Assembly: GCA_900316685.1 (NCBI GenBank)
Contig: ONDS01000002.1
Coordinates: 1 to 64,000 of the forward strand
Source of the DNA: an uncultured Prevotellaceae bacterium
GTDB taxonomy: Bacteria > Bacteroidota > Bacteroidia > Bacteroidales > Bacteroidaceae
Reading direction: 5' to 3'
DNA length: 64,000 bases
Under the pieces are notes generated by a model, which searched no databases, was not told the origin of the DNA, and worked only from the letters and a program-made list of their open reading frames with translations. Made by a program: the position numbers and the translations under genes. Shown here one piece after another: positions 1-64,000 of the stretch; positions within the stretch are counted from its first letter, which is position 1; every line of letters starts with the position of its first letter.

Positions 1-115
1 TTTGCAGTGTTTATGCAGCAAAACTAATGTCTTTTATCTTCCTCTGTCTTCTTCTAACTCCTTTTATCTACAAGGCAAGCGGAGCTTGCGGAAGTTGAAA
101 AACTTCGTCATTTAT

Positions 116-146
116 TTTGTATTGTCTTCGGCTTGCACTATCTTTG
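116..146 (+). promoter_or_regulatory. Bacteroidetes-type promoter for the first gene
   Basis: A TTTG -33 box (116-119) and a TATCTTTG -7 box (139-146) are separated by 19 bp, matching the Bacteroidetes primary-sigma consensus. The expected transcription start lies a few bases past 150, so the ATG at 175 is favoured over the in-frame TTG at 133, which lies within the promoter. Confidence 0.75.
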
Positions 147-174
147 CAAGTATCAACCACTAAAACCCAAGAGA

Positions 175-1074
175 ATGAAAAGTATATTGCTGACCATGAT
201 GATGGTCATAGGAGGCAGCCTGCTGGCGGGCGGCTCGGAAGCCAAAGGTGCCGACCGCCAGGTGACAGGATACAAATATACCGACGACGGGGGGCGCAAC
301 TACGAGATCAAATCGATAGGAGATGCCTTCCTGCTCTGTATCAACGACGACGCGGCGGGCATCAAGGGCTGTTGCATGATGGACAGTCTCAATATGATGC
401 GTTTTCGTAAGTTGTTGGCGCAGACCACGTTGACTGCAAAAAAAGAAGACCACCGTGTGAAGGATGCTCCTGACGGTGCTAAAACATGGAAAGCCCGCGT
501 GCTCACGTCGTGGGGCAAGGGCGAGGAGGATTATCAGTGGATGTTCCATTACGGCTATATCGACGGCACGCCAGTGGCTGATGCCGCCGCCATGCGTCGT
601 TGCATGAACCAGCTCGACGGTTTCCACCAGCTGATGCGCGAGGTGCTTCAGGAACAGCAAACGAGATACGGTTATCAAGGGCTGGTCTGCATGGAGCGCA
701 TGGAGACGGGTTTCCCCTTTATGGCCTATGATAAGAACGGCAATCGTGTCGACCCTATGGATGCATTCTGGTATTTCAACTATGGAGACCGTTGCGAAGC
801 ACGGGCTCTTCATGTGCCTTCGGAGGAGGGGGAGGAGCATTGGCGTTTCGGCAAGGAGAAGGCGGAGCAGATAGGCAAGGCCATTGAGAGGGCGCCTTAT
901 GTGAAACCCAAGGAGGAACTGTTCCTGCTCGACGGTACGCGTATGCAGTACACCTTCTTTTTCTTCGACGGCGAGTGTGTCAGTTATGATGTCAATTATA
1001 TGCATAATTGTCCTGAGGGCATGACCGTCGTCGTCGACCCCGGGGCCGTGGAATTCATCATTCGGAATAAGTAA
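175..1074 (+). CDS. Secreted protein of unknown function
   Basis: The product is about 299 residues. It starts with a basic residue and a hydrophobic stretch (MKSILLTMMMVIGG...LLAGG), which reads as a Sec signal peptide, so it is probably periplasmic or on the surface. The mature part is mixed alpha/beta in composition, with several Cys residues and aromatic-rich stretches (YTFFFFDGE near the C-terminus). I recognise no catalytic motif or family. The start at 175 sits downstream of a good promoter, while the in-frame TTG at 133 overlaps its -7 box. lpxB follows after a 9-bp gap, so the two are probably co-transcribed. That spacing alone is weak evidence for an envelope role. Confidence 0.75.
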   Translation: MKSILLTMMMVIGGSLLAGGSEAKGADRQVTGYKYTDDGGRNYEIKSIGDAFLLCINDDAAGIKGCCMMDSLNMMRFRKLLAQTTLTAKKEDHRVKDAPDGAKTWKARVLTSWGKGEEDYQWMFHYGYIDGTPVADAAAMRRCMNQLDGFHQLMREVLQEQQTRYGYQGLVCMERMETGFPFMAYDKNGNRVDPMDAFWYFNYGDRCEARALHVPSEEGEEHWRFGKEKAEQIGKAIERAPYVKPKEELFLLDGTRMQYTFFFFDGECVSYDVNYMHNCPEGMTVVVDPGAVEFIIRNK

Positions 1075-1083
1075 CAACAAGAC

Positions 1084-2229
1084 ATGAAATATTATCTCAT
1101 AGTTGGTGAGGCCAGTGGCGACTTGCATGCCTCTCACCTGATGCAGGCATTGGAAAGGCAAGACCCCGAGGCGGACTTCCGATTCTTCGGGGGCGAGAAG
1201 ATGCAGGCGGTGGGGGGCACCCTCGTGCGCCATTACCGCGAACTGGCGTATATGGGTTTCATTCCCGTATTGCTCCATCTGCCCACCATCCTGCGCAACA
1301 TGCGGCAGTGCAAGGACGATATCCGAGGGTGGAAGCCCGATGTGGTCATCCTTGTCGACTATCCGGGCTTCAACCTCAAGATTGCCAAATATGTGCATGC
1401 CGAACTGAAGATACCCGTCTATTACTATATCTCGCCGAAGATATGGGCGTGGAAGGAGTACCGCATCAAGAATATCAAGCGCGATGTGGATGAGCTGTTC
1501 TCCATCCTGCCTTTCGAGGTGGCTTTCTTTGAGGGGAAACACCGTTATCCCATCCATTATGTGGGCAATCCCACCGCCGACGAGGTGCGCTCCTTCCGCG
1601 AAGGATATGACGAATCGCCCGAGGCGTTCCGTCGGCGTTATGGCCTTTCCGACAAACCCATCATCGCCCTGCTGGCGGGCAGCCGACAGCAGGAGATCAA
1701 GGACAACCTGCCGGCGATGATCGAGGCGGCGACGTCCTTTCCCGACTACCAATTAGTGTTGGCGGGTGCTCCCTCCATTGATGATGGATATTATCGTAAG
1801 TTCATTGAAGGCCAACCTGTTACATTGGTTCACAACGATACCTACGCCTTGTTGGCGCAGTCGGCGGCGGCTCTTGTCACCAGTGGCACCGCCACCCTCG
1901 AAACGGCGCTGTTCGATGTGCCGCAGGTGGTGTGCTATGAAACGGGCTTCCACTGGCTCTTCAAAATGCTTCGGCGGTTCTTGCTCAAGGTGAAATATAT
2001 CTCGTTGGTCAACCTCATCGCCGACCGCGAGGTGGTCACCGAGTTAGTGGCCGACACGTTCAAGGTCGACAACATACGTCGTGAACTGCAACGCATCCTC
2101 CCGGGCCAGTCCGACCGCGACACCATGCTCCAGGGCTACGCCGAGGTGCGCCAAGCCCTCGGCCATCTCGTAGCCCCCGACAATGCCGCCACGATGATGG
2201 TCGATTTGTTGTCCGGTAAGAAAAGATAA
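1084..2229 (+). CDS. lpxB: Lipid-A-disaccharide synthase
   Basis: LpxB joins UDP-2,3-diacylglucosamine to lipid X to form the tetra-acylated lipid A disaccharide on the inner face of the inner membrane. The 381 residues match the family length. The N-terminus MKYYLIVGEASGDLHAS carries the LpxB signature (GEASGDLH), followed by FFGGEKMQAVG and YYISPKIWAWKEYR. The second half has the GT-B donor-site segments LLAGSRQQEI and LVTSGTATLET. The gene is intact and closely follows the secreted-protein gene. In many Bacteroidetes lpxB follows surE, which is not seen here. No terminator is obvious downstream. Confidence 0.95.
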   Translation: MKYYLIVGEASGDLHASHLMQALERQDPEADFRFFGGEKMQAVGGTLVRHYRELAYMGFIPVLLHLPTILRNMRQCKDDIRGWKPDVVILVDYPGFNLKIAKYVHAELKIPVYYYISPKIWAWKEYRIKNIKRDVDELFSILPFEVAFFEGKHRYPIHYVGNPTADEVRSFREGYDESPEAFRRRYGLSDKPIIALLAGSRQQEIKDNLPAMIEAATSFPDYQLVLAGAPSIDDGYYRKFIEGQPVTLVHNDTYALLAQSAAALVTSGTATLETALFDVPQVVCYETGFHWLFKMLRRFLLKVKYISLVNLIADREVVTELVADTFKVDNIRRELQRILPGQSDRDTMLQGYAEVRQALGHLVAPDNAATMMVDLLSGKKR

Positions 2230-2268
2230 GGGGGAAATAATTCGCGATATGGACAAATATTCCTTGAT

Positions 2269-2313
2269 AAAAGTGACCATAACTAAGAAAAATATCGAGT
2301 TATGGTTACTTTT
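2269..2313. repeat. 15-bp inverted repeat downstream of lpxB
   Basis: AAAAGTGACCATAAC (2269-2283) is matched by GTTATGGTTACTTTT (2299-2313) as an inverted repeat with one mismatch and a 15-bp spacer. The right arm also contains a TAnnTTTG-like box (TACTTTTG, 2307-2314), but no gene starts after it. The rest of 2314-2509 has no convincing gene. Positions 2414-2455 resemble the tandem repeat at 61424-61588. Confidence 0.5.
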
Positions 2314-2509
2314 GCGTAGTTGAAACCATCCATAACTCATCAATGCAAACCAACTTTTTCTTTTTTTCCATACGTTTCCCACTTCTTCCCTCCTTTTCCA
2401 ACGCGAGCCATCGTAGGGGGTGGTTTGAAATAACGTCCCAACCTTTTCCCTCTCCCTCTCTTTATGAAGACCAGTGAATGTCTCATCATAATGATGTTCT
2501 TTAGATCCT

Positions 2510-2595
2510 AATCCGAAAAATCAATGGATTTTTTGGAATATAATCCAAAAAAGTACTGTATTTTTTGGATTAGCGGGTATAAAATTATATCTTTG
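2510..2595 (+). promoter_or_regulatory. Operator-like repeat cluster and promoter of the AAA/DUF4143 gene
   Basis: Four half-sites alternate in orientation: AATCCGAAAAA (2510-2520), ATTTTTTGGA (2528-2537), AATCCAAAAAA (2542-2552) and TTTTTTGGATT (2561-2571). They form two inverted repeats whose left arms are 32 bp apart. The last half-site contains the -33 TTTG (2564-2567), and TATCTTTG (2588-2595) lies 20 bp downstream as the -7 box. A protein bound to the right palindrome would cover the -33 box, so self-repression is plausible (inference). Confidence 0.65.
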
Positions 2596-2622
2596 CAAAG
2601 AATTATTGTAATAAGGAGCATT

Positions 2623-3750
2623 ATGATTATACGTGAACTGGAAAAAAGAATCGAGGAAAAATTGTTCAGGGGGAAATCCATTATTTTGGTAGGAGCACGA
2701 CAGGTCGGCAAAACGACACTGTTAAATGAAGTGCTTAATCGAAGAGAAGAAAAAACACTAAGGCTGAACCTTGACGAGGCTGACGTGCGTGAGATAATGA
2801 ATCATCCTACATTAGAAGAACTGAAGAGGATTATTGCTGACAATAAAATTGTTTTGCTGGATGAAGCCCAACGTGCCGTTGACATAGGGTTGACGTTGAA
2901 ACGCATTCATGATAATTTCAGTGATATCCAGGTGCTGGTAACTGGATCTTCTTCTCTTGATTTGAGGTCTATCATCAATGAGCCGATGACGGGTCGCAAA
3001 TGGGAATATACCATGTACCCTATTGCCACTTCGGAATTAGTGACGACATACGGGTTGCTTGCCACCAAGCAGATGTTGGAAAATAGGTTGGTTTATGGGT
3101 CCTATCCAGATGTGCTCAACCATCAGTCTGATGCCAAGGAAACATTGATGAACCTAACAGGCAGTTATCTTTACAAGGATATCTTGGAGATAGATGGTAT
3201 CAGAAAACCATCTATCATAGAAAAACTGTTGGTGGCTTTGGCCCTGCAAATAGGGGGTGAAGTATCATACAACGAGTTGGCACAGACGGTTGGGACGGAC
3301 AGTAAAACGGTAGAGAAATATATTGATTTATTGGAAAAATGCTATGTGGTTTTTAGGTTGAAGGCTTTTAGTAGAAATTTGCGTAACGAACTGCGCAAAA
3401 GCAAGAAAATCTATTTCCACGACAATGGTGTGCGTAATGCGATTCTTCAAAATTTCGCCCCCTTGGCTTTACGCAATGATGTGGGGGCGCTATGGGAAAA
3501 TTTCTTCATCAGCGAGCGTTTCAAATACAACCATTACCATGGTAGATATGCTCATAGTTATTTCTGGCGAACGAAAGCACAGCAGGAAATTGATTATATC
3601 GAGGAATGTGACGGCTCCTTCTTGGCTTTTGAAATGAAGTGGAATCCTAAGAAGGAAAAAACAACCATCCCTGTTGCATTTACGAATGCTTATCCTGTAC
3701 AATCCAAAGCCATTGTCACGCCCGACAATTATTTGGACTTCTTGGTATGA
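2623..3750 (+). CDS. AAA ATPase with DUF4143 domain
   Basis: The 375-residue protein has an AAA_14-type ATPase domain. The Walker A motif is GARQVGKT (about residues 24-31), Walker B is VLLDEAQ near residue 82, and TGSSSLDL follows. The C-terminal half is a DUF4143 region (FSRNLRNELRKSKKIYFHDNGVRN, ALWENFFISER, QQEIDYIEE), which resembles restriction-like nuclease folds. The cellular role of this large family is unknown. The ATG at 2623 is preceded by AAGGAG and lies after the promoter, so the longer in-frame ORF from 2524 is rejected. The gene is more AT-rich than its neighbours, which suggests transfer. A truncated relative lies at 10461-10896. Confidence 0.88.
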   Translation: MIIRELEKRIEEKLFRGKSIILVGARQVGKTTLLNEVLNRREEKTLRLNLDEADVREIMNHPTLEELKRIIADNKIVLLDEAQRAVDIGLTLKRIHDNFSDIQVLVTGSSSLDLRSIINEPMTGRKWEYTMYPIATSELVTTYGLLATKQMLENRLVYGSYPDVLNHQSDAKETLMNLTGSYLYKDILEIDGIRKPSIIEKLLVALALQIGGEVSYNELAQTVGTDSKTVEKYIDLLEKCYVVFRLKAFSRNLRNELRKSKKIYFHDNGVRNAILQNFAPLALRNDVGALWENFFISERFKYNHYHGRYAHSYFWRTKAQQEIDYIEECDGSFLAFEMKWNPKKEKTTIPVAFTNAYPVQSKAIVTPDNYLDFLV

Positions 3751-3771
3751 CATGCAAAGAAAGAAACCATG

Positions 3772-3802
3772 AAGCCCCGAAAGCGATCCGCTTTCAGGGC
3801 TT
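3772..3802. terminator. Bidirectional terminator between convergent genes
   Basis: AAGCCCCGAAAGCG pairs with CGCTTTCAGGGCTT across a short loop, followed on the plus side by TTTAGCGTTTTT. It sits between the ATPase gene (plus) and the convergent secreted-protein operon (minus), so it can serve both. Confidence 0.75.
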
Positions 3803-3823
3803 TAGCGTTTTTATTGATGCCAA

Positions 3824-5296
3824 CTACTGCACCACAATCTTCTTGTTGTATAGCAGTTCGCCGCTCAGCAACCTGACGATGAGCAGTTGCTTGGCATAGC
3901 CCTCCACGCTGATTTCGGCATGAATGCCGTCAAGGTTGTCCACCGTCTGCTGCGCCACCATTTTGCCTGTCAGGTCATAGATTTGCACGATGCCCGTGGA
4001 GGCCAACTTGGATGACTGGCAATCCACGAAGATGGTTCCCTGATTGCAGTAGCAAACGATGTGTTCGGCTTGTCCCGTCTCGTCGATACCATCGACCACC
4101 TCAGGCATCACGCCGATGCGCAGCCTGCCCGTTTCCGCCTCTTTGTAGAAATACGTGGCGTTCGCCTCGCTCCAAACATCGGCGGAGTTCTGGTACTGTA
4201 CGTAGAACACATGTTGTCCGTCGGCATAGTCCGAGGGATTGAGCACATAGCTGCGGGTCATCAGACTCTGTGGGTTCGACAAAGACATCTGTCCAGGTGT
4301 CTGGTCGTCAAACCAACGGCTCTCGCCTACGACGAACACTTCTCCCTGGCTGTTGTACTTCTTCGTCACGAGGATGGGCACCTCATACACCACACCGTCG
4401 TCGAAACCGTTCGTCGTGATGCGGTATTTGAAACGGTGCATACCCGGTGCCACCGCCGACAGGTTGAGTGTGGCATCAAACAGGGCGTCTTTCCCTTCCA
4501 TCTTCTTGGCCTTGATCACATGGCGACCGTTCTTGTAGTCGTCGTCCAACCAGTAAATAAGTTCATTCTTCTGACCATCGGGCAACCGCATCACCAGACC
4601 GCTGTAGATGGGACTGTAGTTGCTGCCACCTATAGCCAAGCGCATATTCAGACGGTGCAGACCGTAGGGGAAGGCCACATTGTCGGTCAGGTCGAGGTTC
4701 AATGTCTGGGGCATTCCGTTATTGGCATTGACTTTCATGGTGGCGTGATGCTTATAGTCGGCATCGAACCAGTATTCAAGTACCGACTCCCCCATGGCTA
4801 CTGGCATACGCAACACATAATCGCTGTATATGGGACTGAATTGCCCTCCGTATGCGGCAACACGCATGTTTAGTTGATGTACTCCCGTGGGGAATTTCTC
4901 GGCATCAGCGAGGTCGAACTGCAACACCTGCTCATCGCCCGATGTCACGTCAATAGGCAACGTGGCTATGTCGATAAAGTCTTGGTCGAACCAGTATTCC
5001 AGCGTTGATGCACCACTACCAGTAGTCGTGAACTTGATGAAGGGGGAGGAGGTGACGGGGCTATACTCCCCATTGGCCTTCACACGCATGTAGATGGTGT
5101 GGAAACCTGTCGTCAGATGGCTCACGTTGATATGCGACGTGAGTGTTCCTCCTGCCGTGGGCATGCCGATGGTCGTGGGATCGTCGTACTGGTCGAACCA
5201 ATATTCCAGTCCAGTAGACTGTGCCCCTGCCCTGACGAAAGGCCAGAGCATCAGGAGCACGCCCAAGACAATATGAGTTAATAATTTCCTGTTCAT
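3824..5296 (-). CDS. Secreted tandem-repeat protein with a T9SS-like C-terminal domain
   Basis: The 490-residue protein begins with a signal peptide ending at AGAQ. It has about five tandem units of roughly 70-80 residues. The first three start with LEYWFD, the fourth with LIYWLD, and the fifth with SRWFDD. Each later passes through G-H-R/T-hydrophobic-M/Y-R (for example GFHTIYMRV, GLHRLNMRL, GMHRFKYRI). The end (VQIYDLTGKMVAQQ ... LYNKKIVVQ) resembles the type A C-terminal sorting domain used by the type IX secretion system, so surface export is likely (inference). It is the last gene of a four-gene operon, 21 bp after the beta-helix gene. Confidence 0.75.
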   Translation of the reverse strand: MNRKLLTHIVLGVLLMLWPFVRAGAQSTGLEYWFDQYDDPTTIGMPTAGGTLTSHINVSHLTTGFHTIYMRVKANGEYSPVTSSPFIKFTTTGSGASTLEYWFDQDFIDIATLPIDVTSGDEQVLQFDLADAEKFPTGVHQLNMRVAAYGGQFSPIYSDYVLRMPVAMGESVLEYWFDADYKHHATMKVNANNGMPQTLNLDLTDNVAFPYGLHRLNMRLAIGGSNYSPIYSGLVMRLPDGQKNELIYWLDDDYKNGRHVIKAKKMEGKDALFDATLNLSAVAPGMHRFKYRITTNGFDDGVVYEVPILVTKKYNSQGEVFVVGESRWFDDQTPGQMSLSNPQSLMTRSYVLNPSDYADGQHVFYVQYQNSADVWSEANATYFYKEAETGRLRIGVMPEVVDGIDETGQAEHIVCYCNQGTIFVDCQSSKLASTGIVQIYDLTGKMVAQQTVDNLDGIHAEISVEGYAKQLLIVRLLSGELLYNKKIVVQ

Positions 5297-5317
5297 GGCA
5301 ATTCATGATTAAGTCCA

Positions 5318-6307
5318 TCAGTTAGACTTCACCGTAACTTTTACCGTCAGTTTGCCGGAAGCATCGCTCTGCTCATCCACGCTCTTCGATACAATACGGG
5401 GGATGGGAGCCAAGGCCTTATCGCTGAAACTCGAGCCACCGTAGATGCCGATATCTGTACCGTCGGAGGCGGCACCCTTGGCCCAGGAGGCTTGCACATG
5501 ATAATCGGAGGCAATAGTCACACCTTTGTTATGGCCTTCTCCAAACACATCATCCCATAGGTTGGAACCTTCAGGTGCCACCACGGGATTATCACCCCAT
5601 GATCCTGTGCCGATGCAGTTGTTGGAAATATAGCAGTTGCCAATGCTCTCGAATTTATTATTAAAAATGAAATTATTTGTAATGGTAGAACTGTTGATAT
5701 AAGAAAGATAGTAATTAGTCCATCCACCTGATGGAACATATCCATTAACAATAATACAATGATCAATAGTACCTCCATTCAAATTTCTTATTACTCCTGA
5801 AATACAATTCTTTATCATAACGTTGCACTTGCCTCCTTCAAAGCCTTGCCTTAAATAACACTGATTAACCAACATGCCCACGCACCCACTGTTATTCACA
5901 TTAACTCCGTTGACATTGCAATACCGCAGGGTGAAGTTCTCCACAGCAGCATCAGAAGTACCCACATCAATATTCCCTGACACATACACTCCTACCACTG
6001 CACTTCCTGAAGAACCGCCTACGAATTGCAACTTTCCGGAGATGATGGTGGCCCCATCCACATTGTCGGTATCTCCTCTATGGCTCACGCCCATGATGGT
6101 GAGTTTCTTGTCGATGGTGGTCGCATTGCTGATGGCAAACCCTCCGCCCGGTAGGTAGATGGTGCTTCCAGGGTCGGCTTTGGTAATGGCTTCGTCGAGT
6201 GTGTTATAGATGTTGGTGGAATTACTCGGGCTGACCACCGCGATGTTCTGCGCCCATGCTGCCATGCCCATGACCATGGCAACAAAAAAGAATACTTTTC
6301 TTTTCAT
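5318..6307 (-). CDS. Secreted right-handed beta-helix protein
   Basis: The product is 329 residues with a clear signal peptide (MKRKVFFFVAMVMGMAAWAQ). The mature part has Asn/Gly/Ile-rich short repeats (VYVSGNIDVG, LRYCNVNGVNVNNSG, CVGMLVNQCYLRQG, SYINSSTITNNFIFNN) of the kind that build parallel beta-helices in pectate-lyase-like proteins. It opens with a DEAITKADPGSTIYLPGG segment typical of these folds. I see no catalytic pectate lyase motif, so binding or structural roles are equally possible. It lies in the operon 3824-10084, 55 bp after the large anchor protein. Confidence 0.72.
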   Translation of the reverse strand: MKRKVFFFVAMVMGMAAWAQNIAVVSPSNSTNIYNTLDEAITKADPGSTIYLPGGGFAISNATTIDKKLTIMGVSHRGDTDNVDGATIISGKLQFVGGSSGSAVVGVYVSGNIDVGTSDAAVENFTLRYCNVNGVNVNNSGCVGMLVNQCYLRQGFEGGKCNVMIKNCISGVIRNLNGGTIDHCIIVNGYVPSGGWTNYYLSYINSSTITNNFIFNNKFESIGNCYISNNCIGTGSWGDNPVVAPEGSNLWDDVFGEGHNKGVTIASDYHVQASWAKGAASDGTDIGIYGGSSFSDKALAPIPRIVSKSVDEQSDASGKLTVKVTVKSN

Positions 6308-6362
6308 AATGATTATTTTTTATTTGTTTGTTTTTTCCTTAAATGAACATGTAATTAATGAA

Positions 6363-9300
6363 CTACTTGACATACGTCCCCATATTGGGATGGTACACAG
6401 GACGGATACTACGCCCTTGGCTGCGGTAGTATTTGTAGAAACGTGGCTTGCTCTTGTCTATCTGCACATACCAGGCGTCGTCGGGACTGTCTTCATCGAG
6501 TGTCGACGACCAGTAATTACCTTGCACGCCAGCATCGTATAAACCCAGTCCGCTGCGGTAGCCCGTCATCGGTAGGACGATGATGCTGCCGTTCTTGCCG
6601 CGTACCAACGCACAGTTGTTGAGCCACGTCCATGTGCACTCATTCATCAGCTCTTCCCACTCTTCCTTGGTGGGGATGCTGTAATCGAAGCCGAAGATGT
6701 TGCTGGCGGCATCATCCTGACCTTGCAGTTGTCTTCGGAAGTCGGTGAATCCATTATAGCCGTAATGGCTCTTCGTGCAGTATTTCAACAACTTGTTGGG
6801 GCTGTCGCCGGCGCAGAACCTATAGTTCTTCCAAGAGAAGGAGGTCTTGCCCTCGTTGAAGCCTGTCACCTCGCCCCAGGCGTAGTAATTGCCGTAGTCG
6901 TACGACATGGCGGCACCGAGGTTGCGGTTGGCCCAAAGGGTGCCGGAGGGAAGACCAAGGTCAACGAACTCGGGCATGTCGGCGGGCATCAGCGAGATAA
7001 GCGGTGTCAGGTCGCTCGTCACATGTATCACCTCGGGGTACTCGGGATGGTGCGCCACGATGCGGAACTGTATCTTCTTGGCATCGTTGCAGACGGCAAA
7101 ATTTTTCGGGTTGAACTCACACGAGGTGCCGTCGATATTGGCGATGGCGGTCACTTTCTTCTCGCCCTCGGGTGTCACCACCAACAGTTCGAGGTCGTAA
7201 AGGAAATGGCCGAAGTGGCTGGCCTTGTAGGTCTCCCACTGGATGAGGACGTTGACATCCTTCTTATGGTACTCTACCTTGGGCCAGACAATCTTGATAT
7301 AGGGCTCTTGCGACTTATCGACCACGAAGGTGGTTTTCAGGTGCGAACGCTCGGCGGCCTCGATGAATCCTGCCAGGTCAAGACCAGCCTCCAACACCTT
7401 GGTCACTTTGTTGACGAAGAAAGCCTTCTTCAGTCCCGTCAGTTTGTTGGCCAGTTTCTTGAAAGCCTTGCGGTATTCTTTCGACTTCACACTCTCACCC
7501 GTCCATTTCTTGATGATATTGTAAATCAGGTTGAAATAGGTGCGCTTGTTATCAGGGTTTTCGTCCGAGAAGGAGAGCACACGGTCGCAGGCGAAGCAGG
7601 TGATCTGTTTGGCAATCTCCCACCAGTCCCTGTTTTCGAGGTTCTTGCGCAACTCCTTGACATTATCCGGGTCGTCGGTGAAATCCTGTATCAGTCGCGC
7701 CACAAGGAAAAACTCGGGGTGCTTGCGCTTGCCGTATCGCAGGTCATAACGTACGTTATCCTCGGCTCCCCAAGCATTGACTACATCCGCGACGCCTGTC
7801 AGCAGCTGTATCTCTGGTTTGATCACATCCTTATAGGCGCTGTGGAGCAGAGCGAAGATGATGCGGAACTTATCCGTGGCGGAGAAGTCCGACCAATGCT
7901 TGCCTTCGTAGGGATAGCCGAAACCGTAGATGTCGACCATCATCTTGTCGAACTCCTTTTGGTGCTCCTCATCCTCGCCCGACACCATGGCTGTCTCTAT
8001 CTCCTCGCTCTCGACATGGAAGATGGACTGGGTCTCGCCGTTGAGGCTGCCTTTCACGATCTTCCAGTAGTTGGCGCTTTCCGAGTCAAGGATGATGGGC
8101 AACTGGATGTAGGAGTTGGCATCGATGAGTCCGCGCTCGGCCAGAAGTTCCTCCAATTCGGAGGTGAAGTTTTTCAGCGTATCGATGAACTCCAGTTCCT
8201 CGGAGTTCTTTTCCTTGTCCAACTCCGTGGCTACAAGGTCGGAGGATGATTTCACCCACTCGCAAAATTCGCCCAGCGTGAAGGTGTCTTCCTCCTTCTC
8301 TTTCACGGAGAAATTGTTCTCGTCCATGATCACCCGGCTGGGGTAGATGTGTACGACACGCTTCAACTCGTTCTGCACGCGGTACTTGATGGAGGCGGAC
8401 GAACGCTGGACATTGAGGAGCGACACCATATCGAGCGACAGGTCGCTGTTGTCCTTGAACGTGCCCATCAGCTCCAGGATCACCGGACTGGCGTTCACCT
8501 GCGAGTAGTCGGGGCAGAGGCCCACCTTCTCGGCATTGAGGTAGACCTGCATGATATCATTCTTGTATTTGTCGAAGGAGGGCAACTTCTTGATGGTCTC
8601 TACGGTATTGCGGTATTCGGCCTCGTTGCTGGTGATGAGCAGCGGCTCCGTCATCAACAGGTCGATGGCAGTCTTCTCTATCGAGAAGATGGTCTGCTCG
8701 CCGGGAAATGAGATGGAGAAGAAGAAGGGATTGCCCTGTCCGTTGACGAGGGCGTTGGCCTGCATCCAGGCTGGCGACACCTGGCCGGGTATATGGAAGG
8801 AGCTGCCGGGGATGCCAGGAGCACGGCGAGGGGCGCTTTGGGCATTGGCGGGAACGGGAAACTCGCCATAACTGTTCACAACTGTGAATCCGGCGAAGTC
8901 GCTCGCCGTCTCGCCTTCGTTGAGCACCACCTCAAAGTCTTGTGCCACGGGGGCGGGAATGTCACTTTGCTCGTCGCTCTCGCTCTCCACACCGCGACCT
9001 GTCAGCGGCAGGTGGAGCATGCCTTCTCCGATGGCGCTGGAACAGAGGGCGAACATACCATTGTAATACCGTGTGGCGTAGGGGGTGAAGGTGAGGGGGA
9101 TGTCGTGAGCCTCGCCGGCATCGATGGTGAACTCTTGACCTGACCCCTCGGCGGCGAACACGCCGTCGGCCAACAGGGTATAGGTCTCGGGATAGTCGCC
9201 GGTATTGACGATGGTGATGTTGACGGTGCGCCTGTTGCCCACAGCCACACGACCGAAGTCCATGTCCTTGGTGGTGATGCGCAGCGAGGGATACATATAC

Positions 9301-9527
9301 CAGAGGCTGTCTATCTCTATGATATTATAGCTGGTGTACGTGCCGTCGTGCCACACCTTCTGTATGGTGGGGGTAGTGGTGATGCTGTCTATCTCCGAAG
9401 CGGGGAAGTCGATCACCTCGCCCGTGTTGAGAAACATTCTCACCGCCTTGCCGTCCTGCGCCAAGAGGGGTGAGGACAGCGACAGCAGGGTGAGCAACAT
9501 CAGGGGGATGAATAATAGCCTTTTCAT
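6363..9527 (-). CDS. Large exported protein with ASH-like and FISUMP-like domains
   Basis: This 1054-residue exported protein starts with a signal peptide (MKRLLFIPLMLLTLLSLSSPLLAQ). Around residues 75-160 is a choice-of-anchor/ASH-type beta domain (MDFGRVAVGNRRTVNITIVNTGDYPETY). The long middle part has no recognised fold. The last 150 residues carry the module starting VDLGLPSGTLWANRNLGA and including YYAWGE, SIPTKEEWEEL, YWSSTLD and SIRPV, common in Prevotella and Bacteroides surface proteins and related to the FISUMP/C-lectin-like fold. Its start overlaps the stop of the upstream gene by 4 bp (ATGA), indicating coupled translation. Function unknown; probably surface adhesion or binding. 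Confidence 0.75.
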   Translation of the reverse strand: MKRLLFIPLMLLTLLSLSSPLLAQDGKAVRMFLNTGEVIDFPASEIDSITTTPTIQKVWHDGTYTSYNIIEIDSLWYMYPSLRITTKDMDFGRVAVGNRRTVNITIVNTGDYPETYTLLADGVFAAEGSGQEFTIDAGEAHDIPLTFTPYATRYYNGMFALCSSAIGEGMLHLPLTGRGVESESDEQSDIPAPVAQDFEVVLNEGETASDFAGFTVVNSYGEFPVPANAQSAPRRAPGIPGSSFHIPGQVSPAWMQANALVNGQGNPFFFSISFPGEQTIFSIEKTAIDLLMTEPLLITSNEAEYRNTVETIKKLPSFDKYKNDIMQVYLNAEKVGLCPDYSQVNASPVILELMGTFKDNSDLSLDMVSLLNVQRSSASIKYRVQNELKRVVHIYPSRVIMDENNFSVKEKEEDTFTLGEFCEWVKSSSDLVATELDKEKNSEELEFIDTLKNFTSELEELLAERGLIDANSYIQLPIILDSESANYWKIVKGSLNGETQSIFHVESEEIETAMVSGEDEEHQKEFDKMMVDIYGFGYPYEGKHWSDFSATDKFRIIFALLHSAYKDVIKPEIQLLTGVADVVNAWGAEDNVRYDLRYGKRKHPEFFLVARLIQDFTDDPDNVKELRKNLENRDWWEIAKQITCFACDRVLSFSDENPDNKRTYFNLIYNIIKKWTGESVKSKEYRKAFKKLANKLTGLKKAFFVNKVTKVLEAGLDLAGFIEAAERSHLKTTFVVDKSQEPYIKIVWPKVEYHKKDVNVLIQWETYKASHFGHFLYDLELLVVTPEGEKKVTAIANIDGTSCEFNPKNFAVCNDAKKIQFRIVAHHPEYPEVIHVTSDLTPLISLMPADMPEFVDLGLPSGTLWANRNLGAAMSYDYGNYYAWGEVTGFNEGKTSFSWKNYRFCAGDSPNKLLKYCTKSHYGYNGFTDFRRQLQGQDDAASNIFGFDYSIPTKEEWEELMNECTWTWLNNCALVRGKNGSIIVLPMTGYRSGLGLYDAGVQGNYWSSTLDEDSPDDAWYVQIDKSKPRFYKYYRSQGRSIRPVYHPNMGTYVK

Positions 9528-10084
9528 GGTATGCTGATTTTATAGGTTACACCATTGACTTTGACCAGATAAACCTTCTCGGGTGAGGAGGGCAGGGTGA
9601 GGGTGGCGGATTCTCCTTTACGCACCATCATGTCCTTGACGGTCATGCCATTGGTCAGGAACACCTGAACGTGGGAATCCTTCGCGGCTGCCGCAAAGGT
9701 GATGGTTCCCCCGCTGGTGGAGAACGGCAACCCTTCACTGGCGACGGCTTCACGGATGCCGGTCACCTCCTCTTCCTCGTAGGTCATCTTCTTGATGGCT
9801 TGGTAGTCGTATTCCACGGTCGAGGATGATTTGACGAGCACCTTGTCGCCGTCATGAATCACTCGGGGCTTCTCGTCCAAGAGAAACGTCACCTTGGAAC
9901 CGTCTTTCTGCCATACCACGAGGTGCCAGGCATATTCTATGAACCCTGGCGTCCTCCGGCTTTCGGCTGCCAGCCTGTCCTGTCCGTCAGGCGACTGCGC
10001 CCAGGATGCTATCGATGAGAGCAGGAAGATGAGAATCAGTAAAGGTGGGCGATATGGTCGCCCGTGGGGAAGATACTTTTTCAT
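9524..10084 (-). CDS. Small exported protein, first gene of the secretome operon
   Basis: About 186 residues from the MKKYLPHG start, with a signal peptide ending near ASWAQ. An in-frame ATG at 10096 would add four residues. The C-terminal half (GIREAVASEGLPFSTSGGTITFAAAAKDSHVQVFLTNGM... YLVKVNGVTYKI, given here in pieces) follows the pattern of Bacteroidales C-terminal beta domains with a Gly-Val-Thr-Tyr-Lys-Ile close. It has no recognisable catalytic motif. It overlaps the next gene by 4 bp and is the first gene after the structured leader at 10171-10296. Confidence 0.7.
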   Translation of the reverse strand: MKKYLPHGRPYRPPLLILIFLLSSIASWAQSPDGQDRLAAESRRTPGFIEYAWHLVVWQKDGSKVTFLLDEKPRVIHDGDKVLVKSSSTVEYDYQAIKKMTYEEEEVTGIREAVASEGLPFSTSGGTITFAAAAKDSHVQVFLTNGMTVKDMMVRKGESATLTLPSSPEKVYLVKVNGVTYKISIP

Positions 10085-10170
10085 GTGATTGTTCATATGA
10101 TATTAGTGTATAAGTTAATGAATCATGTCTTTTCAAAACAATAAAGAACGTGAGCCCCAACTACGTATTA

Positions 10171-10296
10171 GTTTCTCTCACGTATCGCCAAACACGTCAA
10201 ACGTTCTAATAACGAGTAAAAGCCCACGCCTTTGGCGTGAACGTTTTGCTTTTACTCTTGAACGTTTTCTTCTTTTTGGCGATTTCGAGAGAAAAC
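10171..10296 (-). promoter_or_regulatory. Long interrupted hairpin in the leader of the secretome operon
   Basis: Five collinear paired blocks build one hairpin: 10171-10179 with 10287-10296 (GTTTCTCTC/GAGAGAAAAC), 10184-10192 with 10275-10283 (ATCGCCAAA/TTTGGCGAT), 10199-10206 with 10260-10267 (AAACGTTC/GAACGTTT), 10214-10223 with 10248-10257 (GAGTAAAAGC/GCTTTTACTC) and 10225-10230 with 10234-10239 (CACGCC/GGCGTG). A minus-strand promoter at 10393-10424 would transcribe it as part of a roughly 300-nt leader before the gene at 10084. It may be a cis-acting RNA or a relic of a small mobile hairpin element. Confidence 0.6.
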
Positions 10297-10392
10297 AAGA
10301 ATATAAGTTAACGCTTCTTATCCTTTTCTGGGGTTCTTATATGTTACATAGGCAAATTATTTTGGTGAGTAGATATGATGGTTTATATTCTG

Positions 10393-10424
10393 CAAAGATA
10401 CATCATCAGTCTTGAAAATGCAAA
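10393..10424 (-). promoter_or_regulatory. Promoter of the secretome operon
   Basis: Read on the minus strand, TTTG (10421-10424) and TATCTTTG (10393-10400) are separated by 20 bp, a full Bacteroidetes promoter. The first ORF downstream starts at 10084, leaving a leader of about 300 nt that contains the interrupted hairpin. Confidence 0.75.
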
Positions 10425-10460
10425 TAGTGAGTCGTTTTTTTGTTGGGGATTCAGGCCGTT

Positions 10461-10896
10461 TTAGATGTAATCCATGTAATTGTCGGCATTGAGCACGGAG
10501 AATGCAGCGTCGGGATAAGCCTTTGAGAACGCTTTAGGGGGCGATGGTTGTTTGCTGCCGCTTTTCATCTCTATGGCAGACAAATGCCCATTCTCCTCCT
10601 CTATGAGGTCTATCTCCTGTTGGTCATAAGTGCGCCAGAAATAGAAGTTGATGCCTAATCGATGGTTGTGGGCGCGTTTCAACCTGTCGCTTATGAAGTA
10701 GTTCTCCCACAAAGCGCCACGTTCGGTATCGGGACGTTGACGGAAAGGGCTGTAGTCGCGAATGACGGCGTTGCGTATACCTGTATCGTAGAAATACCAT
10801 TTTGAGGACTTGCTGACTTCTTTACGCAGATTACGTGAGAAACCGCCAATGCGGAACAATACAAATGACTTTTGCAGCAAGTCAAGGTAACTTGTT
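10461..10896 (-). pseudogene. C-terminal fragment of an AAA/DUF4143 ATPase
   Basis: Only the C-terminal 140-odd residues of a DUF4143 protein remain: SYLDLLQKSFVLFRIGG, FSRNLRKEVSKSSKWYFYDTGIRN, ALWENYFISDRLK, QQEIDLIEEENG and a final DNYMDYI. These line up with about residues 235-375 of the complete protein at 2623-3750 but are clearly diverged. The Walker A and B part is missing. The homology breaks exactly at the edge of the 60-bp palindrome, where the reading frame runs into a TAA at its centre. No start codon with a promoter precedes it, so it is most likely a dead remnant left by a deletion. Confidence 0.85.
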
Positions 10897-10956
10897 AAAA
10901 TCTTCAGTCCCGCTGAACGAATTTACGTAAATTCGTTCAGCGGGACTGAAGATTTT
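10897..10956. terminator. Perfect 60-bp palindrome, probable strong bidirectional terminator
   Basis: The 60 bp from 10897 to 10956 equal their own reverse complement with no mismatch and no spacer (centre TAC|GTA at 10926/10927). The arms are GC-rich inside and end in AAAATC/GATTTT, so each strand gives a hairpin followed by T residues. It lies 22 bp after the stop of the GH5 gene and abuts the ATPase fragment. It is longer than ordinary terminators, and its position at a deletion junction is notable. Confidence 0.75.
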
Positions 10957-10978
10957 TGCATTTTTACGACGTTTGACC

Positions 10979-11938
10979 TTACGGATTATACCGGCGCAGG
11001 TAGTCGCGGAGCATCTTGCCCGACTTCTTGATCACGTCGTCTTTCCACGGACCGGTGGCGGTGGCGCGAGGCAGGAGCATCGAACAGGTCTCGTCCTTGT
11101 CGGAGAGCGACCATGTGACCCAACTCACCTTGTGCTGCTCCATGCAGTCGATCCATGCCTGCCACTCCACGGGATCCAATGGGCCGTTGCCCGAGGCCTC
11201 CATGCCGGCGCTCTCACTCACGAACACGGGCACACCGCGCCGTATGGCATCGACCATGCGGTCGCGCAGGTACTGATGATGGGTGGCGGCGTAGAAATGC
11301 ACGGTGTACATGATGTTGGTGAACCCCGTCAGCGGACTGTCGGCCACGAGATGGATGTCCTGGTCCCAGTGGGGGCAACCCATGAGGATGATGTTGTCGG
11401 GATCGTGCTGGCGTATCTCGTTGATGAGGGTGGTGGCATAGGCCTTGAGGTCGTCCCAGGAGTCCTCCACGGGCTCGTTGTACAACTCGTAGATGATATT
11501 GGGATATTTGCCGTATTTCTGCGAGATATAGCGGAAGAACTTCACGGCCTCGGCGGTGTGCAGCTCATGCGAATGCCAGTCGACGATGACGTAGAGGTTG
11601 TTCTTGATGGCTGCCTTGATCACCGGTTCGATACACTGCAGGGCGAACTCGGGATTGTCCAGATAGTTGTCTTCTACGGTGGTCACACCCATGGCGGCGC
11701 GTATCACCGTGGGATGCCAGTCCTGTTTGAGCCATTTCACGGCCTTCTTGTTGTAGAACCGCGGCCAGATGTTGTGCCAGCCGAAGCTCACGCCGCGCAG
11801 CACCACGGGCTCGCCGTTCTGGGCGCACAGCTGGGTGCCCACCACTTGCAACTGTCCCCATTGCTTCACGGGGTCGAACGCCTGGGCACCGATACATAGC
11901 ACCATGGCGAAAATGCTTGTCAAGAAAAATCTTTTCAT
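10979..11938 (-). CDS. Secreted endo-glucanase, glycoside hydrolase family 5
   Basis: The 319-residue enzyme has a signal peptide (MKRFFLTSIFAMVLCIGAQA) and a complete GH5 (TIM-barrel) catalytic domain, most like bacterial GH5_2 beta-1,4-endoglucanases. Landmarks are LRGVSFGWHNIWPRFYN, VIRAAMGV, YVIVDWHSHE, the acid/base Glu in YELYNEP, HFYAATH, the nucleophile Glu in VFVSESAG and WVTWSLSDKDE. There is no carbohydrate-binding module. The start at 11938 is chosen because a perfect promoter lies just upstream at 11965-11995; the ORF opens at 12016, above that promoter. It probably cleaves cellulose or mixed-linkage glucans in the periplasm or outside the cell, and appears monocistronic. Confidence 0.92.
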   Translation of the reverse strand: MKRFFLTSIFAMVLCIGAQAFDPVKQWGQLQVVGTQLCAQNGEPVVLRGVSFGWHNIWPRFYNKKAVKWLKQDWHPTVIRAAMGVTTVEDNYLDNPEFALQCIEPVIKAAIKNNLYVIVDWHSHELHTAEAVKFFRYISQKYGKYPNIIYELYNEPVEDSWDDLKAYATTLINEIRQHDPDNIILMGCPHWDQDIHLVADSPLTGFTNIMYTVHFYAATHHQYLRDRMVDAIRRGVPVFVSESAGMEASGNGPLDPVEWQAWIDCMEQHKVSWVTWSLSDKDETCSMLLPRATATGPWKDDVIKKSGKMLRDYLRRYNP

Positions 11939-11964
11939 AGGTTTGATAGTATTATTGTTTTCTG

Positions 11965-11995
11965 CAAAAATACAACAAACAAATGAGACAACAAA
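11965..11995 (-). promoter_or_regulatory. Promoter of the GH5 gene
   Basis: On the minus strand, TTTG (11992-11995) and TATTTTTG (11965-11972) are 19 bp apart. The start codon at 11938 follows at a normal distance. Confidence 0.8.
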
Positions 11996-12025
11996 GGAAA
12001 AGTAAATAAATTTCACCTTATCGAT

Positions 12026-12940
12026 TCAACCGAACAACAAGGTAATCAGGGGGATGCTGAAGATGGAGAGTAGGGTGGTGATGAAGGTGGTTTCGGTCAT
12101 GAGGGTCACATCGCGGTTGTAGCGCAGGCAGAGGATGGTGCCATAGGTGGCCACGGGCATGGCGATGATGACGGTGTTGATGTTGACCACCAGGGGGTCG
12201 AAACCTATCAAGGTAAATAGTCCGTACATGGCAAGGGGAACAGCCGCCAGGCGCAGTGCGGAGACGATATACACGGCAGGTCCGCCGATGATCTGGCGGA
12301 TGGAGAGCCTCGACATCGACGCTCCTATGATGAGCAAGGCTCCGGGGATGGTCACATCGCCGAGGATGGACAGCGGCTGGCTCACCACATGAGGTATGTC
12401 CGCCCATCCCGCCGCCACGATGATGATGGAGAGATAGGCTGCCAGCATGGGGGTGGAATAGAGTATCTTAGGGTTGAAGGCCTTGGCGTCGTGACCGCTG
12501 TTGATGAGGTAGGTGCCATGAACGAAGACGAAAAAGGTGTTGGGCACATTGAGCAGCGCGGCATAGAACACAGCCTCGGGGCCGAAGAGCGAGGCTGCCA
12601 CGGGGTAGCCGATGAAGCCCACATTGCCGTAGGTGATGCAGAATCCGAAAATGCCACGCGCCTCGGGGTCGTGGGTGATGAACCTCGGAAGGAGCAAGGA
12701 AAGGGGGATGAGGATGAGGTAGGTGAGCGTGCCCACACCGAGCAGGGGGAGGATGAGGGTGCTGTCGGGCAATCTGTCGCCCATGACCGACGAGAGGATG
12801 AGGGCAGGACAGGTGATGTCGACGATGATGGCGGAGAGCCGTTTGGAGAAAGGCTCATCGATATATCCACGTTTCCCAGCCACGTAGCCGACGACTACGA
12901 TGAGGAAAAGGACAACCATGATCTGCAGGTTAGCCAACAT
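12026..12940 (-). CDS. AEC-family membrane transporter (auxin efflux carrier type)
   Basis: The 304-residue protein is almost entirely hydrophobic, with about ten predicted membrane segments in two halves, as in the AEC (auxin efflux carrier/malonate permease) family. Typical features are the opening LQIMVVLFLIVVVGYVAGKRG, the Pro/Asn-containing helix FCITYGNVGFIGYPV in the middle, and IIAMPVATYGTILCLRYN near the end. The ATG at 12940 shares one base with the TGA of the upstream metallophosphoesterase gene (TGATG), indicating translational coupling. The substrate is unknown; family members move small carboxylates or amino acids. Confidence 0.85.
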   Translation of the reverse strand: MLANLQIMVVLFLIVVVGYVAGKRGYIDEPFSKRLSAIIVDITCPALILSSVMGDRLPDSTLILPLLGVGTLTYLILIPLSLLLPRFITHDPEARGIFGFCITYGNVGFIGYPVAASLFGPEAVFYAALLNVPNTFFVFVHGTYLINSGHDAKAFNPKILYSTPMLAAYLSIIIVAAGWADIPHVVSQPLSILGDVTIPGALLIIGASMSRLSIRQIIGGPAVYIVSALRLAAVPLAMYGLFTLIGFDPLVVNINTVIIAMPVATYGTILCLRYNRDVTLMTETTFITTLLSIFSIPLITLLFG

Positions 12941-14025
12941 CACTTGCCTATGGTTACGACAACGTATTCCGACTGTGTGCCGATGCGGTATTTGCCGCCC
13001 CACAGACCCAATCCGCTGCTGATGTAATAATGGGTGTCGCCACGTTGCCACGGCCCGAACGAACATTCATACACGGCATCGGTGATCCATGAGATGGGCC
13101 ACACCTGACCGCGGTGGGTATGACCGCTGAACTGGAAGTCGATGCCTTGCTCTTCGGCTTCCTCCAGATGGTAGGGCTGGTGGTCGAGCAGGATGGTGAA
13201 ACGGCTCTTGTCTACCCCCGACATGATCTGCGCCAGGGAGCGTCGATGGGGGTTGGTGCGGTCGTCGCGCCCCACGATACAGAGGTCGCCCACCACCACG
13301 GCGGTGTCGCGCAGCAGGTGGATGCCTGCCTCTTCGTAGAACTGTTGTGCGGCGGGTGAACCGCTGAAGTATTCATGATTGCCCAAGCAGGCGTAGACGG
13401 GGGCGTTAAGATGGTGGAACACCTCGGCCATGTGTTCTTCTTGGAGGGGACGTATGCTCATGTCGATGATGTCGCCGGCCACCAACACCATGTCGGCTTT
13501 CTCTTCATTGATGATGTCGACCCACCGTTCCAGTTCGGACCGGCGGTTGTGATAGCCTAAGTGGAGGTCGCTCACCATCACGATTTTCTTCGGGGTGATG
13601 GCTTTGGTGGTGGTCAGGCTCACCGTCTCGCGCACCTTGTGGCGGTAGTGGAGGTTGCCATAAACAAAAACGCCCACGATAAGCACGAAAAGGGCGGTGG
13701 AGGTGATGGCATTGTCGTGCAACCACTCCTTGGGTACCAGCCGCACCAGCCTGCCAAGGTCTAATACGAGGAAGGTGATGACCAGGTAGAGTAGCACGAA
13801 GATGGAAGAGAACCCGATGTCGTAGATGGTGCTGCCAAGCCAGAGAGGCATACGGTCGGTCAGTCCGCCGAAGTTGAGGAACATGCTCAGGAAACAAAGG
13901 AGCAATACGGCGATGATGCTCCAGCGGAGCCCTTTCGACCATGGCAAGACATGCCAGATATGCCAGCCGACATAACTGACTCCTGCCACCAATAGCAGGA
14001 AGAAAAATATGAAAAACAATCTCAC
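12940..14025 (-). CDS. Membrane-anchored metallophosphoesterase
   Basis: About 361 residues if translation starts at the GTG at 14025, three bases after the cdsA stop; a TTG at 14019 is an alternative. Four to five hydrophobic helices occupy the first 150 residues. They are followed by a calcineurin-like phosphoesterase domain with the metal-binding motifs VSDLHLGYH, LVAGDIID, LGNHEY and FSGHTHRGQ. This matches YkuE/YaeI-type enzymes, some of which act on lipid pyrophosphates such as UDP-diacylglucosamine. Being directly behind cdsA, a lipid substrate is reasonable, but this is inference. Confidence 0.82.
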   Translation of the reverse strand: MRLFFIFFFLLLVAGVSYVGWHIWHVLPWSKGLRWSIIAVLLLCFLSMFLNFGGLTDRMPLWLGSTIYDIGFSSIFVLLYLVITFLVLDLGRLVRLVPKEWLHDNAITSTALFVLIVGVFVYGNLHYRHKVRETVSLTTTKAITPKKIVMVSDLHLGYHNRRSELERWVDIINEEKADMVLVAGDIIDMSIRPLQEEHMAEVFHHLNAPVYACLGNHEYFSGSPAAQQFYEEAGIHLLRDTAVVVGDLCIVGRDDRTNPHRRSLAQIMSGVDKSRFTILLDHQPYHLEEAEEQGIDFQFSGHTHRGQVWPISWITDAVYECSFGPWQRGDTHYYISSGLGLWGGKYRIGTQSEYVVVTIGK

Positions 14026-14027
14026 CT

Positions 14028-14882
14028 TTAAAACAGCGTAAGTGTATACAGGTAGACCACGGCGGCGGGTATGGCCATGAGCGACGAGTCGAAACGGTCG
14101 AGCATGCCTCCATGGCCGGGCAGGATATTGCCGCTGTCCTTGATGCCCAAGGTGCGCTTGAAGAGCGACTCCACCAGGTCGCCGAGTGTGCCGAACACCA
14201 CGACCACCAGTCCTAACCCCATCCATACGGCGATGGACAGACCTCCTCCTTCGGGTGCGAACACCCCGCCGATGAGGGCGGCGGCAGCCAGCACGAAGAC
14301 GGCGCCTCCGATACTTCCCTCCCAACTCTTGCCGGGCGAGACGCGGGGGAACAACTTATGTCGGCCCAACAGTGAACCGGTGCAGTAGGCACCCGTATCG
14401 TTCACCCAGAGGAAGATGAACACGCTCAGCGGCAGCAGGTAGTTGTAGGTCACCTGTCCGTCGGCGGCAGTCTGGAAGGCCAGCATGTTGAGCGTGGCGA
14501 AGGGCAGGGCGATATACATCTGGCTGAGCATGCTGTAGGCCCAGTCGTGGATGGGATTGGGCGCTTGCAGGAACAGTTCGGAGATGATGAGGTAGATGAC
14601 GGTGAGCATGTAGGGGATGAACACCGTGGCGGGGGTCATGCCTGTGCAGTAACCTGCCACAGCCAGGAAGAAATACACTCCTGCGGCGGTGCAGAGAAAA
14701 CGGTTGGTGTTCACATCCTCTGCCTCGTTGACCAATCCCGTGAACTCCCAGATACTCAAGCCGGTGACCAACGCGAAAAGGAAAATCATGGCGGTGGGCT
14801 TGAGGAAACAGGTCACGATGGCTGCCACGAAGAACACACCCGTGATGGTTCGCACAATGAGGTTTTTCATCTTGTCGCTCAT
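14028..14882 (-). CDS. cdsA: Phosphatidate cytidylyltransferase
   Basis: CdsA makes CDP-diacylglycerol from CTP and phosphatidate in the inner membrane, the precursor of phosphatidylethanolamine and phosphatidylglycerol. The 284-residue protein has about eight membrane helices and the complete family signature near the C-terminus: SLFKRTLGIKDSGN followed by ILPGHGGMLDRFDS. WVNDTGAYCTGSLLGRHK is the other conserved block. Its ATG overlaps the stop of ftsH by 4 bp (ATGA). The order rsfS-ftsH-cdsA is common in Bacteroidetes. Confidence 0.95.
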   Translation of the reverse strand: MSDKMKNLIVRTITGVFFVAAIVTCFLKPTAMIFLFALVTGLSIWEFTGLVNEAEDVNTNRFLCTAAGVYFFLAVAGYCTGMTPATVFIPYMLTVIYLIISELFLQAPNPIHDWAYSMLSQMYIALPFATLNMLAFQTAADGQVTYNYLLPLSVFIFLWVNDTGAYCTGSLLGRHKLFPRVSPGKSWEGSIGGAVFVLAAAALIGGVFAPEGGGLSIAVWMGLGLVVVVFGTLGDLVESLFKRTLGIKDSGNILPGHGGMLDRFDSSLMAIPAAVVYLYTLTLF

Positions 14883-16900
14883 GATTCCTCCTCCTTCTTT
14901 GTGGTTGAGTCGGACTGGTCGGACTGGTCGGACTGCTCGGGCTGCTCGGGCTGGTAGGGGGGCGGGGTAGCTTCCTGACCTTCCTCCTGTGCCATGATTT
15001 CCTGCGAACGGCTCACCCAGGGGCGTTTGCCGAAGATTTTCTCAAGGTCGTCGGCGAAGATCACCTCACGGCGGATGAGCATCTCGGCCAGGGCGTTGTG
15101 TCCTTCGTGATGCTCCAAGAGCAGTTTCTTGGCGCGCTCGTATTGCTGGTTGATCATCTCTAATACTTCTTCGTCGATCACCTTGGCGGTCGTCTCGGAA
15201 TAGGGTCGCTGGAACTGGTATTCCTGGTTGTTGTAATAGCTGATGTTGGGCAGCTTTTCGCTCATGCCGGCGTAGGCTATCATGCTGTAAGCGCTCTTTG
15301 TGGCACGCTCCAGGTCGTTGATGGCACCGGTGGAGATATGTCCGGTGAACAGCTCCTCGGCGGCGCGGCCTCCCAACAGCGAGCACATCTCGTCGAGCAT
15401 CTCCTCCTTGGTGGTGATCTGACGCTCCTCGGGCAGGTACCATGCGGCACCGAGGGCGCGGCCGCGCGGTACAATAGTCACCTTGACCAGGGGGGCGGCA
15501 TGTTCGCAGAACCAGGAGATGGTGGCGTGGCCCGCCTCATGCAGGGCGATGGCGCGTTTCTCCTGGGCCGTCATCACCTTGGTCTTCTTCTCCAAGCCAC
15601 CGATGATACGGTCGACGGCATCGAGGAAATCCTGCTTGTTCACAGCCGTGGCATCGCGGCGGGCGGCTATCAGGGCGGCCTCATTGCACACGTTGGCGAT
15701 ATCGGCGCCTGAGAAGCCCGGAGTCTGACGGGCCAGCAGGTCGATGTCCACACTGTCGTCGATCTTCACAGGTTTCAGGTGCACCTGGAAAATCTCCTTA
15801 CGCTCGTTCAGGTCGGGCAGGTCGACGTTGATCTGTCGGTCGAAACGACCGGCACGCAGCAATGCCTTGTCGAGCATGTCGGCGCGGTTGGTGGCGGCCA
15901 GCACGATGACACCGCTGTTGGTGCCGAAACCATCCATCTCGGTGAGCAGGGCGTTGAGGGTGTTCTCACGCTCGTCGTTGCCGCCCATCGAGGGGTTCTT
16001 GCTGCGGGCGCGGCCCACGGCGTCGATCTCGTCGATGAAGATAATGCAGGGTGATTTCTCCTTGGCCTGGCGGAACACGTCGCGCACACGACTGGCTCCA
16101 ACGCCCACGAACATCTCAACGAAATCGCTACCGCTCATCGAGAAAAAGGGCACGCCGGCCTCGCCAGCCACAGCCTTGGCCAACAGGGTCTTACCCGTGC
16201 CCGGAGGGCCAACGAGCAATGCTCCCTTGGGTATCTTGCCGCCTAAGTCGGTGTATTTCTTGGGGTTCTTGAGAAACTCCACGATTTCCTGAACTTCTTG
16301 CTTGGCACCTTCCTGACCAGCCACATCCTTGAACGTGATGCCCAGGTCGTCGCCCTTTTCATACATCTTGGCCTTGCTCTTGCCTACACTGAACACACCA
16401 CCGCTGCCACCGGCACCACCGCCCATGCGGCGCATGATGAATATCCAGATGAAGATGAAGAGGAGCAACGGGGCAAGGTTGAGGAGGATGTTGACAAATT
16501 CGTTGCCTTTCTTGTTCTCATAGCTGAACTTGCCGGTGAACTTGCCATCGTTGCGGGCGCTGTCGACGAACTCTTCCAGCTTGTCCACCGAGCCGAACTC
16601 CACATTCAGGTAGGGTTTGGTGCCTACCTGCTTGGTGTCGGCGTGGAACACGTCGCGGATGTGCTCGGGAGCCACATACATCTTGAGCGTGCGCTCATCT
16701 GTGTTGGCCACGATCTCCGTGGCCCAACCTTTGTCCACCCATGCCTTGAAGTCGGCATACGTGGCATCGCGGCCCACGCCGTCGGGGCTGCTTTCGCCCG
16801 ATGAGAAATAGAAAGCGAGCAATCCAAGGCCGAACAGGATGTATATCCATGTGACGTTGAATTTCGGCATCTTGGGCTTGTTGTTATTGTTGTTGTCCAT
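14879..16900 (-). CDS. ftsH: ATP-dependent zinc metalloprotease FtsH
   Basis: FtsH is a hexameric inner-membrane AAA+ protease that degrades misfolded membrane proteins and regulators. The 673-residue product has an N-terminal membrane helix (WIYILFGLGLLAFYF), a periplasmic domain, a second helix (LLLFIFIWIFIM), then a GGAGGSGG linker. The AAA domain has Walker A GPPGTGKT, Walker B IIFIDEIDAVG and the second region of homology ATNRADMLDKALLRAGRFDR. The zinc motif is HEAGH. The tail carries QSDQSDQSD repeats. The start at 16900 (MDNNNNN) is chosen because upstream codons overlap rsfS without homology. Confidence 0.96.
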   Translation of the reverse strand: MDNNNNNKPKMPKFNVTWIYILFGLGLLAFYFSSGESSPDGVGRDATYADFKAWVDKGWATEIVANTDERTLKMYVAPEHIRDVFHADTKQVGTKPYLNVEFGSVDKLEEFVDSARNDGKFTGKFSYENKKGNEFVNILLNLAPLLLFIFIWIFIMRRMGGGAGGSGGVFSVGKSKAKMYEKGDDLGITFKDVAGQEGAKQEVQEIVEFLKNPKKYTDLGGKIPKGALLVGPPGTGKTLLAKAVAGEAGVPFFSMSGSDFVEMFVGVGASRVRDVFRQAKEKSPCIIFIDEIDAVGRARSKNPSMGGNDERENTLNALLTEMDGFGTNSGVIVLAATNRADMLDKALLRAGRFDRQINVDLPDLNERKEIFQVHLKPVKIDDSVDIDLLARQTPGFSGADIANVCNEAALIAARRDATAVNKQDFLDAVDRIIGGLEKKTKVMTAQEKRAIALHEAGHATISWFCEHAAPLVKVTIVPRGRALGAAWYLPEERQITTKEEMLDEMCSLLGGRAAEELFTGHISTGAINDLERATKSAYSMIAYAGMSEKLPNISYYNNQEYQFQRPYSETTAKVIDEEVLEMINQQYERAKKLLLEHHEGHNALAEMLIRREVIFADDLEKIFGKRPWVSRSQEIMAQEEGQEATPPPYQPEQPEQSDQSDQSDSTTKKEEES

Positions 16901-16934
16901 GTGCTTGGGTTTGTCGGTTCTTTGATTTGTTCGT

Positions 16935-17294
16935 TCAATCCAGGTCGGCCACCTTGGTGAGCTTGGCATCTTGCCACAGGTTCTCCAAGTTGTAGTAGTC
17001 GCGCATGTCGGGCACAAAAACATGCACCATCACGTCCACGTAATCCATGGCCACCCATACGGCGTTCTCCAGCCCTACTACGCGGATGGGCTTCTCGGAG
17101 AGTTTCTCGCGCACCACATCGCTCACTGATTCGGTGATGGCTTCCACCTGCATGGGTGAATTGCCTTGGCAGATAACGAAATAACGGCAAATGGTGCCGT
17201 CTATCTTACTGAGGTCGGCCACTACGATGCCGCTACCTTTTTTCTCTTGTATACCCTTGATGATGTAACGTACTAATTTTTTTGTCGAATCCAT
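16935..17294 (-). CDS. rsfS: Ribosomal silencing factor RsfS
   Basis: RsfS binds ribosomal protein L14 and blocks subunit joining when nutrients are short. The 119-residue product matches the DUF143/Iojap family: GIQEKKGSGIVVADLSKID, ICRYFVICQGNSPMQVEAI and the conserved VWVAMDYVDVMVHVFVPDMRDYYNLENLW. It is the first gene of the rsfS-ftsH-cdsA operon, 34 bp before ftsH, and has two overlapping -7 boxes upstream (17319-17336). Confidence 0.94.
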   Translation of the reverse strand: MDSTKKLVRYIIKGIQEKKGSGIVVADLSKIDGTICRYFVICQGNSPMQVEAITESVSDVVREKLSEKPIRVVGLENAVWVAMDYVDVMVHVFVPDMRDYYNLENLWQDAKLTKVADLD

Positions 17295-17318
17295 TCAGTG
17301 ATGTCGTAATTTGATTTG

Positions 17319-17336
17319 CAAAGTTACGCAAAGTTA
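17319..17336 (-). promoter_or_regulatory. Two -7 boxes in front of rsfS
   Basis: On the minus strand TAACTTTG occurs twice, at 17329-17336 and 17319-17326, 10 bp apart. Either could place a transcription start just ahead of the rsfS ATG at 17294. No perfect TTTG -33 box accompanies them. Confidence 0.5.
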
Positions 17337-17406
17337 TGCTAAAACCATGAAAAGAGAGGCAAAATAGGTGCGATTTTCATTTTTTTTAGAAAAAATCGGG
17401 AAAAAA

Positions 17407-17438
17407 TTTGGAAGTTTCGGAAAAACACCATACCTTTG
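17407..17438 (+). promoter_or_regulatory. Promoter of tRNA-Gln
   Basis: TTTG (17407-17410) and TACCTTTG (17431-17438) are separated by 20 bp, and the tRNA begins at 17468. Confidence 0.78.
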
Positions 17439-17467
17439 CAGTTGCAATTAGGGAATTGCAAATTCAT

Positions 17468-17538
17468 TGGGATATGGTGTAATGGTAACACTACAGATTC
17501 TGGTCCTGTCATTCTTGGTTCGAGTCCGAGTATCCCAA
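17468..17538 (+). tRNA. tRNA-Gln (anticodon CTG)
   Basis: A 71-nt cloverleaf without encoded CCA. The acceptor arms TGGGATA (17468-17474) and TATCCCA (17531-17537) pair perfectly. The anticodon loop TTCTGGT gives anticodon CTG, read as Gln. The T-arm contains GGTTCGAGTCC. The closing pair of the anticodon stem is an A-C mismatch. Confidence 0.92.
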
Positions 17539-17547
17539 CGACAAAAG

Positions 17548-17571
17548 GCGCTTCTTAGGAAGCGCTTTTTT
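17548..17571 (+). terminator. Terminator of tRNA-Gln
   Basis: GCGCTTC (17548-17554), loop TTAG, GAAGCGC (17559-17565), then six T. A second, partial copy of the right arm plus T-tract (AGAAGCGCTTTTTT) follows immediately, a small duplication. The stretch 17585-17697 holds no gene. Confidence 0.85.
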
Positions 17572-17697
17572 GTGTTGTTAAGAAGCGCTTTTTTCCTCTT
17601 ACAAGGGGACCTGCTGTGTGGAGAGCTGAGCGGTCGCCCCACACAGAAGGGTGTCTATATCCTGGACGGCAGGAAAACGGTCATTAATGATCATCAA

Positions 17698-17738
17698 AAG
17701 GAAATCCCCTACCCGCTCTGCGGGTAGGGGATTTCCTT
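17698..17738 (-). terminator. Terminator of the DUF349 gene
   Basis: A perfect 19-bp stem (17698-17716 with 17720-17738) with a 3-nt loop, core CCCCTACCCGC/GCGGGTAGGGG, followed on the minus strand by TTTTG. It lies 13 bp after the stop of the minus-strand gene at 17752. Confidence 0.85.
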
Positions 17739-17751
17739 CTATGGGGTGGGG

Positions 17752-19764
17752 TCAGGCCTCTTCTGTTGTGTCGGCCTCTTTCTCCTTGTTTTCCTCGTCG
17801 ATGGCCTTGATCTTGTCGTAAACCAGCTTCAGGTCGTCCTTCAACTTGTCCACCTTGCGGTTCATCTCGTCGATGAGGCTGTTGCCTTTCTTGCTGGCCA
17901 CACTCAGGAAACCGATGTTGTTCTCATAAGTCTGGATCTCTTGCTTGAGTGTCTCATAGCGGTGCATGAGACGGGAGCGTTCGCTATCGAGGGCGCTGGC
18001 ACCTTTCTCCACAACACTCTTAAGGCTGCTGCGGAAGTTTTCCAGCCTGCGGCGGTTCACCGACACATTATGCTCCTTGTAAAGCTTGTCGAGCACATCG
18101 TGGAACTCCTTGTACACCTTGTCCTTATCGCGGAAGGGCACATGGCCGATGGCGTTGTACTCGCTCACCAGCTCGTGAACAGCCTCCTGCATATCCTCGC
18201 CTCCTTCGTCGGCCAATGCTTTCAGACGGGCGATGACATCGCGTTTCTTAGCCAGGTTCTCACGCTCCTCGTTGCGCGTGCCGGCGTTTGCGGCGTTGCG
18301 GGCCTCGAAGAACTTGTTGCAGGCTCCGATGAAATCATTCCATAGCTGGTCGCCCAACTTCTTGGGCACCATGCCGATGGATTTCCACTCCTTCTGCAGG
18401 GCGATAAGCTTGTCGCTGGTCGATTTCCAATCGGTGCTGTCTTGCAACTCCTTGGCCTTTTCCACCAAGGCGCGTTTCTTTTCGGCATTGGCGGAGAACT
18501 GCGACTTCATATCGCGGAAGAACTGTGTCTTGCGACCGAAGAAATCGTCGCAAGCGGCACGGAAGCGCTCGAAAATCTTCACGTTCATCTTCTGCGGGGC
18601 GAAACCGATGGTCTTCCATTCCGCTTGCAGGGCGATGATTTCACGGGTGTGGCGCTCCCAATCGGCAGCTCCCTTGTTCTCTTCCTGGGCGATGGCTTCC
18701 ACCTTCTCGCACAACTCGGTCTTCTTGGCCAGGTTGTCTTCTTCTTTCGAACGCAACTCCTCGAAATGTTGCTGGTGGCGTTTGTTCACCACGGTCGAGG
18801 CGGCCTTGAAACGGCTCCATACCTCTTCGCGCAGTTCCTTGCTCACAGGACCCGTCTCACGATACTGCTGGTGCAGCTCCTGCAACTGATGGAAGGCGCT
18901 GATCACATCGGGCTCGTCGGCCAGACGTTCGGCGGCCTCGCACAGGCGGGTCTTGAGCTCAAGGTTCTTCTTGAAGTCATACTCACGGGCCTCGCTGTTG
19001 AGCTTCAGCAGGTCGTAGAATTGTTCTACATTATGTTGGTAGTTACGCCACAACTCATTGGCACGCTCGATGGGCACGGCCTTGATCTCCTTCCATTCCT
19101 GTTGGAGTTTCTTGAATTCCTGGAAGGAACGGTTGGCCTCTTCGGGCGAGGTGGCCATATTCTTGATCTTCTCGATGATGGACAGTTTGCGCTGCAGGTT
19201 CTCTTCCTTCTCTTTCTCCTGCTCCTGGAATGCCTTGTTGCGCTTTTCGCGGATGAGCACCATCTCGGCCTTGAAGGTCTCCTCGTCGGGATCGGGATGG
19301 ATGACATACTGGTCGGGGTCGCCGCCCTTGTCAAGGTATTCCTTGAGTTGCTCGTCGCGTTCAGCCTTGTGGAGTTTGTAGAACACGGTCTTCAAGAGGT
19401 CTACCTCGTCCTTGATAGGCGTCTCGTCGCCATGGGCAATCTCCTTCAGACGTTCCAGCACCTCGGCCTTGGTGGTATACACCTTACGCTCTTCCTCGGC
19501 CACGGGTTCCTCGGCGGGAGCAGGTTCCTCGGCCACGGGTTCTTCCACCTTAGGCTCTTCGGCAGGCTCGTCTGCCGCCACGGGTTCCTCGGCGGGGGCA
19601 GACTTCTCTACTTGGGGCTCCTCGGCCGATACGGGTTCTGCCACGGGTTCATCCTTGGGGGCTGCTTCCTCGGGGATAACTTGTTCTACCTGGGCGGTTT
19701 CTTCCACCTTCTTCACTTCTTCCGGGTTACCCTGGTTCAGGGCGTTCTCTTGAGAGTCCATCAT
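17752..19764 (-). CDS. DUF349 repeat protein
   Basis: The 670-residue cytoplasmic protein has an N-terminal 120-residue low-complexity region of Glu, Pro, Ala and Val (EEPAPAEEPVAEE repeats). This is followed by a mostly helical, charged body with about five DUF349 repeats of 70-75 residues, recognised by recurring W-K-x-I/T or W-x-x-F/Y patterns (EFKKLQQEWKEIKAVP, LWRNYQHNVEQFYDLL, LQAEWKTIGFAPQKMN, LQKEWKSIGMVPKK, YNAIGHVPFRDKDKVY). A C-terminal coiled coil follows. The function of DUF349 proteins is not established. It is monocistronic, with a TAAGTTTG -7 box at 19847-19854 (minus) upstream. Confidence 0.9.
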   Translation of the reverse strand: MMDSQENALNQGNPEEVKKVEETAQVEQVIPEEAAPKDEPVAEPVSAEEPQVEKSAPAEEPVAADEPAEEPKVEEPVAEEPAPAEEPVAEEERKVYTTKAEVLERLKEIAHGDETPIKDEVDLLKTVFYKLHKAERDEQLKEYLDKGGDPDQYVIHPDPDEETFKAEMVLIREKRNKAFQEQEKEKEENLQRKLSIIEKIKNMATSPEEANRSFQEFKKLQQEWKEIKAVPIERANELWRNYQHNVEQFYDLLKLNSEAREYDFKKNLELKTRLCEAAERLADEPDVISAFHQLQELHQQYRETGPVSKELREEVWSRFKAASTVVNKRHQQHFEELRSKEEDNLAKKTELCEKVEAIAQEENKGAADWERHTREIIALQAEWKTIGFAPQKMNVKIFERFRAACDDFFGRKTQFFRDMKSQFSANAEKKRALVEKAKELQDSTDWKSTSDKLIALQKEWKSIGMVPKKLGDQLWNDFIGACNKFFEARNAANAGTRNEERENLAKKRDVIARLKALADEGGEDMQEAVHELVSEYNAIGHVPFRDKDKVYKEFHDVLDKLYKEHNVSVNRRRLENFRSSLKSVVEKGASALDSERSRLMHRYETLKQEIQTYENNIGFLSVASKKGNSLIDEMNRKVDKLKDDLKLVYDKIKAIDEENKEKEADTTEEA

Positions 19765-19986
19765 TTGACGTTTTGGTTATAGATTCGATTCATGGTTCAT
19801 ACGCGGGAAGACCATGCAGTTTTCCAGTGCGTATTCTTTCAAATTGCAAACTTATGAAAAAAAATCGAAACGACCTAAAAAATATGATTTTTTTTCAAAA
19901 AACCATAAATTATTTTGAATGTCGATTCGTGATGGCTGGCAATAGCGATGGGAGTCTTTGGAAATTTGATACTTTAATAATCGGCA

Positions 19987-20034
19987 AAGCGATGAAGAAT
20001 TATCAATTCGCCATTGAACAATTCTTCATCGCTT
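19987..20034. repeat. 15-bp stem inverted repeat
   Basis: AAGCGATGAAGAATT (19987-20001) pairs perfectly with AATTCTTCATCGCTT (20020-20034). The 18-nt loop has a further TCAAT/ATTGA pairing. It lies between the divergent flank of the DUF349 gene and the end of corA, so it may be the corA terminator, although the T-tract on the minus strand is short. The rest of 19765-20057 has no gene. Confidence 0.5.
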
Positions 20035-20057
20035 AGCGACAATTTTTCGGCATACGT

Positions 20058-20125
20058 CTCAACACTCAACACTCAACACTCAACATTCAACATTCAACAC
20101 TCAACATTCAACACTCAACATTCAA
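20058..20125. repeat. Heptamer tandem array at the corA stop
   Basis: About nine to ten head-to-tail 7-mers of the form CAACAYT. On the minus strand they read as (A/G)TGTTGA units, and the first unit contains the TGA stop codon of corA (20122-20124). Confidence 0.9.
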
Positions 20126-21048
20126 ATAAGTCTCTTATGTCGGAAGATCCACCAGAACACGCCGGAGACGATGAAGGAGATGACCAAGGCGATGATGAAT
20201 CCAAAGGGACTGTTTTCCATGCCGTTGACCAGGTTCATGCCGAACAGTGAGGCGATGAGGGTAGGGAACATCATGATGATCGATACGGAGGTGAGTGTAC
20301 GCATCACCGTATTCATGTTGTTGTTGATGATGCTCGAATAGGTATCCATCGTCGACTCAAGGATGTCGCTGTAGATGTTGGCTGTTTCCCGGGCCTGGCT
20401 CATCTCGATGTTGACGTCTTCGATGAGGTCGGCGTCCAACTCGTCAACCTGTAGTTTGAACTTCAGTTTGGCCAGCAGATTCTCGTTGCCTCGGATGGAG
20501 GTGGCGAAATAGGTCAAGGAGTCTTGCAGTCGCGACAGGCCGATGAGCGACTCGTTGTTGATGTCATGGTCCATGTTGCGCTTGGCGCGGTCGATGAGGG
20601 CGTTGATCTGCTTGAGTCGTTTCAGGTACCAGACAGCCGAAGAGAGGAAGAGTCGGAAAATCATGTCGACATAGTCGGTGAATCCCTCGCCGCGCTTCTG
20701 TTGGAAACTCACGAAATCGATCATCATGTTGGTTTCGTAATAACACACCGTGATGGTCACGTCGCGCTTGTGGATGATACCCAGGGGCACGGTGGTGTAA
20801 GGTGTGCGCGAGCGTATCTCCTTGACATAGGGGATACGAAGGATGATGAGCATCCAACCGTCGTCGTATTCGTAACGTGCACGCTCGTCGGTATCGCTGA
20901 TGTCCGACATGAAATAATCGGGTATGGAGAAACGCTCCTCCAACATGTGCTGGTCTTCCTCGGTGGGACAGGTTACCTGTATCCAGCAATTGGGTTCCCA
21001 CTCATTGAGTTTGGTGAGCCCATTGTTAATGTTCCAATAAGTTTTCAT
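20122..21048 (-). CDS. corA: CorA-family magnesium/metal ion transporter
   Basis: A 308-residue protein with a long, charged cytoplasmic N-terminal domain and two C-terminal membrane helices. CorA forms a pentameric channel for Mg2+ (or Co2+/Ni2+). The hallmark GMN sequence is present in SLFGMNLVNGMENSPFG between the helices, followed by the second helix and a basic end (FRHKRLI). The coiled helix region IYSDILESTMDTYSSIINNNMNTVMRTL (in parts) is also typical. Its stop codon lies within a heptamer array. Confidence 0.9.
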   Translation of the reverse strand: MKTYWNINNGLTKLNEWEPNCWIQVTCPTEEDQHMLEERFSIPDYFMSDISDTDERARYEYDDGWMLIILRIPYVKEIRSRTPYTTVPLGIIHKRDVTITVCYYETNMMIDFVSFQQKRGEGFTDYVDMIFRLFLSSAVWYLKRLKQINALIDRAKRNMDHDINNESLIGLSRLQDSLTYFATSIRGNENLLAKLKFKLQVDELDADLIEDVNIEMSQARETANIYSDILESTMDTYSSIINNNMNTVMRTLTSVSIIMMFPTLIASLFGMNLVNGMENSPFGFIIALVISFIVSGVFWWIFRHKRLI

Positions 21049-21254
21049 TTGCTTGACCTCCTAAAAAAGTCGTGGCGAACCGAGGACAAGCAAATGCGTT
21101 GCCCGCGGATCTACTGCTTCTGGTTTTCCGGGTGATAATCGTCCATAAATTTGTTGATGATGGTTATGCGGATGCTATATAGCCTCGCTCGCTTTCGCCT
21201 GTTGAACAAGGGCTTCCGCTTTTCGGCTGCAAAATTAACAAAAAAATAGAAAAA

Positions 21255-21294
21255 AACGCCGCCGAAAAGTGACTTTTTTCTTTTCGGTGACGTT
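21255..21294 (-). terminator. Terminator of pepD
   Basis: AACGCCGCCGAAAAG pairs with CTTTTCGGTGACGTT around a 10-nt loop. On the minus strand it is followed by a run of T (GTTTTTTTC). It lies about 60 bp after the pepD stop. Confidence 0.7.
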
Positions 21295-21353
21295 TTTTTT
21301 GCTAAAGTATAGGTTCGTGGTAGGGGCGGTGCCTCGTGCCCGCCCGCCAGCTC

Positions 21354-22811
21354 CTATTTCGCAGGAATCTCTTCGAGAGTCTTCTTCAGGAAATCCCAGA
21401 ACTTAGGCACAGAGGGGATGTGGGCACGTTCGTTGGCGGTATGGGGCGAACGAAGTGTGGGACCGAAGGAGCAGATGTCCAGACCAGGGTATTTGCCGAG
21501 GATGATGCTGCATTCCAGGCCGGCATGCACCACCTGCACCTTGGCTTCCTGACCGAACAGGTCTTTGTAGATTTTCGCCATCACCTTCACTATCTCGCTC
21601 TCGGTGTTGGGGTTCCAACCGCCGTAGCCGCCGCTCAACGTCACCTTCATGCCGGCCATGTTGAAGCAACTCTCGATGGTCTCGGCGATATAGTCTTTCA
21701 TGCTCTCCGAAGCACTGCGGGCGAGAATCTTCACCGCTGCCTTGCCTCCGCCGATGTTGACAATGGCGAGGTTCGACGAGGTCTCCACGATATTGGGGAT
21801 GCTGGGGATGTAGCGGATCACACCATCGTGGCAGGCATAGATGGCGTCGAGCAGGTTGTCCTGTATCTCTACGGGCACTTCCATTGCCGGGGCTTCCACC
21901 TCTTCGGCGAAGAATTCGATGCCGCTCTCGATACCCTTATAGTCCTCTTCGAACTGTTCCTTCCAGTCGGCCACCAGTTCCTTCAGCCCTTCCACATTGT
22001 CCTTGGGCAGGGTGATGACGGTTTCGCATTCAAAGGGGATGGCGTTGCGCATGTTGCCTCCGCTCCAGCAGGCTAGGCGGGCGCTGCATTCGCTGATGGC
22101 ACTGCGCAGGAAACGAGCCATCAATTTATTGGCGTTGGCACGTCCTACACCAATCTCCAAGCCAGAGTGGCCACCTTTCAGACCCTTGAGCGTCACCTTG
22201 ATGGCGGCATCCTCGGGGTCGGTCTCCACTTCCTTGTATTCCAGTTCGGCGGTGATGTCGATGCCGCCGGCACTGCCGATAATCATTTCGCCCTCATCCT
22301 CAGTGTCGAGGTTGAGCAGGATTTCACCTTTCAGTTCGCCCTCGGGCAGGTCGTTGGCACCATACATGCCTGTTTCCTCGTCGGCGGTGCACAGGGCTTC
22401 GATGGGACCGTGTTTCAGGTCCTTGGCTTCGATGACGGCCATGATGGCGGCGATGCCCAGTCCGTCGTCGGCTCCTAAGGTGGTGCCCTTGGCTTTCACC
22501 CATTCACCGTCGATCCATGTCTCGATGGGGTCGGTCTCGAAGTTGTGTTGGCTCTCCTTGGTCTTCTGCGGCACCATGTCCATGTGGGCCTGCAGGATCA
22601 CGGGCTTACGGTTTTCCATGCCGGGGGTGGCGGGTTTGCGCATCACGATGTTGCCGGCGGCGTCCTTGAAGGCTTCCACACCGTTCTTCTTCGCAAAATC
22701 GAGAAGGAATTGCTGTACTTTTTCCAGATGGCCGGAGGGACGGGGAATCTGCGTCAGCGCGTGGAAATTGCGCCAGATGCATTCGGGTTTAAGGTTTTTA
22801 ATGTCGTTCAT
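21354..22811 (-). CDS. pepD: Aminoacyl-histidine dipeptidase (M20 family)
   Basis: PepD is a cytosolic zinc dipeptidase that cleaves Xaa-His and other dipeptides. The 485 residues match the family. Metal and catalytic motifs of M20C are present: ILQAHMDMVPQK, GTTLGADDGLGIA, TADEETGMYGA and, near the end, VVHAGLECSIILGKYPGLDICSFGPTLRSPHTANERAHI (seen in pieces). The second half includes the lid domain KVTLKGLKGGHSGLEIGVGRANA. The gene is monocistronic with its own terminator. An 8-copy heptamer array lies 26 bp upstream of its start. Confidence 0.94.
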   Translation of the reverse strand: MNDIKNLKPECIWRNFHALTQIPRPSGHLEKVQQFLLDFAKKNGVEAFKDAAGNIVMRKPATPGMENRKPVILQAHMDMVPQKTKESQHNFETDPIETWIDGEWVKAKGTTLGADDGLGIAAIMAVIEAKDLKHGPIEALCTADEETGMYGANDLPEGELKGEILLNLDTEDEGEMIIGSAGGIDITAELEYKEVETDPEDAAIKVTLKGLKGGHSGLEIGVGRANANKLMARFLRSAISECSARLACWSGGNMRNAIPFECETVITLPKDNVEGLKELVADWKEQFEEDYKGIESGIEFFAEEVEAPAMEVPVEIQDNLLDAIYACHDGVIRYIPSIPNIVETSSNLAIVNIGGGKAAVKILARSASESMKDYIAETIESCFNMAGMKVTLSGGYGGWNPNTESEIVKVMAKIYKDLFGQEAKVQVVHAGLECSIILGKYPGLDICSFGPTLRSPHTANERAHIPSVPKFWDFLKKTLEEIPAK

Positions 22812-22837
22812 AGTTGTTGAATTTATATTTGTTGAAG

Positions 22838-22893
22838 GTTTAGTGTTGAGGGTTTAGTGTTGAGGGTTTAGTGTTGAGGGTTTAGTGTTGAGG
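22838..22893. repeat. Heptamer array upstream of pepD
   Basis: Eight alternating 7-mers, GTTTAGT and GTTGAGG, without interruption, between the pepD start codon (22811) and the end of the flippase gene (22918). Confidence 0.95.
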
Positions 22894-22909
22894 GTTTCTA
22901 AGCTATTCT

Positions 22910-22937
22910 CTCACCCCTCACCCCTCACCTCTCACCT
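22910..22937. repeat. Heptamer array overlapping the end of a coding region
   Basis: Four 7-mers (CTCACCC, CTCACCC, CTCACCT, CTCACCT). On the minus strand they encode the last residues of the neighbouring membrane protein (GEVRGEG) and its TGA stop at 22918-22920. Confidence 0.9.
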
Positions 22938-23934
22938 CTCCTTTATCAGTCAACGCCAACGCCGCACTGGCCCAGATGCCTAAGAGGATGACGAGGAAGG
23001 TCTGTACGGTATGTACGATGAGCACGAAGAAGAGGGCGGCATTGCTCTCCACTCCGTAGAGGATGAGCATGGTCTTGACGGCAAAATGCCACGGGCCTGC
23101 CCCATTGGGCGTAGGCACGATCACTGCGATGCTGCCCACCACGAAGGAGACGAGGGCGCAGTCGATGCCGAGGTGTGCGGTTTGTTCGAAGCAGAAAAAG
23201 GTGAGGTAGAAATGGATGAAATAGCTCACCCAGATGCCTAAGGTGTAGCATACATACAACCATGCCTTGTCTACATGGCGCAATGACATCACTCCTTGCC
23301 AGAGGTGGCGCAACGTGTCTTTCACCTTATTATATATGGTGAACTTACGCAGCAGCATCCATATCAGCAGCAGGGCGGCGATGCCGCAGATGAGGGTCAC
23401 CATGTAACCGGCGGTGGTGAACTGGTTGAAGAACTGGTCCAGACGGGTGCCGGTGCGGTTGAAGAAGGTGATGAAGACGGGCATCTGCGACAGCAGGGCG
23501 ATGGCCGTGGCCATCAGCATCACCAGGGTGTCGACGGCGCGTTCGGTCACCACCGTTCCTAAGGCTTTGGGGAACGACACTCCGTCGTAACGCTTCAATA
23601 CGCCGCAACGCAGGAACTCGCCCACGCGTGGGATGACCAGACTGGAGGCATAGCTCAAGAAGATGGCATTGATGCTTACCGAGGTGCGCGTCTGCTCACC
23701 TAAGGGCTTGAGCGTCTGTTTCCATCGCAAACCGCGGAACACTTGGGCTAAGATGCCGAAGGGCAGGGAGAGCAACATCCATGTCCAGTCCATCTCGTGG
23801 AGCAGCACATTGCCAATACTCCGGAAGTCGAAGTCGCGATACATCCAATAGAGGATGGCACCGCCCAAACACAGGGGCAGCGCTATCTTCAGCACATTGG
23901 CTATCGGTGAACGTTTCTCCTTTTCTTTATCCAT
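22918..23934 (-). CDS. Flippase-like integral membrane protein (LPG synthase TM region / UPF0104)
   Basis: The 338-residue protein has about eight membrane helices and matches the lysylphosphatidylglycerol synthase transmembrane family. The typical block is YASSLVIPRVGEFLRCGVLKRYDGVSFPKALGTVVTERAVDTLVML (in pieces: IPRVGEFLRCGVL, GTVVTERAVD), and there is a later PTPNGAGPWHFAVK motif. Relatives move lipids or take part in glycolipid or envelope synthesis; the substrate here is unknown. The last seven residues and the stop codon are encoded by a heptamer repeat array, so the natural C-terminus may once have been shorter or different. Confidence 0.85.
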   Translation of the reverse strand: MDKEKEKRSPIANVLKIALPLCLGGAILYWMYRDFDFRSIGNVLLHEMDWTWMLLSLPFGILAQVFRGLRWKQTLKPLGEQTRTSVSINAIFLSYASSLVIPRVGEFLRCGVLKRYDGVSFPKALGTVVTERAVDTLVMLMATAIALLSQMPVFITFFNRTGTRLDQFFNQFTTAGYMVTLICGIAALLLIWMLLRKFTIYNKVKDTLRHLWQGVMSLRHVDKAWLYVCYTLGIWVSYFIHFYLTFFCFEQTAHLGIDCALVSFVVGSIAVIVPTPNGAGPWHFAVKTMLILYGVESNAALFFVLIVHTVQTFLVILLGIWASAALALTDKGEVRGEG

Positions 23935-24040
23935 TCAGAATGGCATGGCTTTCTTTCAGCTACACTTCATCTGCAAAAGTAAGGAGATTTCGTGAAAAAA
24001 CAAATGTTCATGGATAAAAAATCATCGGCACCTCGAAAAA

Positions 24041-24071
24041 TATACAGATTTGCATAACGCAAATCTGTATA
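24041..24071. repeat. 13-bp perfect inverted repeat
   Basis: TATACAGATTTGC (24041-24053) and GCAAATCTGTATA (24059-24071) flank a 5-bp spacer. It resembles a dimer-binding operator but lies in a stretch without an intact gene. Confidence 0.6.
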
Positions 24072-24120
24072 ATTTTGGGATATGTGTTATCTCTGCGCTA
24101 TACTTTATAGAACGTAAAAA

Positions 24121-24199
24121 CGGAATAAATGGGTGATTTAGCATGTCTAATAACGGAATAAGTGGGTAAAAATATAGTTAAATATACGGAATAAGTTGG
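24121..24199 (+). repeat. Three 13-bp direct repeats spaced exactly 33 bp apart
   Basis: CGGAATAAATGGG (24121-24133), CGGAATAAGTGGG (24154-24166) and CGGAATAAGTTGG (24187-24199). Start-to-start spacing is 33 bp in both intervals, about three helical turns, so bound proteins would sit on one face. Downstream is only a 23-codon open frame (24273-24344, MDKKSMSNENRN...), possibly the start of a lost gene. Apart from these elements, 23935-24438 shows no gene. Confidence 0.7.
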
Positions 24200-24368
24200 C
24201 TTCCTTCTTTGTGAAATGAGAGAAATAATGTAATTTTTGCATTGGATTTTAAACTGATACGCTTGAGAATCCATGGATAAAAAGAGTATGAGCAACGAAA
24301 ACCGTAACATCACTGATGAGCTGCTCTCTGAGCATCACTCGTAAAACAGGTCATCCATACTCATCAAA

Positions 24369-24410
24369 TTTGGGCGAAATCTACCCAAAACCAGATAGAT
24401 TTCGCCCAAA
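24369..24410 (-). terminator. Hairpin downstream of the small basic protein gene
   Basis: TTTGGGCGAAATCTA (24369-24383) pairs perfectly with TAGATTTCGCCCAAA (24396-24410) over a 12-nt loop. It follows the minus-strand gene pair at 24439-25823, so it probably ends that transcript, although the T-run is modest. Confidence 0.55.
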
Positions 24411-24438
24411 ATGCAAAGGGGGGAAAGGATGGTAGACC

Positions 24439-24630
24439 TCACCCCTTCTTGTGCCTGTTGGCCCGTTGGGTGCGGTACTTGGCTTTCTGTCGGGCGCTGC
24501 CACTGCCGTGGGCTCCGGTGATGTATTTCTTTTTCTTGGCCTTGGTTTTCACACGGTCGTTGTCGCCATCGGATTTCGATGGGCCGCGAAACACCATGCC
24601 GCCACCGCTGATAATCTCGTCGATATCCAT
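24439..24630 (-). CDS. Small basic protein, unknown function
   Basis: A 63-residue ORF starting MDIDEIISGGGMVFRGPSK and ending in a strongly basic tail (KTKAKKKKYITGAHGSG, RQKAKYRTQRANRHKKG). It starts 11 bp after the stop of the AICAR transformylase gene on the same strand, so it is likely co-transcribed. The tail, rich in Lys and Arg, suggests binding to RNA or the ribosome (inference). I do not recognise the family. The longer in-frame start at 24699 lies within the upstream gene and is not favoured. Confidence 0.6.
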   Translation of the reverse strand: MDIDEIISGGGMVFRGPSKSDGDNDRVKTKAKKKKYITGAHGSGSARQKAKYRTQRANRHKKG

Positions 24631-24641
24631 GGGGTGGGGGA

Positions 24642-25823
24642 TTAGTGGTGGAACAGACGGACTCCAGTGAAGGCCATGGCGATGCCGTATTTGTCGCAAG
24701 TGGCGATGACATGGTCGTCGCGCACGCTGCCGCCAGCCTGGGCGATATAGCGCACACCGCTCTTATGGGCACGCTCGATATTGTCGCCGAAGGGGAAGAA
24801 GGCATCGCTGCCCAAGGCCACCTCGGTGTTCTGGGCTATCCACGCACGTTTCTCCTCACGGGTGAGCGGTTCAGGGCGCTCGGTGAAGAACTGCTGCCAG
24901 GCTCCTTCAGCCAATACGTCGTCGCACTCTTCGCCGATGTAGATGTCGATGGTGTTGTCGCGGTCGGCGCGGCGAATCTTCTCCTTGAAGGGCAGGTTCA
25001 TCACCTTGGGATGCTGGCGCAGCCACCAGATGTCGGCCTTGTTGCCAGCCAGGCGGGTGCAGTGGATACGGCTTTGCTGGCCGGCTCCGATGCCGATGGC
25101 CTGGCCGTCCTTCACGTAGCACACCGAGTTGCTTTGGGTGTATTTCAACGTGATGAGGGCGATCATGAGGTCGCGTTTGGCGGCCTCGCTGAAGGTCTTG
25201 TTCTCTGTGGGTATGTTTTCAAAGAGCGACGGGTCGTCGAGGGCTATCTCATTGCGTCCCTGCTCGAAGGTGATGCCGAACACCTGTTTGTGCTCGATAG
25301 GAGCGGGACGGTAGTCGGGATCGATGCGAATTACATTGTAGGTGCCCTTGCGCTTCTCGCGCAGGATGGCCAGGGCCTCTTCGCTGAACGACGGAGCTAT
25401 CACACCATCGCTCACCTCGGGCTTGAGCAGCATGGCGGTGGTGGCGTCGCACTCATCGCTCAGTGCCACGAAGTCGCCATACGAACTCATGCGGTCGGCA
25501 CCGCGGGCACGTGCATAGGCACAGGCCAGAGGCGAGGCGTTCACGTCGATGTCGCCGGTGAAATAGATATGCTTGAGTGTGTCGTCGAGGGGCAGTCCCA
25601 CGGCGGCACCGGCAGGCGACACGTGTTTGAAGGAGGCAGCGGCGGGCAGGCCGGTGGCGCGTTTCAACTCGCTCACCAATTGCCAGCTGTTGAGGGCATC
25701 GAGCAGGTTGATGTAGCCCGGGCGTCCGTTGATCACTTCGATGGGCAGTTCACCTTCTTCCATATATACGCGCGAAGGCTTCTGGTTGGGATTGCATCCG
25801 TATTTCAGGGTCAGTTCTTTCAT
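24642..25823 (-). CDS. Stand-alone AICAR transformylase (PurH C-terminal type)
   Basis: The 393-residue protein matches the AICAR formyltransferase domain of PurH (step 9 of purine synthesis, AICAR + 10-formyl-THF to FAICAR). Features are LKYGCNPNQKPSRVY, INLLDALNSWQLV, AAASFKHVSPAGAAVG, SYGDFVALSD, the QSNSVCYVKDGQAIGIGAGQQSRIHCTRLAG block (seen in parts) and SDAFFPFGDNI. The N-terminal MGS-like IMP cyclohydrolase domain of the usual ~510-residue enzyme is absent, and the start is clean, so this is a single-domain form and not a broken gene. IMP cyclohydrolase must be encoded elsewhere. It is followed by a small basic protein. Confidence 0.9.
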   Translation of the reverse strand: MKELTLKYGCNPNQKPSRVYMEEGELPIEVINGRPGYINLLDALNSWQLVSELKRATGLPAAASFKHVSPAGAAVGLPLDDTLKHIYFTGDIDVNASPLACAYARARGADRMSSYGDFVALSDECDATTAMLLKPEVSDGVIAPSFSEEALAILREKRKGTYNVIRIDPDYRPAPIEHKQVFGITFEQGRNEIALDDPSLFENIPTENKTFSEAAKRDLMIALITLKYTQSNSVCYVKDGQAIGIGAGQQSRIHCTRLAGNKADIWWLRQHPKVMNLPFKEKIRRADRDNTIDIYIGEECDDVLAEGAWQQFFTERPEPLTREEKRAWIAQNTEVALGSDAFFPFGDNIERAHKSGVRYIAQAGGSVRDDHVIATCDKYGIAMAFTGVRLFHH

Positions 25824-25827
25824 GTGG

Positions 25828-25890
25828 GTTGAGTGTTTAGAGTTGAGTGTTTAGAGTTGAGCGTTTAGAGTTGAGTGTTTAGAGTTGAGT
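25828..25890. repeat. Heptamer array upstream of the AICAR transformylase gene
   Basis: Nine uninterrupted 7-mers alternating GTTGAGT/C and GTTTAGA, starting 5 bp from the start codon at 25823. Confidence 0.95.
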
Positions 25891-25909
25891 GTTCACTTGT
25901 CTTCTTACG

Positions 25910-25966
25910 CCCTCCCTTTGGGAGGGTCGGGGTGGGTGTTCCTTTGGGAGGGTCGGGGTGGGTGTC
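25910..25966. repeat. Duplicated G-rich palindromic repeat
   Basis: CCCTCCCTTTGGGAGGG (25910-25926) forms a hairpin, and its right half with TCGGGGTGGGTGT is repeated in tandem (about 25915-25940 and 25941-25966). Related copies occur at 45293, 58023, 61464 and 61537. Confidence 0.85.
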
Positions 25967-25973
25967 AGTGAAT

Positions 25974-26002
25974 AAAAAAGAGACCCATGGGCATGAGTCT
26001 CT
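25974..26002 (-). terminator. Terminator of rplS
   Basis: On the minus strand, AGAGAC...GTCTCT with an inner CATG/CATG pairing forms a hairpin (25979-26002) followed by TTTTT (25974-25978), 15 bp after the rplS stop. Confidence 0.8.
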
Positions 26003-26016
26003 CTTTTGGAATCTCT

Positions 26017-26382
26017 TTATTTGTCTGTCTTGACAGCGGTTCTCTTCTCCTTGATGCGGGCTTTCTTGCCGGTGAGCTTGCGCAGGTAGTACAACTTGGC
26101 GCGGCGAACCTTACCAACCTTGTTTACCTCGATGGAGTAGATGTTCGGCGACTCGATGGGGAAAATACGCTCCACACCTACGGTGCCCGACATCTTGCGC
26201 ACCGTGAAACGCTTCTTCTCGCCATGACCGCTGATGCGGATCACAACACCACGGTAGAGCTGGATACGCTCTTTAGAACCTTCGATAATTTTGTAAGCGA
26301 CAGTAATCGTATCGCCGGACTTGAACTCCGGGAACTTCTTGCCGGTTGCAAATGCTTCTTCAGCAACTTTAATTAGATCCAT
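26017..26382 (-). CDS. rplS: 50S ribosomal protein L19
   Basis: L19 lies at the 30S-50S interface. The 121-residue product shows the family pattern: [62 protein letters not shown] (in parts) and a basic C-terminus. It has its own promoter (26473-26503), a leader of about 85 nt and its own terminator. It is not next to trmD as in many other bacteria. Confidence 0.97.
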
Positions 26383-26472
26383 TGTGTTTGATAATTAAAT
26401 TTGTTATTATCGTCCAGCGCAACATAACCAGGCTACTCTTCTTCCTGTCAGCGATTACGCCGAAAGCGGGTG

Positions 26473-26503
26473 CAAAGGTACTTCTTTTTTCGGGATTGAC
26501 AAA
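26473..26503 (-). promoter_or_regulatory. Promoter of rplS
   Basis: On the minus strand, TTTG (26500-26503) and TACCTTTG (26473-26480) are 19 bp apart. Confidence 0.82.
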
Positions 26504-26570
26504 ATAAAAGTATGTTTTTCTTTACTTTTTCCTTTTTTTCAGTTATCTTTGCCAAAAGAATTGAATGACA

Positions 26571-27362
26571 ATGAGAAATCGAATCTTTTATCTATGGGCT
26601 GTGATGGCCCTCAGCATGGTTTCGTGCACCAAGCATTACCAGGTGACGTCCATCACTCGCACGCGCACGATGATCGATAGCCGCTACGATGCGGCGGTGG
26701 CGGCGAACAGCGAGGTGGTGGCGTTCATGACCCCGTTCAAAGCAAAGGTCGATGCCGACATGAGCCCGGTGGTGGGACGGACGGCCGAATACATGGATGT
26801 CTATCGCCCGGAGAGTCCTATGTCGAACCTCTTGCCCGACATCTTGGTATGGGCGGGACAGTTCTATGGCGAAAAACCCGATTTCGGGGTATACAACACC
26901 GGAGGCATACGTGCGGCCTTGCCAGCCGGCGACATCACGGTGGGCGACGTGGTGGATGTGGCGCCCTTTGAAAACAAGGTCTGTTTCCTGACGCTCACGG
27001 GCGACAAGGTGATGGAGTTGATACATCAGATGGTGAGCCGTGGCGGTGAGGGCATCAGCCGTGAAGTGCGCATCGTGGTCAAGGGCGACAAGGAGGGCAA
27101 GCACCTGACACTTCAGTCGGCGACCATCAAGGGGGAACCTATCGACCCGCAACGCTCCTACCGTATCGCCACCATCGACTATGTGGCGCATGGCAACGAC
27201 AACATGACGGCCTTCAAGGCGGGCACCGATGTCAATATGCCGGGCAGGGACGAGGACCTTAACCGCGAGGTCATCATGCGTTATTTCCGCGAGATGGCAG
27301 CCCAAGGGAAAACCGTGGAAGCTGCTGTCGACGGACGATTCACTATAGTAACGGAGGACTGA
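26571..27362 (+). CDS. Lipoprotein with 5'-nucleotidase C-terminal domain
   Basis: The product is about 263 residues, with a lipoprotein signal (LSMVSC; Cys about residue 19). It covers only the substrate-binding C-terminal domain of UshA-type 5'-nucleotidases: YNTGGIRAALPAGDITVGDV, PFENKVCFLTLTGDKV and IDYVAHGNDNMTAF. The metallophosphatase half is the next gene, 3 bp away. The two proteins presumably act together outside the cytoplasm to strip phosphate from nucleotides. The first in-frame ATG at 26565 is an alternative. A TATCTTTG -7 box lies at 26544-26551. Confidence 0.88.
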   Translation: MRNRIFYLWAVMALSMVSCTKHYQVTSITRTRTMIDSRYDAAVAANSEVVAFMTPFKAKVDADMSPVVGRTAEYMDVYRPESPMSNLLPDILVWAGQFYGEKPDFGVYNTGGIRAALPAGDITVGDVVDVAPFENKVCFLTLTGDKVMELIHQMVSRGGEGISREVRIVVKGDKEGKHLTLQSATIKGEPIDPQRSYRIATIDYVAHGNDNMTAFKAGTDVNMPGRDEDLNREVIMRYFREMAAQGKTVEAAVDGRFTIVTED

Positions 27363-27365
27363 ACC

Positions 27366-28211
27366 ATGAAGAAAATACTAATTATCTGCTCGTTGCTCAC
27401 GCTCTGCTGCGTGGGTACAATTGCTCAAGACAAACAGCTGGTCATCCTGCATACCAGCGACACACATAGTTGCATCTATCCCCTCAACCCCAACCTCAAG
27501 GACACCACGGTGGCGGGACGGGGTGGATTTATCCGAAGGATAGAGATGCTCAAGCAACAGCGGCAACAGGATCCCGACCTGCTGCTCTTCGACTGTGGCG
27601 ACTTCTCACAGGGCTCTCCTTATTATACGCTCTTCCGGGGTGATGTGGAGGTGGGACTCATGAACCGCATGGGTTATGATGCCGCCACCATCGGCAACCA
27701 TGAGTTCGACTTCGGTCTCGACAATATGGCGCGTCTTTTCCGCATGGCCAACTTCCCCATCGTTTGTTCCAACTACGACGTCACGGGCACTGTGCTCGAG
27801 GGATTGGTCAAGCCCTACGTCGTCATCAAGCGCAAGGGAGTGAAGATTGGGGTGTTTGCCTTGGCTCCCATGCTCGACGGACTGGTGGAGAAAGCCAACT
27901 ACGGGGGCATCGTTTACCTCGACCCCGTGGCCAAGACCAAGGAGATGGTGTCGCTGCTGCGCGACAAACTGAAATGCGATATGGTGGTTTGTCTCTCACA
28001 TATCGGGTGGGACAGCCATAACGGACCCAACGACCCGGAGACCTTCTCGCAGACACGAGGTGTGGACCTGGTGCTGGGTGGCCATTCGCACACTTATGCC
28101 AGTGAAGTTTTTTATGTCACCGATGCCGACGGTCGCCAGGTGCCCATCGACCATCAGGGCAAGCACGGCATCTGGATAGGTCGCATGGTGGTAGACCTGA
28201 AAAGGAAATGA
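27366..28211 (+). CDS. Metallophosphatase half of a split 5'-nucleotidase
   Basis: The 281-residue protein has a signal peptide (ending VGTIAQ) and the calcineurin-like domain of 5'-nucleotidases. Metal-binding motifs are ILHTSDTHS, LFDCGDFSQGSPY, TIGNHEFDFG, VCLSHIGWDS and VLGGHSHTY. It ends where the domain linker would be in full-length UshA. The C-terminal substrate-binding domain is encoded upstream by 26571-27362, so domain order is reversed in the operon. The TGA stop (28209-28211) is also the first three bases of a heptamer array. Confidence 0.9.
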   Translation: MKKILIICSLLTLCCVGTIAQDKQLVILHTSDTHSCIYPLNPNLKDTTVAGRGGFIRRIEMLKQQRQQDPDLLLFDCGDFSQGSPYYTLFRGDVEVGLMNRMGYDAATIGNHEFDFGLDNMARLFRMANFPIVCSNYDVTGTVLEGLVKPYVVIKRKGVKIGVFALAPMLDGLVEKANYGGIVYLDPVAKTKEMVSLLRDKLKCDMVVCLSHIGWDSHNGPNDPETFSQTRGVDLVLGGHSHTYASEVFYVTDADGRQVPIDHQGKHGIWIGRMVVDLKRK

Positions 28212-28264
28212 GAGGTGAGAGGTGAGAGATGAGGGGTAAGAGGTGAGAGGTGAGGGGTGAGAGA
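28209..28264. repeat. Heptamer array starting in a stop codon
   Basis: Eight 7-mers of the form TGAGRGR or TAAGAGG in direct succession. The first three bases are the stop codon of the nucleotidase gene. Confidence 0.93.
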
Positions 28265-28284
28265 TTACCCCGCAGACTATTTTT

Positions 28285-28319
28285 CTTAACTCTTAACTCT
28301 TAATTCTTAACTCTTAACT
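28285..28319. repeat. Second heptamer array (CTTAACT)
   Basis: Five 7-mers, CTTAACT with one CTTAATT, ending 13 bp before the stop of the convergent gene at 28333. Confidence 0.92.
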
Positions 28320-28332
28320 CCTGACAATAGAA

Positions 28333-28818
28333 TCACTTCATCTTCCGGAAGTAGATGTCCACATAGTCGCAGGCCTCGTCGCAGGGGTTGTCCATCTGTT
28401 GCAGGCGCCAGTACTTGCGGCCCTGGGTGGAGAGGAACTTGAAGGTGCCCTCGCGCACGCAAGGTTGGCCGTTGTTGATGTGGTAAACCTTGGTGATGAT
28501 GGTGCCGTAGAAATTGAACTCCAGGTCGCTCACCATCTCAATGTAGCCGTCGATGGTCACGTAGTCGTCGTTCTCACGACTGCGTTGTGAACCCACGCAG
28601 TGGAGGCTGCCGTCGCGTTGTTCTTTCGTCACTTCCACGGTGCCGAAATAATCCCATGATATCCATTGCAGCGAGATGGGGTGCTTGCCTAGAATCTTGC
28701 TCTCAGGAGTGGAGGCGGTGGTGGTCCTGCGTGTGCCTCGGCGTTTGCTCTGTGCCAGGGCGTCGGTGCTGATGCTTAGTGCGAGCAATAACAGCAAGAG
28801 GGTGGTTAATCTTTTCAT
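28333..28818 (-). CDS. Small secreted protein of unknown function
   Basis: A 161-residue protein with a signal peptide (MKRLTTLLLLLLALSISTDALAQ) and a basic segment (SKRRGTRRTTT) right after the cleavage site. The mature domain is beta-rich (ISLQWISWDYFGTVEVTKE, YVTIDGYIEMVSDLEFNFYGTI, REGTFKFLSTQGRKYWRLQ) with two Cys close together (NPCDEACDYVDIY) that could form a disulphide. I recognise no family. It is monocistronic and convergent with the nucleotidase operon. Confidence 0.72.
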   Translation of the reverse strand: MKRLTTLLLLLLALSISTDALAQSKRRGTRRTTTASTPESKILGKHPISLQWISWDYFGTVEVTKEQRDGSLHCVGSQRSRENDDYVTIDGYIEMVSDLEFNFYGTIITKVYHINNGQPCVREGTFKFLSTQGRKYWRLQQMDNPCDEACDYVDIYFRKMK

Positions 28819-29000
28819 AAGGTAAAAATGGTTAAATGGTTGATTCTTTTTGCAAAGATAATCAATCCAGGGCGAAAAAACAAGAATGAACGGCTGATAA
28901 TCCGTAAAAACAGGGGAATAAAGGACGAAATGGCGGGTTATTTGTTCCTTTTTCTGAACTTGTAAGGCGTCGGCCTACGTGATTGGAAGGAAAAGGCATG

Positions 29001-29037
29001 AAAAAACGAGCTACATCGCTGTAACTCGTTTCTTTTC
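29001..29037 (-). terminator. Terminator behind left tRNA-Met
   Basis: ACGAGCTACA and TGTAACTCGT pair around a 4-nt loop, with a T-run on the minus strand. One stem base pair is broken compared with the right copy. Confidence 0.7.
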
Positions 29038-29041
29038 TGTG

Positions 29042-29115
29042 TAGCGGGACCCGGGATTGAACCGGGGACCTCATGATTATGAATCATGCGCTCTAACCAG
29101 CTGAGCTATCCCGCC
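29042..29115 (-). tRNA. tRNA-Met-like (anticodon CAT), left copy
   Basis: A 74-nt cloverleaf on the minus strand with acceptor GGCGGGA/TCCCGCT, anticodon loop TTCATAA (CAT) and T-arm GGTTCAATCC. The elongator-type start GGCGGG argues against the initiator. CAT could also be a lysidine-modified Ile tRNA. It is identical in sequence to the copy at 32986-33059. No promoter is seen upstream of this copy. Confidence 0.9.
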
Positions 29116-29303
29116 ATCGCTTTCGTAATCATTGCCGATGCACGCTTGACATCGAGGAGGATTGTCTTGATGGGCTGCACATCCTCTTTCAGTGAAGAGA
29201 GCCATAATCTCCATCGATTTCATGAAAATTGTGCTTTGGTTTACAAAATATATTTATAAATGTTAAAAATCAACTCCAGACAGAAATTTTCTTCAGGAAT
29301 ATG

Positions 29304-29338
29304 GTTGACATTAAAAAGAAATGCGTAACTTTGTCAAC
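29304..29338 (+). promoter_or_regulatory. Promoter with flanking inverted repeat, XRE-IrrE operon
   Basis: A TAACTTTG -7 box (29326-29333) is bracketed by GTTGACA (29304-29310) and TGTCAAC (29332-29338), a perfect 7-bp inverted repeat. The left arm overlaps the -33 position. This fits an operator bound by the XRE protein itself (inference). The rest of 29124-29303 has no gene. Confidence 0.6.
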
Positions 29339-29356
29339 AAATTAAAGGTTACAACT

Positions 29357-30430
29357 ATGTCTGAACTATTAAAAGTATTCGCTCAGCGACTAAAACAAGC
29401 GAGGATATTGAAAAAAATGTCCATGGATCAGCTTGTCGCCAACATTGGTGGTATCATTACGAAGCAGGCCATATCAAAATATGAGTCTGCAAAGATGATG
29501 CCTAACAGTACTGTCTTAGTTGCGCTTGCTACTGCATTAGAAGTTGACGCAGACTATTTCTTTCGTCCATTTACCTTTGACGTGGATGAGCTAAAGGTTT
29601 CTTTCCGAAAGAAATCCGACACCAGTGTGAAGGATGTTAATTCCTTGAAGGTGCAGATACAGGATGAAGTGGAGAGGTATCTTGAAGTAGAAGAGATTCT
29701 TGGAAAAGATAAGCAAGCAGCTCCACAAATAGAATGTGACCAACTTTCGACTCCTTCCCAAATGCGTGCTTTGGCAAAGAAGTTGCGCGAGGAATGGCAA
29801 TTGGGGATTGATGCCATTGGCAACGTGCAGGATGTACTTGAATCGCATGGCCTCAAAGTGATTTGCACTGATGCACCATTGGGCTTCGATGGTGTTAGTG
29901 GCATAGTCAATGAGAAAGACTATATTGTCGTCCTTAACAAACGTCAGGAGCACGTAGAACGCCGTCGTTTTACTGCCATGCATGAGTTGGGTCACCTGCT
30001 ATTTGACAAGCATTTTTCTCCCACCTTGACTTTACGTGAAAAAGAGAATCTTTGTGACGCTTTCGCCAGTGAGATGCTGTTGCCTTCAAGCGTACTTCAG
30101 AGTATCTTCAGTCCTGGTGAAAAGATTTCCACTTCGGAGGTTCGCCAATTGCAGGTGGTTTACGGAATATCCTTTGATGCCATCATGCACAAGTTACATG
30201 AGTTAGGCATCATAAATGACAGTAAATATAAGACCTATTGTATCCGCAAGAATCAGAATGAGGCATTGAAGCGTTTTGTGGAAGATTCCTGCTATAATGA
30301 AGCCTTCTCCACCAAATTTGAGACGATGGTCTATGCAGCTGCAGCTAAGGACCTGATAAGCACTTCCAAGGCTGCCAGCCTTTTGCACTCATCTGTCGGT
30401 ACTGTCCGTAAACACTTGAACGTTATCTGA
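29357..30430 (+). CDS. XRE regulator fused to ImmA/IrrE zinc peptidase
   Basis: The 357-residue protein has an N-terminal XRE helix-turn-helix (residues 5-65, RLKQARILKKMSMDQLVANIG, AISKYESAKMMPNS) and a C-terminal ImmA/IrrE metallopeptidase domain with the zinc motif HELGHLLFDKH followed by the downstream EMLLPSSVL glutamate region. Such proteins cleave a repressor or partner and often act as antitoxin-like regulators. Its TGA overlaps the ATG of the PIN gene by one base. The start at 29357 follows the promoter; the ATG at 29321 overlaps the -7 region. Markedly AT-rich compared with the chromosome. Confidence 0.9.
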   Translation: MSELLKVFAQRLKQARILKKMSMDQLVANIGGIITKQAISKYESAKMMPNSTVLVALATALEVDADYFFRPFTFDVDELKVSFRKKSDTSVKDVNSLKVQIQDEVERYLEVEEILGKDKQAAPQIECDQLSTPSQMRALAKKLREEWQLGIDAIGNVQDVLESHGLKVICTDAPLGFDGVSGIVNEKDYIVVLNKRQEHVERRRFTAMHELGHLLFDKHFSPTLTLREKENLCDAFASEMLLPSSVLQSIFSPGEKISTSEVRQLQVVYGISFDAIMHKLHELGIINDSKYKTYCIRKNQNEALKRFVEDSCYNEAFSTKFETMVYAAAAKDLISTSKAASLLHSSVGTVRKHLNVI

Positions 30431-30969
30431 TGAAGAAGATTGTAGTAAACGATACCAATGTCTTCATTGATTTGTTCAATGTCGGGCTGCTGGAGGGATT
30501 TTTCTCCTTACCTTGGGAAGTGCATACAACAGAGTTTGTGATGTTGGAACTAACCAGAGAGGGACAGCATGATTCAGTATCCCAGTATAAGGAAAATGGA
30601 TTGCTTCATATCCCTGTCTTTGATGAGTCGGTTATGTATGAGGTCGTTAAATTATACCAACAGCAGAAGGACAAGACCAACCTTTCGTTAACAGACTGCA
30701 CGGTGTGGTATTATGCCAAGAAAAACAGTTATACGCTACTGACAGGAGACCGCAAGCTTCGTAATGCATCTTTAATTGATGGCGTTGAGGTTCATGGTAT
30801 CATCTATGTAATTGATCAGCTTGTCGAGGAGGGTATATTGGCTAAGCGTATAGCAATCTCAAAGCTAAAACAATTGGGGACGTCGAACCCACGACTGCCC
30901 AAAGACGAGATAGAACAACGTATCAAGCTATGGGAAAAAGAAATCAAAGAGGAAGGAGGAAGCCTATGA
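30430..30969 (+). CDS. PIN-domain ribonuclease (putative toxin)
   Basis: The 179-residue protein has the PIN nuclease pattern of spaced acidic residues: VVNDTNVFIDL (Asp at residue 8), TTEFVMLELTRE (Glu near 40), LSLTDCTVWYYAK (Asp near 98) and LLTGDRKLRNAS (Asp near 116). PIN toxins cut RNA with Mg2+. It is translationally coupled to the XRE-ImmA/IrrE gene (TGATG), so the pair may work as a toxin-antitoxin-like module in which the regulator is upstream. The tail is helical and charged. Toxicity is inferred from family and context. Confidence 0.85.
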   Translation: MKKIVVNDTNVFIDLFNVGLLEGFFSLPWEVHTTEFVMLELTREGQHDSVSQYKENGLLHIPVFDESVMYEVVKLYQQQKDKTNLSLTDCTVWYYAKKNSYTLLTGDRKLRNASLIDGVEVHGIIYVIDQLVEEGILAKRIAISKLKQLGTSNPRLPKDEIEQRIKLWEKEIKEEGGSL

Positions 30970-30983
30970 TGAACTAGTTACTC

Positions 30984-31055
30984 AAAATAAAAAGCCCCGG
31001 CATTTGGCGATGGGCGGGGCTGAAGCGAGGTCTCGAAGTTTGGGCAGTGAGACTT
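30984..31055 (-). ncRNA. Candidate small RNA opposite the PIN gene end
   Basis: On the minus strand a TATATTTG -7 box lies at 31060-31067, with CTTG 20 bp upstream (31088-31091). About 35-70 nt downstream a stem AGCCCCG/CGGGGCT (31015-31021 with 30993-30999) is followed by TTTTTATTTT. The T-run exists only on the minus strand, so the hairpin ends a minus-strand transcript. The body contains GTCTC/GAGAC pairing. Expected length is about 70 nt. A second -7 box (TACCTTTG, 31094-31101) lies further upstream. Confidence 0.5.
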
Positions 31056-31178
31056 CATGCAAATATATCGGATGGTGACAATATTTGCAAGTGCAAAGGT
31101 ATGCAAAATCTTCCGTACTAGCAATTTTGAAGCCAGAAATCTGCCCATATTTAACGTTTATAACAACAATTTGTTAAT

Positions 31179-31895
31179 ATGGAAACAGAAAAAGGATTGT
31201 TTTCAACAAAGGACATGTACATTATGGAACATAACCAAAACGGTCGATCCAGACGATTTGACCACATACCTAAGCAAAGAAGGCGCAAGATAATTTATGA
31301 GAACATGCATCTCATAGAAGGAATGACCTTCACCCCCAACCTTCACTATCCAGAGTTGGCACCATACACAGGTACGACAGACTTTGTTTCTGTGTCGTTC
31401 GAAGAGCGTAATAAGCATGACGGAAAGAATGAAGCCCTTCATTTCTTCCTTGACGACTATCGCTTTCGCGATAAGGTATGGTGCAGTCTTGAAAAGACGA
31501 CCATTTCGATTAGTAAGTTCGAATACGTCTATACTCCAGACCTCTCTTTGTGGCGAGACTTGCCAACAGACTTCTACAATAGAGAGAATATCTATCGCAC
31601 ACGTTTCATAGGAGCGTACTGGCAGAAATGTGGCTACAATGTAATACCAACAGCAAGTTGGGGTAATCTGTCATCCTTCTCATACTGTTTTGAAGGATTG
31701 CCAATGCACAGTGTCATCGCTGTTAGCGGTATGGGGAACAGAAAGAGTGAAAATGCTTTCAATTTTTGGTGTTATGGTCTACGCCGACTGGAACAGGCCA
31801 AAGCACCTATCCTGATTATTGTCTATGGAGAAGAGGTGGAAGTGCAGGGGCTCCACACTCCGATAAAGTTTGTCCCCTGCTTCATCCAAGAATAA
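31179..31895 (+). CDS. DUF4417 protein
   Basis: The 238-residue protein matches DUF4417, a family common in phages and mobile elements: FVSVSFEERNK, ALHFFLDDYRFRDKVW, YVYTPDLSLWRDLP, YRTRFIGAYWQKCGYNVIPTASWG and PILIIVYGEEVE. The function is unknown. It lies 12 bp before the acidic-protein gene and is AT-rich. No clear promoter is visible directly upstream. The ORF that opens at 31057 in another frame is not homologous to anything I recognise. Confidence 0.8.
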   Translation: METEKGLFSTKDMYIMEHNQNGRSRRFDHIPKQRRRKIIYENMHLIEGMTFTPNLHYPELAPYTGTTDFVSVSFEERNKHDGKNEALHFFLDDYRFRDKVWCSLEKTTISISKFEYVYTPDLSLWRDLPTDFYNRENIYRTRFIGAYWQKCGYNVIPTASWGNLSSFSYCFEGLPMHSVIAVSGMGNRKSENAFNFWCYGLRRLEQAKAPILIIVYGEEVEVQGLHTPIKFVPCFIQE

Positions 31896-31906
31896 TTAAG
31901 AAAGTT

Positions 31907-32317
31907 ATGAATACTAAAAAAAACAAGTTGTGGGATGTAGATGAGAAACTCTTTGCATCCATGGAAGGAAAATACATGTCTATCAATGAAGAAAATTTCT
32001 TCAAGAACATTCGATATAAACAGGAATACGAATGTACTTTATTGAACGACCTACTCGTTTCTGAGTATGAGAATGATGACGAAATCTACATTGTTCGAGA
32101 GATTTATGAAGAATATGTTGTCGGTCACGGTATAGGAACAGATGGCGCATATGAAGAGCATGTAATGAATCTTTCAGAAGCATTGGCATTGAATTTGAAG
32201 GAACTCGGTTTCATTGACAGAAACCTAACTCTATGGGAATGGTTGCGCGAGTGCGACTATAGCGTAGTTAATTATGAACGTAATTATGACATCATAGAAA
32301 ATGGGAAACGGAGCTGA
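31907..32317 (+). CDS. Small acidic protein of unknown function
   Basis: The 136-residue protein is strongly acidic (for example LLVSEYENDDEIYIVREIYEEYV) with a C-terminal helical part (ALALNLKELGFIDRNLTLWEWLRECDY). No signal peptide or family is recognised. It begins 11 bp after the DUF4417 gene and its last 17 bases overlap the start of the next ORF, which encodes a basic protein. This acidic-then-basic overlap is a pattern seen with immunity/antitoxin and effector pairs, but that role is only inferred here. Confidence 0.72.
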   Translation: MNTKKNKLWDVDEKLFASMEGKYMSINEENFFKNIRYKQEYECTLLNDLLVSEYENDDEIYIVREIYEEYVVGHGIGTDGAYEEHVMNLSEALALNLKELGFIDRNLTLWEWLRECDYSVVNYERNYDIIENGKRS

Positions 32318-32738
32318 TTTCTTTTCGAGAGATGAAAAAGGAAGACGTTCTGAATATGAGTCTTTGGAACCAGCTAGAACTGTCAATGGTGTAAAAGGCC
32401 ATTTGATAAAGAAAAAAGGAGATTCCAACACCCATACCAACCTTCCTTTTTATTCAAATACGTCTGACGTGTATTTTCGGCAAAATAAGAATGGTGTATG
32501 CCAAGCTCGCGTGTTTATTGGTCAAAAATCTTATTTGGATTTTGACTGGAGTCACACTCATATAAACAAAGGTGATGGCAGAAAGTTTGAAAGAGGCACA
32601 GTCCATGTTCAATTGTGGAAACAAAACAAGGATGGTACTTTTACTCGAGTTGCTGACGCTCGAAGTATGAGCAATGCTGAGATGAAGAAATATGGCCCTA
32701 TTCTTAAAAACTATTGTCCTTCTGTAAAATTGAGATAA
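32301..32738 (+). CDS. Small basic protein with a His-rich phage-type C-terminal motif
   Basis: The 145-residue basic protein has no signal peptide. The core TSDVYFRQNKNGVCQARVFIG, then YLDFDWSHTHINKGDGRKF and GTVHVQLWKQNKDG, ends with ARSMSNAEMKKYGPIL. The D-x-D-W-S-H-x-H ... H-V-Q-x-W layout recalls C-terminal domains attached to phage head proteins and some polymorphic toxins (tentative). It overlaps the acidic gene by 17 bp and lies downstream of the DUF4417 gene. The hairpin around 32757-32795 (GGAAGCA...GTTTCC with GGGCTA/TAGCCC inside) may terminate the group. Confidence 0.68.
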   Translation: MGNGADFFSRDEKGRRSEYESLEPARTVNGVKGHLIKKKGDSNTHTNLPFYSNTSDVYFRQNKNGVCQARVFIGQKSYLDFDWSHTHINKGDGRKFERGTVHVQLWKQNKDGTFTRVADARSMSNAEMKKYGPILKNYCPSVKLR

Positions 32739-32944
32739 CAGACAAATTTGAAAGGAAGCATCGGGGCTATTTAGCCCTTGTGTTTCCTTGGAAAAACGCT
32801 TCTTTGAAGCAGGCTCCACGACTTCCGAAACCTTAGCGTGGCCTTTCTGCTCTGCTGCAAGGCCGGCGCGACTCGGCATTGTGCAAGCTAGCCTGCCACT
32901 GCTCTCGCCTTACCTAACCCGTATTCTGGGCGCGCTGAGTAGTA
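32739..32944. other. GC-rich spacer inside the AT-rich island
   Basis: Composition switches abruptly from AT-rich coding DNA to GC-rich sequence (for example GCTGCAAGGCCGGCGCGACTC). No conserved ORF is credible, although a minus-strand frame reads through. It may be a dispersed chromosomal repeat or the end of the inserted segment. Confidence 0.45.
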
Positions 32945-32981
32945 AAAAAACGAGTTACATCGCTGTAACTCGTTTTTTTTC
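32945..32981 (-). terminator. Terminator behind right tRNA-Met
   Basis: ACGAGTTACA / TGTAACTCGT with a 4-nt loop and T-run on both sides. A perfect stem, unlike the left copy. Confidence 0.8.
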
Positions 32982-32985
32982 TGTG

Positions 32986-33059
32986 TAGCGGGACCCGGGA
33001 TTGAACCGGGGACCTCATGATTATGAATCATGCGCTCTAACCAGCTGAGCTATCCCGCC
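32986..33059 (-). tRNA. tRNA-Met-like (anticodon CAT), right copy
   Basis: Identical 74-nt sequence to 29042-29115, with acceptor GGCGGGA/TCCCGCT and anticodon CAT. It has a well-formed promoter and terminator, so it is expected to be expressed. Elongator Met or lysidine Ile tRNA cannot be told apart from sequence by eye. Confidence 0.92.
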
Positions 33060-33078
33060 ATCGCTTTGTAAGCGGGTG

Positions 33079-33109
33079 CAAAGGTAATGCTTTCTTCCGA
33101 ACCCACAAA
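33079..33109 (-). promoter_or_regulatory. Promoter of right tRNA-Met
   Basis: On the minus strand TTTG (33106-33109) and TACCTTTG (33079-33086) are 19 bp apart, 20 bp from the tRNA 5' end. Confidence 0.82.
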
Positions 33110-33126
33110 AAATATTCGCGGATTTT

Positions 33127-33158
33127 TTTGTAAAAGATTATTTTTTTTACTATTTTTG
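33127..33158 (+). promoter_or_regulatory. Promoter of the START-like gene
   Basis: TTTG (33127-33130) and TATTTTTG (33151-33158) are 20 bp apart. It is divergent from the tRNA promoter, and the ATG at 33189 follows. Confidence 0.78.
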
Positions 33159-33188
33159 CCCCAAACTATCAAACAGACTTCAACATTT

Positions 33189-33587
33189 ATGAATAAACAA
33201 CGTGTATATATCGAACGCAATCTTCATTCCAAATCTGGCAATATCATCTGGAAAATCATCAGCACTGAAGGGGGATTGTCAAAATGGATAGCCGACGAGG
33301 TGGTCGAAGAGGATGGAAAATTCCGTTTCATGTGGGGTGACCCCTATGGCAGCCACGAGGTGAGGGAAGCCAAGATCATGGAAGTCGTCAAAGGGGAGTA
33401 CATCAAGATCATGTGGGAGGACGAGACCGATCCCGAGGCCGTCATCGAGCTGCGTATGACCCGCAATGACATCACCGGCGATTTCGTGCTGCATGTTACC
33501 GATTGGGCGGAGCCCGACGATGTGGACAGTCTGGAGGATATCTGGGACCAGAACTTCGAGCAGTTGCACCGCACCTGCGGGCTGTGA
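33189..33587 (+). CDS. START-like (SRPBCC) domain protein
   Basis: The 132-residue cytoplasmic protein resembles AHSA1/START-like proteins common as single genes in Bacteroidetes: EGGLSKWIADEVVEEDGKFRFMWG, EAKIMEVVKGEYIKIMWED, VIELRMTRNDITGDFVLHVTDWAEPDD and a final helix. These folds hold a hydrophobic cavity; no ligand is known. The start is chosen after the promoter, and the longer in-frame ORF from 33087 begins upstream of it. Confidence 0.8.
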   Translation: MNKQRVYIERNLHSKSGNIIWKIISTEGGLSKWIADEVVEEDGKFRFMWGDPYGSHEVREAKIMEVVKGEYIKIMWEDETDPEAVIELRMTRNDITGDFVLHVTDWAEPDDVDSLEDIWDQNFEQLHRTCGL

Positions 33588-33711
33588 TACTATCAAATCA
33601 AGCTATATCGGCACTCCGAATGGAAAAATACGTAAAATTGGCGATTATCTGATTTTTTTGTGCTAATTTTGCACGCTTGCACGTGTGTATTGACGTGTGG
33701 CGCTATCCTAC

Positions 33712-35622
33712 ATGCTGGGTATCAAGAGACTACATATCATGGTCCTCAAGCAGTTCGCCCTGCTTTTCATCGGCACGTTCTTCATCGCCTTGTTCGTGCT
33801 GATGATGCAGTTCGTGTGGCGTTATGTGGATACCTTGATAGGCAAGGGATTGTCGCTCGAAGTGCTGGCGCAGTTCTTCTGGTACATGGCACTGATGATG
33901 GTGCCGCAAGCGCTGCCCTTGGCCATCCTGCTCTCATCGCTCATCACCTTCGGCAACCTGGGCGAGACATCGGAACTCACAGCCATCAAGGCCGCCGGCA
34001 TATCCCTCTTGCAGGTGCTCAAACCCTTAGCGGTGGTCATCTTCCTCATAGCCGTAGGGTCTTTCTATTTCCAAAACAACATAGGACCGGCATCCAACGA
34101 CAAGATGGCCAAACTGCTCACGGCCATGAAACAGAAAAGCCCGGAATTGGAGATACCCGAAGGGGTGTTCTACGACGGCATTCCCGAAACCAACCTCTAT
34201 GTACAGCATAAGGACCTGGAAACGGGCATGCTCTATGGCATCATGATATACAGGATGACCAATAGCTTCGAAGACGCCGCCATCATCCTGGCCGACTCCG
34301 GCATGTTGCAGTCGACGGCGGAAAAGAAACACCTGCTGCTCAACCTCTATTCGGGCGAATGGTTCGAAAACATGAGGTCGCAGGAACTGGCAGGGAGCGC
34401 TTCGGTACCCTATCGTCGTGAGACATTCTGGAGAAAGACCATCGTGCTCGACTTCGACAGCGACTTCAGTGTAGACGACAGCAGCTTCTCCGGCAGGGCA
34501 CAAGGAAAGAGCCTGGAACAGATCAGCCACGACATGGACTCGCTCAACCAATACTACGATTCCATCGGCCGAGTCTACTACGCCGAGGGCCGGCAGATGT
34601 ATTACAAGATACATTCGCTCACACCCAACGATTCGGCGAGGGCTGTGCATGCCGCTAAGAACAAACCCGTGCCTTTCGACTCCATCTATTCGAGGCTGGC
34701 GGCCGATAAGCGAAGGGCAGCCGTCGACCAGGCTCTGAACGCGGTACAGCGCGAGGTGACAGACCTCAACTTCAAGAGCATGCTCACCTCGGATGGCGAC
34801 TGGATGCTCCGAATGCACCTCATAGAGGCCATCAACAAGTTCACACTGGCCTTCTCCTGCATCATCTTCTTCTTCATCGGAGCCCCTTTGGGTGCCATCA
34901 TCCGCAAAGGTGGCCTGGGTGTGCCCATCATCGTCTCCGTGCTGGTGTTCATCGTGTTCTACATCCTCGACAATACGGGCTACCGCATGGCAAGAGGCAA
35001 CATGTGGTCGGTATGGTTCGGCAAGGGACTGGCCACGGCGGTGCTGACACCGTTGGCGGCGTTCTTCACCTATAAGGGCAACAACGATTCGGCGGTGTTC
35101 AACCTCGATGCCTACCGAGAACTCTTCATGCGTATGCTCGGACTGCGTGTCAAACGACACGTCATGGGCAAGGAGGTGATCATCAACGATCCCGACTATC
35201 CCGCCGATGCCGCCAAGTTGCAGACCATCACCGAGCAGGTGCAGGCGTATGCCAAGGCCCACCGGCTCAATTCGCTGCCCAGCATCATCAATGTGTTCTT
35301 CAAATACCAGCCCGACAACGAGGTGGAGCGTATCAACGACGAGATGGAAGCGGTCATCGAAGACTTGTCGAACACGCGCGACAAGGTGATACTCACCGAA
35401 CTGTCGCATTACCCCTTCCTGGCTGTCAAGGCACATACGCGCCCCTTCGAGCGCAAGTGGATGAACGTGGCGGCTTTCATCATCCTGCCCGTGGGTATCT
35501 TTTTCTACTTCCGCATGTGCCGGTTCCGCCGCCGACTGAACAACGACCTGGAAAACATCGTCAAGACGAATGGCAAGATCGTAAGGCGCATCAAGCATAT
35601 TATGGAAAAGGTAAAAGGGTAA
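33712..35622 (+). CDS. LptF/LptG-family permease (YjgP/YjgQ)
   Basis: The 636-residue membrane protein has an N-terminal group of three helices (LKQFALLFIGTFFIALFVLMM, MVPQALPLAILLSSLITFG), a large soluble domain and a C-terminal group (IIFFFIGAPLGAIIRKGGLGVP, FIVFYILDNTGYRMA). This matches the LPS export permeases LptF/LptG, which with LptB2 pull LPS from the inner membrane. Bacteroidetes members have a long C-terminal extension, as here. The ATG at 33712 is chosen over the GTG at 33697. A TAATTTTG box lies at 33664-33671. The stop falls within an AAGGTAAAA-type repeat. Confidence 0.88.
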   Translation: MLGIKRLHIMVLKQFALLFIGTFFIALFVLMMQFVWRYVDTLIGKGLSLEVLAQFFWYMALMMVPQALPLAILLSSLITFGNLGETSELTAIKAAGISLLQVLKPLAVVIFLIAVGSFYFQNNIGPASNDKMAKLLTAMKQKSPELEIPEGVFYDGIPETNLYVQHKDLETGMLYGIMIYRMTNSFEDAAIILADSGMLQSTAEKKHLLLNLYSGEWFENMRSQELAGSASVPYRRETFWRKTIVLDFDSDFSVDDSSFSGRAQGKSLEQISHDMDSLNQYYDSIGRVYYAEGRQMYYKIHSLTPNDSARAVHAAKNKPVPFDSIYSRLAADKRRAAVDQALNAVQREVTDLNFKSMLTSDGDWMLRMHLIEAINKFTLAFSCIIFFFIGAPLGAIIRKGGLGVPIIVSVLVFIVFYILDNTGYRMARGNMWSVWFGKGLATAVLTPLAAFFTYKGNNDSAVFNLDAYRELFMRMLGLRVKRHVMGKEVIINDPDYPADAAKLQTITEQVQAYAKAHRLNSLPSIINVFFKYQPDNEVERINDEMEAVIEDLSNTRDKVILTELSHYPFLAVKAHTRPFERKWMNVAAFIILPVGIFFYFRMCRFRRRLNNDLENIVKTNGKIVRRIKHIMEKVKG

Positions 35623-35652
35623 AAAGGTAAAAGTGTAGAAAAGGTAAAAAGG
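35606..35652. repeat. GGTAAAA-type low-complexity repeat at a stop codon
   Basis: About six degenerate AAAGGTAAAA-like units. They encode the last residues (KVKG) and the TAA stop of the permease and fill the spacer to ribBA. Confidence 0.8.
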
Positions 35653-35687
35653 CGATGCCTTTACACCTATCATTATATATATCTTAT

Positions 35688-36896
35688 ATGGAACAATTCA
35701 AAGTCGACAGCATCGAAGATGCGTTGAAAGATTTCAAGGAAGGCAAATTCGTCATCGTGGTGGATGACGAGGACCGCGAGAATGAGGGCGACCTGATCAT
35801 CGCGGCGGAAAAGATAACACCGGAGAAGGTGAATTTCATGTTGAAGAACGCGCGTGGCGTGCTTTGCGCTCCCATCACCCTCTCCAGGTGCGAAGAGCTG
35901 GACCTGCCGCGTCAGGTGGAGGACAACACATCGGTGTTGGGCACGCCTTTCACCGTCACCATCGACAAACTTGAGGGATGCTCCACCGGGGTGTCGGCCC
36001 ACGATCGGGCGGCCACCATACGGGCGCTTGCCGATCCGGCTTCCACATCCAAGACCTTCGGCCGGCCCGGACATATCAACCCGCTCTATGCGCAAGACCA
36101 TGGCGTGTTGCGCCGCAGCGGACACACCGAGGCGGCGGTCGACCTCTGTCGGTTGGCAGGGTTATACCCCGCCGGGGCGCTCATGGAGATCATGAACGAC
36201 GATGGCACCATGGCGCGCATGCCCCAGTTGCAGGTCATGGCAAGGGAGTGGAACCTCAAACTCATCACCATCAAGGACCTGATAGCTTACCGCCTGCGGC
36301 AGGAGTCGCTCATCGAGGTGGGCAACGAAGTGGACATGCCTACCGCCTACGGACATTTCCGCCTGATACCCTTCCGCCAGAAAGCCAACGGACTGGAACA
36401 CATGGCGCTCATCAAAGGGGAATGGCAGGAGGATGAGCCGGTGATGGTGCGCGTGCACTCCTCGTGTGCCACGGGTGATATCCTGGGCAGTCGCCGGTGC
36501 GACTGCGGCGAACAGCTCCACAAGGCCTTGCAGATGATTGAGCGCGAAGGCAAGGGGGTGCTCGTCTACATGCAGCAGGAGGGCCGCGGCATCGGCCTGA
36601 TGAACAAGATAGCGGCATATAAACTGCAAGAGGAAGGGCTCGACACCGTCGAGGCCAACGTACACCTGGGCTTCAAACCCGACGAGCGCGACTATGGCTG
36701 CGGAGCACAGATGCTCCGCCACCTGGGTATACATAAGATGCGCCTGCTCACCAACAATCCCGTGAAGAGGGTGGGCCTGGAGGCCTACGGCCTGGAGATC
36801 GTCGAGAACGTGCCCATCGAGGTCACCCCCAATGAATACAACCTGCGCTATCTCCAGACGAAGAAAGACCGCATGGGGCACAACCTCCACCTGTAG
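35688..36896 (+). CDS. ribBA: Bifunctional DHBP synthase / GTP cyclohydrolase II
   Basis: RibBA makes the two riboflavin precursors: DHBP from ribulose 5-phosphate and the pyrimidine from GTP. The 402-residue product has the RibB domain first ([68 protein letters not shown] in parts). The RibA domain follows from about residue 205 ([24 protein letters not shown] with the zinc Cys residues, [30 protein letters not shown]). Both active sites appear complete. The start MEQFKVDS at 35688 is preferred to the upstream in-frame start inside the repeat spacer. Confidence 0.95.
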
Positions 36897-36938
36897 GGAG
36901 CGGTTTTCCACATCGGAACAAAAAAAGAAAGGATTCTT

Positions 36939-36969
36939 TTTGTCCTGCGCACTATTTATGTTATCTTTG
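36939..36969 (+). promoter_or_regulatory. Promoter of the aminotransferase gene
   Basis: TTTG (36939-36942) and TATCTTTG (36962-36969) are separated by 19 bp, with the ATG at 37030. Confidence 0.82.
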
Positions 36970-37029
36970 CATGCTGAAAGATATTCCGCCTGATGGCGGT
37001 ATGACAATACTTTGTAAAACAAAAATATT

Positions 37030-38226
37030 ATGGATAACCTTTCCAAGAGGCTCATGAGGCTCGCACCATCAGCCACACTGGCCATGTCGCAGAAGAGCGG
37101 CGAAATGAAAGCACAAGGCATCGATGTCATCAACATGAGTGTGGGGGAACCCGACTTCAACACGCCCGACCATATCAAGGAGGCGGCGAAAAAAGCTGTT
37201 GATGAGAACTACTCTCGTTACTCTCCCGTACCGGGATATGCCGACCTGCGCCAGGCCATCGCCGATAAACTCAAGAACGAAAACGGCCTCGATTATTCGC
37301 CGGCGGAAATCCTCGTGTCGAATGGCGCCAAGCAATGCGTGTGCAACGTGGTCATGGCGCTCGCCGACGAGGGCGACGAGGTGATTGTGCCCGCTCCCTA
37401 CTGGGTGAGCTACCCGCAGATGGCATTGCTGGCTGGCGCTACGCCCGTGTTCGTGCCGGCTGGGTTCGAACAGGATTTCAAACTCACTGCCGAACAGTTG
37501 GAAAACGCCATCACCCCGCGCACCAAACTGATTATTCTCTGCTCACCCAGCAACCCTACGGGCAGCGTCTATTCCAAGGATGAACTCAAGGCGTTGGCCG
37601 ACGTGGTGCTACGCCACGACCACCTGTATGTGCTCGCCGATGAGATATACGAACATATAAATTATGTGGGAAAGCACGAGTCGATAGCTCAGTTCGACGG
37701 TATGCGCGAACGCACCATCATCATCAATGGCGTGTCGAAAGCGTATGCCATGACAGGATGGCGCATTGGCTTCATGGCGGCTCCCGAATGGATTGTGAAG
37801 GGATGCAATAAGCTGCAAGGACAATACACCTCCGGTCCCTGCTCCGTATCGCAGCGGGCGGCGCTGGCCGCCTACACCACGGCGCAGGATTGTGTGGAAG
37901 AGATGCGGCAGGCCTTCCAGCGGAGGCGCGACCTCATCGTCGCCCTGGCCAAGGATATTCCCGGACTGGAGGTCAACTGCCCGCAAGGGGCGTTCTACCT
38001 CTTCCCCAAGTGCAAGTCGTTCTACGGCAAGACGGATGGCAAGAGGGTCATCAACGACTCCAACGACTTCGCCATGTTCCTGCTCGAAGTGGCTCATGTG
38101 GCCACCGTCGGGGGGGATGCCTTTGGCGATCCCGACTGTTTCCGCATGAGTTACGCCACCTCCGACGACAATATCCGCGAGGCGATGCGACGTATCAAGG
38201 AAGCCCTTGCTACACTCCATGAATGA
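37030..38226 (+). CDS. PLP-dependent aspartate aminotransferase (class I)
   Basis: The 398-residue enzyme matches class I, subgroup I-gamma aspartate aminotransferases (aspartate + 2-oxoglutarate to oxaloacetate + glutamate). The landmarks are NMSVGEPDFNTPDHIK, SNGAKQCVCNVVMAL, PYWVSYPQMALLAGA, CSPSNPTGSVYS, the YVLADEIYEHINY segment, the PLP lysine in NGVSKAYAMTGWRIGF, and FRMSYATSDDNI near the end with the substrate-binding Arg. It is monocistronic with its own promoter. Prephenate or other amino acid specificity cannot be excluded. Confidence 0.92.
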   Translation: MDNLSKRLMRLAPSATLAMSQKSGEMKAQGIDVINMSVGEPDFNTPDHIKEAAKKAVDENYSRYSPVPGYADLRQAIADKLKNENGLDYSPAEILVSNGAKQCVCNVVMALADEGDEVIVPAPYWVSYPQMALLAGATPVFVPAGFEQDFKLTAEQLENAITPRTKLIILCSPSNPTGSVYSKDELKALADVVLRHDHLYVLADEIYEHINYVGKHESIAQFDGMRERTIIINGVSKAYAMTGWRIGFMAAPEWIVKGCNKLQGQYTSGPCSVSQRAALAAYTTAQDCVEEMRQAFQRRRDLIVALAKDIPGLEVNCPQGAFYLFPKCKSFYGKTDGKRVINDSNDFAMFLLEVAHVATVGGDAFGDPDCFRMSYATSDDNIREAMRRIKEALATLHE

Positions 38227-38323
38227 ACGTCGGAAACCATGCTGTGGGAATGTGATAAAAGGACTTCTGACAAAAATATTTGTTAAAAGTTCTTAATTGG
38301 GGTAATAGTTCCTTTGAAATTGT

Positions 38324-38331
38324 TATCTTTG
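38324..38331 (+). promoter_or_regulatory. -7 box of the Ton operon
   Basis: TATCTTTG at 38324-38331 with TTGG 23 bp upstream (38297-38300). It leaves an AT-rich leader of about 105 nt before exbB. Confidence 0.5.
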
Positions 38332-38444
38332 CGAAGTTATTTCCGATACTCTCATATTTCATGGGGGACAACAAACGAATACTTAAATTTGATTTTTGTA
38401 TAACTTAAATTTATTAATAACTAAAATTTAATTTTTAACAAATT

Positions 38445-39293
38445 ATGGCAACAACAACAACAAAACCGGCTGCCGCTCCTAAGGCTGCACCGAAGAAGAG
38501 TTCCGGCTTCACTGGTATCAGAGCCGCATTCTGGGTAATCGTGGTATGTTTCATCATCGCTATCTGCATCTTCAAGTTCGTGCTTGGCGCTCCTGGTAAC
38601 TTCGAAGGCGGCGATCCCGAAGGTCATCCCATCAACCTGCTCGGTACTATCTACAAAGGTGGTTATGTGGTGCCTATCATCCACACCCTTTTGCTTACCG
38701 TGATTGCCCTCTCCATCGAGCGTTGGCTCGCCCTCCGCACCGCTTTCGGTAAAGGCTCTCTCGCCAAGTTTACCGCTGCCGTGAAAGAGGCCGTCGCCAA
38801 GCAAGATTTCGCCAAGGCTCAGCAGCTCTGCGACAAGCAGCGCGGTTCCGTGGCCAACGTGGTGAGCGCTTCCATCCGTGCTTATCAGGATATGGAAAGA
38901 ACCACTGGTGTGAAGAAAGCACAGAAGGTGGCTAAGATTCAGCAGGCTCACGAAGAGGCCACTCAGCTCGAGATGCCTACCCTGCAGATGAACCTCCCCA
39001 TCCTCGCTACTCTCGTTACCCTCGGTACTCTTACCGGTCTTCTCGGTACTGTGACGGGTATGATCAAGTCCTTCCAAGCTCTGGCTGCCGGTGGTGGTGG
39101 TGACTCCCTCGCTCTTTCAACCGGTATTTCTGAGGCCCTTATCAACACGGCATTCGGTATCTTGACCTCATGGTGCGCCGTGATTTCTTACAATACCTTC
39201 TCCAATAAGATTGATAAGTTGACATACGCCCTCGACGAAGTGGGCTATTCCATCGCTCAGACATACGAAACCACACACCAGGAGGAAGCTTAA
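38445..39293 (+). CDS. exbB: MotA/TolQ/ExbB proton channel protein
   Basis: ExbB forms the pentameric proton channel that, with ExbD, energises TonB for uptake through outer-membrane receptors. The 282-residue protein has an Ala/Lys-rich N-terminus, a first membrane helix (FWVIVVCFIIAICIFKFVL), a cytoplasmic loop with IRAYQDME..., and the conserved paired helices LPILATLVTLGTLTGLLGTVTGMI and ALINTAFGILTSWCAVISYN. It is the first gene of the operon exbB-exbD-exbD-tonB-pstS-like-TPR. Confidence 0.93.
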   Translation: MATTTTKPAAAPKAAPKKSSGFTGIRAAFWVIVVCFIIAICIFKFVLGAPGNFEGGDPEGHPINLLGTIYKGGYVVPIIHTLLLTVIALSIERWLALRTAFGKGSLAKFTAAVKEAVAKQDFAKAQQLCDKQRGSVANVVSASIRAYQDMERTTGVKKAQKVAKIQQAHEEATQLEMPTLQMNLPILATLVTLGTLTGLLGTVTGMIKSFQALAAGGGGDSLALSTGISEALINTAFGILTSWCAVISYNTFSNKIDKLTYALDEVGYSIAQTYETTHQEEA

Positions 39294-39323
39294 TTTTACT
39301 AACCCTTTTAATGATTTTCAACT

Positions 39324-39938
39324 ATGGGTAAAGTAAAAATTAAGAAACAGAGCGTCTGGATCGACATGACTCCTATGTCGGACGTGATGGTGCTGCTGCT
39401 CACCTTCTTCATGTTGACGTCTACATTCGTCAAGAATGAAGCGGTGAAGGTGGTCACCCCTGGGTCCGTATCGGAGATCAAAGTGCCGGAGAACGACGTG
39501 CTGACGATTCTTGTCAACAACGATGGCAAGATATTCCTCGGCATGGACAAACCCTCCGACATGGAAGCTGTCGTTCAAGACATGGGCTCGCAGTACGGCA
39601 TCAGCTTTACTGCCGACCAAATGGCGTCCGTGCGTACCGCCGCGAATATCGGTGTTCCCATGCAAGACATCTCGGAATTCCTGAAGCTCGAGGACACGAA
39701 GCTCAACGATTTCCAGAAAGACAAGGGTATACCCACCGATAGTATCGACGGAGGCATGAGTGAATTCCAAACCTGGGTCCGCACAGCTCTCGACCAAAAG
39801 GGCGGCGATCTCAAACTGGCCATCAAAGCCGACGAGAAAACTCCCTACAAGGTCATCAAGAAGATGATGTCGGAATTGCAGGATATGAATGAGAACCGTT
39901 ACTACTTGATCACTTCTTACAAAAAAGCGGAGGAATAA
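39324..39938 (+). CDS. exbD: ExbD/TolR-family biopolymer transport protein (first copy)
   Basis: The 204-residue protein has one N-terminal membrane helix with the essential Asp (DMTPMSDVMVLLLTFFML) and a periplasmic domain of about 150 residues. It lies 30 bp after exbB and 3 bp before the second exbD. Two different ExbD subunits in series are normal for Bacteroidetes Ton systems, and a heteromeric rotor is likely. The mid-region DFQKDKGIPTDSIDGG is an insert relative to shorter ExbD proteins. Confidence 0.9.
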   Translation: MGKVKIKKQSVWIDMTPMSDVMVLLLTFFMLTSTFVKNEAVKVVTPGSVSEIKVPENDVLTILVNNDGKIFLGMDKPSDMEAVVQDMGSQYGISFTADQMASVRTAANIGVPMQDISEFLKLEDTKLNDFQKDKGIPTDSIDGGMSEFQTWVRTALDQKGGDLKLAIKADEKTPYKVIKKMMSELQDMNENRYYLITSYKKAEE

Positions 39939-39941
39939 GGA

Positions 39942-40601
39942 ATGGCTAAACAAAAAGAAAGCAGACAGAAGAAAATGGATGTCCGCGTCGACTTTACGCC
40001 GATGGTGGATATGATGATGCTTCTCATCACATTCTTTATGCTCTGTACATCGCTCAGCAAACCACAGACCATGAACCTGACCATGCCGAGCAACGATAAG
40101 AATTTAACGGATGCAGCCAAGAACGAAACCAAGGAGTCGCAGACCATCACCGTCTTCGTGGCTGGTGAGGATAAAATTGCGTACATCGCAGGTATCCCCA
40201 ACTACAACGACCCTGAATGTCTGAAGGAAACCACCTGGGGCAAAGATGGATTCCGCAAAGTGCTCATGGAGCATGAGACTGAAGATGGTTCCGTTCCTGT
40301 GAAGAAAGTTCTCGCGGCCAAGGCGAAATTGGATAAAGACAGGATCGACAATCCAAAGAAGTACGAAGGCGAAGCTGGAGAGAAATTGTATACTGACGCC
40401 CTGAACAAAATCAAGGCTGGTGACATCGACGGCGAAAAGGTGCCGGTGCTCACCGTCATTATCAAGGCTCTCGACAGCGCTTCATACAAAAACCTGGTCG
40501 ACGCTCTCGATGAAATGCAGATTTGCAGTATTGGTACATACGTTATTGGTAAGGTCACTCCCCAAGACTTGGCCCTGCTCGAAAAGAAAGGTATTAAGTA
40601 A
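39942..40601 (+). CDS. exbD: ExbD/TolR-family biopolymer transport protein (second copy)
   Basis: The 219-residue paralogue of the preceding gene has a membrane helix DFTPMVDMMMLLITFFMLC carrying the proton-relay Asp. The periplasmic domain is diverged and longer (LTMPSNDKNLTDAAKNE, VFVAGEDKIAYIAGIPNY, VPVLTVIIKALDSASYKN). The order and tight spacing imply co-translation with the first copy. Confidence 0.9.
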   Translation: MAKQKESRQKKMDVRVDFTPMVDMMMLLITFFMLCTSLSKPQTMNLTMPSNDKNLTDAAKNETKESQTITVFVAGEDKIAYIAGIPNYNDPECLKETTWGKDGFRKVLMEHETEDGSVPVKKVLAAKAKLDKDRIDNPKKYEGEAGEKLYTDALNKIKAGDIDGEKVPVLTVIIKALDSASYKNLVDALDEMQICSIGTYVIGKVTPQDLALLEKKGIK

Positions 40602-40632
40602 TTGGACGTGACCATTAAAAACTTTTAAGACT

Positions 40633-41472
40633 ATGGCAAAAGTAGATTTAACATCCAACGCATGGACCGATCTGGTATTTCAAAACAAGAACAAGGAATA
40701 CGGAGCATATCCTTTGCGCCGTAACACTGGCAAACGTAACCTGTGGTCCATTATCATCATGTTCCTTGCCGCCATTCTCGGATTTTCCGCCTTCACCATC
40801 GTGAAGACCATCCAGGCCAACCAAAAGGTGGAGAATACACAGGAGGTGGTGCTCAGCGATATCGTTGAGAAAAAGGAAAAACCCAAGGTGGAGAAAAAGC
40901 CCGAGATCAAGATTCCTGAGCAGCAGAAAATGCCTGAAAAGGTGGCCAGCTCGGTGAAATTCACTGAACCGGTGATCAAGAAAGATAACCAGGTGAAGGA
41001 AGACAACCAGCTCAAGCAGCAGGAAGACCTCAACGAGACTACCACCAAGATTGGTGCTCTCGATGTGAAGGGTAATGACGAAGGTGGTGAGGTGCTCAAG
41101 GTCGAGAAGGCCGAAATTGAGCAGCCAAAACCCGAACCCAAGAAGGAAGAGGACAACAAGGTGTTCGACGTCGTTGAACAGCAGCCTGCCTTCCCGGGTG
41201 GACAAGGTGCATTGCTCCAGTGGCTCTCTCAGAACATTCATTATCCCGCAGTGGCCGAGGAGAACGGTATCCAAGGACGTGTGGTGGTGTCGTTCGTCGT
41301 TGAGAAGGACGGTAGCATCTCCAACGTGCAAGTGGTACGCGGCGTCGACCCGTCGCTCGACAAGGAAGCCGCCCGTGTGGTAAAAGCCATGCCTAAGTGG
41401 ACTCCTGGTAAGCAGAACGGTCAGGCTGTGCGTGTGAAGTACAATGTTCCTGTAACCTTCAAACTTCAGTAA
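40633..41472 (+). CDS. tonB: TonB energy transducer
   Basis: The 279-residue protein starts with a cytoplasmic segment (NAWTDLVFQNKNKEYGAYPLRR) typical of Bacteroidetes TonB. One membrane helix follows (LWSIIIMFLAAILGFSAFTIV), then a Lys/Glu/Pro-rich periplasmic spacer, and a C-terminal TonB domain (PAFPGGQGALLQWLSQNIHYP, ENGIQGRVVVSFVVEKDGS, MPKWTPGKQNGQAVRVKYNVPVTF in parts). It connects ExbBD to TonB-dependent receptors. Confidence 0.94.
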   Translation: MAKVDLTSNAWTDLVFQNKNKEYGAYPLRRNTGKRNLWSIIIMFLAAILGFSAFTIVKTIQANQKVENTQEVVLSDIVEKKEKPKVEKKPEIKIPEQQKMPEKVASSVKFTEPVIKKDNQVKEDNQLKQQEDLNETTTKIGALDVKGNDEGGEVLKVEKAEIEQPKPEPKKEEDNKVFDVVEQQPAFPGGQGALLQWLSQNIHYPAVAEENGIQGRVVVSFVVEKDGSISNVQVVRGVDPSLDKEAARVVKAMPKWTPGKQNGQAVRVKYNVPVTFKLQ

Positions 41473-41475
41473 TAC

Positions 41476-42429
41476 ATGAACCGAAGTTTTTCCTACCTAC
41501 TCGTTGTGGCTGCTCTCATCGCTGGCATCTCTGCCTGCGGTGAGGGTAAGCGCAAGAGCAGCAGAACAGATACAGCTACGTCAGGGGCGATTTCTTTCGC
41601 CTCTGACGAAAGTTTTTCTCCCATCATCGAGGAAAACCGCGAGGTGTTCGAACATGAGCGTCCGCAGGCGCATCTCACACCTCTTTATATGAGTGAGGGC
41701 GAGGGAATGGAACTGTTGATGAAGGACAGCATCCAGTTGCTTATCACCGCCCGAAAATTCCATCCTGCAGAATTACAAGACTTTAACGAACGTCAGTTCC
41801 GTCCGGTGTCCATACCTTTCGCCTACGATGGTATGGCCCTCATCATCAACCGTGGAAACACCGACTCCTGCATCACCGTCAACGATGTGAGAAGGGTACT
41901 CAGCGGCGAAGTGAAGACATGGAACGAGATCAACCCGGGGTCACGACTTGGCGATATCGAGGTGGTGTTCGACAATAAACGCTCGTCTATGGTGCGCTAT
42001 TGTGTCGACAGTGTCCTCCAAGGCAAGTCGTTCGGCGAGAACACGGTGGCTGCCAAGACATCCGCCGATGTGATCGACTATGTGGAGAAGACCCCCAACG
42101 CTATAGGTGTTATTGGTTCAAACTGGTTAAACGACAAACGTGACACGACCAACACCACGTGGAACAAGAATATCACAGTAATGTCGGTGAGCAAGAAGGA
42201 CAAAGCCACCGAGATGAATTCATGGAAGCCCTATCAGGTGTATTTGCTTGACGGGCGATATCCTTTCGTGAGAACGCTTTATGCGTTGCTCAACGATCCC
42301 TATCACGGATTGCCTTGGGCGTTCGCACACTTCTTAGAGATGCCCAAAGGTCAGCTGATCATCCTCAAGTCGGGCTTGCTGCCCATGCGCGGTGATATCA
42401 CAATCCGCGATGTCAGGGTGTCGCAATGA
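41476..42429 (+). CDS. PstS-like phosphate-binding lipoprotein
   Basis: The 317-residue protein has a lipoprotein signal (LIAGISAC, Cys at about residue 21). The mature domain is a periplasmic-binding fold like PstS: ISFASDESFSPIIEENREVFE, LITARKFHPAEL, YDGMALIINRGN, VNDVRRVLSGEVKTWNEI and a C-terminal KSGLLPMRGDI. It starts 3 bp after tonB, within the Ton operon and far from any pst transporter genes. It may sense phosphate or another anion for the Ton system rather than feed an ABC importer (inference). Confidence 0.85.
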   Translation: MNRSFSYLLVVAALIAGISACGEGKRKSSRTDTATSGAISFASDESFSPIIEENREVFEHERPQAHLTPLYMSEGEGMELLMKDSIQLLITARKFHPAELQDFNERQFRPVSIPFAYDGMALIINRGNTDSCITVNDVRRVLSGEVKTWNEINPGSRLGDIEVVFDNKRSSMVRYCVDSVLQGKSFGENTVAAKTSADVIDYVEKTPNAIGVIGSNWLNDKRDTTNTTWNKNITVMSVSKKDKATEMNSWKPYQVYLLDGRYPFVRTLYALLNDPYHGLPWAFAHFLEMPKGQLIILKSGLLPMRGDITIRDVRVSQ

Positions 42430-42522
42430 GATTAAACCTTTTTGCTTACTCTGCGTCATAAAATCAACTAACATATTTAACCAAACAACAACTTTACGTA
42501 TAACTAAAACAGAAAGAGAATT

Positions 42523-43932
42523 ATGAAAGCTATCAAATATCTATTCCTGGGAGCGCTGATGTTAGGATTCTCCGCTTCCGCAGTGGCGCAGGACCGCAAG
42601 GCCGATATCGCCGCCATTACCAAAGTGATTAACGACGCCAAGGGTGCTGCCGCCGTGGTGAAAGAGCCAGTGAAGCAGTTCCTCAAAGCCTACAAGAAGG
42701 ATGCAGTGGCACTCGCCGGTCTGGGTAGGGCTTTCCTCGATGTGCGCGACACGGCTCAGGCCAAGGTCTATGCTGATATGGCTTGCCAACGTGGTAAGAT
42801 GAAGTGCGTGGAGGCATATCTTCTTCAAGGTGATATCGAAGCGGTGAAAGACGATGGAGGTGCTGCCGCCGTGTGGTACCAGCAAGCCACCCAGATCGAT
42901 CCCCAGGAGCCCATGGGTTATATCAAGTATGCCCGTGTGTATAGGAAGATTTCTCCCACAGAGTCGGCTGAGATGCTGGAGCGTCTGCGCGCCGCTCGTC
43001 CCGACTATCCTGTGGATGCCGTGGCTGCCCACTTCTTCTATCAGGCTGAGAACTACGACCAGGCGGTGGAGTATTTCGCCAAGGCCAACCGTGGCAGTCT
43101 GAATGAGGACCAGCTCAAGGAGTACTCTCTGGCTGCTTACTATACCGGACAGCATGACAAGTCGCTGGAGGTCGCCAAGTATGGACTTGATAAGTTCCCC
43201 CGTTCGGCTGTGTTGAACCGTATGGCTTTCTACAACAGCTTGGTGGCTGAGGATTACGATGGTGCCGTGGCTTATGCCGACAAACTGATGAACCAGTCCG
43301 ACAGTGCAGAGGTGTCGCCGCGCGACTACCTCAACCTGGGTTACTCCCACCTGGGTGGCAAGTCTTACGACGCAGCCATCGAGGCTTTCCAACAGTCGTT
43401 GCAGATGCGTGAGAACGCCGAGGTGTTCAAGGCATTGGCACAGGCTTACTCCGGCAAGGGTTCACATCTCCAGGCCGTAGAGCATTATAACCGCTATCTC
43501 TCCACGCTGAGCAGCCCGAAGGCTGAGGATTATACGGGCTTGGCTGACATCTATCAGAGCATCGCAGCTGATGAGAATACCGGCGAAGCCGAGACTAAAG
43601 AGGCGCTGCGCAAGGCCGATGAAGCTTATGCCAAGGTGTGTGAAATGAACCCCACTGCGAAGTTCTACGTCTACAAGCGTGCTCAGATCAATGCACAGCT
43701 CGACCCCGAGAACAAAGAGGGTCTGGCCAAGCCTTATTATGAGCGTCTTATCACCATGGTGCAGGATGGTACACAGGGTGAGAACGATACCGTATACCTG
43801 AAGAGGGCATATCGCTACATGGCCATCTACTACTACACCAAGGAGGACATCGCCTCTGCTAAGAGCTGGGCGCAGAAACTCATCGAGATCGAGCCCGACA
43901 ACGACGTGGCCAAGCAGATTCTCGCGATGTAA
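42523..43932 (+). CDS. Secreted TPR-repeat protein of the Ton operon
   Basis: The 469-residue protein has a signal peptide (MKAIKYLFLGALMLGFSASAVAQ) and about eight to ten tetratricopeptide-like helical pairs (for example GYIKYARVYRKISPTESAEML, YDQAVEYFAKANRGSL, RDYLNLGYSHLGGKSYDAAIEAFQQSLQ in pieces). TPR proteins act as interaction scaffolds. It is last in the exbBD-tonB operon and probably periplasmic, where it might contact TonB or the PstS-like lipoprotein. A strong terminator follows. Confidence 0.88.
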   Translation: MKAIKYLFLGALMLGFSASAVAQDRKADIAAITKVINDAKGAAAVVKEPVKQFLKAYKKDAVALAGLGRAFLDVRDTAQAKVYADMACQRGKMKCVEAYLLQGDIEAVKDDGGAAAVWYQQATQIDPQEPMGYIKYARVYRKISPTESAEMLERLRAARPDYPVDAVAAHFFYQAENYDQAVEYFAKANRGSLNEDQLKEYSLAAYYTGQHDKSLEVAKYGLDKFPRSAVLNRMAFYNSLVAEDYDGAVAYADKLMNQSDSAEVSPRDYLNLGYSHLGGKSYDAAIEAFQQSLQMRENAEVFKALAQAYSGKGSHLQAVEHYNRYLSTLSSPKAEDYTGLADIYQSIAADENTGEAETKEALRKADEAYAKVCEMNPTAKFYVYKRAQINAQLDPENKEGLAKPYYERLITMVQDGTQGENDTVYLKRAYRYMAIYYYTKEDIASAKSWAQKLIEIEPDNDVAKQILAM

Positions 43933-43969
43933 TAGCCATCTAATGATTATCTATTGATATCCATACAGA

Positions 43970-43999
43970 AAGGTGCAGTCTCAAAGACTGCACCTTTTT
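43970..43999 (+). terminator. Terminator of the Ton operon
   Basis: AAGGTGCAGTC (43970-43980), loop TCAAA, GACTGCACCTT (43986-43996), then T-run. Confidence 0.9.
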
Positions 44000-44007
44000 G
44001 TATTTTC

Positions 44008-44079
44008 TATAGTCTCTATAGTCTCTATAGCTTTTATAGCTTCTATAGTTTCTATAGTCTCTATAGTTTCTATAGCTTC
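44008..44079. repeat. Nonamer tandem array (TATAGYYTY)
   Basis: Eight 9-mers, all starting TATAG (TATAGTCTC, TATAGCTTC and TATAGTTTC types), between the Ton-operon terminator and the stop of the convergent porT-like gene. Confidence 0.95.
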
Positions 44080-44082
44080 TAT

Positions 44083-44835
44083 CTATTCAAAATAGAATGT
44101 GAGCACAAACATCTTGCTGTAGGATTCGCTAACCGATTTGGAATACATTATCATGTTCTTGTCGCGTAGGTTGTCGGCATGTTTGGTGTCGAGGTTGTTG
44201 GTGATGCCGAGCATGAACTTCAACTCTGGACGTAATTTGAAGAAGGGCAGGTAGAAATCGCAGCCGAGGCCTACCTCGAAAAACACATCACTCTTCTTCA
44301 GTTTGATGAAGTCGTTGTCTCTTCCCGAAAGGTTCAACATCGGGTTGATACCTGCAATCATGTAAGGACGATAGTTGTTGAAACGTGGGGCGGCGAAAAT
44401 CAGGTCGAAAGCACACGACACGTAGGCCGTCTTCAAGTCTTGGTGCTCTTCTATCTGCTTGGGATTGCCCTCGGCGTCAACATTCGAGTAATTGCGGTAG
44501 ATGAGGTGGCGCGTACCGAAATACATGGCTGGTGCTATACGGAACTGGAAATTTTCATGCAGGCGCAATTCGCCCAGCACACCTACATTGAATCCGGGGT
44601 CCCAACGGTCCTGGTCGCACACCACCAGTTTTTCCTGTACCGTACCGTCTTCCATCTCTATCATTTGCGGCCCCACATTCTTGAACTCCAAGTCTTGAAG
44701 GTGCGTTCCTACGAACACACCGAAATGGAATTTGCGCAAATCGGTGTAAGGGCGGTTTTGCACCGTCCTTTCCTGTGCCATGGCCGTTGTCAACCCCATC
44801 GATGCCAGGATAATGGTGATAATACTCTTTCGCAT
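44083..44835 (-). CDS. porT: PorT-family outer-membrane beta-barrel protein
   Basis: The 250-residue protein has a signal peptide (MRKSIITIILASMGLTTAMA) and an outer-membrane beta-barrel pattern ending in a terminal aromatic strand (MFVLTFYFE). Family-like segments are FHFGVFVGTHLQDLEF, GFNVGVLGELRLHENFQFRIAPAMYFG and AYVSCAFDLIFAAPRFNNYRPYM (in parts). PorT is needed for the type IX secretion system in related species, consistent with the T9SS-like cargo at 3824-5296. Family assignment is good; the exact T9SS role here is inferred. Confidence 0.75.
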   Translation of the reverse strand: MRKSIITIILASMGLTTAMAQERTVQNRPYTDLRKFHFGVFVGTHLQDLEFKNVGPQMIEMEDGTVQEKLVVCDQDRWDPGFNVGVLGELRLHENFQFRIAPAMYFGTRHLIYRNYSNVDAEGNPKQIEEHQDLKTAYVSCAFDLIFAAPRFNNYRPYMIAGINPMLNLSGRDNDFIKLKKSDVFFEVGLGCDFYLPFFKLRPELKFMLGITNNLDTKHADNLRDKNMIMYSKSVSESYSKMFVLTFYFE

Positions 44836-44904
44836 GTGTTTTTATAACGATTATTTCGGTGTTTTATTTTGAAAAAGTATAAATTAAGAAAAAATTACTC
44901 ATCA

Positions 44905-44938
44905 TTTGTAGGTATTTCAAATAATTAATGTATCTTTG
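44905..44938 (+). promoter_or_regulatory. Promoter of the ferredoxin gene
   Basis: TTTG (44905-44908) and TATCTTTG (44931-44938), 22 bp apart, slightly wide. The gene starts at 45012. Confidence 0.6.
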
Positions 44939-45011
44939 CAGCGTACAAAAGTAGGTATTATACCTATATCTGATTATACAAAAACATTATTTAATTTATA
45001 ATTCTATTATT

Positions 45012-45179
45012 ATGGCTTACGTAATTGGTGACGATTGTATCGCTTGCGGTACATGTATTGATGAATGCCCCGTGGGTGCTATCTCCGAGGGCGACAAGTA
45101 TTCCATCGATCCCGATGCTTGCACTGAGTGCGGCACCTGTGCTGATGTTTGTCCTTCCGAGGCAATCAGCCTTCCTTAA
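45012..45179 (+). CDS. 2[4Fe-4S] ferredoxin
   Basis: A 55-residue clostridial-type ferredoxin. The two cluster motifs are CIACGTCIDECP and CTECGTCADVCP (CxxCxxCxxxCP twice), spaced as usual. It carries low-potential electrons in anaerobic metabolism, for instance for pyruvate oxidoreductase. Promoter, leader and terminator are all well placed, so it is a stand-alone, probably highly expressed gene. Confidence 0.96.
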   Translation: MAYVIGDDCIACGTCIDECPVGAISEGDKYSIDPDACTECGTCADVCPSEAISLP

Positions 45180-45207
45180 TTGAATTGGTAATTCACAAAA
45201 ATCACAC

Positions 45208-45233
45208 AAGGCATCCTTCGGGATGCCTTTTTC
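45208..45233 (+). terminator. Terminator of the ferredoxin gene
   Basis: AAGGCATCC, tetraloop TTCG, GGATGCCTT, then T-run. Confidence 0.92.
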
Positions 45234-45292
45234 CGTCTTTCAACAATCGAAACCTCCAGCATATATTAGCCATAGGTATAGCCTACCATCCA

Positions 45293-45333
45293 GTCTCCCC
45301 CTCCTTGGGAGGGGACCGGGGGGAGGCTCCCCC
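45293..45333. repeat. G-rich palindromic repeat copy
   Basis: CCCCCTCCTTGGGAGGGG followed by ACCGGGGGGAGGC, the same family as 25910-25966. It abuts the stop codon of the gene at 45334. Confidence 0.75.
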
Positions 45334-46428
45334 CTAATGTCTCTTCCTCCAGAAGAAATGATATAAGCGGAAGAAAGGTTCCCAGAGGCTCTCGGCGGGG
45401 AAGTGGCGCATCATACGCAGGTCGCGCCACAGCCGTTGGGTGTTGCTGGTCAGTGCGCTGTCGTAGGTGCCACTGAGTGTCCGTTCATCATGCTTGCCGA
45501 AGTTGCCGCCGCTGATGATCTCGTGCAGTAATACCTTGCCGCGCTTCTCATCGGGGGGCAACACGAAGAGCGAGGCATCCAGCCCCAATTGTTCGCCCAA
45601 TACCCACATCAATGCTCCTCCTATCTTGCGCATACCCACATGGCGGAGAATCGTCGTCACGGCTTGCCGTTCGGCATCGCTCTTCTGTGCTCCTTGGCGC
45701 AGAAGGTAATAGTAATCGATGATCTGGCGCAGGCCGATGCCTTCATGCAGCAGATGGTTGTAGATATGAGAGAGCAAGAACACGGTGTTGAACTCCCAGG
45801 TGGGAACAGCCAATGAGCCAGCCTGGCTGCTCAACGCCTCCACATGCTTGAACTGTTCGTCGCTATGCTCGGCGAAGTATCGTTGCAGCCGCCGGTTGTA
45901 CCACGGACAGCTCATCCACGACGGGCGGTAATGCACCTCAATGGGTATCTTTTCGGTCTTGATGAAGTCGATATGGTGGTAGCAGGCCTTGGCCTTGGGC
46001 TTAAGCGTTCGGATGTAGGGTATCACCTTCTCTGCGCCTCCTTCCACCCAGATGTCTATATCGCCGGCTTGGCGGAGCAGTGGGGCGGGGTAGAGCAGGG
46101 CTACACCCTGGCCCTTGAGCAGACAACTGCGGAAGCCCTCGTGCAGGAAATTGTTGTAGGTCCAAACAGCCCGTTCGTCCACCTTCTTACTCTGCCGACT
46201 GATGCGCATGGTGGCTGCCATCCACTCCATGATGTCGTCGTCGGTGGGCTTGTTTTCTTTCAGATGGCCCAGTTGCTGTATCCCTTGCCAGTAAACACCT
46301 ACGATGGCCTGTTTCTTGGCAAACAGCAACAAATCGTGCCAAACGATGTCTTTCACCGTTTGTTCCTCTACGTGCAGCCCATTGAGGCAATGGTTCAGGA
46401 ATAGGAGGTATTTGTCAGTCTCGCTCAT
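45334..46428 (-). CDS. Nucleotidyltransferase-fold protein (NTP_transf_5 type)
   Basis: The 364-residue cytoplasmic protein has the polymerase-beta-like nucleotidyltransferase pattern LLKGQGVALLYPAPLLRQAGDIDIWVEGG, with the paired Asp residues D-I-D. HHIDFIKTEKIPIEVHYRPSW (in parts) supplies the third acidic site. Relatives are found in polysaccharide or lasso-type gene clusters, but substrates are unknown. It lies 10 bp after ugd on the same strand, so a sugar-polymer role is possible (inference). Confidence 0.8.
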   Translation of the reverse strand: MSETDKYLLFLNHCLNGLHVEEQTVKDIVWHDLLLFAKKQAIVGVYWQGIQQLGHLKENKPTDDDIMEWMAATMRISRQSKKVDERAVWTYNNFLHEGFRSCLLKGQGVALLYPAPLLRQAGDIDIWVEGGAEKVIPYIRTLKPKAKACYHHIDFIKTEKIPIEVHYRPSWMSCPWYNRRLQRYFAEHSDEQFKHVEALSSQAGSLAVPTWEFNTVFLLSHIYNHLLHEGIGLRQIIDYYYLLRQGAQKSDAERQAVTTILRHVGMRKIGGALMWVLGEQLGLDASLFVLPPDEKRGKVLLHEIISGGNFGKHDERTLSGTYDSALTSNTQRLWRDLRMMRHFPAESLWEPFFRLYHFFWRKRH

Positions 46429-46438
46429 GACCCTATCA

Positions 46439-47689
46439 TTAGTCGCGGTTGAACAAGTCGCGGGTGTAAACCTTGTCTTTCACATCGTCGAGCACTGCGT
46501 CGTAACGGTTGGCGATGATGGCTTGGCATTGGTTCTTGAACTTCTCAAGGTCGTTCACCACACGGCTCCCGAAGAAGGTGCTGCCGTCTTGCAGCGTCGG
46601 TTCGTAGACGATGACCTCGGCACCCTTGGCCTTGATACGTTTCATCACACCCTGTATGCTGCTCTGGCGGAAATTGTCGCTGTTGGTCTTCATCGTCAGG
46701 CGGTACACGCCAATCACGCAGTGACGTTCCTCGGTGGGACTGAAATCGCCCTTGTTGTAATAGTTGTAATAACCGGCGAGCGACAGCACACGGTCGGCGA
46801 TGAAATCCTTACGGGTGCGGTTGCTCTCCACAATGGCCTCAATCAGGTTCTCTGGCACGTCGGCATAGTTGGCCAGCAGTTGCTTGGTGTCCTTGGGCAG
46901 GCAGTATCCCCCATAGCCGAACGAGGGGTTGTTGTAGTGACTGCCGATGCGGGGGTCGAGACACACGCCGTGGATGATGTCTTCTGTGCTCAGTCCTTTC
47001 ATCTCCGCATAGGTATCCAGCTCGTTGAAGAAGCTAACTCTGAGCGCGAGGTAGGTGTTGGCGAACAGTTTCACTGCCTCTGCCTCGGTAAATCCCATGA
47101 TGAGTGTTTCCACATCCTGTTTGATGGCTCCTTCTTGCAGGAGCGAGGCGAAAAGTCGAGCCTCGTCGGTCAGCCGTTTGTCGCCCAGGTCGGAGCCTAC
47201 GATGATGCGGCTGGGGTAGAGGTTGTCGTATAAGGCGCGGCTCTCGCGAAGGAACTCGGGTGAGAAGAGGATATTCCTCGAACCCGTTTTCTTGCGGATG
47301 CTCTCGGTGTAGCCCACGGGGATGGTCGACTTGATGACCATGATGGCATCGGGGTTGTGGCGCATCACCAAGTCGATGACGGCCTCCACGGCCGTAGTGT
47401 CGAAGAAGTTCCTCTTCGAATCGTAGTTGGTGGGCGCGGCGATAACCACGAAATGGGCATCGCTGTAGGCCTTTGCGGCATCCATGGTGGCCTCCAGCTG
47501 AAGGGGCTTGTTGGCGAGATACTCCTCTATCTCCTTATCCACGATGGGCGACAGCCTATGGTTGATCTTGTCCACCTTTTCCGCCACGATATCCACTGCT
47601 GTCACATGATGGTGTTGTGAGAGTAATGTGGCTATCGACATACCTACATAACCGGTGCCGGCCACGGCAATCTTGATGTCTTTGTTCAT
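46439..47689 (-). CDS. ugd: UDP-glucose 6-dehydrogenase
   Basis: The 416-residue enzyme oxidises UDP-glucose to UDP-glucuronate with two NAD+ for capsule or glycan synthesis. The NAD site is [18 protein letters not shown]. The catalytic Cys is in [15 protein letters not shown], with conserved [21 protein letters not shown] and [17 protein letters not shown]. The start at 47689 (MNKDIKIAV) is chosen because upstream codons cover the promoter (TACTTTTG near 47750 on the minus strand). It is divergent from the large fusion gene. Confidence 0.94.
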
Positions 47690-47815
47690 CTCTTTGTTTT
47701 TTACGGATGGTTCCCATGTCATGGGCGTCCTGTTTCTATTTCGCCACAAAAGTACGAAAAAAAGGCAGAAAAACAAAAGATAAGGGAAAGAATGGCGTTT
47801 TTCAGAAAAAATGCC

Positions 47816-47823
47816 TACATTTG
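47816..47823 (+). promoter_or_regulatory. -7 box of the fusion gene operon
   Basis: TACATTTG at 47816-47823, 16 bp before the ATG at 47840. No perfect -33 box. Confidence 0.45.
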
Positions 47824-47839
47824 CAAAAACAATTGATAT

Positions 47840-50800
47840 ATGAGAGAAAAAGTGGACTGTTTCCTGCCGTTCGTCGATGCGGATGTGTCGTCGCGCATCG
47901 TGGGTGAGCTGGGAGCCGACAAATCAGTACAACATATTTACATGACCGTTCCTGAGAAGGAACACGGCGAGAGAACTCCTATCGAAGGATGCTCCTTCCT
48001 ACCCATCGACCAACCGTTGTCTACAGGTGCCATGCGTAAGATAGCCGAGGTGGCGGTGTCGCCTTTTGTCCTTCTTTGTCTGAAACCCGTGCCTTGGCAT
48101 TTGGGATTGTATGCCTTGCCGCGCATGTTGCGGGCAGCCCTGGATACCGGAGCCGTCATGGTTTATGCCGACCATCTCTCCATTCAGGAGGGACAGACAG
48201 TGCGTCATCCCGTCATCGATTATCAAGAGGGCAGTCTGCGCGACGATTTCGATTTCGGTTCCTTGGTCTTGCTCTCCACACACCATTTGCGTCTGTTCGC
48301 TCAGCAACCGTCGCTGCCCGACTATCAATATGCGGGGTGGTATGCCTTGCGCCTCTTCCTCAGCAGGCAAGGGCTGCTGTTCCATCTCAACGAATTCCTT
48401 TATACCGAGCAGGAATACGACTTGCGAGCCAGCGGCGAGAAACAGTTCGACTATGTCAACCCCCGAAACCGTGAGGTGCAGGTGGAGATGGAGAAGGCCG
48501 TAACGGCCCATCTCGCCGAAGTAGGTGCCTTGGTCGACACATCGCGCTACCGCACCATCAATTTCTCCGAAGAACAGTTCGCTTTCGAGGCTTCGGTGGT
48601 CATACCTGTGTTCAACAGGGCCAAGACCATTTGCGATGCCGTAGACTCCGCCTTGTCGCAGAAAGCCAATTTCAGGTTCAATGTCATCGTCGTCGACAAT
48701 CATTCCACCGACGGCACCACTGAACTGCTGAAAGGTTACGATAATGAGCGGTTGGTGCATATCATTCCCACACGTAACGACCTGGGCATTGGTGGCTGTT
48801 GGAACGTGGCGGTCAATGACGATCGCTGTGGGCGCTTCGCTGTGCAGCTCGACAGCGACGACCTTTATAGCTCTGCCAACACCTTGCAGCAGGTGGTCGA
48901 CGCTTTCCGCAAACAAAATGCCGCCATGGTCATCGGGTCTTACCGAATGTGCGACTTCGACCTCAATACCCTGCCACCGGGATTGATCGACCATCGTGAA
49001 TGGACCGATGACAATGGGTGCAACAATGCACTGCGCATCAACGGACTGGGAGCGCCACGAGCATTCTTCACTCCCTTGGTGCGCCAGATACAGTTTCCCA
49101 ATACCAGCTATGGCGAAGACTATGCTTTGGGATTGGCTTTCAGCCGGCAATACCGTATCGGGCGTATCTACCAGGAGCTGTATCTCTGCCGGCGTTGGGG
49201 CGGCAATAGCGATGCTGCCTTGAGCGTGGAGAAGGTGAATGCCAACAATCTCTATAAGGATCGGTTGCGCACCATGGAACTCAAGGCACGCCAACGGCTG
49301 AATGCCGAGGGCGATACGACCCCCACCGACGACTCGTCGCTGCACCGCTTCCTCAATCGCCAGCTGGAGCGGTGGGAGGAGGCACGGCGCCATTTCCGCG
49401 AGTTGCAGGATGTGAAGACACGCGAACTGCCTCATACCATCGACCTCATAGTGCAATGGAATCCTGCCCGCATGGTATCCACCGGGGCTAAAGTCGACCA
49501 AAAGAGTATCAAGAGCCGTCCATGTTTCCTCTGCGCAGCCAACAGGCCCGAGGTGCAGATGGAGAAGGCGGTCGACGATAAGTTCGATATCCTGGTCAAT
49601 CCGTTCCCCATCCTGCCAGCCCATTTCACCATACCCTCACGCGAACACCAACCGCAACGCATAGCCGACTCCTTCGGAGAGATGTATAAATTGCTGCTGC
49701 TCTATCCGGAACTGATGTTGTTCTACAATGGTCCCGAATCGGGCGCCTCGGCTCCCGACCACTTCCATTTTCAGGGAGGCACGAGTGGCTTGCTGCCTCT
49801 GCAGAGTTCGTGGCAGCGTCTGGCACGAACCCTGCAACCCCTTTTCACTGTCAACGACGAGGGGCTGTTCCTCGTGGAGGATTATCCTGCACCTGCCGTG
49901 CTTGTCAAGGCGAAGAAGCGGGAGAGTGCCGAACAACTGTTCCGTCGGTTGTATCATGCCTTGCAAAAGAGCGAGGAGTGTGCCAGAAACCATCCCGAGC
50001 CCATGATGAACATCGTGGCTTGGCGCGATGCCGACAACTTCCTCTTCGTGGTCTTCCCACGCAGGAAACACCGCCCCGATTGTTATTATGCTCAAGGAGA
50101 TGAACAACGACTGATCAGTCCCGGAGCTCTCGATATGGCGGGCTTGGTCATCACACCCCGTGAGGAGGATTTCATTCGTCTAGATACCCAACAAGTGCTT
50201 GATATATATAAAGAGGTATCGGTCTCCAACCAAGAGATGGCTCAAATCGTGGAATGGTTGAAGGGTGCCCCTAACGACAATACGGCAGCGGTGACGCCAT
50301 ATAAGCGTGAGCCCATGGTCAGTGTGGGAGTGGTCAAGGCACTGAAAATCCATTTCACCCTCAACTCACCGTATATGGCCAAAGGTGAGACGATAGAGGG
50401 CGAACAGTCGGTGGAACTGGTGGAAGGCGGCATAGTATGGCAGGGCAACACCTATCGCGAGTTGGTGTTCTCGCCCAAGCAACCGGATGCCTCGTTCACC
50501 ATCGACCATGTGCGCATAGGCATCGATTTCCATTGGCAGCAGGAGCAACAGCAAACCTTCCCGGGACTCTTGCGTCTCGTGGTCGACGCCGATGCCATCT
50601 GTGCCATCAATGAGTTGCCTGTCGAACAATACCTGGTCAGTGTCATCTCCAGCGAGATGAGTGCCCAAGCCTCTGAGGAATTGCTCAAGGCCCATGCCGT
50701 CATTTCCCGTAGTTGGCTCCTGGCACAGATGGAGAAACGCCAACGGCTCAAAGGCGGCTCCGACAGCTTCTTCTCTTTCGTGAAGAAAGATGATGAGATA

Positions 50801-51616
50801 GTCAGGTGGTACGACCGTGAAGACCATACCATCTTCGATGTGTGTGCCGACGACCACTGCCAGCGCTACCAGGGCATCACCCAGCAGGCGTTGCCAAGGG
50901 CTGCTGCGGCAGTCAAGGCTACTCGTGGCCAGGTGCTCTGGCACGACGGCGATATCTGCGATGCCCGTTTCAGCAAATGCTGCGGGGGAGTGACCGAGGA
51001 GTTCCAATACTGTTGGGAGAACACCGCGAAACCCTATCTCGTTTCGGTCAGGGATTTGCCTAATACGACAGAGAAACTCGATCTCACCGACGAGGCTGAG
51101 GCCGAACGATGGATTAGGTCTACACCGCCGGCATCGTGCCATACCACCGATAAGCTGATTCTGCAACAGGTGCTCAAGGACTACGACCAGGAAACCAAGG
51201 ATTTCTATCGTTGGACGGTGGAGTATACACAGGATGAGCTGGCTGCCCTGGTCAAGACAAAACTGAAGATGGACCTCGGGCGAATCGTCGATTTGCAAGC
51301 CGTGGAGCGTGGACGCAGTGGCCGTATCTGTCGACTGAAGATTGTGGGCTCCCAACGCTCGTTCACCATCGGCAAGGAACTGGAGATACGCCGCACACTC
51401 AGTCCTACCCATCTCTATAGCTCTGCCTTTGTGGTCGACCGTCTCGATGTGCGTGAGGGTGTGCCTGGCCGCTTCCGCCTTCTTGGGGCGGGATGGGGCC
51501 ATGGGGTAGGGCTCTGCCAGATAGGTGCCGCCATGATGGCCGAAGAGGGTATAGCCTACGACCAGATACTCCTCCATTATTATCAACATGCGGAAGTGAA
51601 AAAAGTGTATAAATGA
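47840..51616 (+). CDS. Trimodular fusion: GT2 glycosyltransferase - DUF4922 phosphorylase-like - SpoIID domain
   Basis: A single 1258-residue ORF joins several modules. Residues 1-240 look like a degenerate GT-A fold ([27 protein letters not shown]). Residues 255-520 are a full GT2 domain ([48 protein letters not shown]). Residues 530-830 match DUF4922, a HIT/GalT-like fold with CFLC and the active-site DHFHFQ near 640. From about 860 is a SpoIID/LytB domain ([52 protein letters not shown]). No signal peptide is present, which is odd for SpoIID. Two AmpG-like permeases follow. Likely sugar-phosphate handling linked to cell-wall turnover (inference). Confidence 0.9.
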
Positions 51617-51626
51617 AAAAACAGAA

Positions 51627-51661
51627 CCCTCAACCCTAACCCCTCAACCCTAATCCCTCAT
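51627..51661. repeat. Heptamer array upstream of the first MFS gene
   Basis: Five 7-mers (CCCTCAA, CCCTAAC, CCCTCAA, CCCTAAT, CCCTCAT), ending one base before the ATG at 51663. Confidence 0.93.
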
Positions 51662-51662
51662 A

Positions 51663-52937
51663 ATGAAACAACGTAATCCGTGGGCCTGGATTCCCACACT
51701 CTATTTCGCTGAAGGACTGCCCAATGTGGTGGTGATGACCGTGGCCGTGGTGATGTACATGCAAATGGGCATGAGCGACACCGAGATAGCCCTTTATACG
51801 GGTTGGCTGGGTCTGCCTTGGGTTATCAAACCCCTGTGGAGTCCTTTCGTTGATTTGTTCAAGACCAAGAGATGGTGGGTGCTGGCCATGCAGCTGCTCC
51901 TGGGCTCAGCCTTTGCGGGTGTGGCCTTCACGCTGAATACCGACTTCTGGTTCCAGGGCACCATGTTCTTCTTCTTCCTCATGGCTTTCTCAAGTGCCAC
52001 TCACGACATAGCAGCCGATGGGTTTTATATGCTTGAGCTGGATAGCCACGGACAGTCTTGGTTCGTGGGCATCAGGAATACGTTCTACCGCATAGCGGTC
52101 ATCTTCGGACAGGGCTTGCTCGTGCCTGCCGCCGGTTTGTTGCAGAAGGCTTTCCCTGGGCGCAATGCCTATACTTGGAGCCTCATCTTCTTTGGCCTGG
52201 CGGGCATCTTCATCGCCATCTGGCTTTACCACCGTTTCATCATGCCTCGACCTGTAGACCGCGACAATGAGGGGCTGACCGCCGGTCAGGTGATGCACGG
52301 ACTCAAGGAGATGCTGCTCTCGTTCTTCACCAAGGTGCCTGTCAAACAAATCATCTTCGTGCTGCTATTCTTGCTGCTGTATCGCTTCCCGGAGGCCATG
52401 CTGACCAAGATGGCGAGCACCTTCCTGCTCCGACCGCATGAGGAGGGGGGGCTGGGACTTTCGCCCGAGGCTTACGGCCTGGCCTACGGCACCGTAGGTT
52501 TGGTAGGTCTGCTTCTCGGTGGCATAGTCGGGGGTATGTTGGCCAGCCGCGATGGACTGAAGCGTTGGCTCTGGCCTTTCGTCTGCGCCATCACCTTGCC
52601 CGATATCGTCTATGTGTATATGAGTTATGCGCTACCTTCCAACCTCTGGCTCATCAGCACTTGTCTGTTTATTGAGCAGTTTGGCTACGGACTGGGGTTC
52701 ACAGCACTCACGCTTTATATGCTCTACTATAGCCAGGGTGAGTTCAAGACCTCGCATTATGCCATCTGTACGGGTCTTACCTATCTTGGCCTGATGTTGC
52801 CTGGCATGATGTCGGGTTGGCTCAAGGACATGGTGGGCTATCAGGAGTTTTTCGTCATCGTGATGTTCCTCTGCATCATCACCTTCGTCGTTACCGCCTT
52901 CATCAAAATCGACCCCGAATTTGGAAAAAAGAAGTGA
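51663..52937 (+). CDS. AmpG-like MFS permease (first copy)
   Basis: The 424-residue protein has twelve predicted membrane helices and the AmpG/PUCC-like opening RNPWAWIPTLYFAEGLPNVVVMTVAVVMY (in parts), then LPWVIKPLWSPFVDLFKTKRWW. AmpG permeases import GlcNAc-anhydroMurNAc muropeptides for recycling. Position directly after the SpoIID-containing fusion supports a cell-wall fragment substrate, but that is inference. The TGA stop is the first codon-length of a heptamer array (52935-52962). Confidence 0.85.
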   Translation: MKQRNPWAWIPTLYFAEGLPNVVVMTVAVVMYMQMGMSDTEIALYTGWLGLPWVIKPLWSPFVDLFKTKRWWVLAMQLLLGSAFAGVAFTLNTDFWFQGTMFFFFLMAFSSATHDIAADGFYMLELDSHGQSWFVGIRNTFYRIAVIFGQGLLVPAAGLLQKAFPGRNAYTWSLIFFGLAGIFIAIWLYHRFIMPRPVDRDNEGLTAGQVMHGLKEMLLSFFTKVPVKQIIFVLLFLLLYRFPEAMLTKMASTFLLRPHEEGGLGLSPEAYGLAYGTVGLVGLLLGGIVGGMLASRDGLKRWLWPFVCAITLPDIVYVYMSYALPSNLWLISTCLFIEQFGYGLGFTALTLYMLYYSQGEFKTSHYAICTGLTYLGLMLPGMMSGWLKDMVGYQEFFVIVMFLCIITFVVTAFIKIDPEFGKKK

Positions 52938-52962
52938 GGGGTGAGGGGCAAGGGGCAAGAGA
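52935..52962. repeat. Heptamer array starting in a stop codon
   Basis: TGAGGGG, TGAGGGG, CAAGGGG, CAAGAGA. The first three bases are the stop of the first MFS gene. Confidence 0.88.
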
Positions 52963-53105
52963 ATAGCCTGCATTTCAACTTGTCTTCCAAAAAGAAGTTG
53001 GATGAGTAGTAAATAATGAGTAAAAAACCAAAATACAAAAAGAAATAGCCGAGTAGGAGTAATGTCTCCTTTAACATCCCCTTTAACTCCCTATAAACAA
53101 AGAAA

Positions 53106-54422
53106 ATGAACTATTCCCAACAGACACAGCGCTTCGAAGGGTGGCTCAAGGGCCATCCCTGGGCTTGGATTCCCACTGCTTTCCTGGCCAAGGGGGTCTG
53201 CCTGGTGTCGTTGACCATCATCTCCGTCCTGGCTTTCCATCGGCTGGGAATGGACAATGCGGGGGTATGTCTACATGTGGCGCTGCTCTACCTGCCGTGG
53301 CTCTTCCGCCCGCTGGCCAGTCCCCTGGTCCTGCGCGTCATGTCGCTCCGCCGGTGGATTGTATTGTGTGAGCTGTTGCTGGCTCTCTCGCTCATCGGCG
53401 TGGCTCTGTGCGTGTCGGTCAACGGCAAGCATGTGGGCGTAACGCTATGGCTCTTGTTTTTTTCCTTGGTAGGGGTGGTCCACGACCTGGCGGTCGACAT
53501 TTATTTCCGGATGAATGCCCCGCTGCCCATCCGACGCTCTTTCGGGGGCATCACCTCGGTGTTCTTCAGATTGGCGCTGCTCTTCGGACAGGGGGTGCTG
53601 CTCATCATCGTGGGCAACATGGAGACGTTCACACGCGATGTGTCGGGGGCATGGCGCTTCCTCTTCCATGCCATGGCGGTGTTCTTCATGCTCCTGGCTG
53701 TGCTCAACCTGCTCCTGCTGCCCAAACCGGTGGCCATAGATGGGCAGGCGAAGGCCCAGCGGTCTTATAGGCGGGGATGGTCGGCACCCGTCAAGGCTTT
53801 CTTCTCGCAGAAGGGCATCCTCTCCATCCTGCTGTTCCTCGTCTTCTTCATGTTGCCCGAGGCGTTGCTGGAGAAGGTGGGTATGCTCTTCCTGGTCGAT
53901 GCGGCGCATACGGGGGGCTTGGCGCTCTCGCCACAGGAGTTCGGCCTGGTGCAGGGAACGATAGGTGTCTTCGCTCTCTCCATAGGGGGCATACTGGGGG
54001 GCATGGCGGTACACAAGCATGGGGTGGGGCGCTGGCTCTGGCCTATGGCGCTGGCTTTCACGCTCTCCAATGTCGTCTATCTCTTCCTCTCGGCCTACAT
54101 GCCTTCCAACATCTGGGTGCATTCCGCCTGTCTGGCTGTCAAGTTCCTGGGCTTGGGCTTCGGTTCCACGGCCTATGCGGTATGTGCCATCGCTTTCTCG
54201 CGCGACAGGAGTGGTGAGTTGCATCCCGATTGCTTCGCCGTCTGTTCCTCCGTCACCTATTTCCTCATCCTCATAGCCACGGCTCTTTCGGGCTATCTGC
54301 AGGAGTGGTTGGGCTACTACCGCTTCTTCTGGGCAGTGCTGGCCTGCTCGCTCTTCACGTGGATAGCCGTGTTCTTCGTCAAGGTGGATGAGACGACAGG
54401 GAAGAAAGACGTTGGACATTGA
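53106..54422 (+). CDS. AmpG-like MFS permease (second, diverged copy)
   Basis: The 438-residue paralogue of the preceding gene shares the opening HPWAWIPTAFLAKGVCLVSL, LPWLFRPLASPLVLR and the second-half layout PEALLEKVGMLFLVDAAHTGGLALSPQEFGLVQGTIGV (in parts), aligned with PEAMLTKMASTFLL and LGLSPEAYGLAYGTVGLVGLLLGG in copy one. Charged residues in the first helices differ between copies (FAEGLPN against FLAKGVC), so the substrates may differ or the two may form a pair. It is higher in GC than its neighbours. A short low-complexity spacer separates the two genes. Confidence 0.84.
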   Translation: MNYSQQTQRFEGWLKGHPWAWIPTAFLAKGVCLVSLTIISVLAFHRLGMDNAGVCLHVALLYLPWLFRPLASPLVLRVMSLRRWIVLCELLLALSLIGVALCVSVNGKHVGVTLWLLFFSLVGVVHDLAVDIYFRMNAPLPIRRSFGGITSVFFRLALLFGQGVLLIIVGNMETFTRDVSGAWRFLFHAMAVFFMLLAVLNLLLLPKPVAIDGQAKAQRSYRRGWSAPVKAFFSQKGILSILLFLVFFMLPEALLEKVGMLFLVDAAHTGGLALSPQEFGLVQGTIGVFALSIGGILGGMAVHKHGVGRWLWPMALAFTLSNVVYLFLSAYMPSNIWVHSACLAVKFLGLGFGSTAYAVCAIAFSRDRSGELHPDCFAVCSSVTYFLILIATALSGYLQEWLGYYRFFWAVLACSLFTWIAVFFVKVDETTGKKDVGH

Positions 54423-54457
54423 ACTCATTTCTGTCATTTTTTTTAGAATAAATGTAA

Positions 54458-54465
54458 TAATTTTG
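54458..54465 (+). promoter_or_regulatory. -7 box of the ECF sigma operon
   Basis: TAATTTTG at 54458-54465. No clear TTTG -33 box; the ATG is at 54502. Confidence 0.5.
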
Positions 54466-54501
54466 CGTTAGGTCTCTCTTTTGTATAGAACCCAATGTAA
54501 A

Positions 54502-55038
54502 ATGGAAGACAAACGGATTGTCCAAGAGATATTGAACGGGGGAAGCACCCGCTTGTTCGCTCCCGTGGTACAGCGCTATTCGGGCATGATGCTCTCAAAG
54601 GCGTTGACCATCACGCATAACCGCGACCGTGCTGCCGAGGCGGTACAGATGGCCTTTGCCAAGGCGTATGCCAGTCTGGATGCGTGGCGCGGTGACAGTC
54701 TCGGGCCGTGGCTGGTCACCATCACGCTTCATACGGCTTTGCACCTGATGGAGAAGGAAAGGAGACATTCTCATTTCTCTTCTGATGGCACCCAACTGGA
54801 GAATGTGGCTGACGAGACTTACTCTGAAGAGCGGGAACGGCTGTTGTCGAACATGGAACGGGCCATCGCCTCCTTACCCTCCGGCGACAGACAACTCCTC
54901 ACATTGCATTATTATCAGAAAAAGAAAACCGACGAGATAGCGAAACTGTTGGGCATGAGCCAAACCAATGTGTTGGTGCGCCTGCATCGTGTTCGCGAAC
55001 GTCTCAGAAAAATCATGGACCATGGAGAAAATGAATGA
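54502..55038 (+). CDS. ECF-type RNA polymerase sigma factor
   Basis: The 178-residue protein has sigma region 2 (RLFAPVVQRYSGMMLSKALTIT, NRDRAAEAVQMAFAKAYASLDAWRGD) and region 4 (AIASLPSGDRQLLTLHYYQKKKTDEIAKLLGMSQTNVLVRLHRVRERLRKIM in parts). It is expected to direct RNA polymerase to a small regulon, probably in response to an envelope signal. The last 17 bases overlap the next gene, and a DUF6249 membrane protein follows, an arrangement often seen in Bacteroidetes. The longer ORF from 54481 adds seven residues right after the -7 box. Confidence 0.92.
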   Translation: MEDKRIVQEILNGGSTRLFAPVVQRYSGMMLSKALTITHNRDRAAEAVQMAFAKAYASLDAWRGDSLGPWLVTITLHTALHLMEKERRHSHFSSDGTQLENVADETYSEERERLLSNMERAIASLPSGDRQLLTLHYYQKKKTDEIAKLLGMSQTNVLVRLHRVRERLRKIMDHGENE

Positions 55039-55345
55039 CCAAGAATTGGATGCGCTCATCATGGAATCGTTGGAGCGCCAGGAAATAGTCGAGCAACTCA
55101 ACGTAGCGGTGATGAAGGATCTTCAACGCAAGGCTCGCCGCGAACTGTGGCATAAGTGGGGTAGGCTGGTGGTCATCGCCTTTGCCGTTCCCTTGCTTGT
55201 CGCCTTCTTCGTCTTCTCTGTCGTGCAGGGATGGTATGCCGGTCATGGCACGGTGTGCGAGGTGGCATGTTTGGCTATTCAGGTGATATGCACCTTTCTC
55301 GGCTTCTGTGCCTTTCTCGAAAAATTTAATCCTTCTACGCTGTAA
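55022..55345 (+). CDS. Small membrane protein, possible anti-sigma partner
   Basis: The 107-residue protein has an acidic/helical cytoplasmic N-terminus (NDQELDALIMESLERQEIVEQLN), a basic stretch, and two membrane helices (LVVIAFAVPLLVAFFVFSVV, CLAIQVICTFLGFCAFL). Overlap with the sigma gene (start 17 bp before its end) points to coupled translation and a regulatory role such as anti-sigma, but no classical anti-sigma motif is visible. An internal ATG at 55031 is an alternative start. Confidence 0.78.
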   Translation: MEKMNDQELDALIMESLERQEIVEQLNVAVMKDLQRKARRELWHKWGRLVVIAFAVPLLVAFFVFSVVQGWYAGHGTVCEVACLAIQVICTFLGFCAFLEKFNPSTL

Positions 55346-55401
55346 TATTTGGCAACAAGGGTACTCTTATAAGTGAAGTTTAATCAAAAACAATTATAAC
55401 A

Positions 55402-55797
55402 ATGGAAGAACTTGGAGTTTTAGTGCCTATTTTAGGTGTCATCTTCTCACTGTCCATCCCCATGGTCGTCATCTATTTTGTGGCCAAGATGGTGATTAAC
55501 GCGAAGAACCGCGACAAGGAGATCCGTCAACTGATAATCGAGCATGATATGGATGCTGAGCGGGCCAAATTGTTGATTAAGGAGGTGCGTAATGACAATC
55601 ATTATCCAGCTCTACGATGGGGCTGCTTGCTCATGGGGGCAGGACTGGGTGCCTTGGCGGCTTTCCTGCTCGACATGTCCACAGAAAGTGTTTATTTCTA
55701 TCTGATTATCGCTTTTGGTTGCGGTCTGGGTCTGCTCATCTCTTTCCTCGTTGAGGTCAACCTCATGAAAAGAATGCCGAAAGAAGAGGAGGAATAG
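55402..55797 (+). CDS. DUF6249 membrane protein
   Basis: The 131-residue protein has an N-terminal helix (VLVPILGVIFSLSIPMVVIYFVAKM), a charged cytoplasmic segment (INAKNRDKEIRQLIIEHDMDAERAKLLIKEV in parts) and two further helices (GCLLMGAGLGALAAFLLDM, YFYLIIAFGCGLGLLISFLVE). DUF6249 proteins commonly sit next to ECF sigma factors in Bacteroidetes; their function is unknown. It is probably in the sigma operon, 56 bp after the small membrane protein, and ends with a terminator. Confidence 0.82.
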   Translation: MEELGVLVPILGVIFSLSIPMVVIYFVAKMVINAKNRDKEIRQLIIEHDMDAERAKLLIKEVRNDNHYPALRWGCLLMGAGLGALAAFLLDMSTESVYFYLIIAFGCGLGLLISFLVEVNLMKRMPKEEEE

Positions 55798-55853
55798 TTA
55801 CGAGTTCTGAGTTTAGGATTATGAATCGGTAATTATAAGAATTACCTATGTCA

Positions 55854-55887
55854 AGAGGACCGTCATCCCCATGGATAACGGTCCTCT
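55854..55887 (+). terminator. Terminator of the sigma operon
   Basis: AGAGGACCGT (55854-55863) pairs with ACGGTCCTCT (55878-55887), and inner ATCC/GGAT adds four pairs. CGCTTTTA follows. Confidence 0.75.
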
Positions 55888-55918
55888 CGCTTTTAGCCTC
55901 TCTCCGCAGGGCTATTCT

Positions 55919-55946
55919 CTTGCCCCTTGCTCCTTGCACCTCGCCC
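55919..55946. repeat. Heptamer array next to the GH51 stop
   Basis: CTTGCCC, CTTGCTC, CTTGCAC, CTCGCCC. It ends one base before the TAA stop (55948-55950) of the minus-strand GH51 gene. Confidence 0.85.
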
Positions 55947-55947
55947 C

Positions 55948-57873
55948 TTAATTTGTTTCCAGCACATATACGGCGAAGGTGCGTGCACCGATGGTCGTCT
56001 CCACACCGTTGGTCTTGGTTGTGATGGAACTGGTCCTGGGTTCAATGGCCTTGGGCTGTGCGAGGCTGTTCTCTGCAGTGTCGGCGGCATGGAGTGTGAT
56101 TACCTGTCCGCTGGTCACAGGACGGTTGCCCGTGAACTCGATGTTGATGGGTTGGTCTGTGATGCCGGCATTAGCCACCTTCACATAGTAACGTCCGGTG
56201 GTTGAATCGAAGACGGCAGAGGCATACAGTCCATCGCTGCCTTCCACAGCCTGACCGTTCTCGGTCAACTTCAGCACCTGGGTGCCCTTGTAGTGGCTGT
56301 AAAGTTGTTGCACATAGTAGTTGGGTGTGCAGAAACTGTTCAGGTTGTCGAACCAGATCAGGTCGGGTTGCCATTGGTGACCTTCCACATGTGAGAAGAG
56401 GGGGGCGTAGGTGGCCATCCTCACCACATCGGCGTTGCGCTCGATACCGGTCATGAAGGCGGCCTCTGCCAGGGCGGCCTCGAAGTTGTTGCGCTGACCG
56501 GTGCCATGGGCGGCATACTCGCCGGCGAACACTTTCGGTCCCTTACGAGGGTATTTGTCGTAGCGTCCGGCGTTCTGCAGGAACCACTCAGGCGACATGT
56601 AGTAATGCTCATCCACGAGGTCGGCCTTCAGACGGCGCATCTGCTCCCATCCATAGTCGAAACTCTTGCCACTGGCCGAAGGACCGGCGGATCCCACCAC
56701 CTGGATGTTGGGATATTTGGCACGTATGGCTTTGAGGAACGGTTCGAGGCGCTCGGGATACATCTCATCCCACTGTTCGTTGCCGATACCGATGTATTTC
56801 AGTCCGAAGGGGGCGGGGTGTCCCATCTCGGCACGCAGACGGCCCCATTGTGTGCTGGCATCACCATTGGCGAACTCAATCAGGTCGAGGGCATCGTCGA
56901 TGTATGGTTGCAGGTCGGCCAGCTCTACGCGTGCCGACTTGTCGCCGGGTGCGTTCTGGAACTGGCAGGCTATGCCGCAGCTGAGGATGGGCAGGGGAGA
57001 GGCTCCGATACGCTCGGACAGGAGGAAATACTCATAGAAGCCCAGACCTAATGATTGGAAGTAGTTGGGATATTGGCGGTCTTCCATGGTGAAGTTCCAG
57101 CGGTTCTCGTTCAAAGGACGGTTCTCAGCGGGACCCACGCTCTTCTTCCACTCATAGCGGGTGTCGAGGGTGGTGCCTTCCACGATGCAGCCGCCAGGGA
57201 AGCGGAACACACCGGGATGCAGGTCGGCCAGACGCTGTACCAGGTCGGCACGCAGTCCGTTCCAGTTGTCGTGGGGCATCAGCGAGATATGGTCGAGATC
57301 CACCTCGCCGCGTGTCAACACGATGCGCAGGAAACCATGGGCGTCGGTGATGTCCGACTTCAGCGAGAGAGTGTACTTGTTCCATTGTCCGGCGGTGATG
57401 GCCAGCGTGTCGGTGGCCACGGGGTCGTGGGTGGAATTCATCAACTGCACGCGGATGGTGGCTGGGCGACCTTGGGTGCGTGCGTAGACGGCGAAGTCGT
57501 AGGTCATCCCTTGGCGCAGTCCGATGCCGAAGAATCCATGGTTCTCAATACAGGTCCTGCGATGGGCATGACCAGGCTGTTTCATGTTCACGTAATGGGG
57601 ATTGCGGTCGAAGGCAGGATTGTCGGCCTTGATGCTCGTTTCTCCCGACATTTCCCATCCCATCGTGGCATTGGGAAATTCGAACGAACGGTTCTCTACA
57701 AGCTCGGCATACAGACCGCCGTCGGCACCGAAGTTGATATCCTCGAAGAAGATTCCATACATGGTGGGGGCAATGTCAGCCGTGGGTTTCTTGGCCTGCA
57801 CCTTGAAAGTGTGCTGAGCTTGGGCGCTTAGCATCATGGCTCCGCCGATAAGGCAAAATAGTACTTTTTTCAT
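55948..57873 (-). CDS. Secreted alpha-L-arabinofuranosidase, GH51
   Basis: The 641-residue enzyme has a signal peptide (MKKVLFCLIGGAMMLSAQAQ), then a GH51 layout: PTMYGIFFEDINFGADGGLYAELVENRSFEF (in parts), a carbohydrate-binding-like insert, FRFPGGCIVEG, the acid/base Glu in YIGIGNEQWDE, VGSAGPSA, the nucleophile Glu in KVFAGEYAAH, and a C-terminal beta-domain. It removes arabinofuranose side chains from arabinan or arabinoxylan. No transporter or SusCD genes lie next to it. Monocistronic. Confidence 0.93.
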   Translation of the reverse strand: MKKVLFCLIGGAMMLSAQAQHTFKVQAKKPTADIAPTMYGIFFEDINFGADGGLYAELVENRSFEFPNATMGWEMSGETSIKADNPAFDRNPHYVNMKQPGHAHRRTCIENHGFFGIGLRQGMTYDFAVYARTQGRPATIRVQLMNSTHDPVATDTLAITAGQWNKYTLSLKSDITDAHGFLRIVLTRGEVDLDHISLMPHDNWNGLRADLVQRLADLHPGVFRFPGGCIVEGTTLDTRYEWKKSVGPAENRPLNENRWNFTMEDRQYPNYFQSLGLGFYEYFLLSERIGASPLPILSCGIACQFQNAPGDKSARVELADLQPYIDDALDLIEFANGDASTQWGRLRAEMGHPAPFGLKYIGIGNEQWDEMYPERLEPFLKAIRAKYPNIQVVGSAGPSASGKSFDYGWEQMRRLKADLVDEHYYMSPEWFLQNAGRYDKYPRKGPKVFAGEYAAHGTGQRNNFEAALAEAAFMTGIERNADVVRMATYAPLFSHVEGHQWQPDLIWFDNLNSFCTPNYYVQQLYSHYKGTQVLKLTENGQAVEGSDGLYASAVFDSTTGRYYVKVANAGITDQPINIEFTGNRPVTSGQVITLHAADTAENSLAQPKAIEPRTSSITTKTNGVETTIGARTFAVYVLETN

Positions 57874-57939
57874 GTTTTAAGTTTATTGGTCTTTAAATAA
57901 AATGTTTTGTACTTTCGCAAATTTTGAATTGATAGGATA

Positions 57940-57993
57940 TATAGCATTTATAGGGAATATAGCATTTATAGGGAATATAGTATTTATAGAATA
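57940..57993. repeat. Nonamer tandem array (TATAGNNNN)
   Basis: Six 9-mers starting TATAG (TATAGCATT, TATAGGGAA, TATAGCATT, TATAGGGAA, TATAGTATT, TATAGAATA), also readable as three 18-mers, upstream of GH51. Same 9-nt period and start as 44008-44079. Confidence 0.93.
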
Positions 57994-58022
57994 TATCCAT
58001 ATACTTTGCTCCCTCTTTCTCT

Positions 58023-58061
58023 TGGTTCCCCCTTCCTTGGGAGGGGGCTAGGGGAAGGCTT
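58023..58061. repeat. G-rich palindromic repeat copy
   Basis: TTCCCCCTTCCTTGGGAGGGGG followed by CTAGGGGAAGG, another member of the family at 25910, just after the aguB stop. Confidence 0.7.
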
Positions 58062-58067
58062 CGGGCT

Positions 58068-58946
58068 TCAGCTCTCTATGAACCTCCGGGTCAGCCCACC
58101 GTATTCCTCTATGCGGCGGTCGCGCAGGAAGGGCCACCAACGGCGCACCTGTTCGGCACGGGTCATATCCACCTCTACGATGGCGCAATGCTCCTCGTCT
58201 GCGGGGGCGCGATGGAGGAATTCTCCTTGTGGTCCCACCACGAAGCTGCTGCCCCAGAACTGTATGCCGCGGGTCTGCCCGCTTGGGTCGGGCTCGTGTC
58301 CCACGCGGTTCACAGCCACCACGGGCAGCCCGTTGGCTACGGCATGGCCGCGCTGCACGGTGGTCCATGCTTCGCGCTGTCGCTCCTGTTCCTCGGGTGT
58401 GTCGCTGCTCTCATAGCCGATGGCGGTAGGGTAGATGAGCATCTCGGCACCTTGCAGGGCCATCAGACGCGCTGCCTCGGGATACCACTGGTCCCAACAC
58501 ACGAGCACGCCCAACCGTCCCACGCTGGTCTCGATGGGATGGAAACCGAGGTCGCCGGGGGTGAAATAGAATTTCTCGTAATAGGCGGGGTCGTCGGGTA
58601 TGTGCATCTTGCGGTAGATGCCCGCGATGCTGCCGTCCTTTTCCATCACCACCGCCGTATTGTGGTATAGGCCAGCGGCACGTCGCTCGAAGAGCGAGGT
58701 AACGATGACCACGCCAAGCTGACGCGCCAACTCGCCGAAGAGGCGTGTGGAGGGACCGGGGATAGGCTCCGCCTGATCGAACAGGTCTACTTCCTCGGTC
58801 TGGCAGAAGTACAAGCCATTGTGCAACTCCTGCAAGACAATCAGCTGGGCTCCCTGTTGGGCCAGTTCGCTTATCCTTTGGGTCAGCCGAAAGACGTTGT
58901 CGTCTTTGTCAGCTCCGTTATGTTGTTGTATGATTCCTATTATCAT
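58068..58946 (-). CDS. aguB: N-carbamoylputrescine amidase
   Basis: The 292-residue nitrilase-superfamily enzyme converts N-carbamoylputrescine to putrescine, CO2 and NH3. The catalytic triad is visible: Glu in LIVLQELHNGLYF, Lys in IYRKMHIPDDPAYYEKFYF (in parts) and Cys in LGVLVCWDQWYPEAARL. Close to plant-type AguB (YYEKFYFTPGD). It follows aguA on the same strand; the 200-bp spacer holds a 22-copy heptamer array that ends one base from the aguB ATG. Confidence 0.95.
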   Translation of the reverse strand: MIIGIIQQHNGADKDDNVFRLTQRISELAQQGAQLIVLQELHNGLYFCQTEEVDLFDQAEPIPGPSTRLFGELARQLGVVIVTSLFERRAAGLYHNTAVVMEKDGSIAGIYRKMHIPDDPAYYEKFYFTPGDLGFHPIETSVGRLGVLVCWDQWYPEAARLMALQGAEMLIYPTAIGYESSDTPEEQERQREAWTTVQRGHAVANGLPVVAVNRVGHEPDPSGQTRGIQFWGSSFVVGPQGEFLHRAPADEEHCAIVEVDMTRAEQVRRWWPFLRDRRIEEYGGLTRRFIES

Positions 58947-58947
58947 G

Positions 58948-59101
58948 GTTGAGTGTTGAGTGTTGAGTGTTTAGGGTTGAGTGTTTAGGGTTGAGTGTTG
59001 AGTGTTTAGGGTTGAGTGTTGAGTGTTTAGGGTTGAGTGTTTAGAGTTGAGTGTTTAGGGTTGAGTGTTTAGGGTTGATGGTTTAGGGTTTAGGGTTTAG
59101 G
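58948..59101. repeat. 22-copy heptamer array between aguA and aguB
   Basis: Exactly 22 contiguous 7-mers, all GTTKAGN-type (GTTGAGT, GTTTAGG, one GTTTAGA, one GTTGATG). The last three are GTTTAGG in tandem. It occupies nearly all of the aguA-aguB spacer and begins one base from the aguB start codon. Confidence 0.97.
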
Positions 59102-59138
59102 GTCCCATGCCGTAGGAACTGTGTTCGCAGACTATTCT

Positions 59139-59166
59139 CTCACCCCTCACCTCTCACCCCTCACCC
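59139..59166. repeat. Heptamer array encoding the AguA C-terminus
   Basis: CTCACCC, CTCACCT, CTCACCC, CTCACCC. On the minus strand it encodes the last residues of AguA (GVRGER) and its TGA stop at 59147-59149. Confidence 0.92.
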
Positions 59167-60208
59167 CTTTCTTTACTCCCATCGTCAGGCAATGGATGCT
59201 GCCATGCTGCCGTATGATGGTTCGTGCGTCGATGCCTATGAGCTCATGGTTGGGAAACGCCTTGGCGATGGCCTCACGTGCTCTCTCGTCGTTTTCAGGT
59301 TGCGCGTAGGTGGGATAGATGACGGCTCCGTTGATGATGAGGAAATTGGCATAGGTGGCGGGCAGCCGCTCCCCCTCCTCGTAGATGGCATCGGGCATGG
59401 GCAGGGCGATGAGCCGGTAGGGCTCACCTGCCATGGTGCGCAACTCTTGCAGTTGCCGTTCCAGCCGCAGGAAATCCTCATGTTGGCTGTCGCCGTCCTC
59501 GCCGGCGCTTACATAGAGCAGGGTGCTGTCGGGAGCGGTACGTACGATGGTGTCGATATGGCCGTCGGTGTCGTCGCCCTCCAACAGGCCGTGGTCGAGC
59601 CACACCACACGCTTGGCGCATAGCCGCTTCTTGAGCTCCCGTTCTATCGCCTCCTGCGAGAGCGGTTGGTTGCGATGGGGAGCCAACAGGCAGGTGGAGG
59701 TGGTGAACACCGTACCCCTTCCGTCACTCTCTATCGAACCACCTTCCAACACAAAGTCAAGGTACCCTTCATATTGTCCGGGCAGCAGTTCGGCATCATA
59801 CAGCGAGCGGTTGATGGCGTTGTCTTTTTCGGCAGGGAATTTTTCGCCCCAGCCGTTGAAACGGAAGTCGAGCACGCGCAGACTGCCGTCGGTCCCCTCC
59901 AGTGTGATGGGACCATGGTCGCGTGCCCAAGTGTCGTCGCTCGGGCAGGTGTGATAGGTCACCATCTGCTGCTGGGTGGGGGAGAGCTGTTTCGCTAAAA
60001 GCCGTTGGGCATAGCCGTCAGCAGGTTCCACCACGAGCAGGTGCCCATGGCGGGTGATGGCGTCGGCCAACTGGAGATAGGTGTCTGTAATCTCTTTTAA
60101 GCAATAGGCCCAGTCGGTGTCTTCATGGGGCCAGGTGAGCATCACTCCCCATTGTGGCTCCCATTCGGCAGGCAGACGGTAGACTGGTTTTTGGTTATCG
60201 TGTACCAT
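59147..60208 (-). CDS. aguA: Agmatine deiminase
   Basis: The 353-residue enzyme belongs to the peptidylarginine-deiminase-like family and hydrolyses agmatine to N-carbamoylputrescine. Active-site segments are DDTWARDHGPI, LEGGSIESDGRGT, the His-Asp pair in DTDGHIDTI and the catalytic Cys in GSIHCLTMGVKK. Paired with aguB it completes agmatine to putrescine. The last residues come from a heptamer array, so the C-terminal tail is probably not functionally conserved. Confidence 0.95.
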   Translation of the reverse strand: MVHDNQKPVYRLPAEWEPQWGVMLTWPHEDTDWAYCLKEITDTYLQLADAITRHGHLLVVEPADGYAQRLLAKQLSPTQQQMVTYHTCPSDDTWARDHGPITLEGTDGSLRVLDFRFNGWGEKFPAEKDNAINRSLYDAELLPGQYEGYLDFVLEGGSIESDGRGTVFTTSTCLLAPHRNQPLSQEAIERELKKRLCAKRVVWLDHGLLEGDDTDGHIDTIVRTAPDSTLLYVSAGEDGDSQHEDFLRLERQLQELRTMAGEPYRLIALPMPDAIYEEGERLPATYANFLIINGAVIYPTYAQPENDERAREAIAKAFPNHELIGIDARTIIRQHGSIHCLTMGVKKGVRGER

Positions 60209-60299
60209 TTGGCTACAAATTTACAATTTTTTTTCCAATAATTACATATTCTTTCCCAATTATCGAGGTATGGAGGTAGACAATGATGAAAAAAAGCAT

Positions 60300-60307
60300 T
60301 ATCTTTG
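60300..60307 (+). promoter_or_regulatory. -7 box of the nuclease gene, near-leaderless
   Basis: TATCTTTG at 60300-60307 lies only 5 bp before the ATG at 60313. If used, the transcript starts at or next to the start codon. Confidence 0.5.
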
Positions 60308-60312
60308 CCCCC

Positions 60313-61260
60313 ATGAGAAAGATTTTGTTAGTTTTCACCCTTGTGGGTGTGGTATGCTTGAGTGCTTGCTTCAGGAAAAGTGAGACGAATATACAGGAGG
60401 ATACAACAGTGCAGTCGGTGGAGCAATCCGAGGGACGGTTGACTGCAGATGATGATGCGTCCGGTTCTTCGACGCGGGAGGGATGGACTGGATCCTACGA
60501 TGAGTCTGGCGAAAGTCACGAGGGGCGCCATTCCGTGGAAATACGCCATGTGGGGGATGATGAGGCTTACTCGCCTTCAACGGGCACCGACCTCTTGGCT
60601 GTGGCATCTGGCCGACAAGGGCGTATCCTGCACCGTGTGGGCTATACCACTTCTTATAATGCTGAGTGGCTCATACCCAACTGGGTGGCTTGGCGACTCA
60701 CTCACGACCATACTTCGGGCGATTTCAAGCGCAAGGGTGTGCCGTATCAAGAAGATGATGATGTAAGTCCGCGTGCCACCAACGACGACTACAAGGCCTC
60801 GGACTATAGCCGTGGCCACATGTGTCCCTCGGGCGACAACAAGTGGGACAGGCGGGCACAGGAACAATCATTCCTGCTCACCAACATGTGTCCGCAGGAC
60901 CGTACCCTCAACGGGGGTGACTGGAATGAGTTGGAGATGCGTTGTCGCCGGTGGGCGGAGCACTATGGCGAGGTGTATATCGTGGCCGGCCCCATCGTGC
61001 GCAGCCGGCAGCCGAGAACCATCGGCAGGAACGAGGTGGTGGTGCCCGATGGTTTCTTCAAGGTGGTGCTCCGTATGGAGGACGGACCGCGTGCCATCGG
61101 ATTCATCTACGACAACCGCCAGGACCATCATCGCAAGATGCGTGAGTATGTGGTCAGTGTCGACGAGGTGGAGCAAACCACAGGCTACGATTTCTTCGCC
61201 GCCCTGCCCGACGAGGTGGAGCGTACCATCGAGGCGCACGCCGATCTCGACGACTGGTGA
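60313..61260 (+). CDS. Lipoprotein DNA/RNA non-specific endonuclease
   Basis: The 315-residue protein has a lipoprotein signal (VVCLSACF, Cys near residue 19), an acidic low-complexity linker, and a beta-beta-alpha-metal nuclease domain of the NUC1/NucA type: SYNAEWLIPNWVAWRLT, the active-site SDYSRGHMCPSGDNKW (His of the DRGH motif, with Ser in place of Asp), FLLTNMCPQDRTLNGGDWNELE (metal Asn) and VYIVAGPIV. It probably degrades extracellular or periplasmic nucleic acid for nutrition. The start at 60313 is used because the TATCTTTG box precedes it. Confidence 0.9.
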   Translation: MRKILLVFTLVGVVCLSACFRKSETNIQEDTTVQSVEQSEGRLTADDDASGSSTREGWTGSYDESGESHEGRHSVEIRHVGDDEAYSPSTGTDLLAVASGRQGRILHRVGYTTSYNAEWLIPNWVAWRLTHDHTSGDFKRKGVPYQEDDDVSPRATNDDYKASDYSRGHMCPSGDNKWDRRAQEQSFLLTNMCPQDRTLNGGDWNELEMRCRRWAEHYGEVYIVAGPIVRSRQPRTIGRNEVVVPDGFFKVVLRMEDGPRAIGFIYDNRQDHHRKMREYVVSVDEVEQTTGYDFFAALPDEVERTIEAHADLDDW

Positions 61261-61377
61261 TTCTCGTTGCCTGCAACGAGAATAGTTCCTTTTCTTGAGT
61301 AATTATTTTAATTATTCCCACTTCTTTCCTGACAACGAATTTCACGAAATGTTCCCATTTCTTTCCTAACTACGAAT

Positions 61378-61410
61378 CGAGGGTGTGCCTATGTTAAAGG
61401 CATACCCTCG
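61378..61410. terminator. Hairpin after the nuclease gene
   Basis: CGAGGGT...ACCCTCG with inner TGCC/GGCA pairing. There is little T-run, so terminator function is uncertain. Between 61261 and 61377 a short imperfect direct repeat (TTCTTTCCTGACAACGAAT / TTCTTTCCTAACTACGAAT) is the only other structure. Confidence 0.45.
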
Positions 61411-61423
61411 CTCTTAGAGTAGG

Positions 61424-61588
61424 GGTGGTTTGTCAAATAATGTCCCATCCATTTTCCCATCTCCCTCCCTTTGGGAGGGCTGGGGTGGGTGTCATTGGTG
61501 GTTTGTCAAATAATGTCCCATCCATTTTCCCATCTCCCTCCCTTGGGAGGGCTGGGGTGGGTGTCATTGGTGGTTTGTCAAGTAATGC
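61424..61588 (+). repeat. 72-73-bp tandem repeat, two full copies and a partial third
   Basis: Copy 1 is 61424-61496, copy 2 61497-61568, partial copy 3 61569-61588. Each begins GGTGGTTTGTCAA and contains TCCCTCCC(T)TTGGGAGGGCTGGGGTGGGTGTCATT. The first half resembles 2414-2455, and the second half the repeats at 25910, 45293 and 58023. Confidence 0.93.
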
Positions 61589-61597
61589 CCCAACCTC

Positions 61598-63787
61598 TTA
61601 CCTTAATCTTACAAACACGGGAATGAAAGCCTTGGTCACCTCGGTGGTCACGTATTGACCACCCTCGTAGTGGCGCCCTGTGCGTTGGTCCTTCCATCCT
61701 TTTTCGTTCTTCGGCAGGTAAGTGCGCCATTGCGTGACGCCCGGTTCGGTGACGGGCGAGATGAGTAGCGACGGTCCGAACATATATTCATATTTCTGCT
61801 TGAGCGCTTCGGGGTCGTCGGCGAAATCGAATACGAGGGGTCGCATAAGTGTACCCCCGTTTTCGGCTACATCCACCGCGCAGCTGTCGATATAGGGCAA
61901 CAGCCGATAACGCTCCTCCAAGCATTGCCTGATGATTGACTGCGCTTCCTCGCCATAGTTCCATGGCTCCGTATCGCTCATGTATCCATGCACGCGCATG
62001 AGGGGCAGGTAGACACTCGTCTCTATCCACCGCAGCATCCGTTCGATATACTCCGGGTTGGTGTATTGGTCGCGGGGACGGAAAAACCCGCCGGCATCAT
62101 ACGTCCACCAAGGTATGCCTGCCGCCTGTAAGCCCAGACCGCCCGTTATCTGTCGGCGGAAGGTCTCCCAGTCGTTGCCCACATCGCCGCTCCAAAGAGC
62201 CGCTCCATAGCGTTGTATGCCTGGGAATCCGCTGCGGGTGAGAATCATCGGCTCCCGATTCGGGGCATCGCGGCGCAAACCCTCGTAGACCGTCTTGCAC
62301 ACCATCAGCGGATAGACGTTGCGCACCTTTTCGCCAACCCATCGACCGCCGCACACACGCCGACCTACCAGATCGTCGTTCTCAGGCTCGGTGGCATCCT
62401 GCCACCATGCGTCGATACCCAGTGGCACAAGTCGTTGGGCGAAGTGTCGCCAATAGGCATCGGCGGCCTCGGGCAGGAAGAAATCTATCCAGTCGGTGCC
62501 GTCGATGTAGTAACCCTTTTCCATCATCTGCCGGCCCACCTCCGACTGCTTGTCGATCTTCGACCATACGCTCAGCATCAGTCGCATGTCCATGCGGTGC
62601 AGGCTGTCGGTGAGAGCTTTGGGGTCGGGATAGTGCTCCTCGTCGAAGGTCATCGAGTTCCATCCGTATTTGCCCCAGTACTGCCAGTCCTGCACGAGCA
62701 TGCTCACGGGCATACGCTCGCTCACGAAGCGGTTGGCGGTTTGCAGTATCTCTTCCGATGAGTGGAAGCGTTCACGGCAATGGATATAGCCGAGGGCCCA
62801 CCGCGGCATCTTGGGGGCTTGTCCCGTCAGTTGGCGATAGGCGGCGATGATCTCGTCGGGCGTGCCCACGAACACCGTATAGTCCACCTTCTCGGCCACG
62901 GGCGATTGGAACACCGTCTCGTTGTCCACCATCTTGTAGAAAAGGGTGGGTTGGTCGTCTTTCGTTAGTTCAGCACTCAGTCGGTGGCTGCCCGCCTTCA
63001 GGTGTACGATGGCCGAGGCGGTGGGCGGCAACCATAGGTTCTGCATGTCGATGACCGTCTCTTCGTCGATGGTGAGGTGGTGGCGGCGTGCCATCTTCTG
63101 TCCCACATCGAGCAGCAACGCGTAGTCACCCTCGCGGTCCACGGTGAGTGTGCTCTCGAAGATATGCCGCTCGCGCACTTCGCGTCGGCCTCCTTCTGTC
63201 GTCGTCACGTCCACTTCTTCACGCTGTCCCGCCTCTTGTCGCTTCTCTAATCGCACGCTTTGCCCGCAGGGGTTGAACTCGGTCATTCCGTAGTTGTTCC
63301 ACAGTATGCCGTAGCCCTTGTTAGAGAGCAACATCGGTATGGCTATCTGTGTGTTCACCTGGGTGAGTCGCCGCGACAGGCCGCGCACGTCGCTGAACCC
63401 GTCCTGGAACTGTCCCAGTCCGAACAGACGCTCGTCTTGTGCTGTCGTGAAGGCCAGACGTGCCATCTTGGTCTGTTCGCCCGCCACGATGTGAGGGGTC
63501 AGCTGGTGGGCGGTGGCGGTGAACACCGTCTTGCCGTTCTTGTCGTTGACGCTCACCGTCCCTTTCCTCTTGTCCACCGTCACGCTGATATGTGCGTCGT
63601 TCACCTCATCGTTTTTCACGTATATCCAGTCGGGCAGTGGGTCGGTTGGTGTTGTCCCTTCGGAGTAGGTGATGCGTACGGCGTTGGGTGCTATTATCCG
63701 CGTGGTGATGGTGCCGTTGGAGAAAGGAGTCTGTGCCCATGTGGCGATGGTCGCCACGGTCAGCAAGAGTGTGAAGAGTCGTTTCAT
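61598..63787 (-). CDS. Secreted GH31 alpha-glycosidase (alpha-xylosidase-like)
   Basis: The 729-residue enzyme has a signal peptide (MKRLFTLLLTVATIATWA), an N-terminal beta-domain, a PA14-like insert around residues 210-290 (ESTLTVDREGDYALLLDVG, VHLKAGSHRLSAEL) and a GH31 barrel. The catalytic nucleophile Asp is in AWWQDATEPEND and the acid/base Asp in AALWSGDVGNDWE. The PA14 insert in GH31 is known from alpha-xylosidases acting on xyloglucan, so that activity is the best guess. A TAAGTTTG box lies at 63837-63844 (minus), overlapping a TTTGCAG/CTGCAAA inverted repeat at 63820-63840. Confidence 0.9.
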   Translation of the reverse strand: MKRLFTLLLTVATIATWAQTPFSNGTITTRIIAPNAVRITYSEGTTPTDPLPDWIYVKNDEVNDAHISVTVDKRKGTVSVNDKNGKTVFTATAHQLTPHIVAGEQTKMARLAFTTAQDERLFGLGQFQDGFSDVRGLSRRLTQVNTQIAIPMLLSNKGYGILWNNYGMTEFNPCGQSVRLEKRQEAGQREEVDVTTTEGGRREVRERHIFESTLTVDREGDYALLLDVGQKMARRHHLTIDEETVIDMQNLWLPPTASAIVHLKAGSHRLSAELTKDDQPTLFYKMVDNETVFQSPVAEKVDYTVFVGTPDEIIAAYRQLTGQAPKMPRWALGYIHCRERFHSSEEILQTANRFVSERMPVSMLVQDWQYWGKYGWNSMTFDEEHYPDPKALTDSLHRMDMRLMLSVWSKIDKQSEVGRQMMEKGYYIDGTDWIDFFLPEAADAYWRHFAQRLVPLGIDAWWQDATEPENDDLVGRRVCGGRWVGEKVRNVYPLMVCKTVYEGLRRDAPNREPMILTRSGFPGIQRYGAALWSGDVGNDWETFRRQITGGLGLQAAGIPWWTYDAGGFFRPRDQYTNPEYIERMLRWIETSVYLPLMRVHGYMSDTEPWNYGEEAQSIIRQCLEERYRLLPYIDSCAVDVAENGGTLMRPLVFDFADDPEALKQKYEYMFGPSLLISPVTEPGVTQWRTYLPKNEKGWKDQRTGRHYEGGQYVTTEVTKAFIPVFVRLR

Positions 63788-63887
63788 AGGGTAGGGGGTA
63801 ATGTTATGTTTATATTAGGTTTGCAGAATTCGACTGCAAACTTACACATTTTTCTGGTATTTATTTCTTGTTATTGAGTTTTTTTCC

Positions 63888-64000
63888 TATTTTTGCAGTG
63901 CATACGTGCGATGCGCGTGTCTTGTAAGGCATGGGGAGCCATGGTGATGGCTCTCGAAAGCGGAGCACGGTGCAGGAAGTGTTACATATCTTCCGAATTT
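63888..64000 (+). other. Promoter-like box and possible RNA or gene start at the window end
   Basis: TATTTTTG (63888-63895) with CTTG 17 bp upstream suggests plus-strand transcription off the window. The following 100 bp contain GAGCCAT/ATGGCTC (hairpin near 63942-63959) but no long reading frame. It may be a structured RNA or a leader; truncated by the window. Confidence 0.35.

Follow-up and report, generated by a model that had tools for sequence, protein, structure and literature searches.

A single protein encoded in the window (the whole stretch of DNA that was analysed, 64,000 nucleotides from an uncultured Prevotellaceae bacterium, a rumen-type Prevotella) combined a GT2 glycosyltransferase, a DUF4922 domain and a SpoIID/LytB domain, and comparison of gene sets among related genomes indicated that this fusion is one form of a conserved three-gene unit. 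The unit probably belongs to peptidoglycan salvage. A more specific reading, which we put forward tentatively, is that the fusion represents a soluble cytosolic salvage unit of three enzymes that works independently of AnmK, with the SpoIID module perhaps opening the anhydro ring. The three modules may supply a missing step in wall-sugar recycling.

Table 1. Position of the fused protein, its modules and the two permease genes in the window
Feature	Position	Strand	Basis
GT2/DUF4922/SpoIID fusion ORF	47840..51616	+	1258 aa; ORF call, Pfam and NCBIfam profile matches
N-terminal, probably GT-A-like segment, residues 1-245, specific to the window protein's family	47840..48574	+	Strand/helix pattern, weak fold match
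Catalytic GT2 domain, residues about 252-495	48593..49324	+	Pfam, residue conservation
DUF4922 domain, residues 504-647	49349..49780	+	Pfam; Apa2 fold match
Phosphorylase-like module, C-terminal half, residues 693-795	49916..50224	+	ATP_transf E 0.25 (below cut-off); Apa2 fold match
SpoIID/LytB module, residues 816-1258	50285..51613	+	Pfam, NCBIfam, predicted model, fold match
E939, catalytic Glu position	50654..50656	+	Aligned with E101 of C. difficile SpoIID
H996, C1002, H1006, C1007, putative zinc ligands	50825..50860	+	By-eye spacing match to C. difficile SpoIID
AmpG-like MFS permease 1	51663..52937	+	TIGR00901, 156.9 bits
AmpG-like MFS permease 2, paralogue	53106..54422	+	TIGR00901, 100.4 bits

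The reading frame of the fusion ran from ATG through a stop codon with no internal stops (1258 codons translated), in agreement with an earlier sequence-only reading of one unbroken ORF with these three domains. All three scored above their Pfam cut-offs, and SpoIID also above its NCBIfam cut-off. Residue conservation was counted over 185 GT, 192 DUF4922 and 172 SpoIID rows, which included some duplicate fetches from overlapping loci as well as incomplete genes; by these counts the active sites of all three modules were complete, with residues invariant or nearly so, and a domain without active-site residues, the outcome that the earlier reading had named as damaging to its idea, was not seen among these three. 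An inactive SpoIID or DUF4922 relic was ruled out by the invariance of the catalytic residues. The Glycos_transf_2 profile (PF00535) matched residues 252-381 with 72.2 bits (cut-off 23.3), the DxD acids D338 and D340 were conserved in 184 of 184 rows, and the region of the general-base acid (E426, D427) in 185 of 185. Thus, family score, DxD and general base all placed the module in GT2. An extra GT-A-like segment lacking catalytic residues had been proposed ahead of this domain. No DxD was seen in about residues 1-245, and the GT-A fold was only suggested: strands alternated with helices in the predicted model, and Foldseek aligned 529-554 columns to the K4 chondroitin polymerase, which has two GT-A domains, with a TM-score by target of only 0.33-0.35.

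DUF4922 scored 207.5 bits at residues 504-647 (Pfam cut-off 23.6). The H-x-H-x-Q pattern that had been noticed there was present as H-F-H-F-Q (H641 to Q645), with H641 and H643 in 192 of 192 rows and Q645 in 189 of 192, and a CxxC was kept as well (C562xxC565). A fold search with the predicted model matched structures of the yeast Ap4A phosphorylase Apa2 (4i5t and 4i5w, TM 0.55-0.61 by target), and sequence similarity to Apa2 around HxHxQ was weak. The profile score, HxHxQ and the Apa2-like fold placed the module in the Ap4A/GDP-sugar phosphorylase branch of the GalT/HIT superfamily. Apa2 and the plant GDP-L-galactose phosphorylase are known as free enzymes, whereas DUF4922 occurred here with GT2 and nearly always with SpoIID. 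The plant enzyme was linked to DUF4922 through plant literature mentioning the domain, and the literature searched named DUF4922 in plant work only.

The SpoIID module was matched by PF08486 at residues 919-1034 (84 bits, cut-off 23) and by SpoIID_LytB (TIGR02669) at residues 922-1254 (168.5 bits, cut-off 83.3). Its predicted model (pLDDT 82.7) resembled the solved SpoIID 5i1t (E 9.9e-14, TM 0.74 by target), so that structure prediction module by module, a check proposed beforehand, recovered known folds for this domain and for DUF4922. The conserved Glu of the earlier reading was confirmed as E939, which aligned with the catalytic E101 of C. difficile SpoIID and was a Glu in 171 of 171 rows. 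H996, C1002, H1006 and C1007 were present in 172 of 172 rows; they were paired by eye, rather than by the HMMER alignment, with the zinc ligands H134, C140, H145 and C146 of C. difficile SpoIID (PMC6221140). Thus, curated scores, catalytic Glu and solved fold identified the module as a SpoIID/LytB member, whereas export to act on the wall, another mark of this family, was not indicated by hydropathy for the window subfamily. The fold and the catalytic Glu are shared with SpoIID of B. subtilis and C. difficile and with that of Chlamydiales, and the pairing by eye suggests a metal-ligand pattern like the one in C. difficile. Those proteins carry a signal sequence and work at the cell wall (PMC6635528), unlike the signal-less subfamily of the window with its tie to AmpG.

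As the sequence-only reading had stated, no signal peptide or membrane segment was seen in the fusion, whose highest 19-residue hydropathy was 1.46 against a rough cut of 2.0 (one of four window proteins of exported appearance scored 1.84). In stand-alone SpoIIDs of the same subfamily, too, the protein started with the domain itself and hydropathy gave no sign of a signal peptide; an exported fusion was ruled out on both grounds. Among 80 stand-alone rows, which included some genes fetched twice from overlapping loci and incomplete ones, 58 had at most 20 residues ahead of the first strand, and one (L193) had an upstream stretch with hydropathy 2.07; as a control, 16 distant SpoIIDs from the same phylum were compared, and 14 had a strongly hydrophobic, signal-like start. 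By this comparison, the SpoIID module of the fusion subfamily looked cytosolic, the stand-alone form included.

In 296 genomes across the phylum, DUF4922 was found in 41, and 39 of these held all three modules, even unlinked. The 41 were also all the genomes in which any of the three modules passed the cuts applied. Strong cuts were used (E<1e-20 for DUF4922 and the GT N-terminal part, E<1e-100 for SpoIID), which left out weak DUF4922 hits in G027, G136 and G160, weak GT hits in G209 and G284, and 38 genomes with distant SpoIIDs only. Within this sample, the modules were found in none of the 'same class' genomes outside the window's own family. The sole genome with GT, DUF4922 and AmpG in which SpoIID of the window kind was absent was G223, where GT2 and DUF4922 were fused. 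The survey of fused and split forms that had been proposed revealed every contiguous partial fusion plus fully separate genes. In the family sample of 61 genomes GT2-DUF4922 was the commonest fused pair (34), and all three modules stood on separate genes in 14. Of 569 confirmed matching stretches, the best 80 were kept as loci, and the fused form occupied 76 of these; of the remaining four, L125 and L135 were close to contig ends, and L107 and L112 had a stand-alone SpoIID of the window kind beside AmpG, with GT or DUF4922 not found within roughly 10 kb upstream. A GT tree of 72 rows held at least eight GT-DUF and at least six DUF-SpoIID link changes, in a direction that was not readable; this tree and a DUF4922 tree of 39 rows, which covered the 41 genomes except G097 and G116, were quick trees with open forks. 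Since nearly all DUF4922 genomes held all three modules and every contiguous fusion form existed, we regarded the modules as a unit. The fusion ORF is not a chance product, judging from the prevalence of the fused form, the near-invariance of the catalytic residues and the 80% identity of the SpoIID part in the nearest named loci among the matches listed.

The two permeases downstream of the fusion were AmpG-like, as had been noted. TIGR00901 was the top NCBIfam match for both at scores below its cut-off of 350, and muropeptide transport by them is predicted. AmpG lay directly 3' of the unit in 75 of the 80 close loci (again the best 80 of 569). All 41 DUF4922 genomes had an AmpG homologue (E<1e-50, a cut that left out G172 and G196), versus 31 of 199 others examined, these being all 65 without AnmK and 134 of 190 with AnmK among the 255 other genomes; the suggested co-occurrence with MFS permeases was thus found. 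Moreover, NamZ, NagX/MurT-like, BadF-kinase and GH3/beta-lactamase genes recurred near the unit in several families. The distribution of AmpG, its position and these salvage-type neighbours argued for a salvage role, and with the cytosolic-looking SpoIID they supported the earlier idea that imported muropeptides or anhydro-sugars are processed by a cytosolic pathway. The phosphorolysis, activation and passing on to a glycosyl acceptor that the earlier idea included are putative steps. The unit genes of families f16 and f34 often lay beside unrelated genes, and the same genomes nonetheless held the modules and AmpG. Thus, the split orthologues in unrelated contexts that the sequence-only reading had set against itself did occur in part, but the association persisted at the genome level.

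AnmK-MupP-AmgK-MurU is a known recycling route. It presumably shares its substrate, imported GlcNAc-anhMurNAc, with the AnmK-MurQ route and with the unit; unlike in these routes, AnmK was absent from many DUF4922 genomes, and a Pfam scan found no kinase domain in the fusion. Among AmpG-bearing genomes, AnmK was absent from 24 of 41 with DUF4922 versus 0 of 31 without it, a comparison among related genomes that, like the one for MurQ, was devised during the analysis after the data had been seen. On the 39-row DUF4922 tree, which had long branches, there were at least ten AnmK changes. The 65 AnmK-less genomes without DUF4922 (64 from family f17 and G004) had no AmpG. AnmK was kept in 17 of the 41 (with a weak match in G216, E 1.2e-10), so the unit was no simple AnmK substitute, and strict replacement was ruled out as a rule; G223, without a SpoIID of the window kind, kept AnmK. 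The search for MurQ (TIGR00274) covered the 41, another 24 from the 31 other AmpG-bearing genomes and 15 more, 80 in all; MurQ was also absent from 9 of the 24 AnmK-less DUF4922 genomes, and from 3 of the 15 without AmpG and DUF4922. In six of these nine, AmgK-like and MurU-like genes were adjacent or separated by one small ORF, according to a PF01636 search of 14 genomes and no controls in which 12 of 23 loci were read (G116 and G140 lying outside) and four pairs were scanned wholly or partly. AnmK and MurQ were not found in the window genome, an absence that is not firm because this genome was 89.8% complete.

The gene combination had a probable precedent in Tannerella forsythia, whose ampG operon Tanf_08345-08385 (gtf, gtf, lytB, ampG, ybbC, murT, murK, murQ) forms one transcript (PMC5388701). 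Its order agrees with that of the separate genes at family loci L144, L178 and L179, and by this likeness the second gtf would be the DUF4922 gene; the genes are separate there and joined in one protein in the window. The combined reaction had been called unfamiliar in the sequence-only reading. A similar gene order was already in print, but the available portions of PMC5388701 and PMC7670621 assign no role to gtf, gtf and lytB. According to these papers, T. forsythia AmpG imports GlcNAc-anhMurNAc and GlcNAc-MurNAc, and GlcNAc-anhMurNAc is used without a predicted AnmK by a route that the authors left open (PMC7670621). PMC7670621 also describes weak growth on free anhMurNAc and extracts making far more GlcNAc-MurNAc than GlcNAc-anhMurNAc, so T. 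forsythia may have little dependence on the anhydro sugar.

That the unit bypasses AnmK seemed to us a nearly even matter, given the uneven absence of AnmK, its retention in G223, the nine genomes also without MurQ, six of them with an AmgK-like/MurU-like pair, and the T. forsythia phenotype (PMC7670621). In the proposed mechanism, AmpG would bring GlcNAc-anhMurNAc and GlcNAc-MurNAc into the cytosol, and the unit would process these disaccharides with no requirement for AnmK. The SpoIID module, having a lytic-transglycosylase fold and a catalytic Glu, would run its usual chemistry in reverse inside the cytosol. The 1,6-anhydro ring of (GlcNAc-)anhMurNAc would be opened either hydrolytically or in a transfer reaction onto an acceptor sugar, with MurNAc kept intact. 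From there MurNAc could be converted to UDP-MurNAc through AmgK/MurU or be taken up by a MurK-type kinase and MurQ. The near-obligate partners, GT2 and the GalT-like module, would perhaps make or recycle the acceptor or partner sugar via an NDP-sugar; we infer this chemistry and both roles. Ring opening by the SpoIID module is possible but doubtful, and the literature searched held no report of it for a SpoIID. Slightly more doubtful still is the complete new route, in which a cytosolic SpoIID locked to GT2 and a GalT-like phosphorylase reopens the ring and intact MurNAc proceeds to UDP-MurNAc.

If this is true, many Bacteroidota would recycle wall sugar via a non-textbook route with a cytosolic SpoIID enzyme, and a lytic transglycosylase fold would operate in a reverse sense within the cell. 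Candidate genes are also named for the open question of GlcNAc-anhMurNAc use by T. forsythia without AnmK (PMC7670621). Even with other chemistry, the near-complete co-occurrence defines a functional unit around DUF4922. Ring opening gives no reason for the presence of GT2 and DUF4922, and AnmK retention in 17 of the 41, the weak growth of T. forsythia on free anhMurNAc, L107 and L112, the unrelated neighbours in f16 and f34 and the MurQ-less genomes among the 15 were counted against the salvage-unit reading.

An unlikely alternative is nucleotide-coupled phosphorolysis, in which GT2 would act in reverse on the imported disaccharide to give an NDP-sugar, DUF4922 would use phosphate to release sugar-1-phosphate and NDP, and SpoIID would pre-trim longer chains. 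The Apa2 fold with retained HxHxQ and CxxC agrees with it, as do the frequent GT2-DUF4922 fusion and its occurrence without SpoIID in G223, but the AnmK pattern is not accounted for by phosphorolysis itself, and donor and product are putative. This alternative is close to the idea of the sequence-only reading.

SpoIID could also act in its normal direction as a cytosolic lytic transglycosylase, cutting imported oligosaccharides into anhMurNAc-ended disaccharides, with GT2 and DUF4922 handling a side sugar or repairing wrong NDP-sugars. The shared catalytic Glu, the four metal-ligand residues matched by eye and the 5i1t fold are compatible with this. However, AmpG is known for disaccharides (PMC7670621), which offer no MurNAc-GlcNAc bond to cut, and additional anhMurNAc would raise the need for AnmK, which was so often absent; we consider this reading likewise unlikely.

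It is rather improbable that the unit builds a glycan (for storage, capsule or glycoconjugate) and shares an old operon with ampG by happenstance. The GT2 module resembled the K4 chondroitin polymerase and many f16, f34 and f45 loci had a GT4 gene 3' of SpoIID, but AmpG accompanied DUF4922 in all 41 genomes even when unlinked, salvage genes recurred near the unit, and the fusion had no membrane segment. A local accident without functional meaning is hardly credible: split forms were common, but repeated link changes on the GT tree, intact active sites and near-perfect co-occurrence all spoke against it. In family f16, the SpoIID neighbours of about 700 and about 420 aa were a BatA-like protein and a GTP-binding GTPase, which ruled out a glycogen-type identity for these two.

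The fusion was encoded by a single, uninterrupted and real ORF (see the table). The sequence-only reading had placed GT2, DUF4922 (an Ap4A-phosphorylase-like domain) and SpoIID in one ORF followed by two AmpG-like permeases (importers of cell-wall fragments), and the ORF, its domain matches and the permeases bore this out. The first half of the GT2 module was probably a second GT-A-like domain. The nearest named loci came from uncultured Prevotellaceae, with up to 80% identity in the SpoIID module (best 80 of 569 confirmed stretches). The neighboring dehydrogenase was probably unrelated to the fusion, since this label stood beside it only in L063-L065, the closest three of the best 80 of the 569 loci of relatives.

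Modules of the fusion and its genomic surroundings
Feature	Position	Strand	Remark
Fused ORF	47840-51616	+	1258 aa
GT2 module	residues ~1-495	+
DUF4922 module plus its C-terminal half	residues ~496-815	+
SpoIID/LytB module	residues ~816-1258	+
Two AmpG-like permeases		+	3' of the fusion; gaps 46 and 168 bases
ECF sigma factor, small ORF, DUF6249 protein	54481-55797	+	after the second permease; close relatives similar in order
UDP-glucose-type dehydrogenase	46439-47776	-	divergent from the fusion
Uncharacterised nucleotidyltransferase (NTP_transf_5)	45334-46428	-

Co-occurrence of the three modules was near-obligate. Namely, in a phylum-wide sample of 296 genomes, strong matches were found for DUF4922 in 41, for the N-terminal part of the GT in 40 (both E<1e-20) and for the cytosolic SpoIID subfamily in 40 (E<1e-100). 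All three occurred together in 39 genomes, some with the genes unlinked, and 255 had none at these cut-offs; the Fisher values for these counts took no account of kinship. The exceptions were G156, without a GT match, and G223, without SpoIID. The G223 locus (L161) read NamZ-AmpG-GT-DUF4922, and its genome lacked the SpoIID subfamily and possessed AnmK (the anhMurNAc kinase), which makes it a ready-made natural comparison for locating the step that SpoIID serves.

The active sites of all modules were intact. Structure prediction of the modules, a check proposed with the sequence-only reading, recovered Apa2-like and SpoIID folds. AlphaFold models were built from 56 sequences in two segments (residues 1-815, pLDDT 88.9; 816-1258, 82.7). 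With Foldseek, the first matched yeast Apa2 (TM 0.55-0.61 by target) and, weakly, K4 chondroitin polymerase (529-554 columns, TM only 0.33-0.35 by target); the second matched C. difficile SpoIID 5i1t (TM 0.74 by target). A module devoid of active-site residues, which would have spoken against that reading, was not found among 185 GT, 192 DUF4922 and 172 SpoIID rows (of these, 56, 64 and 40 rows lay outside the family, and certain genes were counted twice). Wherever aligned, D338, D340, E426 and D427 of the GT, C562, H641 and H643 of DUF4922, and E939, H996, C1002, H1006 and C1007 of SpoIID were invariant; C565 was kept in 190/191 rows and Q645 in 189/192. The catalytic E101 of C. difficile SpoIID aligned with E939. 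H996, C1002, H1006 and C1007 were matched by eye to its zinc ligands H134, C140, H145 and C146, a pairing not returned by the HMMER alignment.

Judging from their N-termini, the SpoIIDs of this subfamily lacked export signals. In stand-alone members, the protein started with the domain's first strand: 58 of 80 rows had at most 20 residues before it, and one (L193) had an upstream stretch above hydropathy 2.0. None of the 22 first examined reached 2.0 in the first 45 residues, a cut that three of four exported-looking control proteins from the window reached (the other scored 1.84). Distant SpoIIDs from the same phylum reached it in 14 of 16 cases, including all five from genomes that also had the cytosolic form (G224, G066, G097, G263 and G132). 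Near the GT or SpoIID gene of L207, L224, L226 and L227 lay an Amidase_3 protein that looked exported and ended in a type IX sorting tail (one scanned).

The unit was tied to AmpG. This gene (E<1e-50) was present in 41/41 genomes with DUF4922 versus 31/199 others examined, and an AmpG-like gene lay immediately 3' in 75 of the best 80 of 569 loci. The family loci L144, L178 and L179 shared the order NamZ, sodium-solute symporter, Golvesin-domain protein, phosphoesterase, GT, DUF4922, SpoIID, AmpG, NamZ, FAD oxidase and NagX/MurT-like protein, followed in L144 and L179 by a BadF-type kinase (one representative per cluster was scanned). In L166-L171, a BadF-type kinase and/or a GH3/beta-lactamase (NagZ-like) protein adjoined the unit. 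According to the available text of PMC5388701, one T. forsythia transcript carries xanthan lyase, gtf, gtf, lytB, ampG and ybbC, then murT, murK and murQ; with its similar gene order, this operon would be a split form of the unit. Thus, with export signals absent, AmpG present in every genome with DUF4922 and salvage genes nearby, the earlier proposal of cytosolic handling of imported wall fragments pointed in the right direction, its particular chemistry being hypothetical. The cytosolic SpoIID gene of families f16, f34 and f45 often had a GT4-type glycosyltransferase 3' of it, possibly a fourth partner (L145, L151, L162-L164, L203, L208 and further loci).

AnmK was present in 17/41 genomes with DUF4922 and 190/255 others. 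Since all 65 AnmK-lacking others (64 from one family) also lacked AmpG, AnmK was absent from 24/41 AmpG-bearing genomes with DUF4922 and 0/31 without it (Fisher p 2e-8, post hoc and uncorrected for kinship). In this sample, AmpG without AnmK occurred only where DUF4922 was present. MurQ was also missing from 9/24 AnmK-lacking DUF4922 genomes versus 0/24 AmpG-bearing others examined (p 0.02), and from 3/15 further genomes (G010, G063 and G271). AmgK-like and MurU-like genes adjoined in six of the nine genomes lacking both (G009, G019, G031, G124, G188 and G294; one small ORF apart in G031), with the G188 and G031 pairs and the G294 MurU assigned from sequence alone; these counts cover DUF4922 genomes only. 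The window genome had both genes apart from each other (AmgK-like, 63 bits; MurU-like, 44% identical to that of G124). Among NCBIfam models, MurU was the best match of the scanned MurU-like proteins, and AmgK the best, or second to RapZ, of the AmgK-like ones, all below cut-offs. The AmgK-like kinases of L251, L252, L255, L262 and L264 carried a C-terminal RapZ domain.

We suggest that the unit handles imported anhMurNAc and that its SpoIID module may open the anhMurNAc ring; any role of GT2 and DUF4922 in it would likewise be putative. From the part of PMC6635528 available, a Chlamydiales SpoIID acting on naked glycans gave mainly non-anhydro products; the fold is thus probably able to use water. 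The literature consulted on the subject held no report of ring opening by a SpoIID. According to the accessible portion of PMC7670621, T. forsythia uses GlcNAc-anhMurNAc in the absence of a predicted AnmK, and it grew only to a limited extent on free anhMurNAc. The finding would represent peptidoglycan recycling in a new variant.

The fusion was one form of a three-gene unit: the survey of fused versus split forms that had been proposed earlier revealed fused, part-fused and split arrangements in a sample of 61 genomes of the window's family. These were the triple fusion (11, with G306 interrupted by a contig end), a GT-DUF fusion with separate SpoIID (21), a separate GT with a DUF-SpoIID fusion (4) and three separate genes (14). 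G335 had a GT-DUF fusion and no SpoIID match, G230 a GT-DUF fusion plus separate GT and SpoIID, and G333 GT and SpoIID with DUF4922 not found; eight genomes, several incomplete, showed none of the modules. In a quickly built GT tree (72 rows), at least eight changes were needed for the GT-DUF link and at least six for the DUF-SpoIID link. Among the best 80 of 569 loci of named records, 76 had the triple fusion (some partial) and two (L125 and L135) lay close to contig ends. In the other two (L107 and L112), a subfamily SpoIID adjoined AmpG, with GT and DUF4922 absent from ~10 kb upstream. G047 carried two GT/DUF4922 pairs: one on contig C67 and another on C140 (L176) that was apparently broken, with a stop in the GT match and DUF4922 in two pieces.
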